Shown here one piece after another: positions 1-64,000 of a stretch of DNA of 64,000 bases. A program made the position numbers and the translations under genes. Within the stretch, counting starts at the first letter, position 1. Each line of letters begins with the position of its first letter. Below the pieces are notes generated by a model that ran no database searches, was not told where the DNA came from, and saw only the letters and a program-made list of their open reading frames with translations. Origin of the DNA: Cryomorphaceae bacterium BACL29 MAG-121220-bin8 (GTDB lineage Bacteria > Bacteroidota > Bacteroidia > Flavobacteriales > Flavobacteriaceae); the NCBI GenBank assembly GCA_905182765.1, contig CAJJCV010000009.1, positions 1 through 64,000 on the forward strand. The letters run 5' to 3'.

Positions 1-159
1 AAGAGCAATCCTATCTTTATTTGAATGACCTGGATTAAACGCCTCTAATTTTGCATAAAAATTTCCTGGAATATCTTCAACAATTTTATTTAGCTTTACT
101 AAAGGAGTATTTCCTATTAACTCCAATATGTTATTAAAAGCTTTAACTTCTTTACTCAT
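1..159 (-). CDS. PLP-dependent cysteine synthase / cystathionine beta-synthase family protein, partial (N-terminus only)
   Basis: Reverse complement reads [64 protein letters not shown] and the K..E.FNPG.S.KDR motif are typical of CysK/CBS. Runs off the window edge. Confidence 0.85.
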
Positions 160-224
160 AAAATAGTTTTGACTGCATTTAATTCGACAAAATAATTAAA
201 AAATGTGTTTAGAACCAAATAATA

Positions 225-2360
225 CTAATTATAAATATTTTCAAGATCAAAAAGAAAAGCATATTCCTTAGCCAAATCTTTAATAGCTTCAAATCTTCCT
301 GATGAACCACCATGACCAGTTTCCATGTTAGTATTTAAAAATAAATAATTTTGATCTTGCTTGTAATCTCTAAGTTTTGCTACCCATTTAGCTGGTTCCC
401 AATATTGAACTTGTGAATCATGAAGTCCAGTAGTTACAAGTAAATTAGGATATTTTAATTTAGATACATTATCATAAGGAGAATAGGACATCATATATTC
501 GTAATATTCTTTTTGGTTTGGATTTCCCCACTCATCATACTCACTTGTAGTCAACGGAATAGTTTCATCAAGCATGGTAGTAATAACGTCAACAAAAGGC
601 ACAGCAGCTATTACCCCATTATAAAGTTCAGGCGCCATGTTTATCACTGCTCCCATAAGTAAACCACCTGCAGAGCCACCATAAGCATAACAATGTTCAG
701 GAGAGGTATATCCCTCCGATATTAAAAATTTTGTACTATCTACAAAATCATTAAATGAATTTTTTTTATTTAGAAGTTTTCCGTTCTCATACCAATCTCT
801 TCCTAAATATTCACTTCCTCTAACATGAGAAATTGCATATATAAAACCTCTGTCTAATAAACTTAATCTGCTTATTGAAAATGACGGATCTATTGTATTT
901 CCATATGAACCGTACCCATAAATTAAAAGCGGGTTAGAACCATCTCTTTTAATACCCTTTTTATATATTAATGATATAGGTATTTGATTTCCATCTTGAG
1001 AATCGGCCCAAATTCTCTCTGTAACATAATTATCTTTACTAAAGTTTTTATCTAAAACCTTATGTTGTTTTAAAACAGTTTTTTCTTTAGTAATCATGTC
1101 AAATTCAATTACAGAATATGGCTCATTTAAGGAATTGTAAGCATACTTCAGTTTTTTTGAATTAAAATCTAAATTGGTAGTCGTATTGCTACTAAATGTT
1201 TCATTATCAAAATTTAAAAAATAATTTTCTGAGTCGTCCCATTTTTTAATATTGATTCTATTTAATCCATCGACTCTTTCACTAACAACTAAATGATCTT
1301 TAAAAATATCAATACCCTCAATTAAAACATTTTTTCTATGTTCAACAACATCTGTCCAGTTTTCACTAGATGTCTCAGAGATTTTAGTTTTCATTAGCTT
1401 GTAATTATAAGCTTTATCTTTATTTGTAATTATGTAAAAATGATCGTCATAATGATTAATACTATATTCAACTCCCCTTTTTCTCTTATTAAAAAGTTTA
1501 AAACTCTCATTAATATTATCGGCAGGTAAAAATTGAAATTCAGATGTTAATGTACTGAATGAAGAAATAATGATAAATTTTTTAGATTTTGATTTAGATA
1601 CATTAGTGTAGAAAGTCTCGTCTTTCTCAAAGTAAACTAATTCATCATTTTCATAATCTGTGTTTAACACATGCTTGAAAATTTTATCATTTCTAAGGGT
1701 ATTAACGTCCCTACTTGTATAAAAAAGTGTAGAATTATCATTTGCCCAAGCAAAACTTCCAGATGAATTAATTATTTTATCACTGTAAACTTTTCCTGTT
1801 TCTAGATTTTTAAACTGAACTGAATACAATCTCCTTGAAACCACATCTGTACTAAAAGCAACGATTTTATTATCAGGACTAATTTGAAAATTTGACAGAT
1901 TAAAATAGTCATGTTTTTTTGCCAATTCATTACAATCAAATAAAATTTCTTCTTTATTATTTAATGAATCTTTAAATCTAGTGTAGACAGGATAGTCTAA
2001 GCCCTCTTTATATTTGGTTTTATACCAATATCCATTCAAAAAATAAGGAACCGATTCATCGTCTTCTTTAATTTTATCCTTAATCTCTTTAAATAATTTA
2101 TTTTGTAAATCAAGAGTGTGAGATGTCATTTTTTCGTAATAATCATTCTCTCTTTCCAAGTAATCAATAACTTCAGGATTTTCTCTTTCTTTTAACCAAT
2201 AATAATCATCAATTCTTATGTCATTAAATTTCTTAAATGAAACTGGTATCTTATCAGCTACAGGTGGAATGATTGAGTTTTTCAATGGTGGTTTAATTTC
2301 GTTGTTACAAGAAATGACAAACATAGTACTTACAAATAAAAAAAATGAAGTTTTTATCAT
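225..2360 (-). CDS. S9 family peptidase (oligopeptidase B / protease II-like)
   Basis: 711 aa; GGSAGGLLMG nucleophile motif, HVRGSEYLGRDWYENGK, C-terminal TGHGG; N-terminal lipoprotein-like signal (FVISCNN). Confidence 0.9.
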   Translation of the reverse strand: MIKTSFFLFVSTMFVISCNNEIKPPLKNSIIPPVADKIPVSFKKFNDIRIDDYYWLKERENPEVIDYLERENDYYEKMTSHTLDLQNKLFKEIKDKIKEDDESVPYFLNGYWYKTKYKEGLDYPVYTRFKDSLNNKEEILFDCNELAKKHDYFNLSNFQISPDNKIVAFSTDVVSRRLYSVQFKNLETGKVYSDKIINSSGSFAWANDNSTLFYTSRDVNTLRNDKIFKHVLNTDYENDELVYFEKDETFYTNVSKSKSKKFIIISSFSTLTSEFQFLPADNINESFKLFNKRKRGVEYSINHYDDHFYIITNKDKAYNYKLMKTKISETSSENWTDVVEHRKNVLIEGIDIFKDHLVVSERVDGLNRINIKKWDDSENYFLNFDNETFSSNTTTNLDFNSKKLKYAYNSLNEPYSVIEFDMITKEKTVLKQHKVLDKNFSKDNYVTERIWADSQDGNQIPISLIYKKGIKRDGSNPLLIYGYGSYGNTIDPSFSISRLSLLDRGFIYAISHVRGSEYLGRDWYENGKLLNKKNSFNDFVDSTKFLISEGYTSPEHCYAYGGSAGGLLMGAVINMAPELYNGVIAAVPFVDVITTMLDETIPLTTSEYDEWGNPNQKEYYEYMMSYSPYDNVSKLKYPNLLVTTGLHDSQVQYWEPAKWVAKLRDYKQDQNYLFLNTNMETGHGGSSGRFEAIKDLAKEYAFLFDLENIYN

Positions 2361-2363
2361 ATT

Positions 2364-3389
2364 TTAAATTTTAAAATTTCTTAAAATTTTAATGAATTTT
2401 TGATGCATCTCGTCAATGTAATCTTTATGAGTAACAATTCTTAATTTATTATCTCCCATTGAAATTAACTTAACATCATTCTCTGACATTTTTTCTAAAA
2501 AAGTATTTGAATCAATATTAGAAGTTAATTGAAAAATTAAAATATTTGTTTCTACTCTTTCAACTTTCTTTATGTAATTAAGTTTTGAAAGAATATGTTC
2601 AATTTCAATAGCTTTAAGATGATCTTCTTTTAATCTAATAACGTTATTGTTTAAAGCATAAATTCCACAAGCAGCTAGATATCCAGCCTGTCTCATACCT
2701 CCCCCTAAAACTTTCCTTACTCTAATAGCTTTATTAATAAACTCACTTGTTCCTAACAAGACTGATCCAACTGGACAACCCAAGCCCTTACTTAAACAAA
2801 TAGAAATAGAATCAAATATTTCTCCATATTGAATTGGTTTAGTATTTGTTTCAACCATTGCATTCCAAATCCTTGCTCCGTCCAGGTGATATGATAAGTT
2901 ATTTTGCTTACAAGTTTTCTTTATCTTAATTAGTTCATTAATATCCCAACAAGCGCCTCCACCTTTATTGGTTGTATTTTCCACACACACTAATGAAGTT
3001 TTGGGGCTGTGATAAAAATCAGGTGGATTAATTGAGTTTATAACTTGTTCATTAGTAAACATTCCTCTGTGTCCATCAATTAATTTACAAGACACTCCAC
3101 TGTTAAAACTAACACCACCGCCTTCATAATTATAAACATGTGCATATTTATCACATATTAATTGATCACCAGGTTCAGTATGAATTTTTATAGCTGTCTG
3201 ATTAGCCATAGTTCCGGATGGAAAAAATAATGCCGATTCTTTTCCAAACATTTTAGCTAACATATTTTCTAATTCATTAACAGTTGGATCTTCTTTAAAA
3301 ACATCATCACCTACTTTAGAGTTCATCATAAACTCTAACATTTTAGTACATGGTTTAGTAACTGTATCACTAATCAAATTTATTGTCAT
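2364..3389 (-). CDS. ltaE: Low-specificity L-threonine aldolase (PLP-dependent beta-eliminating lyase family)
   Basis: 341 aa; NLISDTVTKPC, GDDVFKEDPTVNELE, HLDGARIWNA, SKGLGCPVGSVL motifs. Confidence 0.88.
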   Translation of the reverse strand: MTINLISDTVTKPCTKMLEFMMNSKVGDDVFKEDPTVNELENMLAKMFGKESALFFPSGTMANQTAIKIHTEPGDQLICDKYAHVYNYEGGGVSFNSGVSCKLIDGHRGMFTNEQVINSINPPDFYHSPKTSLVCVENTTNKGGGACWDINELIKIKKTCKQNNLSYHLDGARIWNAMVETNTKPIQYGEIFDSISICLSKGLGCPVGSVLLGTSEFINKAIRVRKVLGGGMRQAGYLAACGIYALNNNVIRLKEDHLKAIEIEHILSKLNYIKKVERVETNILIFQLTSNIDSNTFLEKMSENDVKLISMGDNKLRIVTHKDYIDEMHQKFIKILRNFKI

Positions 3390-3477
3390 ATTTTTTTATT
3401 AAATATTTAATGTTTTTGAAATATTAATATTCTAAACATATTAACTATTACAATTTAAATATAAAAATTTAATTAGG

Positions 3478-3509
3478 TTGTTTATAAGTAAATTTAAAAT
3501 GTATTTTTG
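3478..3509 (+). promoter_or_regulatory. Candidate Bacteroidetes -33/-7 promoter of prfB
   Basis: TTG (3478-3480) - N21 - TATTTTTG (3502-3509) matches TTG-N17..23-TAnnTTTG; prfB ATG at 3518. Confidence 0.6.
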
Positions 3510-3517
3510 TTATTCAT

Positions 3518-4598
3518 ATGATAACATTTGATCAAATAAAAAAGCTCCTTGAACGAACTAAATCGTTAAGGGGGTATCTTTGACATAGACACTAAAAATA
3601 TTGAAATCTCAAACAAAGAAGAGATTACATTTGATCCAGATTTTTGGAATGATTCCAAAAAAGCTCAAAAAATAATGAAAGAGTTACAATCTTTAAAACA
3701 ATGGGTTAAAGATTATAAAAAAGCAGTCACTTTATGCGAAGATCTAGAAATTTTATACGATTACTTTAAAGATGGAGATGTTGAAGAAAAAGAATTAGTA
3801 AGTCATTTTAGAAATTGCAAAGAACATATTGAAAGTATCGAATTCAAAAACATGCTTTCTAATGAAGGGGATGAAATGAGTGCTGTAATCCAAATTACAG
3901 CAGGAGCTGGAGGGACTGAAAGCTGTGATTGGGCTCAAATGTTAATGAGAATGTATGTGATGTGGGCAGAAAAAAATAAGTATAAAATAAAAGAATTAGA
4001 CCTTCAACAAGGAGATGTTGCAGGAATAAAATCTGTTACGATTGAAATTGATGGAGATTTTGGATTTGGATGGCTTAAAGGAGAAAACGGAGTACATAGG
4101 TTAGTTAGAATATCACCTTTTGACAGTAATGCTAAAAGGCATACTTCATTTGCCTCAGTTTATGTTTATCCACTTGTAGATGACACTATTGAAATCAATA
4201 TTAATCCCTCAGAAATTTCTTGGGAAACAATGAGATCAAGTGGAGCTGGTGGTCAAAATGTAAATAAAGTAGAAACAGCTGTAAGATTAAGACATGCTCC
4301 CTCAGGAATTGTTATTGAGAATTCTGAAACTAGATCTCAATTAGAAAATAAAGATAAAGCAATGCGATTACTTAAATCACAACTTTACGAAATTGAATTG
4401 AAAGAAAAAATGAAAGAAAGAGAAAAAATAGAATCAAGTAAAATGAAAATTGAATGGGGATCTCAAATAAGAAATTATGTACTTCACCCTTATAAATTAA
4501 TAAAAGATGTAAGAACTGAGCATGAAACTAATAATATTGATGAAGTTTTAAATGGGGGATTAAATCCATTTTTAAAAGCTTTTTTAATGAGTAATTAA
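3518..4598 (+). CDS. prfB: Peptide chain release factor 2 with programmed +1 frameshift at TGA 3581-3583
   Basis: Frame 1 MITFDQIKKLLERTKSLRGYL then TGA; the +1 frame continues DIDTKNIEISNKEEITFDPDFWNDSKKAQKIMKELQSL... into the 307 aa ORF; SD-like AGGGGG, then TAT CTT TGA C; GGQ motif (GAGGQNVNK) in ORF. Coordinates correspond to join(3518..3580,3582..4598). Confidence 0.95.
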
Positions 4599-4599
4599 T

Positions 4600-5205
4600 A
4601 TGAAAACAATAATATTTGATTTAGGTGGAGTATTAGTAGATTGGAATCCAGAATATGTTTATTTAAATGAATTTGACGGAAATAGAAAGAAAATGAATTG
4701 GTTTTTTGACAACATATGTACATCTGATTGGAATGAAGAACAAGATGGTGGAAAATTAATAAAAACAGCAACTAAAGAAAGAATAAAACTATTTCCAGAA
4801 CATAAAAAATTAATTAAAATGTATTATGGTAGATGGGAAGAAATGTTAAAAGGAGAAATTATTGAATCGGTTAATATTTTAAAAAAATTAAAATCGAAAA
4901 ATTATAAATTAATTGCACTTACTAATTGGAGTTTTGAAACATTTCCAGTAGCAATTAAAAGATTTGATTTTTTAAAGTTATTTGATGGAATTGTAGTTTC
5001 AGGAAAAATAAAAATGTTAAAACCTTTTAAAGAAATTTACAACTACACTATAAACAAATACGAACTTTCTCCTTCTGAATGCGTATTTATTGATGATAGA
5101 TTATCTAATGTTCAAGGAGCTATAAATTGCGGAATTAAAGGAATACATTTCCAATCTTCAATGCAATTAATAAAAGAACTTAAAAAACTTAGTATTGAAA
5201 TTTAA
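4600..5205 (+). CDS. HAD family hydrolase (haloacid dehalogenase-like)
   Basis: IIFDLGGVLVDWNP motif, LTNWSFETF, FIDDRLSNVQGA. Confidence 0.85.
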   Translation: MKTIIFDLGGVLVDWNPEYVYLNEFDGNRKKMNWFFDNICTSDWNEEQDGGKLIKTATKERIKLFPEHKKLIKMYYGRWEEMLKGEIIESVNILKKLKSKNYKLIALTNWSFETFPVAIKRFDFLKLFDGIVVSGKIKMLKPFKEIYNYTINKYELSPSECVFIDDRLSNVQGAINCGIKGIHFQSSMQLIKELKKLSIEI

Positions 5206-5212
5206 TCACAAT

Positions 5213-5549
5213 GTATTGTTAAATAACCCCAGATGTAAAAAATCTCGAGAAGCTATTGAATTTTAAAAAATTTAATAATTTAAATTTTGAATTAATTCTT
5301 TATATGAAGATTGGTTTATAAATAAATCAGATAAAAGAAATTATAGATAAATTAAGTGTAAATCCAATAGATCTTGTAAGAACTCAAGAAAAAATATGGA
5401 AAGAAAATTATAAATCTAAAAAACTCTCAAATAATGAAATAATAGATCTTTTACATGAATTCCCAAACTTAATAAAAAGACCAATTTTTATATCAAAAAA
5501 CAAAGCAGTAGTAGCAATTCCACCTGAGCAAATAAATAAAATAATTTAG
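5213..5549 (+). pseudogene. ArsC/Spx-like arsenate reductase family remnant (frameshift plus in-frame stop, no start codon)
   Basis: Frame A: NNPRCKKSREAIEF* (TAA 5264-5266); +1 frame from 5262: FKKFNNLNFELILYMKIGL*INQIKEIIDKLSVNPIDLVRTQEKIWKENYKSKKLSNNEIIDLLHEFPNLIKRPIFISKNKAVVAIPPEQINKII* (TAG 5547-5549). NPRCKKSREA and RPI are ArsC family hallmarks. Confidence 0.85.
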
Positions 5550-5584
5550 TTTAAACTATAATACTTTTTGATTGTCTTAAATAT

Positions 5585-5608
5585 GATCTTGAATGGCAAG
5601 ATCTTTGA
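5585..5608 (+). promoter_or_regulatory. Sigma-54-like TGGCAA-N5-TTGA (5594-5608), overlapping inverted repeat GATCTTG-N5-CAAGATC (5585-5603)
   Basis: gatcttgaatggcaagatctttga, 12 nt upstream of the TonB receptor ATG at 5621. Confidence 0.4.
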
Positions 5609-5620
5609 TTTAAATAGATT

Positions 5621-8056
5621 ATGAAAAAAATATTATTATTTTTTGTCCTTACATCAACTAGTTTATTGTACTCACAAAATAGCGAAGTTATAGTTACGGG
5701 AAAAGTTACTGATTCAGAAACAAATATTCCATTAGAATATGCAACCATAAGTGTATTTAATGTGAATTCAGAGGATGCAATAAATGGGGTCATTACCGAC
5801 AGTAATGGTGAATTCAGTATTGAACTTAGCAAGGGTAATTATGATTTTAAAGTAGAATTTATATCATTTAAAATAAAGTATTACAGAAATATAACTGTTA
5901 ACAATCCGTTGAATTTGGGAACAATCGAGCTTTCAATTGATGAAAATATATTAGACGAAATTGAAGTTATTGGCGAAAAAACTGAAATTGAAATAAAGTT
6001 AGATAAGACTGTCTATAATATTGGAAAAGATTTGACTTTAAAAGGAAGTAGCGTTAGTGATGTTTTAGATAACCTACCATCAATTGAAGTTGATATTGAG
6101 GGTAATGTATCCTTAAGAGGTAATGAAAGTGTAAGGATTTTAATAAATGGTAAACCATCAGGACTTGTTGGAATAAGCAGTAATGAAGCGTTAAAACAAT
6201 TCCCATCTGAAAGTGTTGAAAAAGTTGAAGTAATCACCTCACCTTCAGCCAGATATAATGCTGAAGGAACTGCAGGGATTATTAATATTATATTAAGAAG
6301 AAGTAAATTAACTGGATTCAACGGATCTCTATCACTTAATAGTGGATATCCAGAACGATATGGGGTTTCAGCTAATTTAAATTATAGAACAAAAAAACTT
6401 AATTTTTTTAACAATATAGGCTATAATACAAGAACTAGTGAGGGAAGTTTTATAAATGAAACAGAATACTATACAGATCAAGCAATTAATAACTTTTTAA
6501 ATGAAAATGGTGTTAGAGGTTCAGAGAGAAACTCAAATTATTTAAACACTGGAATTGAATATTTTATTTCTGACAAAACTAGTGTAGTTGGCTCATACGT
6601 ATTTAGAAAAAGTGATGGTTTTACAAATAACACTAATAATGTTAATCAAAATTTTAATTCAATATCCAAATTTTCTGAAAGGTTAGAGAAAGAATCAGAA
6701 ATTGATGATACGAATGAATTCTCAATTAATCTAACACATGATTTTAACAAAGAAGGACATGTGTTAACCATGGACTATCAAAAAGAAAAATCTTCAGAAA
6801 ATGAAAATGGATTTATTTCAAATTCTCAATTAAAGCCAATATTAACTAAATACTTAAGTGAAAAGGTTAATACAGATGAAATTCAAGAAAGTGAACTGTT
6901 TAAAATAGATTATGTATTACCAATTAAAAAAGACGGGCAATTTGAACTTGGGTTTAGAAGAAGTAATCAGCATCAAGATATTGATTACTTGGCAAAAAAT
7001 GAAGACTTAAATGGTGATTTCATTAATGATCTAAATCTCAGTAATACTCTTCTTTATAACGAAAAAGTTAATGCTTTTTACACGCAGTATGGAAATAAAA
7101 AAAATAAATTTTCTTATCTGTTGGGTTTAAGATATGAAGAATCTAAAACCACTGTAAAACAGTTAGCAAACAATACTAATAATGTTAAAAATTATAATGA
7201 TTTCTTTCCTACCTTAAATTTATCTTATCAAATTAAGGAAGACGAAACTATAACTTTTGGATACAATAGAAGAATTAGAAGAGCTAGATCATATTTTATT
7301 AATCCATTCCCATCCAAATCGAGTGCAACCAATATTTTTCAAGGTAATCCAAACATAGATCCTACCTATTCTAATGGAATTGATTTAGGATATTTAAAGA
7401 GATATGAAAAACTAACTTTGAATGGATCTATTTATTACAGAAAAGAAACCGGAGTATTTACTTTTATTAGTGAAAATACTGGGGATTTTGTTCTTGTTAA
7501 TGAAATATTGGTTCCTGTCCTAAGAAGAACTCCAATTAACTTAGCAAGCAATAAACAAATTGGACTAGAGCTAAATGCAAATTTCAATCAATCTAAAAAC
7601 TGGAGATTAAATGGGAGTTTAAACTTTTATGAATCAGAGACTTTAGGTGAATACATGGGGATTGTATATGACTCTAAAAATTTAACATGGTCAGGGAGAC
7701 TAAGCAATAATTTAAAATTATTTTCCAGTGTAGACTGGCAAACTAGCTTTAGGTACAGAGCTCCTCAAAAGACCGCAGTTTCTGAAAGAAAAGCTTCTAT
7801 ATACAGTAATACTGCATTTAGTAAAGATCTATTAAAAGATAAAGTAACATTAACATTTAAGGTTAATGATATATTTGAAACTGGAAAATGGAGAATAGAG
7901 TCTTTTAATGAAAACTACAGAAGTTATAGTGAAAGTAATTGGAGGGGAGGAAGAACCTTAGAGTTAAACTTAATTTATCGTTTTAATCAAAAGAAAAAGG
8001 AAACTAGAAATTCAGGTGACTATAACGATTATAGTGAAGGCGGCTTTGGAACTTAA
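5621..8056 (+). CDS. TonB-dependent receptor, outer-membrane beta-barrel family with N-terminal carboxypeptidase-like regulatory domain
   Basis: 811 aa; signal peptide, VTGKVTDSETNIPLEYATISV domain, plug region VSDVLDNLPSIEVDIEGNVSLRGNESVRILINGKPSGL, SAEGTAGIINI-type segment (YNAEGTAGIINI), barrel with GYNRRIRRA. Confidence 0.92.
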   Translation: MKKILLFFVLTSTSLLYSQNSEVIVTGKVTDSETNIPLEYATISVFNVNSEDAINGVITDSNGEFSIELSKGNYDFKVEFISFKIKYYRNITVNNPLNLGTIELSIDENILDEIEVIGEKTEIEIKLDKTVYNIGKDLTLKGSSVSDVLDNLPSIEVDIEGNVSLRGNESVRILINGKPSGLVGISSNEALKQFPSESVEKVEVITSPSARYNAEGTAGIINIILRRSKLTGFNGSLSLNSGYPERYGVSANLNYRTKKLNFFNNIGYNTRTSEGSFINETEYYTDQAINNFLNENGVRGSERNSNYLNTGIEYFISDKTSVVGSYVFRKSDGFTNNTNNVNQNFNSISKFSERLEKESEIDDTNEFSINLTHDFNKEGHVLTMDYQKEKSSENENGFISNSQLKPILTKYLSEKVNTDEIQESELFKIDYVLPIKKDGQFELGFRRSNQHQDIDYLAKNEDLNGDFINDLNLSNTLLYNEKVNAFYTQYGNKKNKFSYLLGLRYEESKTTVKQLANNTNNVKNYNDFFPTLNLSYQIKEDETITFGYNRRIRRARSYFINPFPSKSSATNIFQGNPNIDPTYSNGIDLGYLKRYEKLTLNGSIYYRKETGVFTFISENTGDFVLVNEILVPVLRRTPINLASNKQIGLELNANFNQSKNWRLNGSLNFYESETLGEYMGIVYDSKNLTWSGRLSNNLKLFSSVDWQTSFRYRAPQKTAVSERKASIYSNTAFSKDLLKDKVTLTFKVNDIFETGKWRIESFNENYRSYSESNWRGGRTLELNLIYRFNQKKKETRNSGDYNDYSEGGFGT

Positions 8057-8057
8057 T

Positions 8058-8219
8058 TTATTTTTTTACTTTATTTCTTAACTCATTTATCTTTTCTAAC
8101 AAAGCCCCTCCTACCCAGTAAGGAACAATAAATGTTAGTAAAAGAATTAACAACCAAAATCCCATTGTTAAAACTGAAAGAAATAGTATAAAACCTAAAT
8201 ATTGATCAAATTCAAACAT
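8058..8219 (-). CDS. Small membrane protein (53 aa)
   Basis: Reverse complement translates to MFEFDQYLGFILFLSVLTMGFWLLILLLTFIVPYWVGGALLEKINELRNKVKK*; below the supplied ORF-track length cut-off; hydrophobic core plus a basic/coil C-terminus. Confidence 0.6.
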   Translation of the reverse strand: MFEFDQYLGFILFLSVLTMGFWLLILLLTFIVPYWVGGALLEKINELRNKVKK

Positions 8220-8337
8220 ATTAATTTATTAAAGCAACAAATATAAATTAAAGAAATGATCTTGAAAAATAAATATTGATAAATGATCAAAAAAATATAT
8301 CCAACAAATATATTAAATTTGCAATTTAATATCAATT

Positions 8338-9732
8338 ATGGAATTTAGAATTGAAAAAGATACTATCGGTAAAGTAAAAGTGCCTAAGCACGTATTATGG
8401 GGGCCGCAGACCCAGAGATCAATAAATAATTTTAAAATAGGTAAACAAGGATCTATGCCCATTGAAATAATTCATGCTTTTGCTATTTTAAAAAAAGCTG
8501 CTGCTTTTACAAATTTTGATTTAGGAGTTTTAACTAAAATAAAGAAAGAGTTAATTAGTAAAGTCTGTGATGAAATAATTAATGGAGATCATGACGATCA
8601 ATTTCCTTTAGTAATTTGGCAAACTGGTTCTGGAACTCAAACCAACATGAACCTTAACGAGGTAATATCGAACAGAGCCCATCAAATTGAAGGAAAAACA
8701 ATTGGTGAAGAAGAAAGAACACTATCTCCAAATGATGATGTTAACATGTCTCAATCTTCCAATGATACGTTCCCTACAGCAATGCATATTGCTACTTATA
8801 ATAAATTAATTACCCATACTATCCCAAATCTTGAAATTTTCAAAACTACTTTATTAGAAAAATCTATAGAATTTAAAAGTGTTATCAAAATCGGAAGAAC
8901 TCACCTAATGGATGCAACTCCAATTACTTTAGGACAAGAATTTTCTGGATACCATTCTCAAATAGAACACGGTTTAAAATCTTTAAATCATTCGTTAAAT
9001 CATTTATCAGAGCTTGCTTTGGGTGCAACAGCAGTTGGAACCGGAATAAATTCACCAAACGGTTATGATACATTATCAGCTGAATATATTTCAAAATTTA
9101 CAGGAATAAGTTTTATTTCTGCCAAGAATAAATTTGAATCAATTGCATCTCATGATGCTCTTGTTGAATCTCATGGAGCTTTAAAATTAATTGCTAATTC
9201 ATTAAATAAAATTGCCAACGATATTAGAATGATGGCTAGCGGACCTAGATCTGGAATTGGCGAAATTATAATACCAGCTAATGAACCTGGAAGTTCGATT
9301 ATGCCTGGTAAAGTAAATCCAACTCAATGTGAAGCACTGTCTATGGTATGTGCTCAAGTAATCGGAAATGATGTTACAGTTACATTAGGCGGAATGCAAG
9401 GTCATTATGAACTTAATGTATTTAAACCTGTAATTGTTGCTAATGTGATAGAATCATTAACACTAATTTCAGATAGCGTTAAAAGCTTTAACGATAACTG
9501 CTTAAAAGGAATAAAGGCTAATTCTAAAAGAATTACAGAATTATTAAATAATTCTCTAATGCTTGTCACAGCATTAAATAGCAAAATTGGATATTACAAA
9601 TCTGCTGAAATTGCAAATATTGCTCATGAAAATGGATTAAGTTTAAAAGAAGCTGCGTTAAAAACAGGTTATCTTTCTGAAAAAGAATTCAATGCTTGGG
9701 TTAAGCCTGAAGATATGATTGGCAGAAATTAA
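8338..9732 (+). CDS. fumC: Class II fumarate hydratase
   Basis: 464 aa; [44 protein letters not shown]. Confidence 0.97.
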
Positions 9733-9735
9733 TCT

Positions 9736-10188
9736 ATGGAAATCTGCGCCTACACTGCTGCCTTTCGTTCATCTTTTAAAACACTAAACGAAGAATGGTT
9801 GAAAAAATATTTTACTATAGAACCTTACGACGCTTTATTACTAGAAAACTGTGAGTCAGAGATTATTAATAAGGGTGGACATATTTTCTTTGGTATTGAT
9901 AATAATGAAGTAATAGCTACATATGCATTCTTACCAACTACTAACAAATGTGTTGAATTAGGAAAAATGGCGGTGACAGAAACTCATCAAGGAAAGGGTT
10001 ATGGTCAACAGTTACTCAAACATGTATTAGAAACAGCACGAACATTAGGATACACAGAAATACTACTTTATTCGAACAGAATTTTACAAAACTCTATTCA
10101 CCTATATAAAAAATATGGTTTTAAGGAAGTGTCAAACATTGATAGTCCCTACAAACGAGGGGATATTAAAATGCTTATTAAACTCTAG
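9736..10188 (+). CDS. GNAT family N-acetyltransferase
   Basis: LGKMAVTETHQGKGYGQQLLKHVLETAR acetyl-CoA binding motif A; NSIHLYKKYGFKEV. Confidence 0.9.
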   Translation: MEICAYTAAFRSSFKTLNEEWLKKYFTIEPYDALLLENCESEIINKGGHIFFGIDNNEVIATYAFLPTTNKCVELGKMAVTETHQGKGYGQQLLKHVLETARTLGYTEILLYSNRILQNSIHLYKKYGFKEVSNIDSPYKRGDIKMLIKL

Positions 10189-10218
10189 AGTTTTGTTCTT
10201 TAATGAAATAAATCTAAA

Positions 10219-10398
10219 TTAGACCCTGCCTTTAAGCGCATTAAATGCCCAGCCAATTGAAATGAAACCAATTCCAGCAACACTAAAGCCAATTGCCATA
10301 TCAGTATATTTTAGAACACCTAAAAGAATTAAAGCGATTCCTAAAACTGTTAAAATAAAAGAAGCTATTCCAAAAATTCCGTTTTTATTTAAAGCCAT
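10219..10398 (-). CDS. Small two-TM membrane protein (possibly the flavobacterial CAL67264-type family)
   Basis: MALNKNGIFGIASFILTVLGIALILLGVLKYTDMAIGFSVAGIGFISIGWAFNALKGRV; the ORF-track start (10422) is probably 8 codons too long. Confidence 0.65.
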   Translation of the reverse strand: MALNKNGIFGIASFILTVLGIALILLGVLKYTDMAIGFSVAGIGFISIGWAFNALKGRV

Positions 10399-10468
10399 AA
10401 TATATAGTTGTTGTTTGTACAATATCTAAATAAATTCATAAACTAAATGTTAAAAAATACTTAAAAGT

Positions 10469-11380
10469 TTAACTTATTTTTCCTGTTAATTTTTCTTTCC
10501 AGTTAGTCCATTGATATTTTTTTGAAAAATAAAATAACAAAAGTGGATAAAATAACAAAGAATAAAACATTTGATTTATAATATCAGGTTCACCTATATA
10601 TTTAAAAACTGAACTAGTTTGAAATACCGTCCAGTCTGCTGTAACAAGTAATGATATTAAAAGGTTATTTCCTGCATGAAATCCCAAGGCAAGTTCCATT
10701 CCGTCATCCATTAAAGTAATAATACCTAAAAATAATCCAGTTATTATATAATGTATTATAATTATATTACCCAGTTTTTCTATCTCAGGATTAGATAAAT
10801 GTAACAATCCAAAACCTAATGAAGTTACAAATAATGGAAACCACTTATTTTTAAAAAATACTCCAAGACCTTGCATTAAATATCCTCTAAATACATATTC
10901 CTCTAAACTGGTTTGAACAGGAATAAATATAATAGCTATTAATGTTAAAATTAAAAAATCATTTAAATTAAACTGAAAAATATATTCGTCGGGACTTGAG
11001 TAAATAGAAAATAAAACATTAAAAACTATAAGCAAAGAAATACTAGTAAAGGCTGTAAAAACTCTGTTAAAATCTATTGAATTTCTGGCTGTTGTAACAG
11101 ATTTAAGAGGTTGATTATGAAGAAATTTTATAACAAGTAAAAAACCGGCAAAACCAATAAAAAAAGATAATAAAAGATAGAAAAAAGTAAGATTACTGTT
11201 TTCTAATACTGTCATCATATTTGATGGATTAATGTTCGCAGCTGCCTCTAGACCTACCTTTTGGAAAATTGCGACAATAAAAGGAATTGCTCCTAACTGA
11301 GTAAATATGAAAATTATAAAAAGACCTAAGGCATACCTCCAGAGATTATTTTTTATTTTTAATGCATTTTCTATAAACAT
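10469..11380 (-). CDS. CPBP family intramembrane glutamic endopeptidase
   Basis: EEYVFRGYLMQGL, FGLLHLSNPE, LGFHAGNNLL motifs; multiple TM segments. Confidence 0.9.
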   Translation of the reverse strand: MFIENALKIKNNLWRYALGLFIIFIFTQLGAIPFIVAIFQKVGLEAAANINPSNMMTVLENSNLTFFYLLLSFFIGFAGFLLVIKFLHNQPLKSVTTARNSIDFNRVFTAFTSISLLIVFNVLFSIYSSPDEYIFQFNLNDFLILTLIAIIFIPVQTSLEEYVFRGYLMQGLGVFFKNKWFPLFVTSLGFGLLHLSNPEIEKLGNIIIIHYIITGLFLGIITLMDDGMELALGFHAGNNLLISLLVTADWTVFQTSSVFKYIGEPDIINQMFYSLLFYPLLLFYFSKKYQWTNWKEKLTGKIS

Positions 11381-11383
11381 AAT

Positions 11384-11803
11384 TTATTTTTTTCTTTTTA
11401 ATATCATGGTAGAAAGTTTACAATGAGAAATCAAATTATCATTGTCATCTGTAATTTTAATTTCCCATAACTGAGTAGTTCTTCCCTTATGAATTGGAGT
11501 TGCTTTCGCATAAATAAAACCATTCCTAACACTTTTTAAATGATTTGCTGAGATAATAATCCCTCGTACCATTTGTGTATTATGGTCAACAGACATGTAA
11601 GAGGCTGCACTACCCACCGACTCTGCTAATGCAACTGTAGCTCCACCATGCAATACACCATCAGGTTGATAAACTCTTGAATTTACTGGCATTTTAGCAA
11701 TTAAAAAATCATCTCCAACATCAATAAAATCCATTTCAAGAGTTTCCATCAAAGAATTTTTATTTGCAGAATTAATTCTTTTTAAAATATCTTCTTTATT
11801 CAT
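11384..11803 (-). CDS. PaaI-family hotdog-fold thioesterase
   Basis: GVLHGGATVALAESVGSAAS motif; start probably at MNKEDILKRI. Confidence 0.88.
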   Translation of the reverse strand: MNKEDILKRINSANKNSLMETLEMDFIDVGDDFLIAKMPVNSRVYQPDGVLHGGATVALAESVGSAASYMSVDHNTQMVRGIIISANHLKSVRNGFIYAKATPIHKGRTTQLWEIKITDDNDNLISHCKLSTMILKRKK

Positions 11804-11817
11804 AGAGTATAAATATA

Positions 11818-11853
11818 AAAAAAAGCGCATTAGAAACTAATACGCTTTTTTTT
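11818..11853. terminator. Intrinsic (bidirectional-looking) terminator after dnaK
   Basis: AAAAAAAGCGCATTAG-AAA-CTAATACGCTTTTTTTT hairpin with one mismatch, flanked by A and T tracts. Confidence 0.7.
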
Positions 11854-11869
11854 AATTAAATATTTAAAA

Positions 11870-13783
11870 CTATTTAACTTCTTCGAAATCAACATCTTGT
11901 ACATCATCTGAATCGTCTTTAGGTTTTTCAGTTGATTCTGCATGTTGAGTATCACCAGCTCCACTTGCTTGCTGAGCCTCAGCTTGAGCCTTATAAAGTT
12001 CTTCAGAAGCATTTTTCCAAGCTTCATTAATACCCTCAAGAGCAGTTTTAATTAATTCTACATCTTTAGATTCATGTGCTTTCTTAAGAACATCAAGAGC
12101 GTCTTCAATAGTTTTTTTCTTATCATCTGGAATCTTGTCTCCAAACTCCTTTAATTGACTATCCGTTTGAAAAATCATAGCGTCAGCACTATTTAATGTG
12201 TCAACTTCTTCTTTTGCTTTTTTATCCGTTTCAGCATTAGCTTCAGCTTCTTTTTTCATCTTTTCAATTTCTTCTTCTGATAGTCCTGAAGAAGCTTCAA
12301 TTCTGATATCTTGAGTCTTCCCAGTAGCCTTATCAGAAGCTGTAACATGAATTAGACCATTAGCATCAATATCAAAAGTCACTTCAATTTGAGGAGTCCC
12401 TCTTGGAGCAGGTGGAATTCCGTCTAAATGAAATCTTCCAATTGTATTATTGTCTTTTGCCATTGGTCTCTCACCTTGTAAAACATGTATTTCTACTGAT
12501 GGCTGATTATCAGCAGCAGTTGAAAAAACTTGAGATTTTTTAGATGGGATTGTAGTGTTTGCGTCGATTAGTTTTGTCATAACACTACCCATTGTTTCAA
12601 TTCCGAGAGATAGAGGAGTTACATCTAGAAGTAAAACATCTTTAACATCACCTGATAAAACTCCACCTTGAATTGCAGCACCAATAGCTACAACCTCATC
12701 AGGATTTACTCCTTTTGATGGCTTTTTACCAAAAAACTTTTCAACTTTTTCTTGAATTACAGGAATTCTAGTTGAACCTCCTACTAAAATAACTTCATCA
12801 ATTTCATTTATACTTAAACCAGCATCTTTAATTGCCTTTTTAACTGGCTCCATAGATCTTTTTACTAAATCACTTGTTAGTTGCTCAAATTTAGATCTAG
12901 TAAGAGACACAACAAGGTGTTTAGGTCCAGATGCAGTTGCAGTTATGTAAGGAAGATTAATTTCTGTTTGAGAAGAAGAAGATAATTCTATTTTTGCTTT
13001 TTCTGCAGCTTCCTTTAATCTTTGAAGTGCCATTGGATCTTTTCTCAAATCAATATCCTCTTTCTTTTTAAAATCTTCAGCTAAAAAACTAATAATTTCT
13101 TCATCAAAATCATCACCACCAAGCCTAGTATCACCATTTGTTGACAGAACCTCAAAAACACCATCTCCAAGCTCAAGAATTGAGATATCAAAAGTACCTC
13201 CACCTAAATCATAAACAGCAATTTTTTGATCTTTTCCTGATTTATCTAAGCCATAAGCTAAGGCGGCGGCAGTAGGTTCATTTATTATTCTTTGAACTTT
13301 TAATCCTGAAATCTCACCAGCTTCCTTGGTAGCTTGTCTTTGTGCATCATTAAAATATGCAGGAACTGTAACAACAGCTTCAGTAACTGTACTTCCAAGA
13401 TAATCTTCTGCTGTTTTCTTCATTTTTTGAAGTATCATAGCAGATAATTCTTGAGGTGTATAAAGTCTACCATCAATATCTACTCTTGCAGTATCGTTAT
13501 CACCTTTAACTACTTTGTAAGCAGATCTATCCGCATCTTTTTTAGATTCACTAAACTTGTTACCCATAAATCGTTTAATAGAAGCAATAGTTTTTGTAGG
13601 GTTAGTAACGGCTTGTCTTTTAGCAGGATCTCCTACTTTAATTTCGCCGCCTTCAACAAAAGCAATCACAGAAGGGGTAGTTCTTTTACCCTCAGCGTTA
13701 GGAATTACTACAGGTTCATTACCCTCCATTACTGAAACACAAGAATTTGTTGTTCCTAAATCAATACCAATTATTTTACTCAT
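11870..13783 (-). CDS. dnaK: Chaperone protein DnaK (Hsp70)
   Basis: [49 protein letters not shown]-terminal VDFEEVK. Start moved to the conserved [10 protein letters not shown]. Confidence 0.98.
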
Positions 13784-13809
13784 TATATTTTTTTTAATTA
13801 TCAATTGTA

Positions 13810-13828
13810 TTTCAATCATTATGCCATA
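13810..13828 (-). promoter_or_regulatory. Sigma-54-like element TATGGCAT-AATGA-TTGAAA upstream of dnaK
   Basis: Read on the minus strand; TGGCAT-N5-TTGA with -24/-12 spacing, 26 nt upstream of the dnaK ATG; same bipartite sequence upstream of lon. Confidence 0.6.
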
Positions 13829-13838
13829 TTAATATACA

Positions 13839-13851
13839 TGACACTGTGTCA
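13839..13851. promoter_or_regulatory. 13-bp palindrome TGACACTGTGTCA in the dnaK-panB divergent intergenic region
   Basis: Perfect dyad around one central base; next to the sigma-54-like motif (dnaK side) and just upstream of the panB -33 element. Confidence 0.5.
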
Positions 13852-13852
13852 G

Positions 13853-13881
13853 TTGTTATTTTTAAAATAAATTTACATTTG
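13853..13881 (+). promoter_or_regulatory. Candidate Bacteroidetes -33/-7 promoter of panB
   Basis: TTG (13853-13855) - N18 - TACATTTG (13874-13881); panB ATG at 13897. Confidence 0.6.
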
Positions 13882-13896
13882 TAAAAAAATTACATC

Positions 13897-14709
13897 ATGT
13901 CTAAAAAAGAATATAAAAGAGTAACTACTCACTCGCTTAGAGAAATGAAAACTAGAAATGAAAAAATTTCTATGCTAACGGGATATGATTATTCAATGGC
14001 AAAAATTATTGATAATTCTGGTATTGATATAATTTTAGTTGGTGATTCTGCTTCAAATGTTATGGCTGGGCACGAAACTACATTACCAATAACTTTAGAT
14101 CAAATAATTTATCATGCGTCATCTGTTGTAAGGGGGGTAAAAAGAGCATTAGTTGTTGTTGATTTACCTTTTGGAAGTTACCAATCAAATTCAGGTGAAG
14201 CGTTGAGATCAGCTATAAGGATAATGAAAGAATCTGGAGCTCATGCTATAAAAATGGAAGGTGGTGCTGAGATTAAAGAATCAATAGTAAGAATTTTAAA
14301 TGCAGGTATTCCAGTTATGGGACATCTTGGATTGACTCCTCAATCTATTTATAAATTTGGCACTTATTCTGTAAGGGCAAAAGAAGAAGAAGAAGCAAAA
14401 AGATTAATTGAAGATGCAAAACTGTTGGACGAATTGGGTTGTTTTGGAATAGTATTGGAAAAAATACCTGCGAAAATTTCAAAAATAGTTACTTCATCAG
14501 TTTCATGTCCAGTGATTGGAATAGGAGCCGGATCTGATGTAGATGGTCAAGTATTAGTTACTCATGATTTAGTAGGTTTAACAACAGAATTTAATCCTAG
14601 ATTTTTAAGAAGATATGTTGATTTAAATGAAATAATGACAGGAGCAATTAAAAACTATATTAAAGATGTTAAAAATTTAGATTTCCCAAGCCAAGATGAG
14701 CAATATTAA
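13897..14709 (+). CDS. panB: 3-methyl-2-oxobutanoate hydroxymethyltransferase
   Basis: [69 protein letters not shown]. Confidence 0.97.
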
Positions 14710-15388
14710 TTTGTTTGAAAAAAATATTTTATTTGAAGACAATCATTTAATTATAATAAATAAAAAACCCGGTGAATTAACTCAAGGAGATAAAACTAAT
14801 GATAAGACTTTAGGGGATAAAGTTAAAGATTATATAAAAAAAAAATACAATAAACCAGGTAATGTTTACCTTGGAATTACACATAGATTAGACAGACCTA
14901 CTAGCGGAATTATTATTTTTACAAAAACATCTAAATCACTTACTAGATTAAACAAAATGTTTAAAGAAAATAACATCAAAAAGACATATTGGGCTGTGGT
15001 TAATAAAATTAATGAGCCAAAAGAAATAAAACTAGAAGATTTTCTTTTAAAAAATAACAAACAAAACAAATCTTATGTGAAAGATGAAAAAACTAAAAAT
15101 GCTAAAAAATCAGTTTTATATTATAAGCAAATTTATACTTTAAACAATTATTCTTTACTTCAAATTAAATTAGAAACAGGTAGACATCACCAAATAAGAA
15201 CTCAGCTTTCTAATAAAGGAATGGCTATAAAAGGTGATTTAAAATATGGCTTTCCCAGATCAAATAAAGACGGCAGTATTCACCTTCACTCTAGAAAGAT
15301 TGAATTTCAACATCCTGTTTCAAAAAAGACAATTGAAATAACTGCAAATCCACCAAAAAATGTGATTTGGGATTTATGTATTAATTAG
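14696..15388 (+). CDS. RluA family pseudouridine synthase
   Basis: [24 protein letters not shown] catalytic motif; [26 protein letters not shown]. Confidence 0.92.
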
Positions 15389-15435
15389 TAACAATATTAC
15401 TAAAGTTATTTACTCAATTTTATTACTTTTACATC

Positions 15436-15448
15436 AAGACACTGTCTT
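15436..15448. promoter_or_regulatory. 13-bp palindrome AAGACACTGTCTT upstream of leuA
   Basis: Perfect dyad around one central base, about 20 nt upstream of the leuA ATG (15469). Confidence 0.4.
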
Positions 15449-15468
15449 AAAACATCAATAATAAATAA

Positions 15469-16620
15469 ATGGCAAAAGAATTTGTTAAAATATTTGACAC
15501 TACACTAAGAGATGGTGAACAAGTTCCAGGATGTAAATTAAATACTTCTCAAAAACTAATTATAGCCAAAAGATTAGATATTTTAGGAGTTGATGTTATT
15601 GAGGCTGGATTTCCTGTTTCAAGCCCTGGAGATTTTAAATCTGTTGTAGAAATTTCAAATATTGTACAAAACGCTACAGTATGTGGACTTACTAGAGCTG
15701 TTGAAAATGATATTAAAGTTGCTGCTAATGCTTTAAAAAGTGCTAAAAACCCTAGAATTCACACTGGTATAGGTACGTCCGATTCGCATATTCAATATAA
15801 GTTTAAATCATCCAGAGAAAAAATTATGGAGATTGGATATAAAGCAGTTAAGTATGCTAAAACTTTTGTAGAAGATGTAGAGTTTTATGCTGAAGATGCT
15901 GGGAGAACTGAAAATGAATTCTTAGCAAGAGTATGTGAAAAAATGATTGAAGCAGGTGCTACTGTTTTAAATATTCCTGATACAACTGGATATTGTTTAC
16001 CTGAAGAATATGGTCAGAAAATAAAATATTTAGTTGAAAATGTAAAAAATATTCATAAAGCTACAATTTCATGTCATTGTCATAACGATTTAGGTTTAGC
16101 AACTGCAAATTCAATTGCTGGTATAATTAATGGAGCTAGACAAATAGAATGTACAATAAACGGAATTGGCGAAAGAGCTGGAAACACTTCTCTTGAGGAA
16201 GTGGTTATGATCATGAGACAACATCCAAATTTGAATTTGGATACTAATATAAATTCAAAATTACTTTTTGATACTAGTAATTTAGTTTCAGATGAAATGG
16301 GAATGCCTGTTCAACCTAATAAAGCTATAGTTGGTGCAAATGCTTTTGCTCATAGTTCAGGTATTCACCAAGATGGTGTTATTAAAAACAGGGAAACTTA
16401 TGAAATTATTAATCCACTTGATGTTGGAGTTAACGAATCTGCCATTATTCTTACCGCTCGAAGTGGTAGAGCTGCTTTAGCCTATAGATCAAAAAAAATT
16501 GGATATGATCTTTCAAAAAATGAATTAGATTTAATATATCCTGAATTTTTAAAATTTGCTGATATTAAAAAGGAAGTTTCAGATGAAGATATTCCACAAA
16601 TAATAAAAAAATCTTTATAA
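15469..16620 (+). CDS. leuA: 2-isopropylmalate synthase (short form without C-terminal regulatory domain)
   Basis: [48 protein letters not shown]; ends at 383 aa, with no allosteric LeuA domain. Confidence 0.92.
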
Positions 16621-16629
16621 TATATAAAA

Positions 16630-18024
16630 ATGAGTAAAACCTTATTTGATAAAGTTTGGGACTCACACGTAGTTCATAAAATTAATGGAGGACCAGATGT
16701 TTTGTTTATAGACAGACACATGGTACATGAAGTAACAAGCCCAGTCGCTTTTTTAGGTTTAAAAAATAGAGGGATTAAAGTTTTATTTCCTGAAAAAACA
16801 TTTGCAACAGCAGATCATAATACTCCTACAATTAACCAACATTTACCTGTGAAAGACCCTCTTTCAGCTAATCAATTATTAGCTCTTGAAAAAAATTCAG
16901 AATTTCACGGGATTTCATATTGGGGATTAGGTCATGAAAAAAACGGAATAGTTCATGTTGTAGGGCCTGAATATGGAATTACCCAACCCGGCGCAACAAT
17001 TGTTTGTGGAGATTCTCACACATCAACCCATGGTGCATTTGGTGCAATAGCATTTGGAATTGGAACATCTGAAGTTGAAATGGTTTTATCTACTCAATGC
17101 ATTATGCAGCCTAAGGCAAAAAAAATGAGAATAACAATTGACGGAAAACTAGACAAAGCTGTTACTCCTAAAGATGTTGCTCTTTTTATCATATCAGAAT
17201 TATCTACATCCGGAGCAACGGGATATTTTGTAGAATATGCAGGTGATGTTTTTTCAGAAATGTCAATGGAAGGAAGAATGACAGTTTGTAATTTAAGTAT
17301 CGAAATGGGTGCTAGAGGCGGAATGATTGCTCCTGATAGTAAAACTTTTAATTATATAAAAGATCGAGAATTTACCCCTAAAAAAGAAAGTTGGGATAAA
17401 GCAATGAAATATTGGAATACATTAAAAACAGATGAAGATGCTGTTTTTGATAAAGAAATTAAATTTGATGGCAAATCTATAAATCCAATGATTACATATG
17501 GCACTAATCCTGGAATGGGAATAGGCATTTCCAAAGAAATACCCTTAGCAAAAAATCAAGATGGTGGTATTGAAACTTATAAAAAATCTCTTAGTTATAT
17601 GAACTTTGATGAGGGAGAAAAAATGATAGGTAAAAATATTGATTTTGTATTTCTGGGAAGTTGTACTAACGGAAGAATTGAAGACTTTAGAGAATTTACA
17701 AAAATTGTTAAAGGAAGAAAAAAAGCTCCAAATGTTACAGCATGGTTAGTTCCAGGTTCGCATAAGGTTGAAAAAGCAATAAAGGAAGAGGGTTTATTGG
17801 AAGTACTAATTGAATCAGGATTTAAATTGAGAGAACCTGGATGTTCAGCATGTCTAGCTATGAATGATGATAAAATCCCTAATGGAAAATATGCAGTAAG
17901 TACATCTAACAGAAACTTTGAAGGTAGACAAGGTCCAGGATCCAGAACCTTATTAGCAAGTCCTTTAGTAGCTGCTGCTGCTGCTATTACTGGGAAAATA
18001 ACTGACCCTAGAACACTATATTAA
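16630..18024 (+). CDS. leuC: 3-isopropylmalate dehydratase large subunit
   Basis: [48 protein letters not shown]. Confidence 0.97.
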
Positions 18025-18025
18025 T

Positions 18026-18622
18026 ATGGCTTACGAAAAATTTAAAATACTAAAAGGTAATTGTGTACCATTGCCGATTGAAAATATAGATACTGATCAA
18101 ATCATTCCAGCTAGATTTCTTAAAGCAACAGAAAGAGTTGGCTTTGGAGATAATTTATTTAGAGACTGGAGGTATAACTCTGACAATTCACCAAAAAAAG
18201 ATTTTATATTAAATAATGAAAAATTTAATGGAAAAATTTTAGTGGGAGGTAAAAACTTTGGATCAGGATCCTCAAGAGAACATGCCGCATGGTCAATATA
18301 CGATTATGGATTTAGATGTGTAATTTCTAGTTTTTTTGCTGATATATTTAGAGGAAACTGTTTGAATATTGGAGTTTTACCAGTTCAAGTCTCCCCAAAA
18401 TTTTTAGATAAAATCTTTAATGTTGTTTTTGAAGACCCTAAATCTGAAATTATCGTAAGCCTTCCTGATCAAACAGTAACAATTTCAAAATTAAATATTT
18501 CAGAATCATTTGAAATAAATTCGTACAAAAAGGAAAACATGTTAAATGGATATGACGATATTGATTATCTAATGAACATAAAGGATAGTATAAAAAAGTT
18601 TTCTAAGACAACTCCTTTGTAA
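18026..18622 (+). CDS. leuD: 3-isopropylmalate dehydratase small subunit
   Basis: IDTDQIIPARFLK, GGKNFGSGSSREHAAWSIYDYGFR. Confidence 0.97.
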   Translation: MAYEKFKILKGNCVPLPIENIDTDQIIPARFLKATERVGFGDNLFRDWRYNSDNSPKKDFILNNEKFNGKILVGGKNFGSGSSREHAAWSIYDYGFRCVISSFFADIFRGNCLNIGVLPVQVSPKFLDKIFNVVFEDPKSEIIVSLPDQTVTISKLNISESFEINSYKKENMLNGYDDIDYLMNIKDSIKKFSKTTPL

Positions 18623-18633
18623 CTTATAAAAAA

Positions 18634-20154
18634 ATGAATAGACTTGTTGAAATAATGGACACTACTTTAAGAGACGGTGAACAAACTTCAGGAATGTCAT
18701 TTTCATCATCCGAAAAATTAGCTATTGCAAAATTATTAATAAATGAATTAAATGTTGATAGAATTGAAATAGCATCAGCAAGAGTTTCAAAGGGTGAATT
18801 CCAAGCAGTAAAAAAAATTACTGAATGGGCCAAAGAAAAAAAGTTTTTAAATAGAATTGAAATCCTAACGTTCTTAGATAATAATATTTCGCTAGAATGG
18901 TTAATTAGATCTGGTGGTAGAGTTCAGAATCTATTAACAAAAGGATCTTTAAACCACTTAACTTATCAAATAAAACAAGCTCCAAAAGATTATTTTAAAT
19001 CTGTAATTAAAGCTGTTAATGAGGCTGATAATAAAGGAATTGAAACAAATATTTATTTAGAAGATTGGAGCAATGGTATGAAGAATTCTAAAGATTTCGT
19101 GTTTGAATATTTAGATATTCTTAATGAATTACCTGTAAAAAGAATTTTACTTCCCGATACGCTAGGAATTCTTAGTCCAGATGAAACTTTTAAATACGTT
19201 TCATTAGTAACAAAAAAATATCCTAAAATGCATTTTGACTTTCATGCACATAACGATTATGATTTAAGTGTTTCTAATGTAATAGAAAGTTTAAAAGCTG
19301 GATGTCACGGAATTCACTTAACTGTTAATGGCATGGGAGAAAGAGCTGGTAATGCTCCTATGGCCAGTGCAGCTGCCGTTATAAGAGATTTTTTACCAGA
19401 AATTAAGATTAATTTAAAAGAAAAATCTTTGCATAAAGTTAGTCGCCTAGTGTCAACATTTACCGGATTCAGAATTCCAGCTAATAAACCGATTGTTGGT
19501 GAAAATGTTTTTACTCAAACAGCAGGAATTCACGCTGACGGAGACAGTAAAAAAAATCTATATTTCAATGACTTACTTCCTGAAAGATTTGGAAGAAAAA
19601 GAAAATATGCATTAGGAAAGACATCTGGAAAAGCAAATATTAAAAAAAACTTACAAGAACTTGGACTTACATTAAGTGATGAAAATATCAAAAAGGTAAC
19701 TAATAGGATAATTGAACTTGGAGATAAAAAAGAAAAAGTTACTGCTGAAGATTTACCTTATATAATTTCAGACGTAATAAATAGTGAAAGTTTTAAAAAT
19801 AAAGTAATAATTGAATCCTATCTACTAAACCATAAAAAAGGTGAAAGTCCTTCGGCTGAAGTTGAAATTAGAATAAATGGTCGAAGTTATATAGAAAAAG
19901 GATCAGGTGATGGGCAATTTGATGCTTTTATTAATGCAATAAAAAAAATATATACTCTAAATAAATTCATTCTTCCCGAACTTATAGATTATTCAGTAAC
20001 TATCCCCCCAGGAAGTAATTCAGATGCGTTATGCGAAACATTTATTACATGGAAAAATAATAAAAAAGAATTTATAACAAGAGGATTAGATTCAGATCAA
20101 ACTGTTTCTGCAATTAAGTCTACAGAAAAAATGTTGAATATTATATCAAATTAG
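18634..20154 (+). CDS. Second alpha-isopropylmalate/citramalate synthase-family protein with C-terminal LeuA regulatory domain
   Basis: [54 protein letters not shown]-term GESPSAEVEIRINGRSYIEKGSGDGQFDAFINAI. Confidence 0.88.
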   Translation: MNRLVEIMDTTLRDGEQTSGMSFSSSEKLAIAKLLINELNVDRIEIASARVSKGEFQAVKKITEWAKEKKFLNRIEILTFLDNNISLEWLIRSGGRVQNLLTKGSLNHLTYQIKQAPKDYFKSVIKAVNEADNKGIETNIYLEDWSNGMKNSKDFVFEYLDILNELPVKRILLPDTLGILSPDETFKYVSLVTKKYPKMHFDFHAHNDYDLSVSNVIESLKAGCHGIHLTVNGMGERAGNAPMASAAAVIRDFLPEIKINLKEKSLHKVSRLVSTFTGFRIPANKPIVGENVFTQTAGIHADGDSKKNLYFNDLLPERFGRKRKYALGKTSGKANIKKNLQELGLTLSDENIKKVTNRIIELGDKKEKVTAEDLPYIISDVINSESFKNKVIIESYLLNHKKGESPSAEVEIRINGRSYIEKGSGDGQFDAFINAIKKIYTLNKFILPELIDYSVTIPPGSNSDALCETFITWKNNKKEFITRGLDSDQTVSAIKSTEKMLNIISN

Positions 20155-20159
20155 TACAT

Positions 20160-21224
20160 ATGAAATTAAATATAGCTCTATTACCTGGAGACGGAATAGG
20201 ACCAGAAGTTATTGAACAGGCAGTTAAAGTTTCAGATGCAATTGCTAAGAAATTTAACCATGATATAAACTGGATACATGCTTTAACAGGTGCTGCAGCA
20301 ATTGATGCTGTTGGCGAACCATACCCAAAAGAAACACATGAAATTTGTTTAAAATCTGACGCAATTTTATTTGGAGCTGTCGGTCATCCAAGATTTGATA
20401 ATGATCCAAGTGCTAAAGTTAGACCAGAACAAGGTCTTTTAAAAATGAGAAAAGACTTAGGATTGTTTGCTAATGTAAGACCAACTTTTACATTCCCGTC
20501 TCTTATTGATAAATCTCCGTTAAAAAGAGAAAGAATTGAAGGAACAAATTTGGTATTTTTAAGAGAACTAACAGGTGGTATTTATTTTGGAGAAAGAGGA
20601 CGTTTAGATAATGGAAATACCGCATTTGATACATGTACTTATTCTAGAAAAGAAATAGAAAGATTGGCAATAAAAGGTTTTGAATTAGCTATGAAAAGAT
20701 CTAAAAGATTATGTTGTGTCGACAAGGCAAATGTACTTGAGACATCAAGACTATGGAGAGAAACTGTACAGTCGTTAGAAAAAAATTATCCTGAAGTTAA
20801 AGTAAGTTATGAGTTTGTAGATGCTGTAGCAATGAGACTAGTTCAATGGCCTAATTCATATGATGTATTAATAACTGAAAATTTATTTGGAGATATCTTA
20901 ACTGATGAAGCATCTGTTATTTCAGGTTCCATGGGATTGATGCCATCAGCATCTGTTGGTTTAAAAACATCACTTTATGAACCAATTCATGGATCATATC
21001 CACAAGCTGCAGGAAAAAACATAGCAAATCCATTAGCAACAATTTTATCTGCTGCAATGATGTTTGAAGACACATTTAATCTAAAAGAAGAAGCTGACTT
21101 AATTAGGAGAGCTGTAGACTCTTCCCTTGAAAAATCAATAGTAACTGAAGATTTAGCAGACGGTAATAAAGCGTTTAAAACAAGTGAAATTGGGGATTGG
21201 TTAGCTAAAGAAATTTTATCATAA
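20160..21224 (+). CDS. leuB: 3-isopropylmalate dehydrogenase
   Basis: ALLPGDGIGPEVIEQAVKV, LRELTGGIYFGERG, DAVAMRLVQWPNSYDVLITENLFGDILTDEASVISGSMGLMPSAS. Confidence 0.96.
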   Translation: MKLNIALLPGDGIGPEVIEQAVKVSDAIAKKFNHDINWIHALTGAAAIDAVGEPYPKETHEICLKSDAILFGAVGHPRFDNDPSAKVRPEQGLLKMRKDLGLFANVRPTFTFPSLIDKSPLKRERIEGTNLVFLRELTGGIYFGERGRLDNGNTAFDTCTYSRKEIERLAIKGFELAMKRSKRLCCVDKANVLETSRLWRETVQSLEKNYPEVKVSYEFVDAVAMRLVQWPNSYDVLITENLFGDILTDEASVISGSMGLMPSASVGLKTSLYEPIHGSYPQAAGKNIANPLATILSAAMMFEDTFNLKEEADLIRRAVDSSLEKSIVTEDLADGNKAFKTSEIGDWLAKEILS

Positions 21225-21256
21225 AAAAAAAGCATCTTTTTCAAGATGCTTTTTTT
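21223..21256. terminator. Bidirectional intrinsic terminator between convergent leuB and rpsA
   Basis: A-tract AGCATCTT-TTTC-AAGATGCT T-tract; perfect 8 bp core extended by A/T tracts. Confidence 0.88.
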
Positions 21257-21274
21257 AATATTATAGAAAAAATA

Positions 21275-23242
21275 TTATTTTTTCTTTTTTTCGTCATCAA
21301 CCATTTTCTTTTTTAAGTCAGCTAAAACATCTAAATCACCTAAAGTAGATTTGTCTGATTCTTTAACATTAGCTTTTTTCAATGACTCTTTAACATTTTT
21401 CTTTTCTTGGTCATTAAATAAAACAGTATGAGACATTAAAACTCTTTTAAAGTCTTTATTGTATTCTATTACTTTAAATTCTGAAGTATCACCTTTCATT
21501 AACTTATTACCATCTTCTTTTATAAGATGTCTATTAGGGACAAAAGCTGTTATATCGTCATTAAAAATAATGGTAGCACCTTTATCATTTGAGTCTGAAA
21601 TTGTAGCATTATGCGAAGTTCCTTCAGCAAATGTTTTATCATAGACATCCCAAGGATTATCCATAGTTTGCTTATGACCTAAACTTAATTTTCTAGCTTC
21701 AGAATCTAATTCTAACACAATAACATCAATTTTATCTGCAGTTGAAAATAATTCAGACGGATGTTTAACCTTTAAAGTCCAAGATAAATCTGAAATATAA
21801 ACTAGACCATCAATTCCTTCTTCAAGCTCTACAAAGATTCCGAAATTTGTAAAATTTCTAACAATTCCAGAATGCTTAGAACCTACAGGATATTTTTTAG
21901 TTATATCTGTCCAAGGATCTGAACTAAGTTGTTTTATACCTAGTGACATTTTTCTTTCTTCTCTGTCTAATGTTAAAACAACTGCCTCAACTTCATCTCC
22001 TACTTTAACAAAATCTTGAGCTGAACGTAAATGAGTAGACCATGACATTTCAGAAACATGAACTAAACCTTCAACTCCGTCAACAACTTCAACAAAAGCA
22101 CCATAATCAGCTAAAACTGAAACTTTACCTTTTACTTTATCACCTTCTTTTAGTTCTGTATCTAAAGATTCCCAAGGATGAGCACTTAATTGCTTAACAC
22201 CTAATTGAATTCTTGATTTATCATCATCAAAATCTAAAATAACAACATTTAGTTTTTGATCTAACTCTAATATTTCGCTAGGATGATTTATTCTATTCCA
22301 TGATAAATCTGTAATATGAATTAAACCATCAACACCACCTAAATCAATAAACACACCATAAGTAGTTATATTTTTAACAGTACCTTCAAGAACTTGACCT
22401 TTTTCTAATTGACCAATTATTTCTTTCTTTTGTAATTCAATATCAGCTTCAATTAATGCTTTGTGAGAAACAACAACATTTTTGAATTCATGATTTATCT
22501 TAACAACTTTGAATTCCATGTTTTTGTTAACATACTGATCATAATCTCTAATTGGTTTAACATCAATTTGTGATCCAGGAAGGAAAGCTTCTAAACCAAA
22601 AACATCGACGATCATCCCTCCTTTAGTTCTACATTTTACAAAACCTGTAACAACAGTAGATTGATCGTGAGCATCATTCACTCTTTCCCAAGCTTTTATA
22701 GTTCTTGCTTTTCTGTGAGAAAGAACTAATTGACCTGTTTTGTCTTCTTGAATATCAACTAAAACCTCAACTTTATCACCAACTTTTAAATCAGGATTAT
22801 ATCTAAATTCATTTAATGAAATGACACCCTCAGATTTAGCGTTAATATCAATTATAGCTTCTCTTTCTGTTAAACTAATTATAGTACCATCAATAACACT
22901 TTCATTATAAGTATCAACAAAATTCTCTTCAACTAATTTTTCAAATTCAGATAATTTATCGTCTTTAATTGTTTCAATTCCTTCTTCAAATAAATTCCAA
23001 TCAAAATCTTTTAAAAATTCTTCTGGTGTTGGTTCATTAATTGAATTTTCTTCAATTTGATTTTCAATAACCTCATTGGCTAAAGTTTCAACAACTTCAA
23101 CAACCTGGTTAGTTAAAGTTTCAACAACTTCTTTTTCAATTTTTACTTTTTTTGTGGATTTTGCTGGAGCTTTCGTCTTCACAGCTTTTGTAGTTTTTTT
23201 AACAGCTTTTTTAGGTTTACTGTCCTTTTTTTCTTCTGACAT
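21275..23242 (-). CDS. rpsA: 30S ribosomal protein S1 with Lys-rich N-terminal extension
   Basis: Multiple S1 repeats (GAFVEVVDGVEGLVHVSEMSW, GVFIDLGGVDGLIHITDLSW, GIFVELEEGIDGLVYISDLSW). Confidence 0.96.
   Translation of the reverse strand: MSEEKKDSKPKKAVKKTTKAVKTKAPAKSTKKVKIEKEVVETLTNQVVEVVETLANEVIENQIEENSINEPTPEEFLKDFDWNLFEEGIETIKDDKLSEFEKLVEENFVDTYNESVIDGTIISLTEREAIIDINAKSEGVISLNEFRYNPDLKVGDKVEVLVDIQEDKTGQLVLSHRKARTIKAWERVNDAHDQSTVVTGFVKCRTKGGMIVDVFGLEAFLPGSQIDVKPIRDYDQYVNKNMEFKVVKINHEFKNVVVSHKALIEADIELQKKEIIGQLEKGQVLEGTVKNITTYGVFIDLGGVDGLIHITDLSWNRINHPSEILELDQKLNVVILDFDDDKSRIQLGVKQLSAHPWESLDTELKEGDKVKGKVSVLADYGAFVEVVDGVEGLVHVSEMSWSTHLRSAQDFVKVGDEVEAVVLTLDREERKMSLGIKQLSSDPWTDITKKYPVGSKHSGIVRNFTNFGIFVELEEGIDGLVYISDLSWTLKVKHPSELFSTADKIDVIVLELDSEARKLSLGHKQTMDNPWDVYDKTFAEGTSHNATISDSNDKGATIIFNDDITAFVPNRHLIKEDGNKLMKGDTSEFKVIEYNKDFKRVLMSHTVLFNDQEKKNVKESLKKANVKESDKSTLGDLDVLADLKKKMVDDEKKKK
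23081..23131. repeat. 33-bp-period tandem repeat in the rpsA N-terminal extension
   Basis: taaagtttcaacaacttc occurs at 23081-23098 and 23114-23131; encodes duplicated VVETL(T/A)N(Q/E)V(V/I)E. Confidence 0.8.
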
Positions 23243-23311
23243 ACCGAAAATTTGTATTCTAATTTAGTATAGATTAAAGGAATAAATTAGAAGAATTAAT
23301 ATTAATTAAAA

Positions 23312-23344
23312 CCTTTTAACTATCTATACCAACCTGTTAAAAGG
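23312..23344 (-). promoter_or_regulatory. Candidate stem-loop in the rpsA 5' leader
   Basis: CCTTTTAAC - N15 - GTTAAAAGG perfect 9 bp inverted repeat, about 70 nt upstream of the rpsA ATG (minus strand). Confidence 0.5.
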
Positions 23345-23363
23345 ATTGCGAAAATAACATCAA

Positions 23364-23391
23364 TTTATAGATAAAACAAATAATCTATAAA
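23364..23391. terminator. AT-rich inverted repeat between rpsA and cmk
   Basis: TTTATAGAT - N10 - ATCTATAAA followed by TTTTTT on the plus strand (23392-23397); overlaps the cmk stop. Plausible weak hairpin only. Confidence 0.3.
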
Positions 23392-24083
23392 TTTTTTAAA
23401 ATTAAAGGATTTATGTATGAAAATAATTGTAATTCAAGTTCATCTAAAGTTAAATTATCAGTATTAATTAGAATAGCATCATTAGCTTTTTTCAAAGGGG
23501 AATGTTTCCGGTTAGTATCTTGATTATCTCTAAGCTTTATGTTATCTAAAACCTGATCATAAGTAATATTTCTATCAACCAAAAACAACTCATCAAAACG
23601 CCTTTTAGCTCTTAGTTCAGTTGTTGCTTCTAGAAAAAATTTTAATTCAGCATTAGGAAATACAACTGTACCAATATCACGACCATCCATTATAACTCCT
23701 TTACTATTTCCGAGAAAATGCTGAACATTTACCATTTGTTTTCTCAACTCATCGATAGTCGCAATTTCACTAACTAAGTTTGAAACCTCCAATGATCTTA
23801 TATTAATTTCATATGGAACTCCATTTAAATGAACCTCAAAATTATTATTTTCTGGATTATTTCTAAAATCAATAGAAATGTTAGGAATATCATTAATCAA
23901 TTTAAATTTATCAAAATGAGATGTAGAAATATATTTTTTTTTAATTGCATAAAAGGTTAATGCTCTGTACATAGCACCTGAATCAATATATATATAATTT
24001 AATTTTTTAGATATTCTCTTTGCTAAAGTACTTTTACCCGTCGAAGATGTTCCGTCAATTGCTATTATAATTCTATTTGACAT
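23385..24083 (-). CDS. cmk: (d)CMP kinase
   Basis: IIIAIDGTSSTGKSTLAKRISKKLNYIYIDSGAMYRA; VIMDGRDIGTVVFPNAELKFFLEAT. Confidence 0.96.
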   Translation of the reverse strand: MSNRIIIAIDGTSSTGKSTLAKRISKKLNYIYIDSGAMYRALTFYAIKKKYISTSHFDKFKLINDIPNISIDFRNNPENNNFEVHLNGVPYEINIRSLEVSNLVSEIATIDELRKQMVNVQHFLGNSKGVIMDGRDIGTVVFPNAELKFFLEATTELRAKRRFDELFLVDRNITYDQVLDNIKLRDNQDTNRKHSPLKKANDAILINTDNLTLDELELQLFSYINPLILKNL

Positions 24084-26538
24084 TTAAATTTTTATAATTC
24101 TTAACATTTTGATTTGTAAGAGCAATATCTAAAACTTGTTTCATGTTTGAAACATAATGAAAAGTTAAGCCTTTTAAATAACTAGAATCAATTTCATCAA
24201 TATTTTTTTTATTCTCCTTACACAAAATAATTTCTTTAATTTTAGCTCTTTTAGCTGCCAAAATCTTCTCTTTAATCCCTCCTACTGGCAAAACTTTTCC
24301 TCTTAAAGTAATTTCTCCCGTCATAGCTAACTTTGATTTAACTCTTTTTTGAGTTAATAAAGACACTAAAGAAGTTAACATTGTTATACCAGCGCTTGGC
24401 CCATCTTTTGGAGTTGCTCCTTCTGGTACATGAATATGAATATTGTGTTTAGTTAGTGCATTCAATTCGATAGATAAATCATTAGCATTAGATTTAATAT
24501 ACTCTAGAGCTATTGTAGCAGATTCTTTCATTACCTTACCTAAATTACCAGTAATAGATAAGTTTCCTTTCCCTCTTGAAAGTGCTGATTCAATAAATAA
24601 AATATCACCACCAAATTGTGTCCAGGCTAAGCCAGTTACTACTCCTGCAACTTCATTATTTTCATATTGATCTTTAGAAATTGATACTCCTAAAATTTTA
24701 TCAATATCAGTTAAAGTTATTTCTGACGAGTAATCTTCTTCTAAAGCTATACACTTAGCAACATTTCTTATAATTTTTGCTATTTGTTTTTCCAACCCTC
24801 TTACGCCTGATTCTCTCGTGTAGCCTTCAATAATTTTTTCAGATGATAGTTTATTGATTTTTACAATATTTTTTGATAAACCATGTTCTTTAATTTGTTT
24901 TGGAATTAAATGTTTTTTAGCAATCTGATATTTTTCTTCAATAGTATAACCTGAAACATGTACTATTTCCATTCTATCTCGAAGTGCGGGTTGAACATTA
25001 GCTATATTATTAGATGTAGCAAGAAACATAACTTTTGACAAATCAAAACCTGACTCAATAAAATTATCATAAAAAGAGGTGTTTTGCTCAGGATCTAAAA
25101 CTTCTAACATTGCAGAAGATGGATCACCTTGATTTCCAACAGAAAGCTTATCGATTTCATCTAAAACAAAAACCGGGTTAGAAGTTTTAGCTTTTTTTAA
25201 ACTTTGGATAATTCTTCCTGGCATTGCCCCTATGTAAGTCTTTCTATGCCCTCTTATTTCGGACTCGTCTCTAAGACCGCCTAAAGATATTCTTACATAC
25301 TCTCTCCCCAATGCTTCAGCAATTGATTTACCTAAAGATGTTTTACCAACTCCTGGTGGGCCATTAAAACAAAGAATCGGAGATTTCATGTCATTTCTTA
25401 ACTTTAAAACTGCTATATGTTCAATAATTCTTTTTTTAACATCTTTCAACCCATAATGATCTCTGTCTAAAATTTTAGTTGCTCTTTTTAGATCAAAATT
25501 ATCTTTTGAAAATTCGTTCCAAGGAAGCTCTAAATAAGTGTCTAAATAATTTCTTTGAATAGAATACTCAGCAACTTGAGGATTCATTCGTTGAAGTTTA
25601 GATAATTCTTTTTTAAAGTGATCATTAATATCTTTTGACCACTTTTTTTTAGTAGACTTAATTCTCATTTCATTAACTTCTTCGTCATAAGAAACTCCAC
25701 CTAATTCTTCTTGGATTGTCTTTAATTGTTGATGTAAAAAATATTCTCTTTGTTGTTGATCTAAATCTGATCTTACTTTAGATTGAATATCGTTTTTTAA
25801 TGAAAGTCTTTGTAATTCAACATTCATTTGTTTTAAACACATTAATGCTCTTTTTTTTAAATCACTTGTGTTTAATATTTTATACTTTTCCTCAACAGAT
25901 AAATTCATATTAGAACACACAAAATTTACCAAGAAGGAATCACTTTGAATATTTTTAATTGCAAAAGAAGCTTCACTTGGAATATTTGGGTTTTCTTCAA
26001 TGATTTTTAGAGCAATATCTGTAATAGAATCAATAGTTGCTTTAAATTCTTTGTTGTTTTTTTCTGGTTTTAATTCAACTATTTCTTTTACACTAGCAGT
26101 AATATATGGTTCTTCAGAAATGATTTGTTCAATTGAAAATCTTTTCTTTCCTTGAATTATAACAGTAACATTACCATCTGGCATTTTTAAAACTCTTAAT
26201 ATTTTAGCTACAGTTCCAGTTGAATGAATGTCATTTAAAGTGGGTGACTGTACTTTTGAATCAATTTGAGAAACAACACCAATCAATTTATCATTAGCAT
26301 TAGAATCCTTTATCAATTTAATCGATTTATCTCTGGATGCAGTAATTGGGATCACTACACCAGGAAACAAAACTGTATTTTTTAAAGGTAAAATCGGTAG
26401 TTTTTCAGGAAGTGATTCCTTTGAAATAGCTTCTTCATCATCTGATGTCATTAATGGAATTAAATCTGAATCTTCATCAAGATTTTGCAATGACATCATG
26501 TCAAGATTTAGTATTTTAGTTTTGGACATAATTAACAA
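24073..26538 (-). CDS. lon: ATP-dependent endopeptidase Lon
   Basis: GPPGVGKTSLGKSIAEALGREYVRISLGGLRDESEIRGHRKTYIGAMPGRIIQ; DGPSAGITM Ser active site; start may be 26529 (MSKTKIL). Confidence 0.97.
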   Translation of the reverse strand: MLIMSKTKILNLDMMSLQNLDEDSDLIPLMTSDDEEAISKESLPEKLPILPLKNTVLFPGVVIPITASRDKSIKLIKDSNANDKLIGVVSQIDSKVQSPTLNDIHSTGTVAKILRVLKMPDGNVTVIIQGKKRFSIEQIISEEPYITASVKEIVELKPEKNNKEFKATIDSITDIALKIIEENPNIPSEASFAIKNIQSDSFLVNFVCSNMNLSVEEKYKILNTSDLKKRALMCLKQMNVELQRLSLKNDIQSKVRSDLDQQQREYFLHQQLKTIQEELGGVSYDEEVNEMRIKSTKKKWSKDINDHFKKELSKLQRMNPQVAEYSIQRNYLDTYLELPWNEFSKDNFDLKRATKILDRDHYGLKDVKKRIIEHIAVLKLRNDMKSPILCFNGPPGVGKTSLGKSIAEALGREYVRISLGGLRDESEIRGHRKTYIGAMPGRIIQSLKKAKTSNPVFVLDEIDKLSVGNQGDPSSAMLEVLDPEQNTSFYDNFIESGFDLSKVMFLATSNNIANVQPALRDRMEIVHVSGYTIEEKYQIAKKHLIPKQIKEHGLSKNIVKINKLSSEKIIEGYTRESGVRGLEKQIAKIIRNVAKCIALEEDYSSEITLTDIDKILGVSISKDQYENNEVAGVVTGLAWTQFGGDILFIESALSRGKGNLSITGNLGKVMKESATIALEYIKSNANDLSIELNALTKHNIHIHVPEGATPKDGPSAGITMLTSLVSLLTQKRVKSKLAMTGEITLRGKVLPVGGIKEKILAAKRAKIKEIILCKENKKNIDEIDSSYLKGLTFHYVSNMKQVLDIALTNQNVKNYKNLNVK

Positions 26539-26541
26539 TTA

Positions 26542-26554
26542 GGTCAATGTGTCA
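26542..26554 (-). promoter_or_regulatory. TGACACATTGACC half-palindrome in the lon leader, resembling the dnaK palindrome
   Basis: Minus-strand TGACACATTGACC vs dnaK TGACACAGTGTCA; 9 of the first 10 bases shared. Confidence 0.3.
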
Positions 26555-26630
26555 TGTTGAGGAGTTAAAAACAAAAAGCTAACAGGTTAAATGGATGCTC
26601 AACAAAAAACATTTATTTAATTCATTAATA

Positions 26631-26649
26631 TTTCAAGTTTCATGCCATA
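26631..26649 (-). promoter_or_regulatory. Sigma-54-like element TATGGCAT-GAAAC-TTGAAA upstream of lon
   Basis: Minus-strand reading; identical to the dnaK element outside the 5-nt spacer; about 95 nt upstream of the lon start. Confidence 0.6.
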
Positions 26650-26654
26650 AAGGT

Positions 26655-27962
26655 TTAATAGTTTTTAATATTTATTCTTTTTAAAAGCAAAGCACCTGTT
26701 AAAAAAATAAACACAAAAACTAAAATAGAAGTTCTCATACTCCCCGTAATTTGATCTACAAAAGCAAATAATGTCATTCCAAAGACAATACTAATTTTTT
26801 GAGAAACATCAAAAAAGCTAAAATAAGATGTCGTATTATCAGTTTCGGGAATCATCTTTGAAAACGTAGATCTTGATAAAGCCTGAATACCGCCCATAAT
26901 TAGTCCAACAAAAGCAGCAGCAATATAAAATTCTATGGGTTCAGTAATAAAATAGCCACCAATACATAGTAAAGCCCAAATCAGATTTAATAATATAAGA
27001 ATCTGTATGTTTCCGAATTTTTCAGATAATTTTGAAGTTATCATTGCTCCAAACATAGCAATTAATTGAATTAATAAAATACTGACTATTAATCCAATAG
27101 TTTTCTCATCTTTTGGCCAGTTAACTTCCTGTTCTCCAAAATAAGCAGCGATTAACAATACGGTTTGAAGCGCAGAACTATAAACAAAAAATGCAATCAA
27201 ATATTTTTTAATAACTATTATGTTTTTCAATTCATTCCAAACTTCTATAAGCTCTCTAAATCCATTCCAAACCACATCTTTAATAATTTTCTTTTTTTCG
27301 TTTTGATCCGGTAAGTGATAAAATGTATACTGGCTAAATAACATCCACCATATACCAACAGAAATAAAAGAATATCTCATTGCTATCAACTCTGGATTTT
27401 CACCTGATATTCCGAAATAAGAAGGATATAAAACCATCGATAAATCAAAAATTAATAATAATACACTTCCGAAATAACCCAATGCATATCCTTTAGCACT
27501 AATAAAGTCCTGCTGATGTTTAAGTGCAATATCAGGAAGATAGGAATTATAGAAAACCAAGCTAGCCCAGAAGGAAATTAAAGCAGTAAAATAAAAAAAC
27601 AATCCAATATAAATATTATTTAGATCGAACCAATAAAGTCCAATACAGGATAATGATCCAACATAACAAAATGTTTTTAAAAAAGTTTTTTTATTACCCA
27701 TATAATCTGCTATACCAGATAAAAGTGGAGTAATAAATGATAATATTACAAATGCAAAAGCAGTCAAAAAACTAATTAAAGCAGTGTTTTTAAAATTAAA
27801 ACCTAAAAGTTCTATGTATAAATCATCAAAAAAAAGTGCTCCATAATAGATCGGAAAAACAGCCGAAGAAATTACTAAAGGGTAAGCAGAATTAGCCCAA
27901 TCATATAATGCCCAAGCATTTAGCAATTTTTTATCCCCTTTTTTATATTGATTTTTTATCAT
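26655..27962 (-). CDS. MFS transporter (UMF1/Atg22-like family)
   Basis: 435 aa with about 12 hydrophobic segments; NAWALYDWANSAYPLVISSAVFPIYY and GGIQALSRSTFSKMIPE motifs. Confidence 0.88.
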   Translation of the reverse strand: MIKNQYKKGDKKLLNAWALYDWANSAYPLVISSAVFPIYYGALFFDDLYIELLGFNFKNTALISFLTAFAFVILSFITPLLSGIADYMGNKKTFLKTFCYVGSLSCIGLYWFDLNNIYIGLFFYFTALISFWASLVFYNSYLPDIALKHQQDFISAKGYALGYFGSVLLLIFDLSMVLYPSYFGISGENPELIAMRYSFISVGIWWMLFSQYTFYHLPDQNEKKKIIKDVVWNGFRELIEVWNELKNIIVIKKYLIAFFVYSSALQTVLLIAAYFGEQEVNWPKDEKTIGLIVSILLIQLIAMFGAMITSKLSEKFGNIQILILLNLIWALLCIGGYFITEPIEFYIAAAFVGLIMGGIQALSRSTFSKMIPETDNTTSYFSFFDVSQKISIVFGMTLFAFVDQITGSMRTSILVFVFIFLTGALLLKRINIKNY

Positions 27963-28042
27963 TATTAAGTATCAAATGCAATATAGTTAATTGATATATG
28001 ATTATATTAAAATTAATAATTATTTTCGCACTTGAAAAAGAG

Positions 28043-28414
28043 ATGAGATTTTTAGCATTATTTATATTACTTATTGTCAACCAGGGTTGTGAAAACATCA
28101 CAAATAACAATAAGAATACTTATGAAGAAAATAGCACGTATATATGTTCTAAATGCGGTTCGTCATTATATAATGAAAACGAACTTTTTCACGAAAATGA
28201 TTCAAGTAAAGATTTTATTAATTCCATTGAAAAAAAAGTTAAATTTTTTGATACCCTTTATGGAAAAAGCTATGATTCAGAAAGCAATAAATCAAAAAGT
28301 GAACTGTTTTGCACGAAATGTGATAGTAAATTAGGTAACCTTATTTCAGATGATAAAGGACAAAGACATTGTATTGATAAAAATGCAATAATTTTAAAAA
28401 AATTAATTAGATGA
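28043..28414 (+). CDS. Degenerate MsrB-like zinc-binding lipoprotein
   Basis: MRFLALFILLIVNQGCEN lipobox; ICSKCGSSLY and FCTKCDSKLG (2x CxxC), RHCIDKNAI like the MsrB RYCINSAAL; GWPSF and GHVF elements absent. Track start 27998 probably too early. Confidence 0.7.
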   Translation: MRFLALFILLIVNQGCENITNNNKNTYEENSTYICSKCGSSLYNENELFHENDSSKDFINSIEKKVKFFDTLYGKSYDSESNKSKSELFCTKCDSKLGNLISDDKGQRHCIDKNAIILKKLIR

Positions 28415-28869
28415 AAAACATTAATCATACGTTTATTTTATTAGCACTTTTAGTTACAAGTATAAATTTCTCACAAAACAATGAAAAAATGATAAAAACA
28501 GATATGGAATGGAAGAATTCACTTGGTGAAATGAGCTATCAAGTGCTTAGAAACTCATACACAGAGAGGCCCTTTACTGGTGAGTATAATCTTCATTTTG
28601 AAAAAGGATCATATAATTGCAAAGGATGTAATCAAAAATTATTCGAGAGTAATGATAAGTATGAAAGTAACTGTGGTTGGCCAAGTTTTGACCAAGCAAT
28701 TCCAGACAGAATAACCTACATAAAAGATTACTCTCTCAACATGAACAGAATTGAAGTTAAATGCTCAAAATGTGATGGACATTTAGGGCATGTATTCAAT
28801 GATGGACCTAAAGAAACAACAGGAAAAAGATATTGTATAAATTCAGCTGCCTTGTCTTTTAATAAATAA
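28411..28869 (+). CDS. msrB: Peptide-methionine (R)-S-oxide reductase
   Basis: YNCKGCNQKLF, CGWPSFDQAI, EVKCSKCDGHLGHVFNDGP, RYCINSAALSF; N-terminal signal peptide. Confidence 0.95.
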   Translation: MKNINHTFILLALLVTSINFSQNNEKMIKTDMEWKNSLGEMSYQVLRNSYTERPFTGEYNLHFEKGSYNCKGCNQKLFESNDKYESNCGWPSFDQAIPDRITYIKDYSLNMNRIEVKCSKCDGHLGHVFNDGPKETTGKRYCINSAALSFNK

Positions 28870-28875
28870 ATAATT

Positions 28876-30273
28876 ATGGAAAAATTTGATTTAATAGTTT
28901 TAGGAAGTGGTCCAGGTGGATATGTAACTGCAATAAGAGCTTCTCAGCTAGGTTTAAAGACTGCAATAGTTGAAAAGGAAAGTTTAGGTGGAGTTTGTTT
29001 GAACTGGGGCTGTATTCCAACAAAAGCACTTTTAAAGTCTGCACAGGTTTTTGAATATATAAAACACTCTGAAGATTATGGAATAACAGTTGAAAATTTC
29101 GATAAAAATTTTGACGGAGTTATAAGTAGAAGTAGAAAAGTTGCTCAAACAATGAGCAAAGGAGTGAATTTTTTAATGAAAAAAAATAAAATCACGGTTT
29201 TTAAAGGTTTTGGAAAACTTTCTGAAAATAAAAAAATTAACATTATTGATCAAAATGGATCTGAAACTAAAATCTCAGGCGATAAAATAATTATTGCCAC
29301 AGGAGCTAGGTCTAGAGAATTACCATTCTTAAAAAAAGATGGTAAAAAAATAATTGGTTATAGAGAAGCTATGACGCTTGGAAAGCAACCAAAAGATATT
29401 GTAATAGTAGGTTCAGGAGCAATTGGAATTGAATTCGCTTATTTTTATAACTCAATGGGAACTAATGTAACAATAGTTGAATATTTGGATAGAATTGTTC
29501 CTGTAGAGGATTCAGAAATATCGAAAGAGTTAGAGAAAAGCTTAAAGAAAAAAGGTATCCATATTTTAACTTCAACTGAAGTTGAAAAAGCAGAAATTAA
29601 TAGTTCCAGTTCAGTTGATGTGACATTGAAGACATCTAAAGGTGAAAAAAGCATTATTAATACTGAAATTGTTCTAAGCGCAGTAGGAATTAAAACTAAT
29701 ATCGAAAATATTGGTTTAGAAGATCTAGGAATTAAAACTGAAAAAGATAAAATTTTAGTTGATGATTTTTACATGACCAATTTGAAAGATTATTATGCTA
29801 TTGGTGACGTAGTTAAAGGTCAAGCACTTGCACATGTTGCCTCGGCAGAAGGAATATTGTGTGTTGAGAAAATTGCTGGACATGACGTAAATCCTTTAGA
29901 TTATAATAATATTCCTGGCTGTACATATTGCAGTCCTGAAATTGCTTCAGTTGGTTATACTGAACAGCAAGCAATTGATAATGGTTATGAAATTAAAATT
30001 GGAAAATTTCCGTTTTCAGCATCTGGAAAAGCACAGACTTCTGGAAAAAGCGAAGGATTTGTAAAAGTAATTTTTGACGCTAAGTATGGAGAATGGTTAG
30101 GCTGTCACATGATTGGAGATGGTGTTACTGATATGATTGCAGAAGCTGTTGTTGGTAGAAAACTGGAAACTACTGGATATGAAATACTAAAAACGGTTCA
30201 TCCACACCCTACAATGAGTGAAGCTGTAATGGAAGCTGTAGCTGCAGCATATGATGAAGTGATTCATTTATAA
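28876..30273 (+). CDS. lpdA: Dihydrolipoyl dehydrogenase
   Basis: DLIVLGSGPGGYVTAIRASQLG, GGVCLNWGCIPTKALL, YAIGDVVKGQALAHVASAEG, HPHPTMSEAVMEA. Confidence 0.96.
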   Translation: MEKFDLIVLGSGPGGYVTAIRASQLGLKTAIVEKESLGGVCLNWGCIPTKALLKSAQVFEYIKHSEDYGITVENFDKNFDGVISRSRKVAQTMSKGVNFLMKKNKITVFKGFGKLSENKKINIIDQNGSETKISGDKIIIATGARSRELPFLKKDGKKIIGYREAMTLGKQPKDIVIVGSGAIGIEFAYFYNSMGTNVTIVEYLDRIVPVEDSEISKELEKSLKKKGIHILTSTEVEKAEINSSSSVDVTLKTSKGEKSIINTEIVLSAVGIKTNIENIGLEDLGIKTEKDKILVDDFYMTNLKDYYAIGDVVKGQALAHVASAEGILCVEKIAGHDVNPLDYNNIPGCTYCSPEIASVGYTEQQAIDNGYEIKIGKFPFSASGKAQTSGKSEGFVKVIFDAKYGEWLGCHMIGDGVTDMIAEAVVGRKLETTGYEILKTVHPHPTMSEAVMEAVAAAYDEVIHL

Positions 30274-30275
30274 TA

Positions 30276-30692
30276 TCACTGATTAAAGCTTTCTATCGCT
30301 AAATCATAACTCTTAAGTCCAAATCCAAGAATAACCCCTTTGACATGTGAACTTAGAAAAGACTTATGTCTGAAATCTTCTCTTGAATAAGTATTTGAAA
30401 TATGAACTTCAATAACTGAACACGAAATTGATCTAATAGCATCTCCTATTCCAACAGATGTGTGAGTATATGCAGCTGCATTTATAATAATTCCATCAAA
30501 ATCGAAACCAACCTCTTGAATTTTATCTATAAGCTCACCTTCAATATTTGACTGAAAATAACATAATTCAAAATTATCAAATTTCGTTTTTAGTTTTTTA
30601 AAATAATCATCAAAACTCTGATCACCATAAATGTTTTGCTCTCTTTTACCTAATAGATTTAAATTAGGACCATTAATAATTTGTAATTTCAT
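30276..30692 (-). CDS. aroQ: Type II 3-dehydroquinate dehydratase
   Basis: IINGPNLNLLGKREQNIYG; GIIINAAAYTHTSVGIGDAI; EVHISNTYSREDFRHKSF. Confidence 0.97.
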   Translation of the reverse strand: MKLQIINGPNLNLLGKREQNIYGDQSFDDYFKKLKTKFDNFELCYFQSNIEGELIDKIQEVGFDFDGIIINAAAYTHTSVGIGDAIRSISCSVIEVHISNTYSREDFRHKSFLSSHVKGVILGFGLKSYDLAIESFNQ

Positions 30693-30744
30693 TGAAAATT
30701 ATAAAGTTTAAATATAATATTTAATTTACATTTTAAAAGAAATA

Positions 30745-31647
30745 ATGAAGTGGGAAAAATTAATTAAAGAATTTAAAAACTATTTGATAATTGAAAGAAA
30801 TTTATCAAAAAACACAATTGACAGTTATTTATTTGATCTAAAAAAGTTAAAATTATTTTTAGATTCAAAAAATTCAAACAGTAATCCACTAAAGATTAAT
30901 GAATCATTAGCCAAAGAATTTATATATCAAATATCAAAAAAAGTAAAATCATCTACTCAAGCTAGAACAATCTCTGGTATTAAAAGATTTTACGATTATA
31001 TAATATTAGAAGAACTAATGAACGAAAATCCATTTCAAAATATAGAAACGCCTAAAATCGGCACTAAACTTCCCGTAACACTCACCACTGACGAAATAGA
31101 TAAAATCATTAGTTGTATAGATGATAAATCTAAAAACAAACTTAGAAATATAGCATTACTTGAAGTTCTTTACAGTTGCGGATTAAGAGTGTCTGAGTTA
31201 ATAACATTAAAAATTTCTGATTTATTTTTTAAGGAATCTTTAATCAAAGTTACAGGAAAAGGAAATAAAGAAAGGTTTGTGCCGATTAGTAATGAAGCTA
31301 AAAATTATATTGATAATTATATTATTCAAAAAAGAAATTTACATAAAATTAAAAAAGGTCACGAGGATACATTGTTTATAAATGAGAGAGGAAGTGGATT
31401 GACCCGAGTTATGATCTATTTAATTATTAATGATTTAAATAATATAGCGGATATTAAGAAAAAGATTGGTCCGCATACATTTAGACACTCATTTGCAACA
31501 CACCTATTAGAAAATGGAGCTGATTTGATTACAATTCAAAATATGCTAGGGCATGAAAACATTATTACAACCGAAAGATACCTACACGTAAACAAAAAAC
31601 ATCTTGTAGAATCAATGAGTAAATTTCATCCAAGAAATAATATGTAA
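30745..31647 (+). CDS. xerD: Site-specific tyrosine recombinase
   Basis: LYSCGLRVSELITLK, HTFRHSFATHLLENGADLITIQNMLGHENIITTERYLHV. Confidence 0.94.
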   Translation: MKWEKLIKEFKNYLIIERNLSKNTIDSYLFDLKKLKLFLDSKNSNSNPLKINESLAKEFIYQISKKVKSSTQARTISGIKRFYDYIILEELMNENPFQNIETPKIGTKLPVTLTTDEIDKIISCIDDKSKNKLRNIALLEVLYSCGLRVSELITLKISDLFFKESLIKVTGKGNKERFVPISNEAKNYIDNYIIQKRNLHKIKKGHEDTLFINERGSGLTRVMIYLIINDLNNIADIKKKIGPHTFRHSFATHLLENGADLITIQNMLGHENIITTERYLHVNKKHLVESMSKFHPRNNM

Positions 31648-31648
31648 G

Positions 31649-32353
31649 TTATTTTCTTTCTATTAATCTAAATCCTTCACCGTGGATATTTTCAATTTCA
31701 AGTCTATCATCTTTTTGCAAATATTTTCTAATTTTAGCAATATATACATCCATACTTCTTGATGTAAAATAGTTGTCATCATTCCATATTTTTATTAAAG
31801 CTAATTCACGAGGCATTAAATCATTTAAATGATTTAAAAGCAACTTTAGAAGTTCGTTTTCCTTAGGAGACAATTTAACATCTTTATCATTATTATATTT
31901 AAGAATCCTTAATTTAGAATTGAATTTAAAATTTGCAAATTCGTAAAGAAATTTTGTATTATTATCAGAATTTGATATTTTTTTTCGTTTAAATATTGAT
32001 TTGATTTTTAAAAGGAGAATGTCTGAATCAAAAGGTTTTGTCAAATAATCATCTGCTCCTAATTTATAACCTTTCAAAACGTCATCTTTTAAAGTTTTAG
32101 CAGTTAAAAAAAACAATGGAACATCTTTATTCAAATCCCTAATTTCTTTTGCCAAAGTAAAACCGTCTTTAAATGGTAACATAACATCAAGAATACATAA
32201 TCCAAAACTATTTTTTTTAAATTTTTCAAGTCCCTCTATTCCATTTTTAGCTAAAGTAACATTGTAAGAATGCAATTTTAAAAAATCATTGAGAATAGCA
32301 CCAAAATTAACGTCGTCTTCAACAAGTAAAATATTTTTATCGTTATTTTTCAT
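31649..32353 (-). CDS. OmpR-family response regulator
   Basis: ILLVEDDVNFGAIL, LCILDVMLPFKDG, LTAKTLKDDVLKGYKLGADDYLTKPF; winged-helix C-terminus RSMDVYIAKIRKYL. Confidence 0.95.
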   Translation of the reverse strand: MKNNDKNILLVEDDVNFGAILNDFLKLHSYNVTLAKNGIEGLEKFKKNSFGLCILDVMLPFKDGFTLAKEIRDLNKDVPLFFLTAKTLKDDVLKGYKLGADDYLTKPFDSDILLLKIKSIFKRKKISNSDNNTKFLYEFANFKFNSKLRILKYNNDKDVKLSPKENELLKLLLNHLNDLMPRELALIKIWNDDNYFTSRSMDVYIAKIRKYLQKDDRLEIENIHGEGFRLIERK

Positions 32354-32358
32354 ATAAT

Positions 32359-33939
32359 TTAAATATTAAGAGGCAATTTAATCACAAAAGTACTCCCTTC
32401 ACCTTGAACACTATCAACATTAATTGTACCAAAGTGAAGATCAATTATTTTTTTTACGTAAGACAATCCTAATCCGTGTCCTTTTACATTATGAACATTA
32501 CCTTTTGTTTCTCTATAAAATTTATCAAAGATCTTTTCTTTAACATCTTTACTCATACCCATTCCATTATCAGAAATTTTTATAAAAATATGACCTGATT
32601 CATTGTAAGTAGAAACTTTTATATTTGGTATGTCATTAGAATATTTAATTGAATTTTCAAGAATATTAACAACAACATTAACTAAATCCTCATGAGAACC
32701 CATAATATTGAAATGACTAGCAACTAGTTCATCAACAATTAAAGCATTTCTACTATTTAATAATAATTTTAAATGAACAAAAGATTCTTTAATAATGTCG
32801 TGAGTATTACAATCAATTTTTTTAATTATATTTTCTTTTTTTTCCAACTGAGATATTCTTAAAACATTTTCAACTTGGTGATTCATTCTTTCATTTTCAT
32901 CTTTAATCATCATTAGATATTGCGATCTCTTTTTTAAATCATTTTTAACATTTACATTTTCAATAGCATCAATTGCTAATTTAATTGTGGCAATTGGAGT
33001 TTTGAATTCATGTGTCATATTGTTTATAAAGTCGGACTTGATTTCGGAAACCTTTTTTTGTTTTAAAATTTGAAATATAGTAGATGCAAAAGTTATAATA
33101 ATAGCTAAAGTAAAAAGTAAAGAAAGTAAAATCAAAGTAGTTAAAGATGATCTTAAAAATACCTTTCTTTCTGGAAAAGCAATTACTAATTCAAATTCAC
33201 TATTTCCATTTTCATTTACAAATAAAGGAGACTTATACTTTCTCAAACCTTCTAAATTCGTATAATTATCCGACCCAACTTTTGTAGCAAATGTTCCATT
33301 AAAAACTCTATACTGAAAAGGAATATCAATATCCCTATCCATTAATTCTCGCTGTAATAAAAGTTCTAATTCAATATTAGTTAATCTTCTATGAATTGGT
33401 TTTAAAGAAGCTAATTCCATAAATACTGATGCGTATTTAGCTTTATCCATTAAAGACAATCTTTCTACTCTTTGAAGTCTCTCTATTGAACTCATATTTT
33501 GCATTTCTCTATCAAAAGCTTCATCAATAATAGTAGTTGTCTTTATACCTTTATATTCAATAATTGACGATGTGTCTAATGATTCCTGATCGAAAAGCTT
33601 GGAAGACACGTTATAGTCTTCTTCTAAAATTCCATGAGAATAAATATAAGTTTGATTGGTATTTTCATTTCTATCAACGAATTTAAAAACAGCACTAAGT
33701 TGTGATTCCTTAGGAGAACCTATACTATCAATTAATTTTTGATAAACCGCAAGGTAATCTCTCATTTCTCTACTTTGTATTTGCTCAGAAACAGATTTTA
33801 AAGCTTGATTGATATTTAACGAGAATTGTCTTTCTTTATTATCAAGTGTAGTTTTAATCCAAAACCCCTGAACAAAAATAATTCCGACCAAAGCAAAAGT
33901 CATTATTGCAATAAGAGGGAAAAATATTTTTTTATTCAT
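32359..33939 (-). CDS. Sensor histidine kinase
   Basis: NNMTHEFKTPIATIKLA H-box, VVNILENSIKYS N-box, ISDNGMGM, GLGLSYVKKI; two N-terminal TM segments. Confidence 0.95.
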   Translation of the reverse strand: MNKKIFFPLIAIMTFALVGIIFVQGFWIKTTLDNKERQFSLNINQALKSVSEQIQSREMRDYLAVYQKLIDSIGSPKESQLSAVFKFVDRNENTNQTYIYSHGILEEDYNVSSKLFDQESLDTSSIIEYKGIKTTTIIDEAFDREMQNMSSIERLQRVERLSLMDKAKYASVFMELASLKPIHRRLTNIELELLLQRELMDRDIDIPFQYRVFNGTFATKVGSDNYTNLEGLRKYKSPLFVNENGNSEFELVIAFPERKVFLRSSLTTLILLSLLFTLAIIITFASTIFQILKQKKVSEIKSDFINNMTHEFKTPIATIKLAIDAIENVNVKNDLKKRSQYLMMIKDENERMNHQVENVLRISQLEKKENIIKKIDCNTHDIIKESFVHLKLLLNSRNALIVDELVASHFNIMGSHEDLVNVVVNILENSIKYSNDIPNIKVSTYNESGHIFIKISDNGMGMSKDVKEKIFDKFYRETKGNVHNVKGHGLGLSYVKKIIDLHFGTINVDSVQGEGSTFVIKLPLNI

Positions 33940-33946
33940 AATCTAA

Positions 33947-34534
33947 TTAAACAAAAATAGAATTAAAATGATATATCAATGATGAAACTAATTTTCGATT
34001 TTCATTTACTGAACTATTTTCAAAAACATAATCAGCTAATGGTATTTTTTTTTGATCTGGCCATTGATTATTCATTTTCAACAAAACATCATCTTTTTTA
34101 ACATTATCTCTTTTAGTAACTCTTTCAATTCTTTTATTGATATCAGAAATAACTAAAATATTATAATCGTTTGATTTGTAAGATCCTGATTCAAAAATCA
34201 AAGCCGATTCATATATGACAAAATCATTATTTAATCTACTTTTCCAATTCATAAAATCATTAAAAACTTCAGGATGAACAATAGAATTAATTTTATTCAA
34301 AGCAGATGAATCATTGAAAATCAGGTTTGAAATATATTTTTTGTTAATAAATCCATTAGTATAGGTAGAAGACCCAAAAAATTCAATCAATTTTACCTTT
34401 AAATCTTTTGAACTATTCATTAAAATTTTTGCCCTTGTATCTGAATCATAAACAGGAATAGAATTGCTTTTGAATTCTTTTGAAATTGTAGATTTTCCCG
34501 ATCCGATCCCGCCTGTTAAACCAATTATTTTCAT
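33947..34534 (-). CDS. coaE: Dephospho-CoA kinase
   Basis: MKIIGLTGGIGSGKSTISKEF; IPVYDSDTRAKILM. Confidence 0.94.
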   Translation of the reverse strand: MKIIGLTGGIGSGKSTISKEFKSNSIPVYDSDTRAKILMNSSKDLKVKLIEFFGSSTYTNGFINKKYISNLIFNDSSALNKINSIVHPEVFNDFMNWKSRLNNDFVIYESALIFESGSYKSNDYNILVISDINKRIERVTKRDNVKKDDVLLKMNNQWPDQKKIPLADYVFENSSVNENRKLVSSLIYHFNSIFV

Positions 34535-34575
34535 AAGTATTATTACAAAATTAACTGAAGTTTCATTAAAAGAAT

Positions 34576-35400
34576 TTAATCTTTGTTAGTAGAAGAAACT
34601 ATATCAATAATTTCTTGACTCACTCCTACGTTTGAAAAACCTCCATCATTATATAAATTTTGAAGAGTTACTCTTTTAGTTAAATCAGAAAAAAGAGTTA
34701 CTGTATAATTTGCACAATCTAAAGCAGTAGCATTTCCTAAAGGAGACATCTTTTCAGCATAAGTAATAAAACCATCAAATCCAGTAACACCTTTTCCAGC
34801 TGTAGTTGGTGTAGGAGATTGAGAAATTGTATTAACCCTTACTTTTTTTTCTTTACCAAAAAAATATCCAAAGCTTCTAGCGATAGACTCTAAATAAGCC
34901 TTATTATCTGCCATATCATTGTAATTAGGAAAAACTCTTTGAGCAGCCATGTAAGATAATGCAACAATACTTGACCATTCGTTCATAGCATCGAGTTTAT
35001 ATAAACTCTGTAATAACTTGTGAAAAGAAACAGCAGAAACATCCCATCCTTTTCCAGTCCAGTCATGATTCAAATCAGTGTAATGTTTTCCTTTTCTTAC
35101 ATTTACGGACATACCTATTGAATGAAGAACAAAATCAATTTTTCCATCAAAAATTTCCATAGTTTGATTGATTAGATTTTCTAGATCATCGATTTTAGTG
35201 GCATCCGCAGGGATAAGTTTTGAATTTGTTTTTTTAGCAAGTTGATGAACATTCCCCATTCTAAGCGCTATAGGCGCATTAGTTAAGACAAATTCACCTC
35301 CTTCTTCAAATACTCTTTCAGCTGTTTTCCATGCAATTGAATTTTCATCTAAAGCACCAAAAATTATTCCTTTCTTTCCTTTTAAAAGATTATAAGACAT
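34576..35400 (-). CDS. fabI: Enoyl-[acyl-carrier-protein] reductase (NADH), SDR family
   Basis: LKGKKGIIFGALDENSIAWKTAERV, LHSIGMS, ALSYMAAQRVFPNYNDMADNKAYLESIARSFG. Confidence 0.95.
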   Translation of the reverse strand: MSYNLLKGKKGIIFGALDENSIAWKTAERVFEEGGEFVLTNAPIALRMGNVHQLAKKTNSKLIPADATKIDDLENLINQTMEIFDGKIDFVLHSIGMSVNVRKGKHYTDLNHDWTGKGWDVSAVSFHKLLQSLYKLDAMNEWSSIVALSYMAAQRVFPNYNDMADNKAYLESIARSFGYFFGKEKKVRVNTISQSPTPTTAGKGVTGFDGFITYAEKMSPLGNATALDCANYTVTLFSDLTKRVTLQNLYNDGGFSNVGVSQEIIDIVSSTNKD

Positions 35401-35426
35401 ATAAAATATTTTGTATAAATATAAGA

Positions 35427-37079
35427 CTAATTAAGTAACTCCTTAGCATGTGTAATAGCTGAATCAGAAATTAAATCACCTGCTAACATTTTAGCAATTT
35501 CATCAATTCTTTCTTGATTACTGAGTTGCTTAACCATTGTTGATGTAGAACTTAAACTATTTTGTTTATAAACACTTAGTTGTTGATTACCTTTTGATGC
35601 TACTTGAGGAAGGTGTGTGATTGCAATAATCTGCATTTTTGAGCTCATTTCAAGCATCATATTAGCCATTGCATTAGACATTTCTCCAGAAACACCTGAA
35701 TCAATCTCATCAAAAATCATTGTTGGAAGATTTAAATGTTTAGACAAAATTGATTTAATGGATAATAAAATTCTTGACAATTCCCCACCAGAAGCGATTT
35801 TAAATAATGGTGCATACTCTATACCTTTATTAGCAGAAAACAAAACCTCAATTTGATCAGAACCATATCTGTTAAAATCATCTATTTTTGAAAGCTTAAA
35901 ATCAAAAGAAGCATTTTTCATTCCAAGGTCTAATAATAAAGACTCTAATTCTGATTTAAGCTTAGGAATTATCTTTTTTCTTGATATTGATATTTTTTTA
36001 GAAAGTTCTTGTAAATAATGAGTTTTCTTACTTATTGATTTTTGCAACTCATCAATATTAATTTCGACAGAACCTGACTCCTCTAATTTACTTTTAAGCT
36101 CTTGTTGTTTAATTATTAAATCACTTATTGAATTTACAGAATGTTTTTTTTGTAAATTATAAATAACATTAAGTCTTGATTCCATTTTATCGATTTCCGA
36201 ATCATCATCACTAAAATCAAACGAAGAATTATTTAAGTCAAATTTAATATCATTTAACTCAATTAAAAGACTATCCAATCTGTTTTTAATAGGAGAAAAG
36301 TTATCTGAAATTTTTGAAATATTATTTAATATAGAATTTAAAGAAAATATTTTATTTTCAATACTGTCATCTGAAGAATACAAGATGTGATCAATTTGAG
36401 AAAAGGAAGATTTTATTTCTTCGGAATTTTTAAATAGCTTTAATTTATTTTCTATTATATCCTGTTCATCAATAACTAATTTAACATCATTTAATTCATT
36501 GTATAAATACAACAAATAATCGTTGTCATTTTTTAAACTCGTATTTAATCTAATTAACTTTTCTAGTTCAATTTTAAGATCTCTATAATTAATTAATGTA
36601 TCGTTAAAGTTTTTAACAATATGCTGTTGTTCGGCTAAATTATCAATAAGAGAATAGAAAAAAGAATTATTAGAACTTGCTAAGGTTTGATGTTGAGTAT
36701 GTATATCAATAAGTTTCTCTCCAACAGTTTTTAAAAAATCTAAATTTACAGGGCTATCATTGATAAAAGATCTTGATTTACCATTTGGAAGAATTTCTCT
36801 TCTTAAAATTGTTTGATCAAAATAATCAATATTATTTTTAACTAATAAACTTTGAATATTAAAATTAGATAAATTGAACTCTGCTTCTAATACACATTTC
36901 AAAGTTGAATTTTTTAATAAATTCTGTCCAGCTCTTTTACCAATAATTAGTGATAATGCGCTCAATAAAATAGATTTACCAGACCCTGTATCACCAGTTA
37001 CAGTTGTAAAACCAGATAAAAAATCGATTTCAACTTTATCAATTAACGTGAAATTTTTTATTAAAACCTTAGTTAGCAC
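35427..37079 (-). CDS. recN: DNA repair protein RecN
   Basis: MLTKVLIKNFTLIDKVEIDFLSGFTTVTGDTGSGKSILLSALSLIIGKR; MIFDEIDSGVSGEMSNAM. Confidence 0.96.
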   Translation of the reverse strand: MLTKVLIKNFTLIDKVEIDFLSGFTTVTGDTGSGKSILLSALSLIIGKRAGQNLLKNSTLKCVLEAEFNLSNFNIQSLLVKNNIDYFDQTILRREILPNGKSRSFINDSPVNLDFLKTVGEKLIDIHTQHQTLASSNNSFFYSLIDNLAEQQHIVKNFNDTLINYRDLKIELEKLIRLNTSLKNDNDYLLYLYNELNDVKLVIDEQDIIENKLKLFKNSEEIKSSFSQIDHILYSSDDSIENKIFSLNSILNNISKISDNFSPIKNRLDSLLIELNDIKFDLNNSSFDFSDDDSEIDKMESRLNVIYNLQKKHSVNSISDLIIKQQELKSKLEESGSVEINIDELQKSISKKTHYLQELSKKISISRKKIIPKLKSELESLLLDLGMKNASFDFKLSKIDDFNRYGSDQIEVLFSANKGIEYAPLFKIASGGELSRILLSIKSILSKHLNLPTMIFDEIDSGVSGEMSNAMANMMLEMSSKMQIIAITHLPQVASKGNQQLSVYKQNSLSSTSTMVKQLSNQERIDEIAKMLAGDLISDSAITHAKELLN

Positions 37080-37112
37080 TATTTAAATAATTAAATAATT
37101 AAATTAATAAAA

Positions 37113-38006
37113 TTATCTAACACTATTCCATTTATTAGAAAAGAATGGAGAAAGATAATTTAAATCTGAAATAATGGAGGAAACATCAAAAAAAGATCCT
37201 CCAGAGTAAATGTCTTTAATTTCGTCTGATTTAGAATCAAAAATTATTTTAACAAGTATTGAGTTAGGATTTCTCTTTTGTAAAGGTTTTAAAGATGATA
37301 TGGAAGATGCAATATTTTTCTTAGCAGTTAAGATATCCGAATACATTAAATCTAAACCATTAACATGATAATTATAGAAAAATTCAGAAAATTCAATAGA
37401 ATCTTTCGAAGTTAAATATTCAATTAGCCAAAACTTATTTAATTTTCCACCATTATGAGAAGAATTCCATCCTGAAATATTATTTTGATTAGCATAATTT
37501 GAAATTGTTTTTGAAATATTATAAAAATTATTTCCAGAATTTAAAATATAGGAATCGCGATCTAATCCAATTATAATATTTAAATAAAAAGCCAATAATG
37601 AAGATAATTTTGATTCAAATTGATTTTCATTGAAAACTATTGGTTCATATTCAATATATTCAAATTGAAAGTTTTTTTCTAAAAAAGTAAAAATAGGTGT
37701 TGAGTATGAGGAATTCAAAACGGGTCTAGATGCTTGGAACTCAATATTGGCAACGTAATTATTATTTGAATAACTTTTTATAGAAAACAGAACGTTTAAA
37801 TTAATTTTTTCAAATTCAGAATAATTATCATTTGACCAACTAGCATTATTAATAAAATTTGAAATAGAATTTTGTAAATTCAAAAATACAGAGTTATTGG
37901 TCTGATTTACAGATTCTGAGTTTACGATAATCTTACCATTAATTTCTTGAGAAAAAGAAAAATTAATGAATAAAATATTAATTAAAACTAAACTAATTCT
38001 TTTCAT
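37113..38006 (-). CDS. DUF4835 family protein (suspected PorD, type IX secretion-associated)
   Basis: Signal peptide MKRISLVLINILFINFSFSQEINGKIIVNSESVNQTNNSVFLNLQNSISNFINNASWSNDNY; located between coaBC and recN as in other Bacteroidetes. Confidence 0.8.
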   Translation of the reverse strand: MKRISLVLINILFINFSFSQEINGKIIVNSESVNQTNNSVFLNLQNSISNFINNASWSNDNYSEFEKINLNVLFSIKSYSNNNYVANIEFQASRPVLNSSYSTPIFTFLEKNFQFEYIEYEPIVFNENQFESKLSSLLAFYLNIIIGLDRDSYILNSGNNFYNISKTISNYANQNNISGWNSSHNGGKLNKFWLIEYLTSKDSIEFSEFFYNYHVNGLDLMYSDILTAKKNIASSISSLKPLQKRNPNSILVKIIFDSKSDEIKDIYSGGSFFDVSSIISDLNYLSPFFSNKWNSVR

Positions 38007-39216
38007 AAAAACCATCAATTAACTCGTTAAATATATCAATTGACACATCAATTTTAGATTTTAAATCGAATTTTTTCACTAACCCATTTTTATTTATGAA
38101 GGTAACTTTATTAGTGTCATGTCCAAACCCAGCACCTTTATCATTAAGAGAATTTAAAACAATAGCATCTAAATTTTTATTTTTAATTTTAATTAAAGCA
38201 TTTTGAGTTTCATTATCTGTTTCAAGAGCAAAACCTACAAGAATTTGTTTTTCAGTTTTATTTTCACCTAAATATTTTAAAATATCAATATTCTGAATTA
38301 AATCAATTGATAGTAAACTATTGTTATGTTTCTTTATTTTTTTTATAGATCGGCTCTTTGGTTTAAAGTCTGAGACTGCAGCAGAAAGAATAGAAATATC
38401 AGAAAATTTAAAGTATTTTTTTGTCTCTAAAAACATTTCGTCAGCAGTAACAACATTTACTACTGAAATATTCTTATCTATTAAATTCAAACTAGTTGGT
38501 CCGGTAATTAGTGTTACTTCTGCACCTAAACTAGCTGCAGTTTTAGCTAAAGAGAAACCCATTTTACCTGATGAAAAATTACCAATGAATCTAACCGCAT
38601 CTATGGGTTCATAAGTTGGACCTGCGGTAATTAATATTTTTTTATTATTTAACTTTAATTCTTCTTTAATATTGTTTATTATAAAATCTACAATCTCTTC
38701 AGGTTCTTTCATCCTACCTTCTCCCTCAAGACCACTTGCTAAAAAACCTGAACCTACAGGGATATGAATTTTTCCATGACTAATTAACTTTTTAATATTT
38801 TCTTGATTAGCCAGATTTTTATGCATATCCAAATCCATAGCTGGAGCAAAATACACTGGACATTTTGAAGATAAATATGTGGCTAGAAGTAAATTATCAG
38901 CTCTAGCTGAAGCCATTTTAGATAATGTATTTGATGTAGCTGGAGCAATTAAAAAAACGTCTGCCCATAAAGCTAATTCAACATGATTATTCCAAAGTTT
39001 ATTTTTGTCATTTTTATCAAAAAATTCTGAAAGAACTGGTTTGTTTGATAAAGTAGAGAGAGTAAGCGGAGTAACAAAATCTTTAGAGCTAGATGTCATC
39101 AAAACTTGGACATTAGCTCCTTGTTTTTTAAAAAGTCTGACTAAATAAGTTGATTTATAAGCAGCAATACCTCCAGTAACTCCAAGCAAGATATTTTTAC
39201 CACTTAGAATAGACAT
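37993..39216 (-). CDS. coaBC: Bifunctional phosphopantothenoylcysteine decarboxylase / phosphopantothenate-cysteine ligase
   Basis: ILLGVTGGIAAYKSTYLVRLFKKQGANVQVLMT; ITAGPTYEPIDAVRFIGNFSSGKMG. Confidence 0.96.
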   Translation of the reverse strand: MSILSGKNILLGVTGGIAAYKSTYLVRLFKKQGANVQVLMTSSSKDFVTPLTLSTLSNKPVLSEFFDKNDKNKLWNNHVELALWADVFLIAPATSNTLSKMASARADNLLLATYLSSKCPVYFAPAMDLDMHKNLANQENIKKLISHGKIHIPVGSGFLASGLEGEGRMKEPEEIVDFIINNIKEELKLNNKKILITAGPTYEPIDAVRFIGNFSSGKMGFSLAKTAASLGAEVTLITGPTSLNLIDKNISVVNVVTADEMFLETKKYFKFSDISILSAAVSDFKPKSRSIKKIKKHNNSLLSIDLIQNIDILKYLGENKTEKQILVGFALETDNETQNALIKIKNKNLDAIVLNSLNDKGAGFGHDTNKVTFINKNGLVKKFDLKSKIDVSIDIFNELIDGFYEKN

Positions 39217-39218
39217 TT

Positions 39219-39542
39219 CTATTCTTTAATTTCAGTATTTCTAAAATATATTTTTTCATTTAACCAATTTTCAACAGCCATAGCGTGAGCTTTAGGGAGT
39301 TTCTCGTAGAATTTAGAAACCTCAATTTGCTCTTTGTTTTCAAAAATCTCATCCAAACTTTCAGTTGGACTAGCAAACTCTTCTAATTTATCTAATAATT
39401 CTTTTTTAATAGATTCGTTTATTTGAATGGTTCTTTTAGAAATAATTGAAATAGCTTCGTATATATTATCTGTTTTAGCTTCGATAATGTTTCTGTCGTA
39501 AGTGATAGTTTCTAGTGGTGCATCAGTTTTTTTAAAATCCAT
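39219..39542 (-). CDS. rpoZ: DNA-directed RNA polymerase omega subunit (Bacteroidetes type)
   Basis: 107 aa; NIYEAISIISKRTIQINESIK; between bamD and coaBC. Confidence 0.75.
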   Translation of the reverse strand: MDFKKTDAPLETITYDRNIIEAKTDNIYEAISIISKRTIQINESIKKELLDKLEEFASPTESLDEIFENKEQIEVSKFYEKLPKAHAMAVENWLNEKIYFRNTEIKE

Positions 39543-39553
39543 GTTTTTTGTTT

Positions 39554-40369
39554 TTACTGTACTGTACTGTTTTTTGCAAATGTAGTAATTTCTTCGTCTA
39601 TAGTCTCAATCATTTTATTTGATTTTTCTATATATTTTGTTTCCGGATAAGTAACCATTAATTCCTTATGAATTTTTCTAGCCTGTTCAAATCTTTCAAT
39701 TTTTTTTGAATCAATACTATTTACAGCTAATTCAAAAGAAGAATCAAGTAAATAAAACAATGCATCTTCTCTGTAAGGGGTTCCTGGGTAATCTGAAATA
39801 AAATCATCTAAAACAATTATTGCAGACTTATAGTCTCTAATTGTATTAAATTGTTTAGCAATTTCAAAAGCTTTATATTCTAGTTTTATTCTTAACTCTT
39901 GAACTAAATCATTTGCATCGGACATTTTTTCAGAACTTGGATAAGTATTTATAAATTCTTGAAGCTTTTCAATTGCAGTAAGAGTTTCTTTTTGATCTAA
40001 GCTAAAAACAGGAGAAGTTTTATAGTATGAATAAGCACCTAAATAAGCTGCCTCATCTACTTTTTGACTCAATGGATATGCCTTTATAAAGCTTTCAAAC
40101 TGATAACCAGCATCAATATACTTTTTTGTATTTAGGAGTGAATTTGCATAGAAAAAAGTAACTCTTTCAGCTTGAGGCTTTCCTCTATATTGTGATTGTA
40201 TTTGCTCAAATAGTCTAGAGGCTCTTCTAAATTCTTGATTGTCGTAATATTTTTCGGCAACTTCATACTTTAATTTAATGTCTTCACTTTTTAAAATTCT
40301 TTGAAACTCATTACAAGAAGTCAGGAATATTAAACAAAAAATAATTGGTAGTTTATTTTTTAAATGCAT
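39554..40369 (-). CDS. bamD: Outer membrane protein assembly factor BamD (TPR lipoprotein)
   Basis: IFLTSCNEFQRILKS lipobox; AEKYYDNQEFRRASRLFEQIQSQYRGKPQAERV TPR-type. Confidence 0.92.
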   Translation of the reverse strand: MHLKNKLPIIFCLIFLTSCNEFQRILKSEDIKLKYEVAEKYYDNQEFRRASRLFEQIQSQYRGKPQAERVTFFYANSLLNTKKYIDAGYQFESFIKAYPLSQKVDEAAYLGAYSYYKTSPVFSLDQKETLTAIEKLQEFINTYPSSEKMSDANDLVQELRIKLEYKAFEIAKQFNTIRDYKSAIIVLDDFISDYPGTPYREDALFYLLDSSFELAVNSIDSKKIERFEQARKIHKELMVTYPETKYIEKSNKMIETIDEEITTFAKNSTVQ

Positions 40370-40400
40370 TTGGCAAATTTAGTATTTTTTTCTAAACGAT

Positions 40401-41297
40401 TTAATAATCTTTTTTTATTTTGGAAATTGAATTTTGAATTTTAGTTTTTAATTGATTTGACACTGGAATCAATGGAAGTCTTAAATTATTTTGACATAAA
40501 TTTAAAAATGACAAAGCAGCTTTAACGCCAGATGGATTACCTTCTTCAAATAAGAAATCTAGTAATGGCTTTATAATTTTGAATTTTGATACACATTCTG
40601 ACACATTTTTTTCAAAAGACATACGAATTATTTCAGAAAACTCATTAGGAATACAACCAGCTACCACGGAAATCACTCCATCACCACCCATTAAAACACT
40701 CTGATAAGCAGTATCATCATCACCAGAAATAATTAAAAAATCATCTGGGCTATTTGTAATTAATTCTTTTACTTGATTTAAGTCACCAGATGCTTCTTTG
40801 ATACCTATTATATTTTTAAACTCATTAGCTAACTTAATTGTTATTTCAGGAAGCATATTACAACCTGTTCTAGATGGAACATTATATAAAATTATCGGTA
40901 ATGTAGACGATTTAGCTAATAAAGAAAAATGATTGTATAAGCCATTCATAGTCGGTTTATTATAATAGGGCGTGACAGAAAGAATAGCAGAATAACCAGT
41001 GAAATCAGTTTTTTTTAAATTTTTTAATAGATAATTTGTGTCATTTGAACCAAATCCTAAAACTAATGGAATACGATTATTATTGGCCTTTACAAAGGCT
41101 TGACGAGAAATCATTTTTTCATCATCAGACATTGTAGAACTTTCACCTGTTGTTCCTTGAACAACAATATATTTTATTCCATTGTTTATCAGAAAATCAA
41201 CAATATTTTTAATCGCATCAAAATCTATGGAAAGATCATTTTTAAAAGGGGTCACAACAGCGACACCCGTACCTTTAAGTTTTTTTATTAAACTCAT
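40401..41297 (-). CDS. dapA: 4-hydroxy-tetrahydrodipicolinate synthase
   Basis: GTGVAVVTPFKNDLSIDF, VVQGTTGESSTMS, LYNVPSRTGCNM, GIKEASGDL. Confidence 0.96.
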   Translation of the reverse strand: MSLIKKLKGTGVAVVTPFKNDLSIDFDAIKNIVDFLINNGIKYIVVQGTTGESSTMSDDEKMISRQAFVKANNNRIPLVLGFGSNDTNYLLKNLKKTDFTGYSAILSVTPYYNKPTMNGLYNHFSLLAKSSTLPIILYNVPSRTGCNMLPEITIKLANEFKNIIGIKEASGDLNQVKELITNSPDDFLIISGDDDTAYQSVLMGGDGVISVVAGCIPNEFSEIIRMSFEKNVSECVSKFKIIKPLLDFLFEEGNPSGVKAALSFLNLCQNNLRLPLIPVSNQLKTKIQNSISKIKKDY

Positions 41298-41812
41298 TAT
41301 CTAATTAGTTTTAAATATTTAATTAATTCAGAATCAAATTCTTTAAATTTTTTCATTTTGTCTGAAAAAATTAAATCATTTAATCTGGAATCAACTGAGT
41401 TAAAACCTACTCTAAACTTAGCATTAACTTTTGAAGACAATAAAGTTAAAACATCACTAGATTTAAAAAAATTAATTAATAGATCATAATCATAGGAAAT
41501 AAACTCTAAAGAATCTTTTCCTGTTAAATTTCCAGTATATGAAATTGATTTAGGAGTAATATTCATATTTGAAAAAATATTAAAGCCATTATCATTTTCT
41601 TGGAAAGTAATCAATTTTAAATCTTTTTCTTTCAAACCTATTTTATAAACTAACTTAATAAAGTTATTAACCTCAACAGGAAACATAGGATCAATTATAC
41701 ACCCTATTGTTTTAATTGGATTTGGTTTTATTCTAATCTGATTGTTTAAAAGTTCTAGTGACTTATTTATCTTTTTTTTAACAAGATTTTCATGTAGTGA
41801 TTTAAATATCAT
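41297..41812 (-). CDS. DUF6913-like conserved protein
   Basis: 171 aa; KTIGCIIDPMFPVEVNNFIKLVYKIGLKEKDLKLITF; KFRVGFNSVDSRLNDLIF; next to dapA. Confidence 0.6.
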   Translation of the reverse strand: MIFKSLHENLVKKKINKSLELLNNQIRIKPNPIKTIGCIIDPMFPVEVNNFIKLVYKIGLKEKDLKLITFQENDNGFNIFSNMNITPKSISYTGNLTGKDSLEFISYDYDLLINFFKSSDVLTLLSSKVNAKFRVGFNSVDSRLNDLIFSDKMKKFKEFDSELIKYLKLIR

Positions 41813-41847
41813 ATCTTTAAAGTACTGCTAAATTACATATTTAAGAA

Positions 41848-42624
41848 TTGATTACTATTTTTTATAATAAAAAAATGAAATTGAAACTAATTGTTTTAAT
41901 TATAACTTTATTAAGCTTTTCTTGTACAAATACAAGCTATAATATTTCTAATATTTCTTTTGAAGACAATATAAAAATTAAAGATTCAATTATAGATTTA
42001 GAAATAGAATTAATCATAAAACCTTATAGAAATAAAATTAAAAAATTAAAAAAAGTTATTGGATCTAGTAAGGAATCATATAGTATTCGTGATGGTAAAT
42101 TAGAATCTACACTTGGTAATTTAATTGCTGATATTCTTTATGAAGAATGCAATCCTAAGTTCAAAGAAATTACATCAAAAAATATAGATTTTGCATTATT
42201 TAATTATGGAGGAGTTAGGGGAACATTAAATAAAGGAGATATAACTCAACATGATTTATTTACTATAATGCCATGGAAGAATTTAGCAACAGTAGTTAAA
42301 ATTAAAGGTGAAAAGGTTGTTGATTTAATCAATTATTTTAATAATGAAAACCTCGCACACCCCAGTTCTAAAATAGAAATAGAATTTTTTAATAAAAAAG
42401 TTAAAAAAATCCTTATTAATAAAAAAGAATTTGAAAGTGATAAAGACTATTATGTACTAACATCAAACTTCTTACAAGAAGGTGGAGATAAAATGAATTT
42501 TTTTAAAGATCCCTTAGAATTATATAATCTTAATTTAAATCTAAGAGAATTATTAATCAAATCAATGACAAATAAGAAATTAGTTGAAAGCAAATTAGAT
42601 AACAGAATTTTTAGATCAAAATGA
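41848..42624 (+). CDS. 5'-nucleotidase C-terminal domain lipoprotein
   Basis: ESTLGNLIADILYEE, FALFNYGGVRGTLNKGDITQHDLFTIMPWKN; lipobox LLSFSCTNTS. Confidence 0.9.
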   Translation: MITIFYNKKMKLKLIVLIITLLSFSCTNTSYNISNISFEDNIKIKDSIIDLEIELIIKPYRNKIKKLKKVIGSSKESYSIRDGKLESTLGNLIADILYEECNPKFKEITSKNIDFALFNYGGVRGTLNKGDITQHDLFTIMPWKNLATVVKIKGEKVVDLINYFNNENLAHPSSKIEIEFFNKKVKKILINKKEFESDKDYYVLTSNFLQEGGDKMNFFKDPLELYNLNLNLRELLIKSMTNKKLVESKLDNRIFRSK

Positions 42625-43535
42625 AGAGAAGACACTTTTTAAAACATGTAAAATCCACCACAATTTTTGGATTAACTCTTCCTCTAATACCCTTAAATAG
42701 TAATTATAATAACGATATAAAAAAAATTACAATTTTACACACTAATGATGTTCATAGTCACATCGATCCATTTCCAAATAATGACCCAATAAATCCTAAT
42801 AGTGGAGGCGTAATAGCTAGGTCAAATCTCATAAATTCAATTAAAAATGATAATCCTAATACTTTAATACTTGATGCAGGAGATGTTTTTCAAGGCACTC
42901 CTTATTTTAATTTCTTTGAAGGTGAAGTTGAATTAAAATTAATGAGTAAAATGGGCTATAATGCATCTACATTAGGAAATCATGAATTTGACAATGGAAT
43001 TGAAAAGCTATCTAAATCATTAAAACATGCTGATTTTTCATTTATAAATTCAAATTATAGTTTTAAGAATACTGCACTTGAAAATAAAATTAAAAAATAT
43101 CAAGTTTTTAATGTTGATGGTATAAAAATTGGAGTTTTTGGACTTGGTATAGAATTAAATGGATTAGTTGAAAAAAAATTATATAATGGAGTAAAGTATT
43201 TAGATCCTGTTGAAATTTCAAAAGACATTACTAATGAATTAAAATTTAATCAAAATTGTGATTTAATTATATGCCTTTCACATTTAGGTTTTTCATATTC
43301 AAAAGATGAAAATTTAATGTGTGATTTAATATTAGCTAAAAAAACTAGAAATATCGATTTAATCATTGGAGGACATACACATACGTTTTTAGAAAAACCA
43401 ATAGAGATTAAAAATTTGGATAATAAAAATGTTTTGATCAACCAAGTTGGATGTTTTGGAATAAATCTAGGAAAAATTGATTTCTATTTTTCAAATGATT
43501 CAGGAATACAAAAATCAGAAAACATCAAGGTTTAA
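42621..43535 (+). CDS. Metallophosphatase (5'-nucleotidase N-terminal domain) with twin-arginine-like N-terminus
   Basis: MKRRHFLKHVKSTTIFGLTLPLIPL; ITILHTNDVHSHIDPFP, LDAGDVFQGTPYFN, LGNHEFDNG, DLIIGGHTHTFL. Confidence 0.93.
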   Translation: MKRRHFLKHVKSTTIFGLTLPLIPLNSNYNNDIKKITILHTNDVHSHIDPFPNNDPINPNSGGVIARSNLINSIKNDNPNTLILDAGDVFQGTPYFNFFEGEVELKLMSKMGYNASTLGNHEFDNGIEKLSKSLKHADFSFINSNYSFKNTALENKIKKYQVFNVDGIKIGVFGLGIELNGLVEKKLYNGVKYLDPVEISKDITNELKFNQNCDLIICLSHLGFSYSKDENLMCDLILAKKTRNIDLIIGGHTHTFLEKPIEIKNLDNKNVLINQVGCFGINLGKIDFYFSNDSGIQKSENIKV

Positions 43536-45528
43536 AAATTAGAAGTTTATTGAAATCCTGTTCCGAAATTATGTCGACCCCCAAATCTTCAGCTTTTTTT
43601 AATTTACTTGGGCCCATTTTATCACCAGCTAATAAATAATTTGTTTTGGAACTAACAGAACTAAGATTTTTTCCGCCATTTATTTCAATTAAATTTTTCA
43701 ACTGATCTCTTGAATAACCTTCAAAAACTCCTGAAACTACAAAAGTTTTATCATTGAAAACATTAGTGACATTGGTTTTAATTTCGGAATGAAACTGCAA
43801 TCCGACTGTTTTAAGTTTTTCAATATTAATAATATTTTTTTCATTCTTAAAAAAATTAACTACACTTTTTGAAATTCTTTCTCCGATTTCATCAACCAAA
43901 AGTAATTCGTCATAAGTTTGAGAAATTAAATTATCAATGGATTCAAATTTTTTTGCAAGATTTTTAGATACAGTCTGACCAACATGTCTAATACCTAATG
44001 CAAATAAAACTCTTTCAAAAGGTACTTTTTTAGATTCATTTAGTCCTTTAAAAACATTCTCTACTGATTTTTCAGCCATTCTTTCTAAACTGAGTAAATC
44101 CTCTTTTTTTAATGTATACAAATCAGCATAATTTGTTATTAATTTGTTTTGAAACATTAATTGAATAGTCTCATTACCTATTCCGTTAATATCCATTGCT
44201 TTTCTTGATATAAAATGTTGTATTCTTCCAGTAAGCTGAGGAGGACATGAATTAAAATTTAAACAATAATGATGTGCTTCTGATTCGTTTTTAGATAAAT
44301 CAGCTTGACAAGAAGGACATTTGTTTATAAATAAAATTCGATTTGAATCAAGATTTCTTTCATCAAGTTGAACATCGACAATTTTCGGAATAATCTCTCC
44401 TCCTTTTTCAATTAGAACATGATCATTTAAATGTAAATCAAGTTTATTTATTTGATCCTCATTATGAAGAGAAGCTCTCTTTACTATTGTACCCCCTAAT
44501 AAAACTGGATTTAAATTTGCAACAGGTGTTATAGCACCTGTTCTTCCAACTTGATAACTTACAGATAATAACACAGTTGATACTTGAAGTGTTTTAAATT
44601 TATATGCTATTGACCATCTTGGGTACTTTGAAGTGAATCCTAATATTTTTTGATAATCGATTTGATTGACTTTAATAACTATTCCATCAATTTCAAAATC
44701 TAAATTATTTCTTTTATGATCCCAATCATTAATAAAATCAAAAACCTCATCAATAGTATTACAAAGCTTATATGAATCAGAAACATTAAAACCCCATTTT
44801 GAGGATGAAATCAAATTATCATATTGAGTTTTAGATTCATCGAATTCCGAAACTACTTGATATAAAAAACATTTCAATGGTCTTCTAGCTACTTCAGCAC
44901 TGTCTTGCAACTTTAAACTTCCTGAAGCAGTATTTCTAGGATTCATATAAGGCTCTAAACCATTATTAGTTCTATCAATATTCATTTTATTAAAGTCATT
45001 AAGTTCAATAAATATTTCTCCTCTAATTTGAAATTTTGAGGGGTAATCCCCATTTAGCTTTAATGGAATTGTTTTAATAGTTTTAATATTCTCAGTCACA
45101 TCATCACCTTGAACACCATCTCCCCTTGTTACTGCTCTAACTAAAACACCATTTTCATAAGTTAGATTTATTGAAACGCCATCAAACTTAAGTTCACACA
45201 AAAAATTTAAATCATTATCAGGGATTTTCTTTAATATTCTAGAATAAAAACTATCTAAATCTTTTTTAGAATAAGAATTATCTAAGGAATACATCGGATA
45301 ATCATGCTTGATATTATTAAAGTTTTTAGAAACCTTTCCACCTACTCTTTGAGAAGGGGAATTAATATCAAAAAATTGTGGAAATTTTGATTCAAGATCA
45401 GTTAATTTTTTTAACATTAAATCAAATTCATAGTCACTTATTATTGGAGCATCTTTTACATAATAAAGGTGAGTATGCATGTGTATTTCATCTCTTAAAT
45501 TTTCTAATATTTTTTGATTTAAACTCAT
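43525..45528 (-). CDS. ligA: NAD-dependent DNA ligase
   Basis: CELKFDGVSINLTYENGVLVRAVTRGDGVQGDDVTENIKTI; Zn-finger CPSCQADL...CLNFNSCPPQ; C-terminal BRCT. Confidence 0.97.
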   Translation of the reverse strand: MSLNQKILENLRDEIHMHTHLYYVKDAPIISDYEFDLMLKKLTDLESKFPQFFDINSPSQRVGGKVSKNFNNIKHDYPMYSLDNSYSKKDLDSFYSRILKKIPDNDLNFLCELKFDGVSINLTYENGVLVRAVTRGDGVQGDDVTENIKTIKTIPLKLNGDYPSKFQIRGEIFIELNDFNKMNIDRTNNGLEPYMNPRNTASGSLKLQDSAEVARRPLKCFLYQVVSEFDESKTQYDNLISSSKWGFNVSDSYKLCNTIDEVFDFINDWDHKRNNLDFEIDGIVIKVNQIDYQKILGFTSKYPRWSIAYKFKTLQVSTVLLSVSYQVGRTGAITPVANLNPVLLGGTIVKRASLHNEDQINKLDLHLNDHVLIEKGGEIIPKIVDVQLDERNLDSNRILFINKCPSCQADLSKNESEAHHYCLNFNSCPPQLTGRIQHFISRKAMDINGIGNETIQLMFQNKLITNYADLYTLKKEDLLSLERMAEKSVENVFKGLNESKKVPFERVLFALGIRHVGQTVSKNLAKKFESIDNLISQTYDELLLVDEIGERISKSVVNFFKNEKNIINIEKLKTVGLQFHSEIKTNVTNVFNDKTFVVSGVFEGYSRDQLKNLIEINGGKNLSSVSSKTNYLLAGDKMGPSKLKKAEDLGVDIISEQDFNKLLIFKP

Positions 45529-46367
45529 TTCTTAATTCCCTTAATCATTCTGTTTTTTAGTCTAAAATCCTTTTTAAGTTGAATATCGTAAAATCCGTTA
45601 TCTTTTAAAAGTTTTAAAACTTCTTTAGAAAAATTTTCATTTATTTCAAGATATAAAAAACCATTTGATTTTAAATTAAAAATTGCAAATTCCAATATCT
45701 TTTTATAAAAATATAAAGGATCATTATCTTCAACAAAAAGAGCACTGTGTGGTTCAAATGATTTTACATTATTAGATATTAATTTTTTTTCGCTATTAGT
45801 TATATATGGTGGATTTGAAACCAACACATCAAACTTATCATTTAAAAATTTGGGTTTAGTTATATCGGAAACTTCAAACAATACTTTGACATTGTTTAAA
45901 ATTGCATTTTGATTAGCAATTTTTATAATATCATCATTAAAGTCCCAACCTGATACGTTACAATTATTTAAGTTTTTCGACAAACTAATAGCAATACATC
46001 CACTTCCCGTACCAATATCTAATATATTTTTATTTACATGCGTATCATTAATAATCCAATTAACCAACTCTTCTGTTTCAGGTCTTGGAATTAGTACATT
46101 ATTATTCAATTTGAAAACTAAGTCCATGAAATTAGTTTCTCCAATTATGTATTGAATTGGCATATCATTCATTAATAAATCAATTGAATTTATAAGTTTT
46201 CGCTCTTGAATTTTAGAAATATTAAAATTTGAATTCAAAATATAATTCATTCTACTAAAATTGCAGTAATGCTCAATTAACCAGAAAAAAAACTCATCAA
46301 GTTCATTAGTTTCAATTTTTGAACTTAATTTACTTTTAAATAAATTATTAAAGTCTAATAATGTCAT
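45525..46367 (-). CDS. prmC: Peptide chain release factor N5-glutamine methyltransferase
   Basis: LIPRPETEELVNWII, DIGTGSGCIAISLSKN, LVSNPPYITNSE; start placed at MTLLDFNN. Confidence 0.94.
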   Translation of the reverse strand: MTLLDFNNLFKSKLSSKIETNELDEFFFWLIEHYCNFSRMNYILNSNFNISKIQERKLINSIDLLMNDMPIQYIIGETNFMDLVFKLNNNVLIPRPETEELVNWIINDTHVNKNILDIGTGSGCIAISLSKNLNNCNVSGWDFNDDIIKIANQNAILNNVKVLFEVSDITKPKFLNDKFDVLVSNPPYITNSEKKLISNNVKSFEPHSALFVEDNDPLYFYKKILEFAIFNLKSNGFLYLEINENFSKEVLKLLKDNGFYDIQLKKDFRLKNRMIKGIKK

Positions 46368-46861
46368 TATAAATCTTTTATCATCCACACAGGACATGAA
46401 CAATGACCTGTGTTTCCTAATGGGCTATCTAAATATCTAAACCCTTTTTTGAGATATAATTTTTGGGCATTGTTCATATTATGCATTGTTTCAATATAAC
46501 ATTTTTCAAATCCGTGTTCAATTGCACTTTTTAAACACAAATCAATCATTAAACATCCTAAACCTTTTCCTCGTGCCTCAATTGAAAAATACATTTTCTG
46601 AAGTTCACAAATATTATCATTGGAATTCTTGAGTTTTGAAATTCCTGCTCCACCAAGTAAAGAATTGTTTTTTAATATTACAAAATATGAACTTTTATGA
46701 TTATCGTAGGCTTGAAACATCTTTTTTAACTCTGGATCTGCCAATGCAGTTCCTGTCTCTGGAACATCAAATTCTCGCATAACACTAGATAAAACATTGT
46801 GTAATTTTTGATTGTCTTTCTTCTTGATTTTCCTAATAAAAAATTCATCTTTCAATTTCAT
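46367..46861 (-). CDS. GNAT family N-acetyltransferase
   Basis: LQKMYFSIEARGKGLGCLMIDLCLKSA; MNNAQKLYLKKGFRYLD. Confidence 0.9.
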   Translation of the reverse strand: MKLKDEFFIRKIKKKDNQKLHNVLSSVMREFDVPETGTALADPELKKMFQAYDNHKSSYFVILKNNSLLGGAGISKLKNSNDNICELQKMYFSIEARGKGLGCLMIDLCLKSAIEHGFEKCYIETMHNMNNAQKLYLKKGFRYLDSPLGNTGHCSCPVWMIKDL

Positions 46862-46929
46862 ATTTTAAAAGTATTTTTGTGTTGTGAATATACGTCATAT
46901 ATACTTTAGTAAAAATTTGTAATTTATTT

Positions 46930-47937
46930 ATGAAGACACTTGAAAAACATGAAAAGTACATGTCAAGATGTATCTATCTTGCAAGAAATAATGAATCAAA
47001 ATATTATCCTAATCCATCTGTAGGATCTATAATTGTAAAAGATAATATAATTATTTCTGAGGGGACTACGTCCAGTTATGGAGGAAATCACGCAGAAGTC
47101 AATGCAATCAATAATGTTAAAAATAAAAATGATTTAAAGGGAGCAACACTATATGTAACTTTAGAACCTTGCTCTCATTATGGAAAAACACCCCCTTGTG
47201 CTGAGTTAATATATAAAAATCAAATAAGTAATGTAATTATTGGTACTAAAGACATAAGTTCAAAAGTAAATGGAGATGGAATTTTGTTCCTTAAAAATAA
47301 AGGGATTAAAGTAACAGTTGGTGTCTTAGAAAACAAGTGTAATGATCTTCATAGAAATTTCCTTCATTTCAACAAATATAAAAGACCATATATAATATTA
47401 AAATGGGCAGAAACCATGGATAACTTTATTGCTCCTTTAAACAAAAGTGAGAATAAACCTTTTTGGATAAGTTGTGTTGAAAGCAGACAACTAGTTCACA
47501 AATGGAGATCAGAAGAGCATGCAATATTAATTGGACATAATACTGTTATTAAAGATAATCCATCCTTGACTGTTAGGCACATAAACGGAAATAATCCTTT
47601 AAGAATAATATTAGATGATAAAAAAACATTAAATAAAAATTTTAATGTTTTTAATAATGAATCTATGACAATTGTAATTAGTGATTTTTCTAGTAAAAAT
47701 AATATTGGAAAATATCTATGCGAAATTCTATATAAAAACAAAGTTCAATCAATAATAATCGAGGGTGGTAAAAAAACTTTAGAAATATTTATTAAAAATA
47801 ATATTTGGGATGAGGCAAGAATATTTAAGAATGAGTTAAATCTAAATGATGGAGTGCTTAGTCCAAAGATAAATGGAGTAGACAAATCTAAATATAAAAT
47901 TGGAAAAGATGAACTTAGAGTTATTTATCCAAATTAA
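46930..47937 (+). CDS. ribD: Bifunctional diaminohydroxyphosphoribosylaminopyrimidine deaminase / 5-amino-6-(5-phosphoribosylamino)uracil reductase
   Basis: YPNPSVGSIIVK, HAEVNAI, TLYVTLEPCSHYGKTPPCAELI; reductase domain ILKWAETMDNFIA. Confidence 0.96.
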   Translation: MKTLEKHEKYMSRCIYLARNNESKYYPNPSVGSIIVKDNIIISEGTTSSYGGNHAEVNAINNVKNKNDLKGATLYVTLEPCSHYGKTPPCAELIYKNQISNVIIGTKDISSKVNGDGILFLKNKGIKVTVGVLENKCNDLHRNFLHFNKYKRPYIILKWAETMDNFIAPLNKSENKPFWISCVESRQLVHKWRSEEHAILIGHNTVIKDNPSLTVRHINGNNPLRIILDDKKTLNKNFNVFNNESMTIVISDFSSKNNIGKYLCEILYKNKVQSIIIEGGKKTLEIFIKNNIWDEARIFKNELNLNDGVLSPKINGVDKSKYKIGKDELRVIYPN

Positions 47938-48319
47938 TTTTATTCAAAAGAAAATTAGGACATCTAATAGGCTTTTTAGTCTTAGAATTTAAAAAAATTA
48001 ATTTTGTATATCCTCTTGTTATCAAATCATCATTTCTAATAATTTCATATTCAAATTCAATCATATAAGAGGGTAATCGCTTTAATTTTGTTGTTAAGAT
48101 TAATTTGTCATCAAATAATGCAGGCTTTCTAAAATTAATTTTTATATCAATAACCGGAAGCATAATACCATCATCTTCCATTTGTTTATAAGAAATTCCT
48201 ATTTTTTTTAACCAAGCAATTCTTCCAATCTCAAAGTACTTAACATAATTTCCATGGTATACAAAAGACATTTGATCAGTTTCACTATATCTAACACAAA
48301 TCTCAGTTTTATCTTCCAA
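47921..48319 (-). CDS. Acyl-CoA thioesterase (4-hydroxybenzoyl-CoA thioesterase / YbgC family)
   Basis: VRYSETDQMSFVYHGNYVKYFEIGRIAWLKK hotdog motif. Confidence 0.9.
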   Translation of the reverse strand: MEDKTEICVRYSETDQMSFVYHGNYVKYFEIGRIAWLKKIGISYKQMEDDGIMLPVIDIKINFRKPALFDDKLILTTKLKRLPSYMIEFEYEIIRNDDLITRGYTKLIFLNSKTKKPIRCPNFLLNKINLDK

Positions 48320-48497
48320 AAAATATAAATTAAAAGTTTATTTTAGCTAGATCATAATATGAGCAAAAAATATTTAATATTCAATAGCAAAATGATTTTT
48401 TTTTAATAAAAATTTGCACATATTTGTTACTAGTTAATTATCAATAAAATTTGACCAAGTTTTATTGACTTTACAACATCAAAAACCAAAAATAAAA

Positions 48498-49922
48498 ATG
48501 ATTACAGCTGAATCTGTTTGGACAAACTGTCTTAAATTTATAAAAGACAATATACAGATTCAAGCCTATAAAACATGGTTTGAACCAATCAAGCCAATAA
48601 AGTTTGAAAACAATGTACTAAGTGTTCAAGTTCCAAGTAAATTCTTTTATGAATGGCTTGAGGAACATTATGTGAAATTATTAAAATTAGCATTAAACAA
48701 AGAACTTGGAGAAAATGCCAGATTGATTTATGTTATCAAAATGGAAAATACTTTTGGCAATCTAAGCCCATTTACAGAAAAAATTCCTAGTCAGTACAAA
48801 ACTCATTTGCCATCTCAAAAAGTTGACCTTTCAATAAGTAATCTTCAAACTGAGCTAAGAAATCCATTTGTAATTCCAGGAATTAAAAATCTTAAAATTG
48901 AATCACAATTAAATCCTAATTATACTTTTGAAAATTTCCTTGAGGGTGATGCTAATAGACTTGCAAGATCTGCTGGTTTAGCAGTTTCTAACAAACCTGG
49001 AGGTACATCTTTCAATCCTCTTTTAATTTTTGGTGGAGTTGGTTTAGGAAAAACACATTTAGCACACGCAATTGGCGTTAATGTAAAAGAAAAATTCCCA
49101 GAGAAAACAGTGCTATACATTTCTGCTGAAAAATTTACACAACAATACATTGATTCAGTTAAAAAGAATAACAGAAATGATTTTATACATTTCTATCAAA
49201 TAATAGACGTTTTAATTATCGATGATGTTCAGTTTTTCTCTGGTAAAACAGGAACTCAGGATGTGTTTTTTCACATCTTCAATCATTTGCATCAAAATGG
49301 CAAACAAGTTATTTTAACATCTGATAAAGCTCCAGTTGATATGCAAGATATTGAACAAAGACTTCTCTCAAGGTTTAAATGGGGATTGTCTGCTGAACTT
49401 CAAAGACCTGACTATGAAACTAGAGTTTCTATCTTAAAAAACAAACTTTATAGAGACGGAGTAGAAATCTCTGACGAGGTAATTGACTATGTTGCAAAAA
49501 ATATAAAAGTTAACATAAGAGAACTTGAAGGTGCTGTAATTTCTTTAATAGCACAATCATCATTTAACAAGAAAGAAATTACTATTGAATTAGCAAAAGG
49601 TGTTGTAGAAAAATTTGTTAAAAATACCAAAAGAGAAGTTTCTATAGATTATATTCAAAAAATAGTTTCTGAATATTTTCAAATGGATGTTTCAACTCTA
49701 CAATCAAAAACAAGAAAAAGACATATAGTTCAAGCAAGGCAATTAGCAATGTTCTTTGCAAAAAAATTCACAAAAGCATCACTTGCAAGCATAGGATCTC
49801 AAATAGGTCGTAGAGATCATGCTACTGTCCTTCACGCATGTAAAACAGTCGACAATTTGTCTTTTACAGACAAACAGTTCAGAAAATACGTGGAAGATTT
49901 ATCTAAAAAATTTACGGTATAA
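48498..49922 (+). CDS. dnaA: Chromosomal replication initiator protein DnaA
   Basis: FNPLLIFGGVGLGKTHLAHAIG, VLIIDDVQFFSGK, LSRFKWGL, IGRRDHATVLHACKTV. Start moved to MITAESVW; track start at 48465 uses TTG. Confidence 0.97.
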   Translation: MITAESVWTNCLKFIKDNIQIQAYKTWFEPIKPIKFENNVLSVQVPSKFFYEWLEEHYVKLLKLALNKELGENARLIYVIKMENTFGNLSPFTEKIPSQYKTHLPSQKVDLSISNLQTELRNPFVIPGIKNLKIESQLNPNYTFENFLEGDANRLARSAGLAVSNKPGGTSFNPLLIFGGVGLGKTHLAHAIGVNVKEKFPEKTVLYISAEKFTQQYIDSVKKNNRNDFIHFYQIIDVLIIDDVQFFSGKTGTQDVFFHIFNHLHQNGKQVILTSDKAPVDMQDIEQRLLSRFKWGLSAELQRPDYETRVSILKNKLYRDGVEISDEVIDYVAKNIKVNIRELEGAVISLIAQSSFNKKEITIELAKGVVEKFVKNTKREVSIDYIQKIVSEYFQMDVSTLQSKTRKRHIVQARQLAMFFAKKFTKASLASIGSQIGRRDHATVLHACKTVDNLSFTDKQFRKYVEDLSKKFTV

Positions 49923-49934
49923 CAATAGGAAACA

Positions 49935-50636
49935 ATGAGCTTTGGAAAACTTTACCTTGTTCCTAATAAGCTTGGTAAGTCTGAACAAAACGAGTTTCCT
50001 GAATTTCATAGAACTTTAATTAAAAATATCAAATATTTCATTTTTGAAAATGAAAAACCAGGAAGAGCCTTTATAAAAGATATCAATCCGGATAAAAAAC
50101 AAACAGAATTAAATATTTTCATTTTAAATAAGCACACTGTTGAAACCGAAATAAATAGTTTTTTAAATCCGTGTTTAAACGGAAATGATATTGCTTTAAT
50201 ATCTGATGCAGGATGTCCTGGTGTAGCTGACCCAGGATCTGAAATTGTAAAAATAGCACATCAAAACGAAATTACAGTTATTCCTCTTGTAGGTCCTTCT
50301 TCTATAGTACTAGCTTTAATGGGTTCAGGTATGAACGGACAAGATTTCAAGTTCAATGGTTACCTTCCTATTGATAATAATGAAAGAAAAAAGAAAATAA
50401 AAGTTTTAGAAAAAACATCGCTAGTTACAACTCAAATTTTTATGGAAACCCCATATAGGAATAACAAGTTTCTCTCTAGTCTAATGAATATTTTAAAGCC
50501 AGACACAAAATTGTGCATAGCTTGTGATTTAACTTTGAAAACTGAATACATTAAAACTAAAAGAGTTGATGATTGGAAATCAACTAAAATTAATCTCAAT
50601 AAAAGACCAGCAATTTTTTTAATTCAGAGTGATTAA
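49935..50636 (+). CDS. SAM-dependent tetrapyrrole-type methyltransferase (RsmI-like, short form)
   Basis: LYLVPNKLG, IALISDAGCPGVADPGSEIVKIAHQ, VIPLVGPSSIVLALMGSGMNGQDFKFNGYLP. Confidence 0.88.
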   Translation: MSFGKLYLVPNKLGKSEQNEFPEFHRTLIKNIKYFIFENEKPGRAFIKDINPDKKQTELNIFILNKHTVETEINSFLNPCLNGNDIALISDAGCPGVADPGSEIVKIAHQNEITVIPLVGPSSIVLALMGSGMNGQDFKFNGYLPIDNNERKKKIKVLEKTSLVTTQIFMETPYRNNKFLSSLMNILKPDTKLCIACDLTLKTEYIKTKRVDDWKSTKINLNKRPAIFLIQSD

Positions 50637-51247
50637 ACTTTTGGCTTTCTCACAGCTTCTACCATTGAAAGGTCAAAATTTTTAAAATATTTAATGTATT
50701 TAGAGATTGAAGTTCCAAAAGCATCATTTTTATCATCTTTTCCAGTGGATCTTAAATATTTTTTTACATTTCCAGGTCCGGATAAATGAGCAGCAGCTAA
50801 TATACCAGATTCAGTAATTTCAGTTCCGTTAATTATTGATCCAACAAACCATTTAATGTCTTTTCGTAATATCCACTTATTTCTCTGAACATTTATCAAA
50901 AAAACTCTTTCTTGGAGCTCTGGATTATTTATAAAGTTATTAGAATTTTTAATCTTATACATCTTAAGAGTATTCAAATTAAATTGGTACTTACCCATGA
51001 AACCAAATTTATTAAGACGGCTATAACTTCCAGTAGACTCTTTGAAGCCAAGTAACTCTTTAAAACCATTGAAATCATTGATTAGAAAAACATAATTAGG
51101 AACTTCAATAGTTGTTTCATTTAAAACTATATATTCAATATCAATGTATGAGCTGTCAAAATTTTCGGTAGTGTTAGTAGAGATAAATGAAGTGCTGAAA
51201 ATAAAAAGAATTGAAAGCACTAAATTATTTTTGAAAATACTATACAT
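50633..51247 (-). CDS. Exported lysozyme/transglycosylase-like (peptidoglycan-binding) protein
   Basis: Signal peptide; SYSRLNKFGFMGKYQFNLNTLK, ILAAAHLSGPGNVKKYLRSTGKDDKNDAFGTSISKYIKYF. Confidence 0.65.
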   Translation of the reverse strand: MYSIFKNNLVLSILFIFSTSFISTNTTENFDSSYIDIEYIVLNETTIEVPNYVFLINDFNGFKELLGFKESTGSYSRLNKFGFMGKYQFNLNTLKMYKIKNSNNFINNPELQERVFLINVQRNKWILRKDIKWFVGSIINGTEITESGILAAAHLSGPGNVKKYLRSTGKDDKNDAFGTSISKYIKYFKNFDLSMVEAVRKPKV

Positions 51248-51327
51248 TGTTACTGTAATAAGATAAAGTCAATTTTTAAATATTCGGCAAACATACATAA
51301 AAATTTAATTATCTGTTAATCAGTACT

Positions 51328-52383
51328 TTATCTTCTTATGTTGTTTTTTCTAAGCCAACTTGTATACTGACGTTTATTTTTATTGTGCTGCCTGTAAGTT
51401 TTAGCAAAAATATGATATCCAGGCCTCTTAACATCTGCTACAAAAAATAAATAATCATTATTTTCCATGTTCAAAACAGATTCAATTGAAGAGAAATCCG
51501 ACATATAAATTGGACCTGGAGGTAAACCTCTATTCAAATATGTATTATATGGAGATTTTATCTTAAGGTCTTTGTACAAAACTCTTCTAATTTTTTTATC
51601 AAAACCTTTCGTTTTCTTTATAGTATAAACAACAGTTGGGTCAGCTTGTAGTCTCATACTTTTTTTTAATCTATTGAAATACACACCCGAAATAGTAGGT
51701 CTTTCATCAACTTTTGGTGTTTCTCTTTGAACTATTGAGGCTAAAACCGAGACTTGTATAGGGGATAGATTTAGTGCATCGGCTTTCTTTTTTCTAGAAC
51801 TGTTCCAAAACAAATTGTATTGATTAAGCATTTTGTCTCGAAACTGGTCTGCACTTGTGTTCCAATAAAATTCATAAGTATTAGGTAAGAAAATTGCAAA
51901 AACAGACTCAGGATTCAAATTATTTGTTTTTAAAAATAATTCTTCGTTAAATGAATTAATTAAACTTAAACTATCAGATTCTATATAATTAGAAACTTTT
52001 GAAGCTAAATTCTCCAACCTTTCAATATTGTTAAATATTACATTGACTGGAATATTATTGAATCTCAAAGAATTTATAATTTCTTTATTTGAAAAACCTT
52101 TCTTTATTTCATATTTACCTGCTTTTATATTTAGTACATATTTAGTTTTATAGGCTGCATCAAAAAAAGTAGATGAATCTTTTAAAAAAGGAGAGATTTG
52201 TGTTTTTAAATTATTTAAGCCTGACCCCGTTGGAATGTATAAAAAAATTTTCTCTTCATTAAAACTTGTGTTTTCAGCATAATAAGTATTATAATAGTTA
52301 TAAGTAAACGTTACAGCTAAAAACAAAAAACATGCAACTCCTAACCAAATTATAAATTTATATAATGATTTATTTTCCATCAT
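51328..52383 (-). CDS. mltG: Endolytic transglycosylase MltG
   Basis: VLASIVQRETPKVDERPTISGVYFNRLKKSMRLQADPTVVYTI; SPYNTYLNRGLPPGPI. Confidence 0.95.
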   Translation of the reverse strand: MMENKSLYKFIIWLGVACFLFLAVTFTYNYYNTYYAENTSFNEEKIFLYIPTGSGLNNLKTQISPFLKDSSTFFDAAYKTKYVLNIKAGKYEIKKGFSNKEIINSLRFNNIPVNVIFNNIERLENLASKVSNYIESDSLSLINSFNEELFLKTNNLNPESVFAIFLPNTYEFYWNTSADQFRDKMLNQYNLFWNSSRKKKADALNLSPIQVSVLASIVQRETPKVDERPTISGVYFNRLKKSMRLQADPTVVYTIKKTKGFDKKIRRVLYKDLKIKSPYNTYLNRGLPPGPIYMSDFSSIESVLNMENNDYLFFVADVKRPGYHIFAKTYRQHNKNKRQYTSWLRKNNIRR

Positions 52384-53163
52384 TTAAATTTGAATTTCAC
52401 CACTATAAACCATTTTTACGTTTCCTGTAAGTTTTATATTATCATAACCTTTTGAGCATTTATTAAATTCTACTGATAAATCCCCTCCCCTTGTTGCTAT
52501 TTTTAATTTATTTAAAGAAGTTTTATTTAATTCAAACATTGCTAATGCTACAGCTGTAACTCCAGTTCCACAAGAAAGTGTTTCATTTTCCACTCCCCTT
52601 TCATAAGTTCTTACAGAAAATTCAGATTTAGAAATAACCTGAACAAAATTTACATTAACTCCATTATTTTTAAAAATTGAGTTATTTCTTATTAATCTAC
52701 CTTGACTAAAAACATCAATGTTTTCAATATCACTAACTAACTTAACATAATGAGGAGACCCTGTATCAAGAAATAAATCATTTCCATAAATTATAATGTC
52801 ATTGACAGGTTTCATCGATAAAGTTATTTGATCATCATAAATCAATGCGTCATGTAAACCATCAAATGCAGTAAAAACAGTTTTATTTTTAATTATATTA
52901 ATGTTTTGAGCAAATTTAACAGAGCATCTTGCTCCATTTCCACACATAGAACCTAAATTACCATCAGAATTATAATAATTCATTAAATAATCTGATGAAT
53001 CTGAGGGGTTTATCAATATCAAACCATCACAACCAATTCCAAATTTACGATCACACAGCTGTTTAATTAAAGAAATGTTTTCAGATGGAAAAGATAAATC
53101 AGTGTTATCAATAATTATAAAATCATTTCCTGTACCTTGATATTTTTGAAATTTGATTATCAT
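52384..53163 (-). CDS. dapF: Diaminopimelate epimerase
   Basis: FQKYQGTGNDFIIIDN, RKFGIGCDGLILI, MCGNGARC, ENETLSCGTGVTAVA. Confidence 0.96.
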   Translation of the reverse strand: MIIKFQKYQGTGNDFIIIDNTDLSFPSENISLIKQLCDRKFGIGCDGLILINPSDSSDYLMNYYNSDGNLGSMCGNGARCSVKFAQNINIIKNKTVFTAFDGLHDALIYDDQITLSMKPVNDIIIYGNDLFLDTGSPHYVKLVSDIENIDVFSQGRLIRNNSIFKNNGVNVNFVQVISKSEFSVRTYERGVENETLSCGTGVTAVALAMFELNKTSLNKLKIATRGGDLSVEFNKCSKGYDNIKLTGNVKMVYSGEIQI

Positions 53164-53266
53164 CTAATATTAAAATACGAATATATAAAAAAGTATAAGG
53201 TGTTAAAAAGTAGTTAAAATATATTTTACTAAATTTTAAAAATATAATTTTGAGAAAAATATAATT

Positions 53267-54646
53267 ATGAGAAAATTAATATTAACTTTTTTTGTTTCAC
53301 TAGTTGGTGGATTTTTAGCATTATCCATTCACAACCTTTACTATGATCATTCAAATAATAATATAATTGAGGAAAAGGACAACAGTGTTAACATCTCATT
53401 TAATCCATCATCAAGCAATAACATATTACCATCTAGTGATTTTGTATCTGCTGCAGAAAAAACAATACATTCTGTAGTTCATGTGAAAAACACTAGTGTT
53501 TCTAGAGGAAACTCATCTTTATGGGATTATTTTAATGATCAGGGAGATAGAACTAAAGTTGGAATGGGTTCAGGAGTTATAATTTCAGAAGATGGATATA
53601 TAATTACAAATAATCATGTAATTGAAAATGCTAGTACGATAGAAATCACAACAAATGACAATAAGACATATACTGCTGAACTACTTGGTAGCGACGAAGT
53701 TTCAGATATTGCTGTATTAAAAATTGTTGGAGAAGAATCTTTTCCTTACATAAGGTTTGCGGATTCTGATCAAACCAAAATTGGTGAGTGGGTACTGGCT
53801 GTGGGCAATCCTTTTAATTTAACTTCAACTGTGACAGCAGGAATAATAAGTGCAAAATCAAGAGATTTAAATGATTTTGATTCCAAAAATCAATCATTTA
53901 TTCAAACTGATGCTGCTGTCAATTCAGGAAATAGTGGTGGAGCATTAGTTAATACCAATGGAGATTTAATAGGAATAAATACAGCTATAACAAGTGGAAC
54001 GGGCGGATTTGTAGGATATTCATTTGCAGTACCCAGCAATGTAGCTAGAAAAATTTTTGAAGATATAATTGAGTTTGGAAATGTACAAAAAGGACTACTT
54101 GGTGTAACTGGATTTGGATTAAACTCAAAATCTGCTAATGAACTGAATATCGATCTGACAGAGGGTTTTTATGTAAATGATATTGAATTAGAAATGGGAG
54201 CTGCCAGAGCTGGTATAAAAAAAGGTGATGTAATTATTAGCTTGGATAATATGAAAATTGAAAAATTCTCTGACTTATCAGGTTATTTAAGTACTAAAAG
54301 ACCTGGTGATAAAATTTCTGTAGGAATTATTAGAGATTATAAAAACATTAAATTGAATGTGACTTTAGAAAAAAATAACAATGTAAATTTTTTAGGAATG
54401 CAATTAAAAAACATGACTAATGATGAATTAAAGACTTATAAGATTACTCATGGTTTAAAGGTTTCTAACTTAAGAAACAGTTCTCTTTACAGAATGGGTG
54501 TGAAACCAGGTTATGCATTAACAGAAATTAATAATACGCAAATCAAAAAAACTGAAGATCTTTTAAATTTCAATTCATCAATAAAAATAAATCAAATGAT
54601 ATTTGTAACACCTAACGGTGAAAAAGAAAGGCTTATTTTTGAATAA
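53267..54646 (+). CDS. htrA: Do/HtrA-family trypsin-like serine protease with PDZ domains
   Basis: [77 protein letters not shown]. Confidence 0.95.
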
Positions 54647-55323
54647 TGATGAGAATTGATATAATAAGTGTTCTTCCTGAACTAATTGAAAGTCCTTTTA
54701 ATGCTTCAATATTAAAAAGAGCAATTGATAAAAAATTAATTGAAATTAACTTTCATGATCTAAAGGATTATGCTTCAAGTAAAAGAAGACAAGTTGATGA
54801 TTATCAATTTGGTGGTGGAGCTGGGATGGTTATGATGATTGAACCCATAAAAAAATGTATTGATTTATTAAAAAAAGAAAGAACATACGATGAAGTGATT
54901 TACATGACACCTGATGGAGAAATGTTAAGTCAAAAAATATCTAACAGATTATCATTGAAGGGTAATTTCATTATTTTATGTGGGCATTATAAAGGTGTGG
55001 ATCAAAGAGTTAGAGACAGTTTAATAACTATGGAAATTTCTATTGGTGATTATGTTCTCTCAGGTGGTGAACTACCAGCGGCAGTACTATGCGATTCAAT
55101 AATAAGATTAATTCCAGGTGTTCTTGGAGATGAAACTTCTGCATTAACCGATTCATTTCAGGACGATTTATTAGCACCTCCTGTGTACACTAGACCATCT
55201 TCGTTTGACGATTTAGAAGTTCCTGAAATTCTTCTATCTGGAAATAAAGCAAAGATTGAGCTTTGGAGGGAGGAAAAAGCTTTAGAAAGAACAAAAAAAC
55301 TAAGACCAGATATTTTTAACTGA
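54646..55323 (+). CDS. trmD: tRNA (guanosine(37)-N1)-methyltransferase
   Basis: [69 protein letters not shown]. Confidence 0.97.
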
Positions 55324-55370
55324 ATTCTTTCTAAAAATAAAAAAAATATGTAATTTCGCATTCGATTTAT

Positions 55371-55402
55371 TATAACCACTGACGATAATCGTGAATGTTA
55401 TA
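55371..55402 (+). promoter_or_regulatory. Candidate ribosomal-protein leader stem-loop upstream of rplS
   Basis: TATAAC-CAC-t-GA-CGATAA-TC-GTG-aat-GTTATA: three stacked paired segments (6+3+2 bp), 26 nt upstream of the rplS ATG (55429) and about 12 nt after a TAATTTCG promoter-like box (55351-55358). Confidence 0.55.
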
Positions 55403-55428
55403 CTAAATAAATTTAAAATCTTATCAAA

Positions 55429-55779
55429 ATGGAATCTTTAATAAAATTCGTACAAGATGAATTTGTAACCAAAAAAGAAATCCCAACATTCAAATCCGGA
55501 GATACAATAACAGTTTATTACGAAATTAGAGAAGGAGATAAAGTCCGTACTCAGTTTTTCAAAGGTATTGTGATTCAAATCAAAGGAACTGGTCTTACTA
55601 AAACTTTTACAATAAGAAAAATGTCTGGTACAATTGGAATTGAAAGAATATTCCCAATTAATTTACCTGCCATCCAAAAAATAGAAGTTAACAAAAGAGG
55701 AAGAGTTAGAAGATCAAGAATTTATTACTTCAGAGAATTAAGAGGTAAAAAAGCGAGAATAAAAGAAATTAAGAGATAA
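55429..55779 (+). CDS. rplS: 50S ribosomal protein L19
   Basis: FKSGDTITVYYEIREGDKVRTQFFKGIVIQIKG; ERIFPINLPAIQKIEVNKRGRVRRSRIYYFRELRGKKARIKE. Confidence 0.97.
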   Translation: MESLIKFVQDEFVTKKEIPTFKSGDTITVYYEIREGDKVRTQFFKGIVIQIKGTGLTKTFTIRKMSGTIGIERIFPINLPAIQKIEVNKRGRVRRSRIYYFRELRGKKARIKEIKR

Positions 55780-55797
55780 TTTATTTCCCTAAACTTC

Positions 55798-57027
55798 ATG
55801 AAAAAAATTATAGTAAAAAATCCAGTTGTTGAGTTGGATGGAGATGAAATGACTAGAATTATTTGGGATTTTATAAAAACTAAATTAATTCTACCTTTCC
55901 TTGAAATTGATATTAAGTATTTTGATTTAAGTGTAAAACATAGAGATTTTACAGATGATCAAGTCACTATCGATTCAGCTGAAGCTATAAAAAAATATAA
56001 TGTTGGTATAAAGTGTGCGACAATAACTCCAGATGAAGAAAGAGTTGTAGAATACACTCTGAAAAAAATGTGGAGATCTCCTAATGGAACAATAAGAAAC
56101 ATTGTTGGAGGAACGGTTTTTAGAGAACCTATAATAATGAAAAACGTGCCTAGATACGTTCAAGGTTGGACTAAACCAATCTGTATTGGTAGACATGCTT
56201 TTGGTGATCAATACAAAGCAACAGATATAGTGACTCATGGTAAAGGAAAATTAACAATGACCTTCACACCTGAAAATGGAGACAAACCTAAAACTTGGGA
56301 AGTGTATAATTTTCAAGAAAACGGAGTAGCAATGAGTATGTACAATATTGATTCTTCAATTTATGGATTCGCTAGATCTTGTATGAATCAGGCTCTTACA
56401 AAAAAATGGCCATTATACTTATCTACAAAAAACACTATTTTAAAAGCATATGACGGACGTTTTAAAGATGTTTTTCAAGAAGTTTTTACTAACGAATTTG
56501 AAAATAAATTTGAAGCTGCTGGAATAACGTATGAACACAGGTTAATTGATGATATGGTTGCAGCTGCAATGAAATGGAGTGGTGGATTTGTATGGGCATG
56601 TAAAAACTATGATGGTGATGTTCAATCGGATACAGTAGCCCAAGGATTTGGATCATTAGGCTTAATGACATCAACTCTTGTTACTCCTGATGGTAAAACA
56701 ATGGAAGCAGAAGCTGCACACGGAACAGTAACTAGACATTATAGAGAACACCAAAAAGGGAATGAAACTTCTACTAACCCTATAGCTTCAATATTTGCAT
56801 GGACCAGAGGTCTTTCCCACAGAGGAAAACTTGATAATAACTCAGAACTTATCGATTTTTGTAAAACACTTGAAACTGTTTGTATTCAAACTGTTGAAAA
56901 TGGTCAAATGACAAAAGACTTAGCTGTACTAATTCATGGCAAAGATTTAAATAGAACACATTATTTAAACACCCAAGAATTTTTAGACTCTATTAAAAAA
57001 GGATTAGATTCTAAATATAAAAACTAA
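55798..57027 (+). CDS. icd: NADP-dependent isocitrate dehydrogenase (eukaryotic-like subfamily)
   Basis: [79 protein letters not shown]. Confidence 0.96.
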
Positions 57028-57033
57028 ATTTAT

Positions 57034-57048
57034 TGGCATATTTCTTGA
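57034..57048 (+). promoter_or_regulatory. Sigma-54-like element TGGCAT-ATTTC-TTGA upstream of TonB-dependent receptor
   Basis: Correct orientation, 40 nt upstream of ATG 57088; same spacing as the dnaK and lon motifs. Confidence 0.5.
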
Positions 57049-57087
57049 TCTAATTGAATTAAATAAATCTATTTAATTAAAATTTTA

Positions 57088-59451
57088 ATGCTTAAAAAGT
57101 TTTTATTTATACTTCTCTATTTATCGATAAACTTAATTTATTCACAAGATAAATTTACATTAAGCGGATATGTCTTAGATGAAAATAGTAATGAATCTAT
57201 AATTGGTGCTAACATAATTATTCCAAGCATTAACTCCGGAACAATTACAAATACTTATGGATTTTTCTCAATAACACTTCCTGAAAAAAATTATGAAATT
57301 CAAATAAGTTCTATTGGATATAAAAATATCTCAACTGATATAGATTTAATAAAAAACGTCAATACTACATTTTTCTTATCTCAAAATATCGAAAATTTAG
57401 AAGAAGTTGTTGTCATAAAAGATGTTGAAGAGATTGATATAACAAAACCTGTAATGAGTTTGAATATCTTATCAAATCAAACAATTAAACAAACTCCTGT
57501 ACTATTTGGTGAATCTGATGTTTTAAAAACTATTCAATTACTTCCAGGTGTGTCAAATGCAGGAGAAGGAACAGGTGGATTCAATGTAAGAGGTGGTGCT
57601 GCAGATCAAAATCTAATTTTGTTTGACGAAGCCATAATATACAGTTCATCTCACTTGTTTGGTTTATTTTCAATTTTTAATTCTGATGCAATAAAAGAAG
57701 TTAAACTTTTTAAAGGTGGCATACCTTCATCTTACGGAGGAAGGCTTTCTTCCGTTTTAGATGTATATCAAAAAGACGGGAATAGTAAAAAACATAAGTT
57801 AAGCGGAGGAATTGGAATAATATCAAGTAGATTACTGGGCGAAGGTCCAATAAAAAAGAATAAAGGTTCGTATCTGATTGCAACAAGAGGATCTTACGCC
57901 CACCTTTTCTTGAAATTTACTGATATTGAAAACGTAGCTTATTTTTATGATATTAATACCAAATCAAACTATAAAATAGATAAAAACAACACCTTGTATT
58001 TCTCTGGATATTTTGGTAGAGACAAATTTAAACTTAGCGACACGTTTTCTAATACCTATGGAAACTCAACATTCAACCTAAGATGGAATCACTTAATCAA
58101 TGAAAAAACCTTTTCTAATACTTCTTTGATTTTTAGCGATTACTACTATGGGTTGACACTAAATTTCGTAGGTTTTGATTGGAATTCAGGTATTAAAAAC
58201 TTAAACATCAAGTTTGATTTAAAAAATTATTATTCTAATAAAATACAATTCAACTATGGATTAAACTCTATTTACTACGAATTTAATCCTGGTGAAATTA
58301 GTCCAATTAACCAGTCAGGTATTAATTTTACAATACTTGAAAGAAAGTTTGCTTTAGAAAATGCGGCTTATTTTGATGTAGTTCATAAAGCCTCGCCAAA
58401 AATATCTCTTAGATACGGTTTTAGATTAAATCAATTTTTAAGATTCAAACAAGATGGCCTGAACAGATATATAAACGACAACCCTGTAACTTTTGATCAA
58501 GATCTTGGTATTTATAAAGAGGCTGAAATAATTGGAGAATACTTAAATCCCGATAATTCAAAAACCATTAAATCCTTTTATAATTTTGAGCCAAGATTTA
58601 ATTTTTCTTATAATTTTAAAAATCAAGCTATTAAAGTAAGCTACAACAGATTAAATCAATATATTCATCTAATATCTAACACCAATGCTCCTGCTCCACT
58701 AGATATTTGGGCTCCGAGTGGACCTTACTTAAAACCACAGCAATTAGATCAATTGGCTTTTGGTTATCACTCTAAATTAAAAAATGGGAATAAATTAGAA
58801 ACTGAAGTTTTTTATAAAAAAATTAAAAACAGACTAGATTATATCCCAGGTGCTGATTTAGTTGCTAACGCAGCTGTAGAAAGAATATTATTAGCGGGAA
58901 AAGCAAGAGCATATGGAATGGAATTTTTATTTAAAAAAAATAAAGGCAGACATAATTACTGGATTGCTTATACCCTTTCAAAATCAGAACAAAAAACTAC
59001 AGGACGTAACATTAGTGAAACTGGAATCAATATGGGAAATTGGTACAATACACCATATGACAAAACTCATGACTTTAGTTTTGTATCCAATTATAAATTG
59101 AATAAAAAATTAACTTTTAATACTAATTTTATATTTCAAACAGGACAACCAACAAATTATCCTGTAGGGCAATACACATATATGAATTTAACGATACCAA
59201 ATTATGGGGAACGTAATTCAAATAGACTTCCCAACTACCATAGACTTGATATCTCTCTAACTCTAATTCCTAATAAAAATAAAAAAAGAGATTTCAAAAG
59301 TGAATGGGTTTTTGGATTTTATAATATTTACAACCGAGACAATGCAAATTCTATAACTTTTCAACAAAATCAAAAAACTTTGAAAAATGAAGCAATTCAA
59401 TTATCTATTTTTGGAATTGTTCCAAGTATATCTTATAATTTTAAATTTTAA
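57088..59451 (+). CDS. TonB-dependent receptor with carboxypeptidase-like regulatory domain
   Basis: FTLSGYVLDENSNESIIGANIIIPSINSGTITNTYGFFSITLP; LKTIQLLPGVSNAGEGTGGFNVRGGAADQNLILFDEAIIY; HLFGLFSIFNSDAIKEVKLFKGGIPSSYGGRLSSVLDV. Confidence 0.93.
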   Translation: MLKKFLFILLYLSINLIYSQDKFTLSGYVLDENSNESIIGANIIIPSINSGTITNTYGFFSITLPEKNYEIQISSIGYKNISTDIDLIKNVNTTFFLSQNIENLEEVVVIKDVEEIDITKPVMSLNILSNQTIKQTPVLFGESDVLKTIQLLPGVSNAGEGTGGFNVRGGAADQNLILFDEAIIYSSSHLFGLFSIFNSDAIKEVKLFKGGIPSSYGGRLSSVLDVYQKDGNSKKHKLSGGIGIISSRLLGEGPIKKNKGSYLIATRGSYAHLFLKFTDIENVAYFYDINTKSNYKIDKNNTLYFSGYFGRDKFKLSDTFSNTYGNSTFNLRWNHLINEKTFSNTSLIFSDYYYGLTLNFVGFDWNSGIKNLNIKFDLKNYYSNKIQFNYGLNSIYYEFNPGEISPINQSGINFTILERKFALENAAYFDVVHKASPKISLRYGFRLNQFLRFKQDGLNRYINDNPVTFDQDLGIYKEAEIIGEYLNPDNSKTIKSFYNFEPRFNFSYNFKNQAIKVSYNRLNQYIHLISNTNAPAPLDIWAPSGPYLKPQQLDQLAFGYHSKLKNGNKLETEVFYKKIKNRLDYIPGADLVANAAVERILLAGKARAYGMEFLFKKNKGRHNYWIAYTLSKSEQKTTGRNISETGINMGNWYNTPYDKTHDFSFVSNYKLNKKLTFNTNFIFQTGQPTNYPVGQYTYMNLTIPNYGERNSNRLPNYHRLDISLTLIPNKNKKRDFKSEWVFGFYNIYNRDNANSITFQQNQKTLKNEAIQLSIFGIVPSISYNFKF

Positions 59452-60297
59452 ATGAAAAAAAAATTTTTTTATATAATAATTATAATTTTCTATAGCTGTG
59501 AAAAAGTTGTGGATATTAATACAAATTATTCTGATGAAAGAATAGTTTTAGACGCTTCAATTTTTAAAAATATTAATGAAGATTTTGCCACTGCAAAAGT
59601 AATAGTGAGTAAAACGGCTCCATATTTTAGTGAAAACAATACAGAAATTGAAGAAGCTGAGGTTTACATTCAAACCAAAAATGGAAATATTAACTTAAAA
59701 TACAACTCGGAAAAAAAATATTATACAAATACAATTGATTATATAAATTATGAAGAAGTTTATGAGTTCTTTGTTATTTACGATGAGCAGAATTATTATT
59801 CATCTGAAAAACTAATAAAAATATCAGGAATTGAATCCGTGATTTTTGGAGATAGAAAATCACTCAATAAAGATGAAGTAGAATTACTAATAACATTTAC
59901 TGATCCAAAAGAAATTGGTGATTTTAATCTTTGGAAATTTGGACCAAAAGGAAAAGGGGATTCCTACGATTATTTAGTGTCCAGAGACCTTTATACTAAT
60001 GGAAATCAATTCACTTTTTCTTTTTTTATTGATAAAACTGAATATTTTAATAATGATGAGTTTGTTTATGTTGAAATGACAGGATTAACAGAAGAGGGGT
60101 TTAATTATCTTAATATTTTAACCGCTCAAGCTGGAGCACAAAACGGAAGACCCTTCTCATCGGCGAGTTCAATTATAAAAGGAAATATTATAAATCAATC
60201 AAATCCTGAGAAATTTCCTTTAGGTTACTACAGAGTTTCTGAATTTGATTACTTTAGATTATCAAAAGAAGATGCCCCTGATGGGTTTTTTGATTAA
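59452..60297 (+). CDS. DUF4249 family lipoprotein, immediately downstream of the TonB receptor
   Basis: Lipobox IIFYSCEKVVDI; IVLDASIFKNINEDFATAKVIVSKTAPYF; EEAEVYIQTKNG; GYYRVSEFDYFRL. Confidence 0.8.
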   Translation: MKKKFFYIIIIIFYSCEKVVDINTNYSDERIVLDASIFKNINEDFATAKVIVSKTAPYFSENNTEIEEAEVYIQTKNGNINLKYNSEKKYYTNTIDYINYEEVYEFFVIYDEQNYYSSEKLIKISGIESVIFGDRKSLNKDEVELLITFTDPKEIGDFNLWKFGPKGKGDSYDYLVSRDLYTNGNQFTFSFFIDKTEYFNNDEFVYVEMTGLTEEGFNYLNILTAQAGAQNGRPFSSASSIIKGNIINQSNPEKFPLGYYRVSEFDYFRLSKEDAPDGFFD

Positions 60298-60306
60298 AAA
60301 TAATTT

Positions 60307-61116
60307 ATGAGTTTTGAAAAAATAACAGAATCAAATTCAAGTTATGATGATTTAGAATTAAAATCTTCATTAGAATTATTAAAAATAATTAACAAAGAAG
60401 ACCAATCTGTTGCTTTTAGTGTTCAAAAAGAATTAAACAACATTAATAAATTAATTTTAAAGGTAATTGAACAAATTAATAATGGAGGAAGACTTTTTTA
60501 CATAGGGTCAGGTACAAGTGGAAGGCTAGGAGTAGTTGATGCATCAGAATGCCCACCAACATTTGGAGTGGATTCGAATCTTGTCAATGGTATTATAGCA
60601 GGTGGAGATAAAGCCATACGTAAAAGCATCGAAAATGCCGAAGATAATATTAATAAAGGATGGGAAGATTTAAATAATCATAAAATCAATAAAAATGACT
60701 TTGTGATTGGAATTGCGGCATCTGGAACAACTCCATACGTTATAGGTGCTTTAAATGAATGCTTCAAACGGAAAATACCGACAGGTTGTATCACTTGTAA
60801 TCCAGGGAGTCCTTTATTTAATATAAGTGATTTCCCTATTTCAGTAAATGTTGGCCCTGAAGTAATAACAGGAAGTTCAAGAATGAAAGCAGGAACTGCT
60901 CAAAAACTGGTTTTAAATATGATTTCAACAATATCAATGATTAAGATTGGTAAAATAAAAGGTAATAAAATGATAGACATGCAGCTTTCAAATGTCAAAT
61001 TAGTTAATAGAGCAAAAAAAATTGTTATGAATGCCTTAAATATAGATGAGAAAAAGGCAATTGAGCTCTTAAATGTTCATAAAAGTGTTAGAAAAGCAAT
61101 TAATAGTAATTCATAA
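60307..61116 (+). CDS. murQ: N-acetylmuramic acid 6-phosphate etherase
   Basis: GGRLFYIGSGTSGRLGVVDASECPPTFGV; GPEVITGSSRMKAGTAQKLVLNMIST. Confidence 0.96.
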   Translation: MSFEKITESNSSYDDLELKSSLELLKIINKEDQSVAFSVQKELNNINKLILKVIEQINNGGRLFYIGSGTSGRLGVVDASECPPTFGVDSNLVNGIIAGGDKAIRKSIENAEDNINKGWEDLNNHKINKNDFVIGIAASGTTPYVIGALNECFKRKIPTGCITCNPGSPLFNISDFPISVNVGPEVITGSSRMKAGTAQKLVLNMISTISMIKIGKIKGNKMIDMQLSNVKLVNRAKKIVMNALNIDEKKAIELLNVHKSVRKAINSNS

Positions 61117-61340
61117 TGAAAAATAATTTATTTAGTAAAGGTTTTAAGTATATCATAATATCTTTCTTCTTTATGTTCCTAGGTCCTACCCTGATGTTTC
61201 AATCTCTAAAAAACGAAGACCATCCTTGGTTTTCAATTGTTTTTACAATTAGTATAATTGTATGTGTAATTGCTGTTGTTCAAGGTATCAGAGGTTTGAA
61301 AAATATTGTAGATTCAATATTTAAAAAAAAAGACAGTTAA
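61116..61340 (+). CDS. Small membrane protein (DUF6095-like)
   Basis: 74 aa; KYIIISFFFMFLGPTLMFQSLKNEDHPWFSIVFTISIIVCVIAVVQGIRGLKNIVDSIF. Confidence 0.65.
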   Translation: MKNNLFSKGFKYIIISFFFMFLGPTLMFQSLKNEDHPWFSIVFTISIIVCVIAVVQGIRGLKNIVDSIFKKKDS

Positions 61341-61341
61341 G

Positions 61342-61371
61342 TTGTTAAGTAATTCAATGATATTATCTTTG
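61342..61371 (+). promoter_or_regulatory. Candidate Bacteroidetes -33/-7 promoter of thrS
   Basis: TTG (61342-61344) - N19 - TATCTTTG (61364-61371); thrS ATG at 61389. Confidence 0.65.
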
Positions 61372-61388
61372 CAATAATATTTTTATAA

Positions 61389-63329
61389 ATGATTCAAATT
61401 AAATTTCCCGATGGAGCTTCAAGATCGTATGAAATTGGTTCAACTCCTTTTCAAATAGCGTCTTCAATTAGCGAAGGATTAGCTAGAAGTATAATTTCTG
61501 CAAAATTCAATGGAGAAATAATTGAAACAGTTACTAAATTATCAAGTGATGGGGATTTAACTTTTTATACTTGGAATGATTCCGAAGGCAAAAAAGCATT
61601 TTGGCATTCTTCAGCTCATCTACTTGCACAAGCTTTAAAAGAATTTTATAATGACATTAAACTAACTATAGGTCCTGCTATTTCAAACGGATTCTATTAT
61701 GATGTTGATTTTGGTAAACATGCAATGTCTGAAAAAGATTTTCATAAGATTGAAAAGAGAATGATTGAAATTGCAAGATATAAGCATCAATTTAAATTAA
61801 GATCAATTTCAAAAAAATCTGCTTTAGAATACTACTCCAGTATTGGCAATGAATACAAAGTAGAATTAATAACAAATTTAGATGATGGAGAGATAACATT
61901 TTGTGATCATGATGATTTTACTGATTTATGTAAAGGGGGACACATTCCTCACACAGGATATATTAAAGCAGTAAAATTAATGAGTGTTGCAGGTGCTTAT
62001 TGGAGAGCTAATCAAAACAATAAACAACTTACTAGAGTTTACGGGATTTCTTTTCCAAAACAAAAGGAGCTTACAGAATATTTAGAACTTTTAGAAGAAG
62101 CAAAAAAAAGAGACCATAGAAAACTTGGAAAAGAACTAGAATTATTCACATTTTCAAATAAAGTAGGACAGGGTCTTCCATTATGGCTACCCAAAGGAAC
62201 TGAATTAAGGGAAAGACTGGAAAATTTTTTGAAAAAAGCACAGAAAAAAGCTGGATACAAACAAGTTATTTCACCACATATTGGCAATAAAGAACTATAC
62301 ATGACTTCAGGTCATTATCAAAAATATGGAGAAAGCAGTTTTCAGCCTATTACAACACCAGCAGATGGAGAAGAATTTTTATTAAAACCAATGAATTGTC
62401 CTCACCATTGCGAAATGTATAATGCAAAACAGTGGAGTTACAAAGAACTTCCAGTGAGATATGCTGAATTTGGAACTGTATATCGTTACGAACAAAGTGG
62501 TGAACTTCATGGTTTAACAAGAGTTAGAGGTTTTACTCAAGATGATGCACATATTTTTTGCACACAAGATCAATTAAATTCTGAATTTAAAAATGTGATT
62601 GATCTTGTCCTTTATGTGTTTAAATCACTTGGATTCGAAAACTTTACTGCTCAAGTTTCTCTAAGAGATCCTGAGGATAAAAGCAAATATATTGGATCCG
62701 ATGAAAATTGGAAAGAAGCTGAAAACGCTATTGTAAACGCAACCAAAGAAAAGGGCTTAAACTATAAGATTAAATATGGAGAAGCTGCGTTTTATGGTCC
62801 AAAATTAGATTTTATGGTCAAAGATGCAATTGGAAGAGAATGGCAACTAGGAACCATACAAGTAGATTATAATCTTCCAGAAAGATTTGAATTAAGCTAT
62901 ATCGATAAAAATAATAAATCACAAAGACCTGTTATGATTCATAGAGCTCCTTTTGGAAGTATGGAAAGGTTTATTGCAATATTAATAGAACATACAGCTG
63001 GGAATTTTCCTTTATGGCTAACATCAAATCAAGTCTCAATTATTCCTGTAGGAGAAAAACATAAAATATATAGTGAAAAAGTTTTAAAATTACTAGAAAA
63101 TGACGAAATTCGCGCCACTGTAGATGACAGAAGTGAAACGGTAGGGAAAAAAATACGTGAATCAGAACTTAATAAAGTTCCTTTTATGTTAATTATTGGA
63201 GATGAAGAAATTAATGAAAAAACATTCCCTATTAGAGCACACGGAGGAAAAGATATAGGAAAAATGAATATTGATGATTTTATAAAATTTATAAAAAATA
63301 AATCATCAGAAATGATAAAAGAATTTTAA
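61389..63329 (+). CDS. thrS: Threonine--tRNA ligase
   Basis: TGS domain, MNCPHHCEMY, RYEQSGELHGLTRVRGFTQDDAHIFC, APFGSMERFIAILIEHTAGNFP. Confidence 0.97.
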   Translation: MIQIKFPDGASRSYEIGSTPFQIASSISEGLARSIISAKFNGEIIETVTKLSSDGDLTFYTWNDSEGKKAFWHSSAHLLAQALKEFYNDIKLTIGPAISNGFYYDVDFGKHAMSEKDFHKIEKRMIEIARYKHQFKLRSISKKSALEYYSSIGNEYKVELITNLDDGEITFCDHDDFTDLCKGGHIPHTGYIKAVKLMSVAGAYWRANQNNKQLTRVYGISFPKQKELTEYLELLEEAKKRDHRKLGKELELFTFSNKVGQGLPLWLPKGTELRERLENFLKKAQKKAGYKQVISPHIGNKELYMTSGHYQKYGESSFQPITTPADGEEFLLKPMNCPHHCEMYNAKQWSYKELPVRYAEFGTVYRYEQSGELHGLTRVRGFTQDDAHIFCTQDQLNSEFKNVIDLVLYVFKSLGFENFTAQVSLRDPEDKSKYIGSDENWKEAENAIVNATKEKGLNYKIKYGEAAFYGPKLDFMVKDAIGREWQLGTIQVDYNLPERFELSYIDKNNKSQRPVMIHRAPFGSMERFIAILIEHTAGNFPLWLTSNQVSIIPVGEKHKIYSEKVLKLLENDEIRATVDDRSETVGKKIRESELNKVPFMLIIGDEEINEKTFPIRAHGGKDIGKMNIDDFIKFIKNKSSEMIKEF

Positions 63330-63347
63330 TAATTTAAACTTACAGCT

Positions 63348-63899
63348 ATAGCAATTAGAAGAAAAAGAAGCAGGAGACCTGCTAGAATAATTAAAGAGAA
63401 TCCACATAAGATTAATGGGTTTATTAGAGCTAAAGAAATTAGACTCGTTGGAAACAATGTAGAAGTTGGTGTATACCCACTTGAAAAAGGAATCGAACTT
63501 GCTGATGAGCTGGAATTAGACCTAGTAGAGATATCTCCAAAAGCTTCACCGCCTGTTTGTAAAATACTGGATTACAAAAAATTCTTATACGAACAGAAAA
63601 AAAGAGACAAAGTAATAAAAGCAAAGTCTACTAAAGTAATAGTAAAGGAAATAAGGTTTGGTCCTCAAACTGATGAGCATGATTATCAATTTAAAAAGAA
63701 ACATGGAATTAAATTTTTAAAAGAAGGAGCTAAATTAAAAGCATATGTCTTTTTTAAGGGAAGATCTATAATTTTTAAAGAACAAGGACAAATATTATTA
63801 TTAAAACTTGCTCAAGAATTAGAGGAATACGGAAAAGTTGAGTCCTTACCTACTATGGAAGGAAAAAAAATGATTATGTTTGTTGCCCCAAAGAAATAA
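63348..63899 (+). CDS. infC: Translation initiation factor IF-3, apparent ATA start codon
   Basis: Reads (M)[85 protein letters not shown]...[25 protein letters not shown]...[16 protein letters not shown]...APKK*. Absent from the ORF track because no canonical start exists. Confidence 0.93.
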
Positions 63900-63913
63900 A
63901 TAATAAAGAAGTT

Positions 63914-64000
63914 ATGCCTAAAATGAAAACAAAATCTAGTGCTAAGAAAAGATTCAAAGTCACTGGAACAGGTAAAATTAAAAGAAAACACGCTTTTAAA
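63914..64000 (+). CDS. rpmI: 50S ribosomal protein L35, partial
   Basis: [29 protein letters not shown]; follows infC as in the conserved thrS-infC-rpmI-rplT order. Confidence 0.95.

Follow-up and report, generated by a model that had tools for sequence, protein, structure and literature searches.

The -24/-12 sites that precede dnaK and lon in this Bacteroidota genome are almost certainly sigma-54 promoters, and we assign a probability of roughly three in four to the reading that promoters of this type drive a proteostasis regulon comprising dnaK, lon, grpE-dnaJ, groESL, htpG, and hsp20 under the control of an enhancer-binding protein (EBP) and a palindromic sequence. The description of this regulon as a heat-shock type is inferred from the identities of its genes. 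Based on sequence comparisons, an EBP carrying an AAA+ domain and a Fis-type HTH, together with the palindrome TGNCA-N3-TGNCA, probably constitutes the activator and its operator. Bacteroidota are abundant in the sea and in the gut, and they control chaperone genes without HrcA or RpoH, for which the open literature we searched offers no named regulator. Sigma-54 promoters are expected to remain silent until an ATP-driven activator acts, which means that a single protein could control the entire response. With an operator and a candidate gene put forward herein, the activator proposal becomes testable.

The window, meaning the whole 64,000-nucleotide stretch of DNA that was analyzed, carries the element TATGGCAT-N5-TTGAAA upstream of both dnaK (13828..13810, minus strand) and lon (26649..26631, minus strand), with the coordinates and orientation given in the original prediction. 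As also described there, all 14 nonspacer bases are identical between the two sites. The claim that fewer than one such site should occur by chance in the window holds as well, given that TGGCAW-N5-TTGA is present four times compared to a mean of 0.40 (sd 0.64, maximum 3) in dinucleotide shuffles of the window, where 0 of 100 shuffles reach four matches. Moreover, all four sites are intergenic and each is oriented toward a gene, whereas only about 1.6% of the strand-specific positions in the window are as favorable. Regarding the two sites assigned to TonB-type receptors, the one at 57034 is conserved within the genus, but the one at 5594 is weak and is not conserved (Table 1).

Table 1. Promoter elements, candidate operators, and coding regions located in the window.
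Feature	Position	Strand	Remark
dnaK sigma-54 core promoter TGGCAT-AATGA-TTGA	13812..13826	-	predicted +1 ~13800
lon sigma-54 core promoter TGGCAT-GAAAC-TTGA	26633..26647	-	predicted +1 ~26621
dnaK CDS, 637 aa	11870..13783	-	
lon CDS, 818 aa	24073..26529	-	
Palindrome TGACACAGTGTCA, candidate activator operator	13839..13851	-	12 bp upstream of dnaK -24 box
TGACACATTGACC, operator-like, in lon 5' leader, downstream of promoter	26542..26554	-	
TGACATGATGTCA within the start of the lon CDS; may be a second copy or due to chance	26491..26503	-	
TGGCATATTTCTTGA, sigma-54-type, without palindrome, 5' of TonB-receptor-like gene (57088-59451)	57034..57048	+	kept in 6/8 genus members
TGGCAAGATCTTTGA, doubtful, 5' of TonB-receptor-like gene (5621-8056)	5594..5608	+	among relatives examined, only in the two nearest

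Conservation of the sites was assessed by using a simple -24/-12 score. Among relatives, which are not independent of each other, so that binomial p-values assuming independence are indicative only, a site is present upstream of dnaK in 27/27 genomes (12 families) and upstream of lon in 27/28, leaving out one truncated lon match. The same limit applies to the additional Bacteroidia genomes, where the counts are 47/48 for dnaK (drawn evenly across the class, and including one site in G199 that is far from the gene and possibly due to chance) and 28/29 for lon, and to the groES regions, all 34 of which carry a site. The score yields a background of 8-10% in shuffled sequence, and the region upstream of miaB, which served as a negative control, has a site in 6/43 cases. 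The dnaK and lon sites persist across genomes whose flanking sequences differ. Upstream of dnaK, the GG-N10-G spacing is maintained in more than 40 families, and the spacer is N5, with N4 or N6 variants seen zero times or once. A site upstream of dnaK is also retained in G198 (L353), a strongly reduced genome of 0.49 Mb that probably belongs to an endosymbiont.

A genome-wide scan, which the original prediction had proposed as a check, found the bare motif to be only mildly enriched. There are 15 matches to TGGCAW-N5-TTGA in 1.40 Mb versus ~8.7 expected, which is ~1.7 times an expectation extrapolated from the window shuffles. The excess consists of six promoter-positioned sites, located upstream of dnaK, lon, the SUF operon, a DsbD-like gene, and two TonB-type receptors, while the remaining nine matches reside inside genes or are misplaced, as chance predicts. 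A control with the reversed pattern, which gave one match, was set aside because reversal creates CpG and the enrichment is thereby overstated. Given that the bare motif is only mildly enriched, it is weak evidence alone, and the case rests on position and conservation.

The protein components needed for this type of promoter are also encoded. RpoN is found in 29/30 genomes, with the ARRTVAKYRE-type RpoN box intact in those read, and sigma-54 activators (PF00158) are present. In the genome from which the window derives, -24/-12 sites also precede groES, htpG, grpE-dnaJ, and hsp20. Thus, among the partner genes that had been predicted, groES and htpG have sites, whereas none could be assigned to clpB or htrA, as neither ClpB nor HtrA was located in this assembly (80% complete). 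The gene for ClpC (843 aa), which is present, has no -24/-12 site.

At dnaK and lon, the -12 box departs from the canonical TTGC and reads TTGA. This form occurs at dnaK in 20/27 genomes in the order and in 32/47 in the class, and at lon in 21/28, while TTGC is found at grpE in 10 of the 12 sites read. A lineage-wide shift in the -12 preference was considered and rejected, because G049 carries TTGC at grpE and TTGA at dnaK. The deviation to TTGA is thus specific to certain promoters and old, and is not the consequence of an altered sigma factor.

The sequence TGNCA-N3-TGNCA occurs at ten places in the same genome. Five of these copies are upstream of dnaK, grpE-dnaJ, hsp20 (two copies), and groES-groEL, one is upstream of htpG, and one is upstream of miaB. 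The remaining three are intragenic, including one in lon. The gap between the palindrome and the TGG of the -24 box is 12 bp at dnaK, htpG, and hsp20 and 13 bp at grpE, and a related element or half-site is positioned 12 bp before the -24 box of groES. Likewise, the distance from the end of a half-site to the -24 box is exactly 12 bp in 17/27 dnaK regions from relatives and in 21/34 groES regions from named genomes, and the histogram of gap lengths peaks at 12 bp for both genes. The element is therefore promoter-proximal at dnaK, grpE, htpG, hsp20, and groES, but is downstream of the promoter at lon, where TGACA-N3-TGAC(C/T) is present in 23/27 genomes in the order and in 11/28 in the class (0-2 for other spacings).

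The palindrome was also examined in 80 named Bacteroidota loci that carry the EBP gene. The exact palindrome is located upstream of miaB in 35/40 cases and upstream of groES in 24/34, although the latter count is less telling since many matches fall within a terminator hairpin that belongs to the upstream neighbor and it thus partly counts hairpins. Elsewhere, there are only 21 copies in 1.4 Mb, and other spacings and permuted words gave no comparable pattern at miaB. A gene-blind scan of 149 genomes from the phylum searched for the palindrome followed by 10-14 bp and TGGCA. Among the 30 loci read from it, 11 were at grpE and 2 at dnaK, and the remaining 17 were mostly chance-like. Outside the order, the palindrome is less regular. 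For example, dnaK half-sites in other families of the class cluster at ~20-23 and 30-31 bp, distances compatible with helical phasing. In Bacteroidales, no palindrome is visible upstream of the EBP gene in most cases. Separately, in two class relatives (L306 and L307), a gene whose product starts with MALEIT and appears by eye to be thioredoxin-like is preceded by a palindrome and a -24/-12 site.

Two EBPs recur in the genomes examined: a receiver-type protein without an HTH and an AAA+-HTH type. The latter is composed of an AAA+ domain (PF00158, E ~1e-66), a linker of ~100 residues, and a C-terminal Fis-type HTH (PF02954, Fis-type DNA-binding, E ~1e-11), with no receiver or sensor domain. Its GAFTGA loop reads HEKGAFTGA or HEKGSFTGA in 9/9 aligned proteins, and the recognition helix, ISERTLYRKIK, hardly varies within the phylum. 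The gene resides in the arrangement miaB-EBP-lptE-TPR-secG, followed by groES-groEL. In three relatives (G019, G026, and G029, all 99% complete) this protein is the only strong PF00158 match and the dnaK site is kept. As the sole clear EBP in these near-complete genomes, it is the likely activator.

In the genome that contains the window, the AAA+-HTH EBP gene is absent from the assembly. However, contig C29 ends inside miaB and contig C26 ends 83 bp before lptE, and the gene should fall in the gap between these two contigs. Upstream of miaB, the palindrome falls across the -33 position of a sigma-A promoter, the -7 box of which reads TATCTTTG. This placement over the -33 box suggests that the operon is autorepressed.

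We propose that the AAA+-HTH EBP would bind the TGNCA-N3-TGNCA palindrome and open the E-sigma-54 complex at the promoters of the chaperone genes and lon, while repressing its own operon, miaB-EBP-lptE-TPR-secG. Heat or misfolded protein might raise its activity, perhaps via release from a chaperone, although this step is a guess. One may reasonably guess that a partner protein, which could be a chaperone, regulates the EBP, since the latter has no receiver domain. We consider the chances to be about even for a more specific combination of features, wherein the Bacteroidia chaperone and Lon regulon is governed by one sensorless, self-repressing EBP that acts not from a distant enhancer but from a fixed proximal palindrome, placed 12 bp upstream of the -24 box or farther upstream by complete turns of the helix, and wherein promoter strength is tuned gene by gene through the -12 base, with TTGA kept at dnaK and lon and TTGC at grpE. 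EBPs normally act from further away than ~-39 to -51. Should the fixed proximal spacing be confirmed, few such proteins would share this geometry.

Several other explanations for these observations were considered. In other bacteria, the usual heat-shock regulators are an HrcA/CIRCE-type repressor or an RpoH-like sigma factor, and either one might be expected to control the chaperone genes here as well. This is extremely improbable, because HrcA is found in 0/30 genomes by a search that recovers it from 7 control genomes, and because RpoH, which the original prediction had described as generally lacking in Bacteroidota, gives no match above the curated cut-off in any of the 30 genomes; the sub-threshold hits to its profile all fit the ~290-aa primary sigma factor of Bacteroidota. 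It is hardly more probable that the motif is coincidental and that dnaK and lon are transcribed from sigma-A promoters of the ordinary Bacteroidota kind (TTTG / TANNTTTG). The sequence TACAATTG does follow the dnaK site after a few bases, and the mild genome-wide enrichment noted above would agree with coincidence. However, more than 40 families retain the -24/-12 site almost without exception despite differing surroundings, and sigma-54 start sites have been mapped for the orthologous genes in Flavobacterium psychrophilum (PMC9723704). The conservation of the -24/-12 sites, the presence of RpoN and activators, the sites at partner genes, and the HrcA and RpoH results all support the sigma-54 interpretation that was originally offered.

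A different alternative accepts the sigma-54 promoters but assigns the remaining roles to other proteins, such that a separate regulator binds the palindrome or the activator is the receiver-type EBP, acting alone or in mixed rings. In several families, the gene for this protein immediately follows grpE-dnaJ or the genes behind it, which is a suggestive linkage, and its place behind dnaJ made it the initial suspect. Since it carries no HTH, another protein would have to bind the palindrome if it were acting. We find this alternative unlikely, because the receiver-type EBP is absent from the three single-EBP genomes (G019, G026, and G029) that retain the dnaK sigma-54 site, and because it is the operon encoding the HTH-bearing EBP that carries the palindrome. 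Furthermore, the dnaK palindrome is located at ~-39 to -51, which we take to be outside the usual footprint of E-sigma-54, and this argues against simple occlusion by a repressor. The representative of the receiver-type EBP in the genome that contains the window (L149:7689-8852, contig C51, downstream of grpE-dnaJ) has a receiver and an AAA+ domain without an HTH, and carries GAFTSA in place of GAFTGA.

The preferred candidate, the AAA+-HTH EBP, has a likely counterpart in architecture among well-known regulators. PspF is composed of an AAA+ domain and a Fis-type HTH with no N-terminal sensor domain, serves a sigma-54 stress response, and autorepresses a sigma-70 type promoter. The candidate EBP shares this domain composition, including the lack of a sensor domain, and autorepression is proposed for it here. 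PspF acts from far-upstream sites and is held by PspA. In contrast, the candidate EBP has a site at ~-39 to -51 and a linker of ~100 aa before the HTH, and its targets are cytosolic chaperones and Lon. A dedicated activator system for a heat-shock lon gene is also found in HsfA-HsfB and lonD of Myxococcus xanthus (cited in PMC9548883), where it is a two-component phosphorelay. The likeness is limited to the dedicated activation of lon, since the candidate EBP has no receiver domain.

The idea of sigma-54 control over chaperone genes is already known from Flavobacterium (PMC9723704) and from a phylum-wide prediction (PMC12316311). In F. psychrophilum, Guerin and colleagues found mapped transcription starts bearing sigma-54 motifs upstream of dnaK, lon, groES-groEL, grpE-dnaJ, htpG, clpB, and skp, labeled the regulon SM4, and noted three PF00158 proteins (PMC9723704). 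The text consulted assigns no activator or operator to the chaperone cluster, whereas we propose a palindrome and one EBP, and we extend the conservation across the class. A 2025 survey of computed sigma-54 regulons predicts clusters for DnaK, DnaJ, GrpE, GroEL/ES, and IbpA to be enriched in Bacteroidota, with the highest values in Flavobacteriia, and the predicted regulons include proteases, among them COG0466 (Lon) (PMC12316311). Those predictions provide neither an activator nor an operator for the chaperone clusters, both of which are proposed here. The claim of sigma-54 dependence in the survey concerns B. thetaiotaomicron and F. psychrophilum; reference 80 therein, cited as experimental evidence that grpE and groES depend on sigma-54, resolves to a Blattabacterium genome paper, which leaves the claim without a traceable source. 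Our search of the open literature found no publication naming an activator or operator. To the extent that this literature shows, the likely operator and activator are new.

The TonB-receptor site at 57034-57048 lacks the palindrome and perhaps responds to a different activator. Matches to TGGCAW-N5-TTGA precede the SUF iron-sulphur operon (G000:C47:1112-1126, L014) and the DsbD-like gene (G000:C3:20463-20477, L001). Identical 15-mers are present in relatives for both the SUF operon site (G002, G008, and G013) and the DsbD-like site (G001 and G013), and this recurrence suggests additional sigma-54 targets that lack a palindrome.
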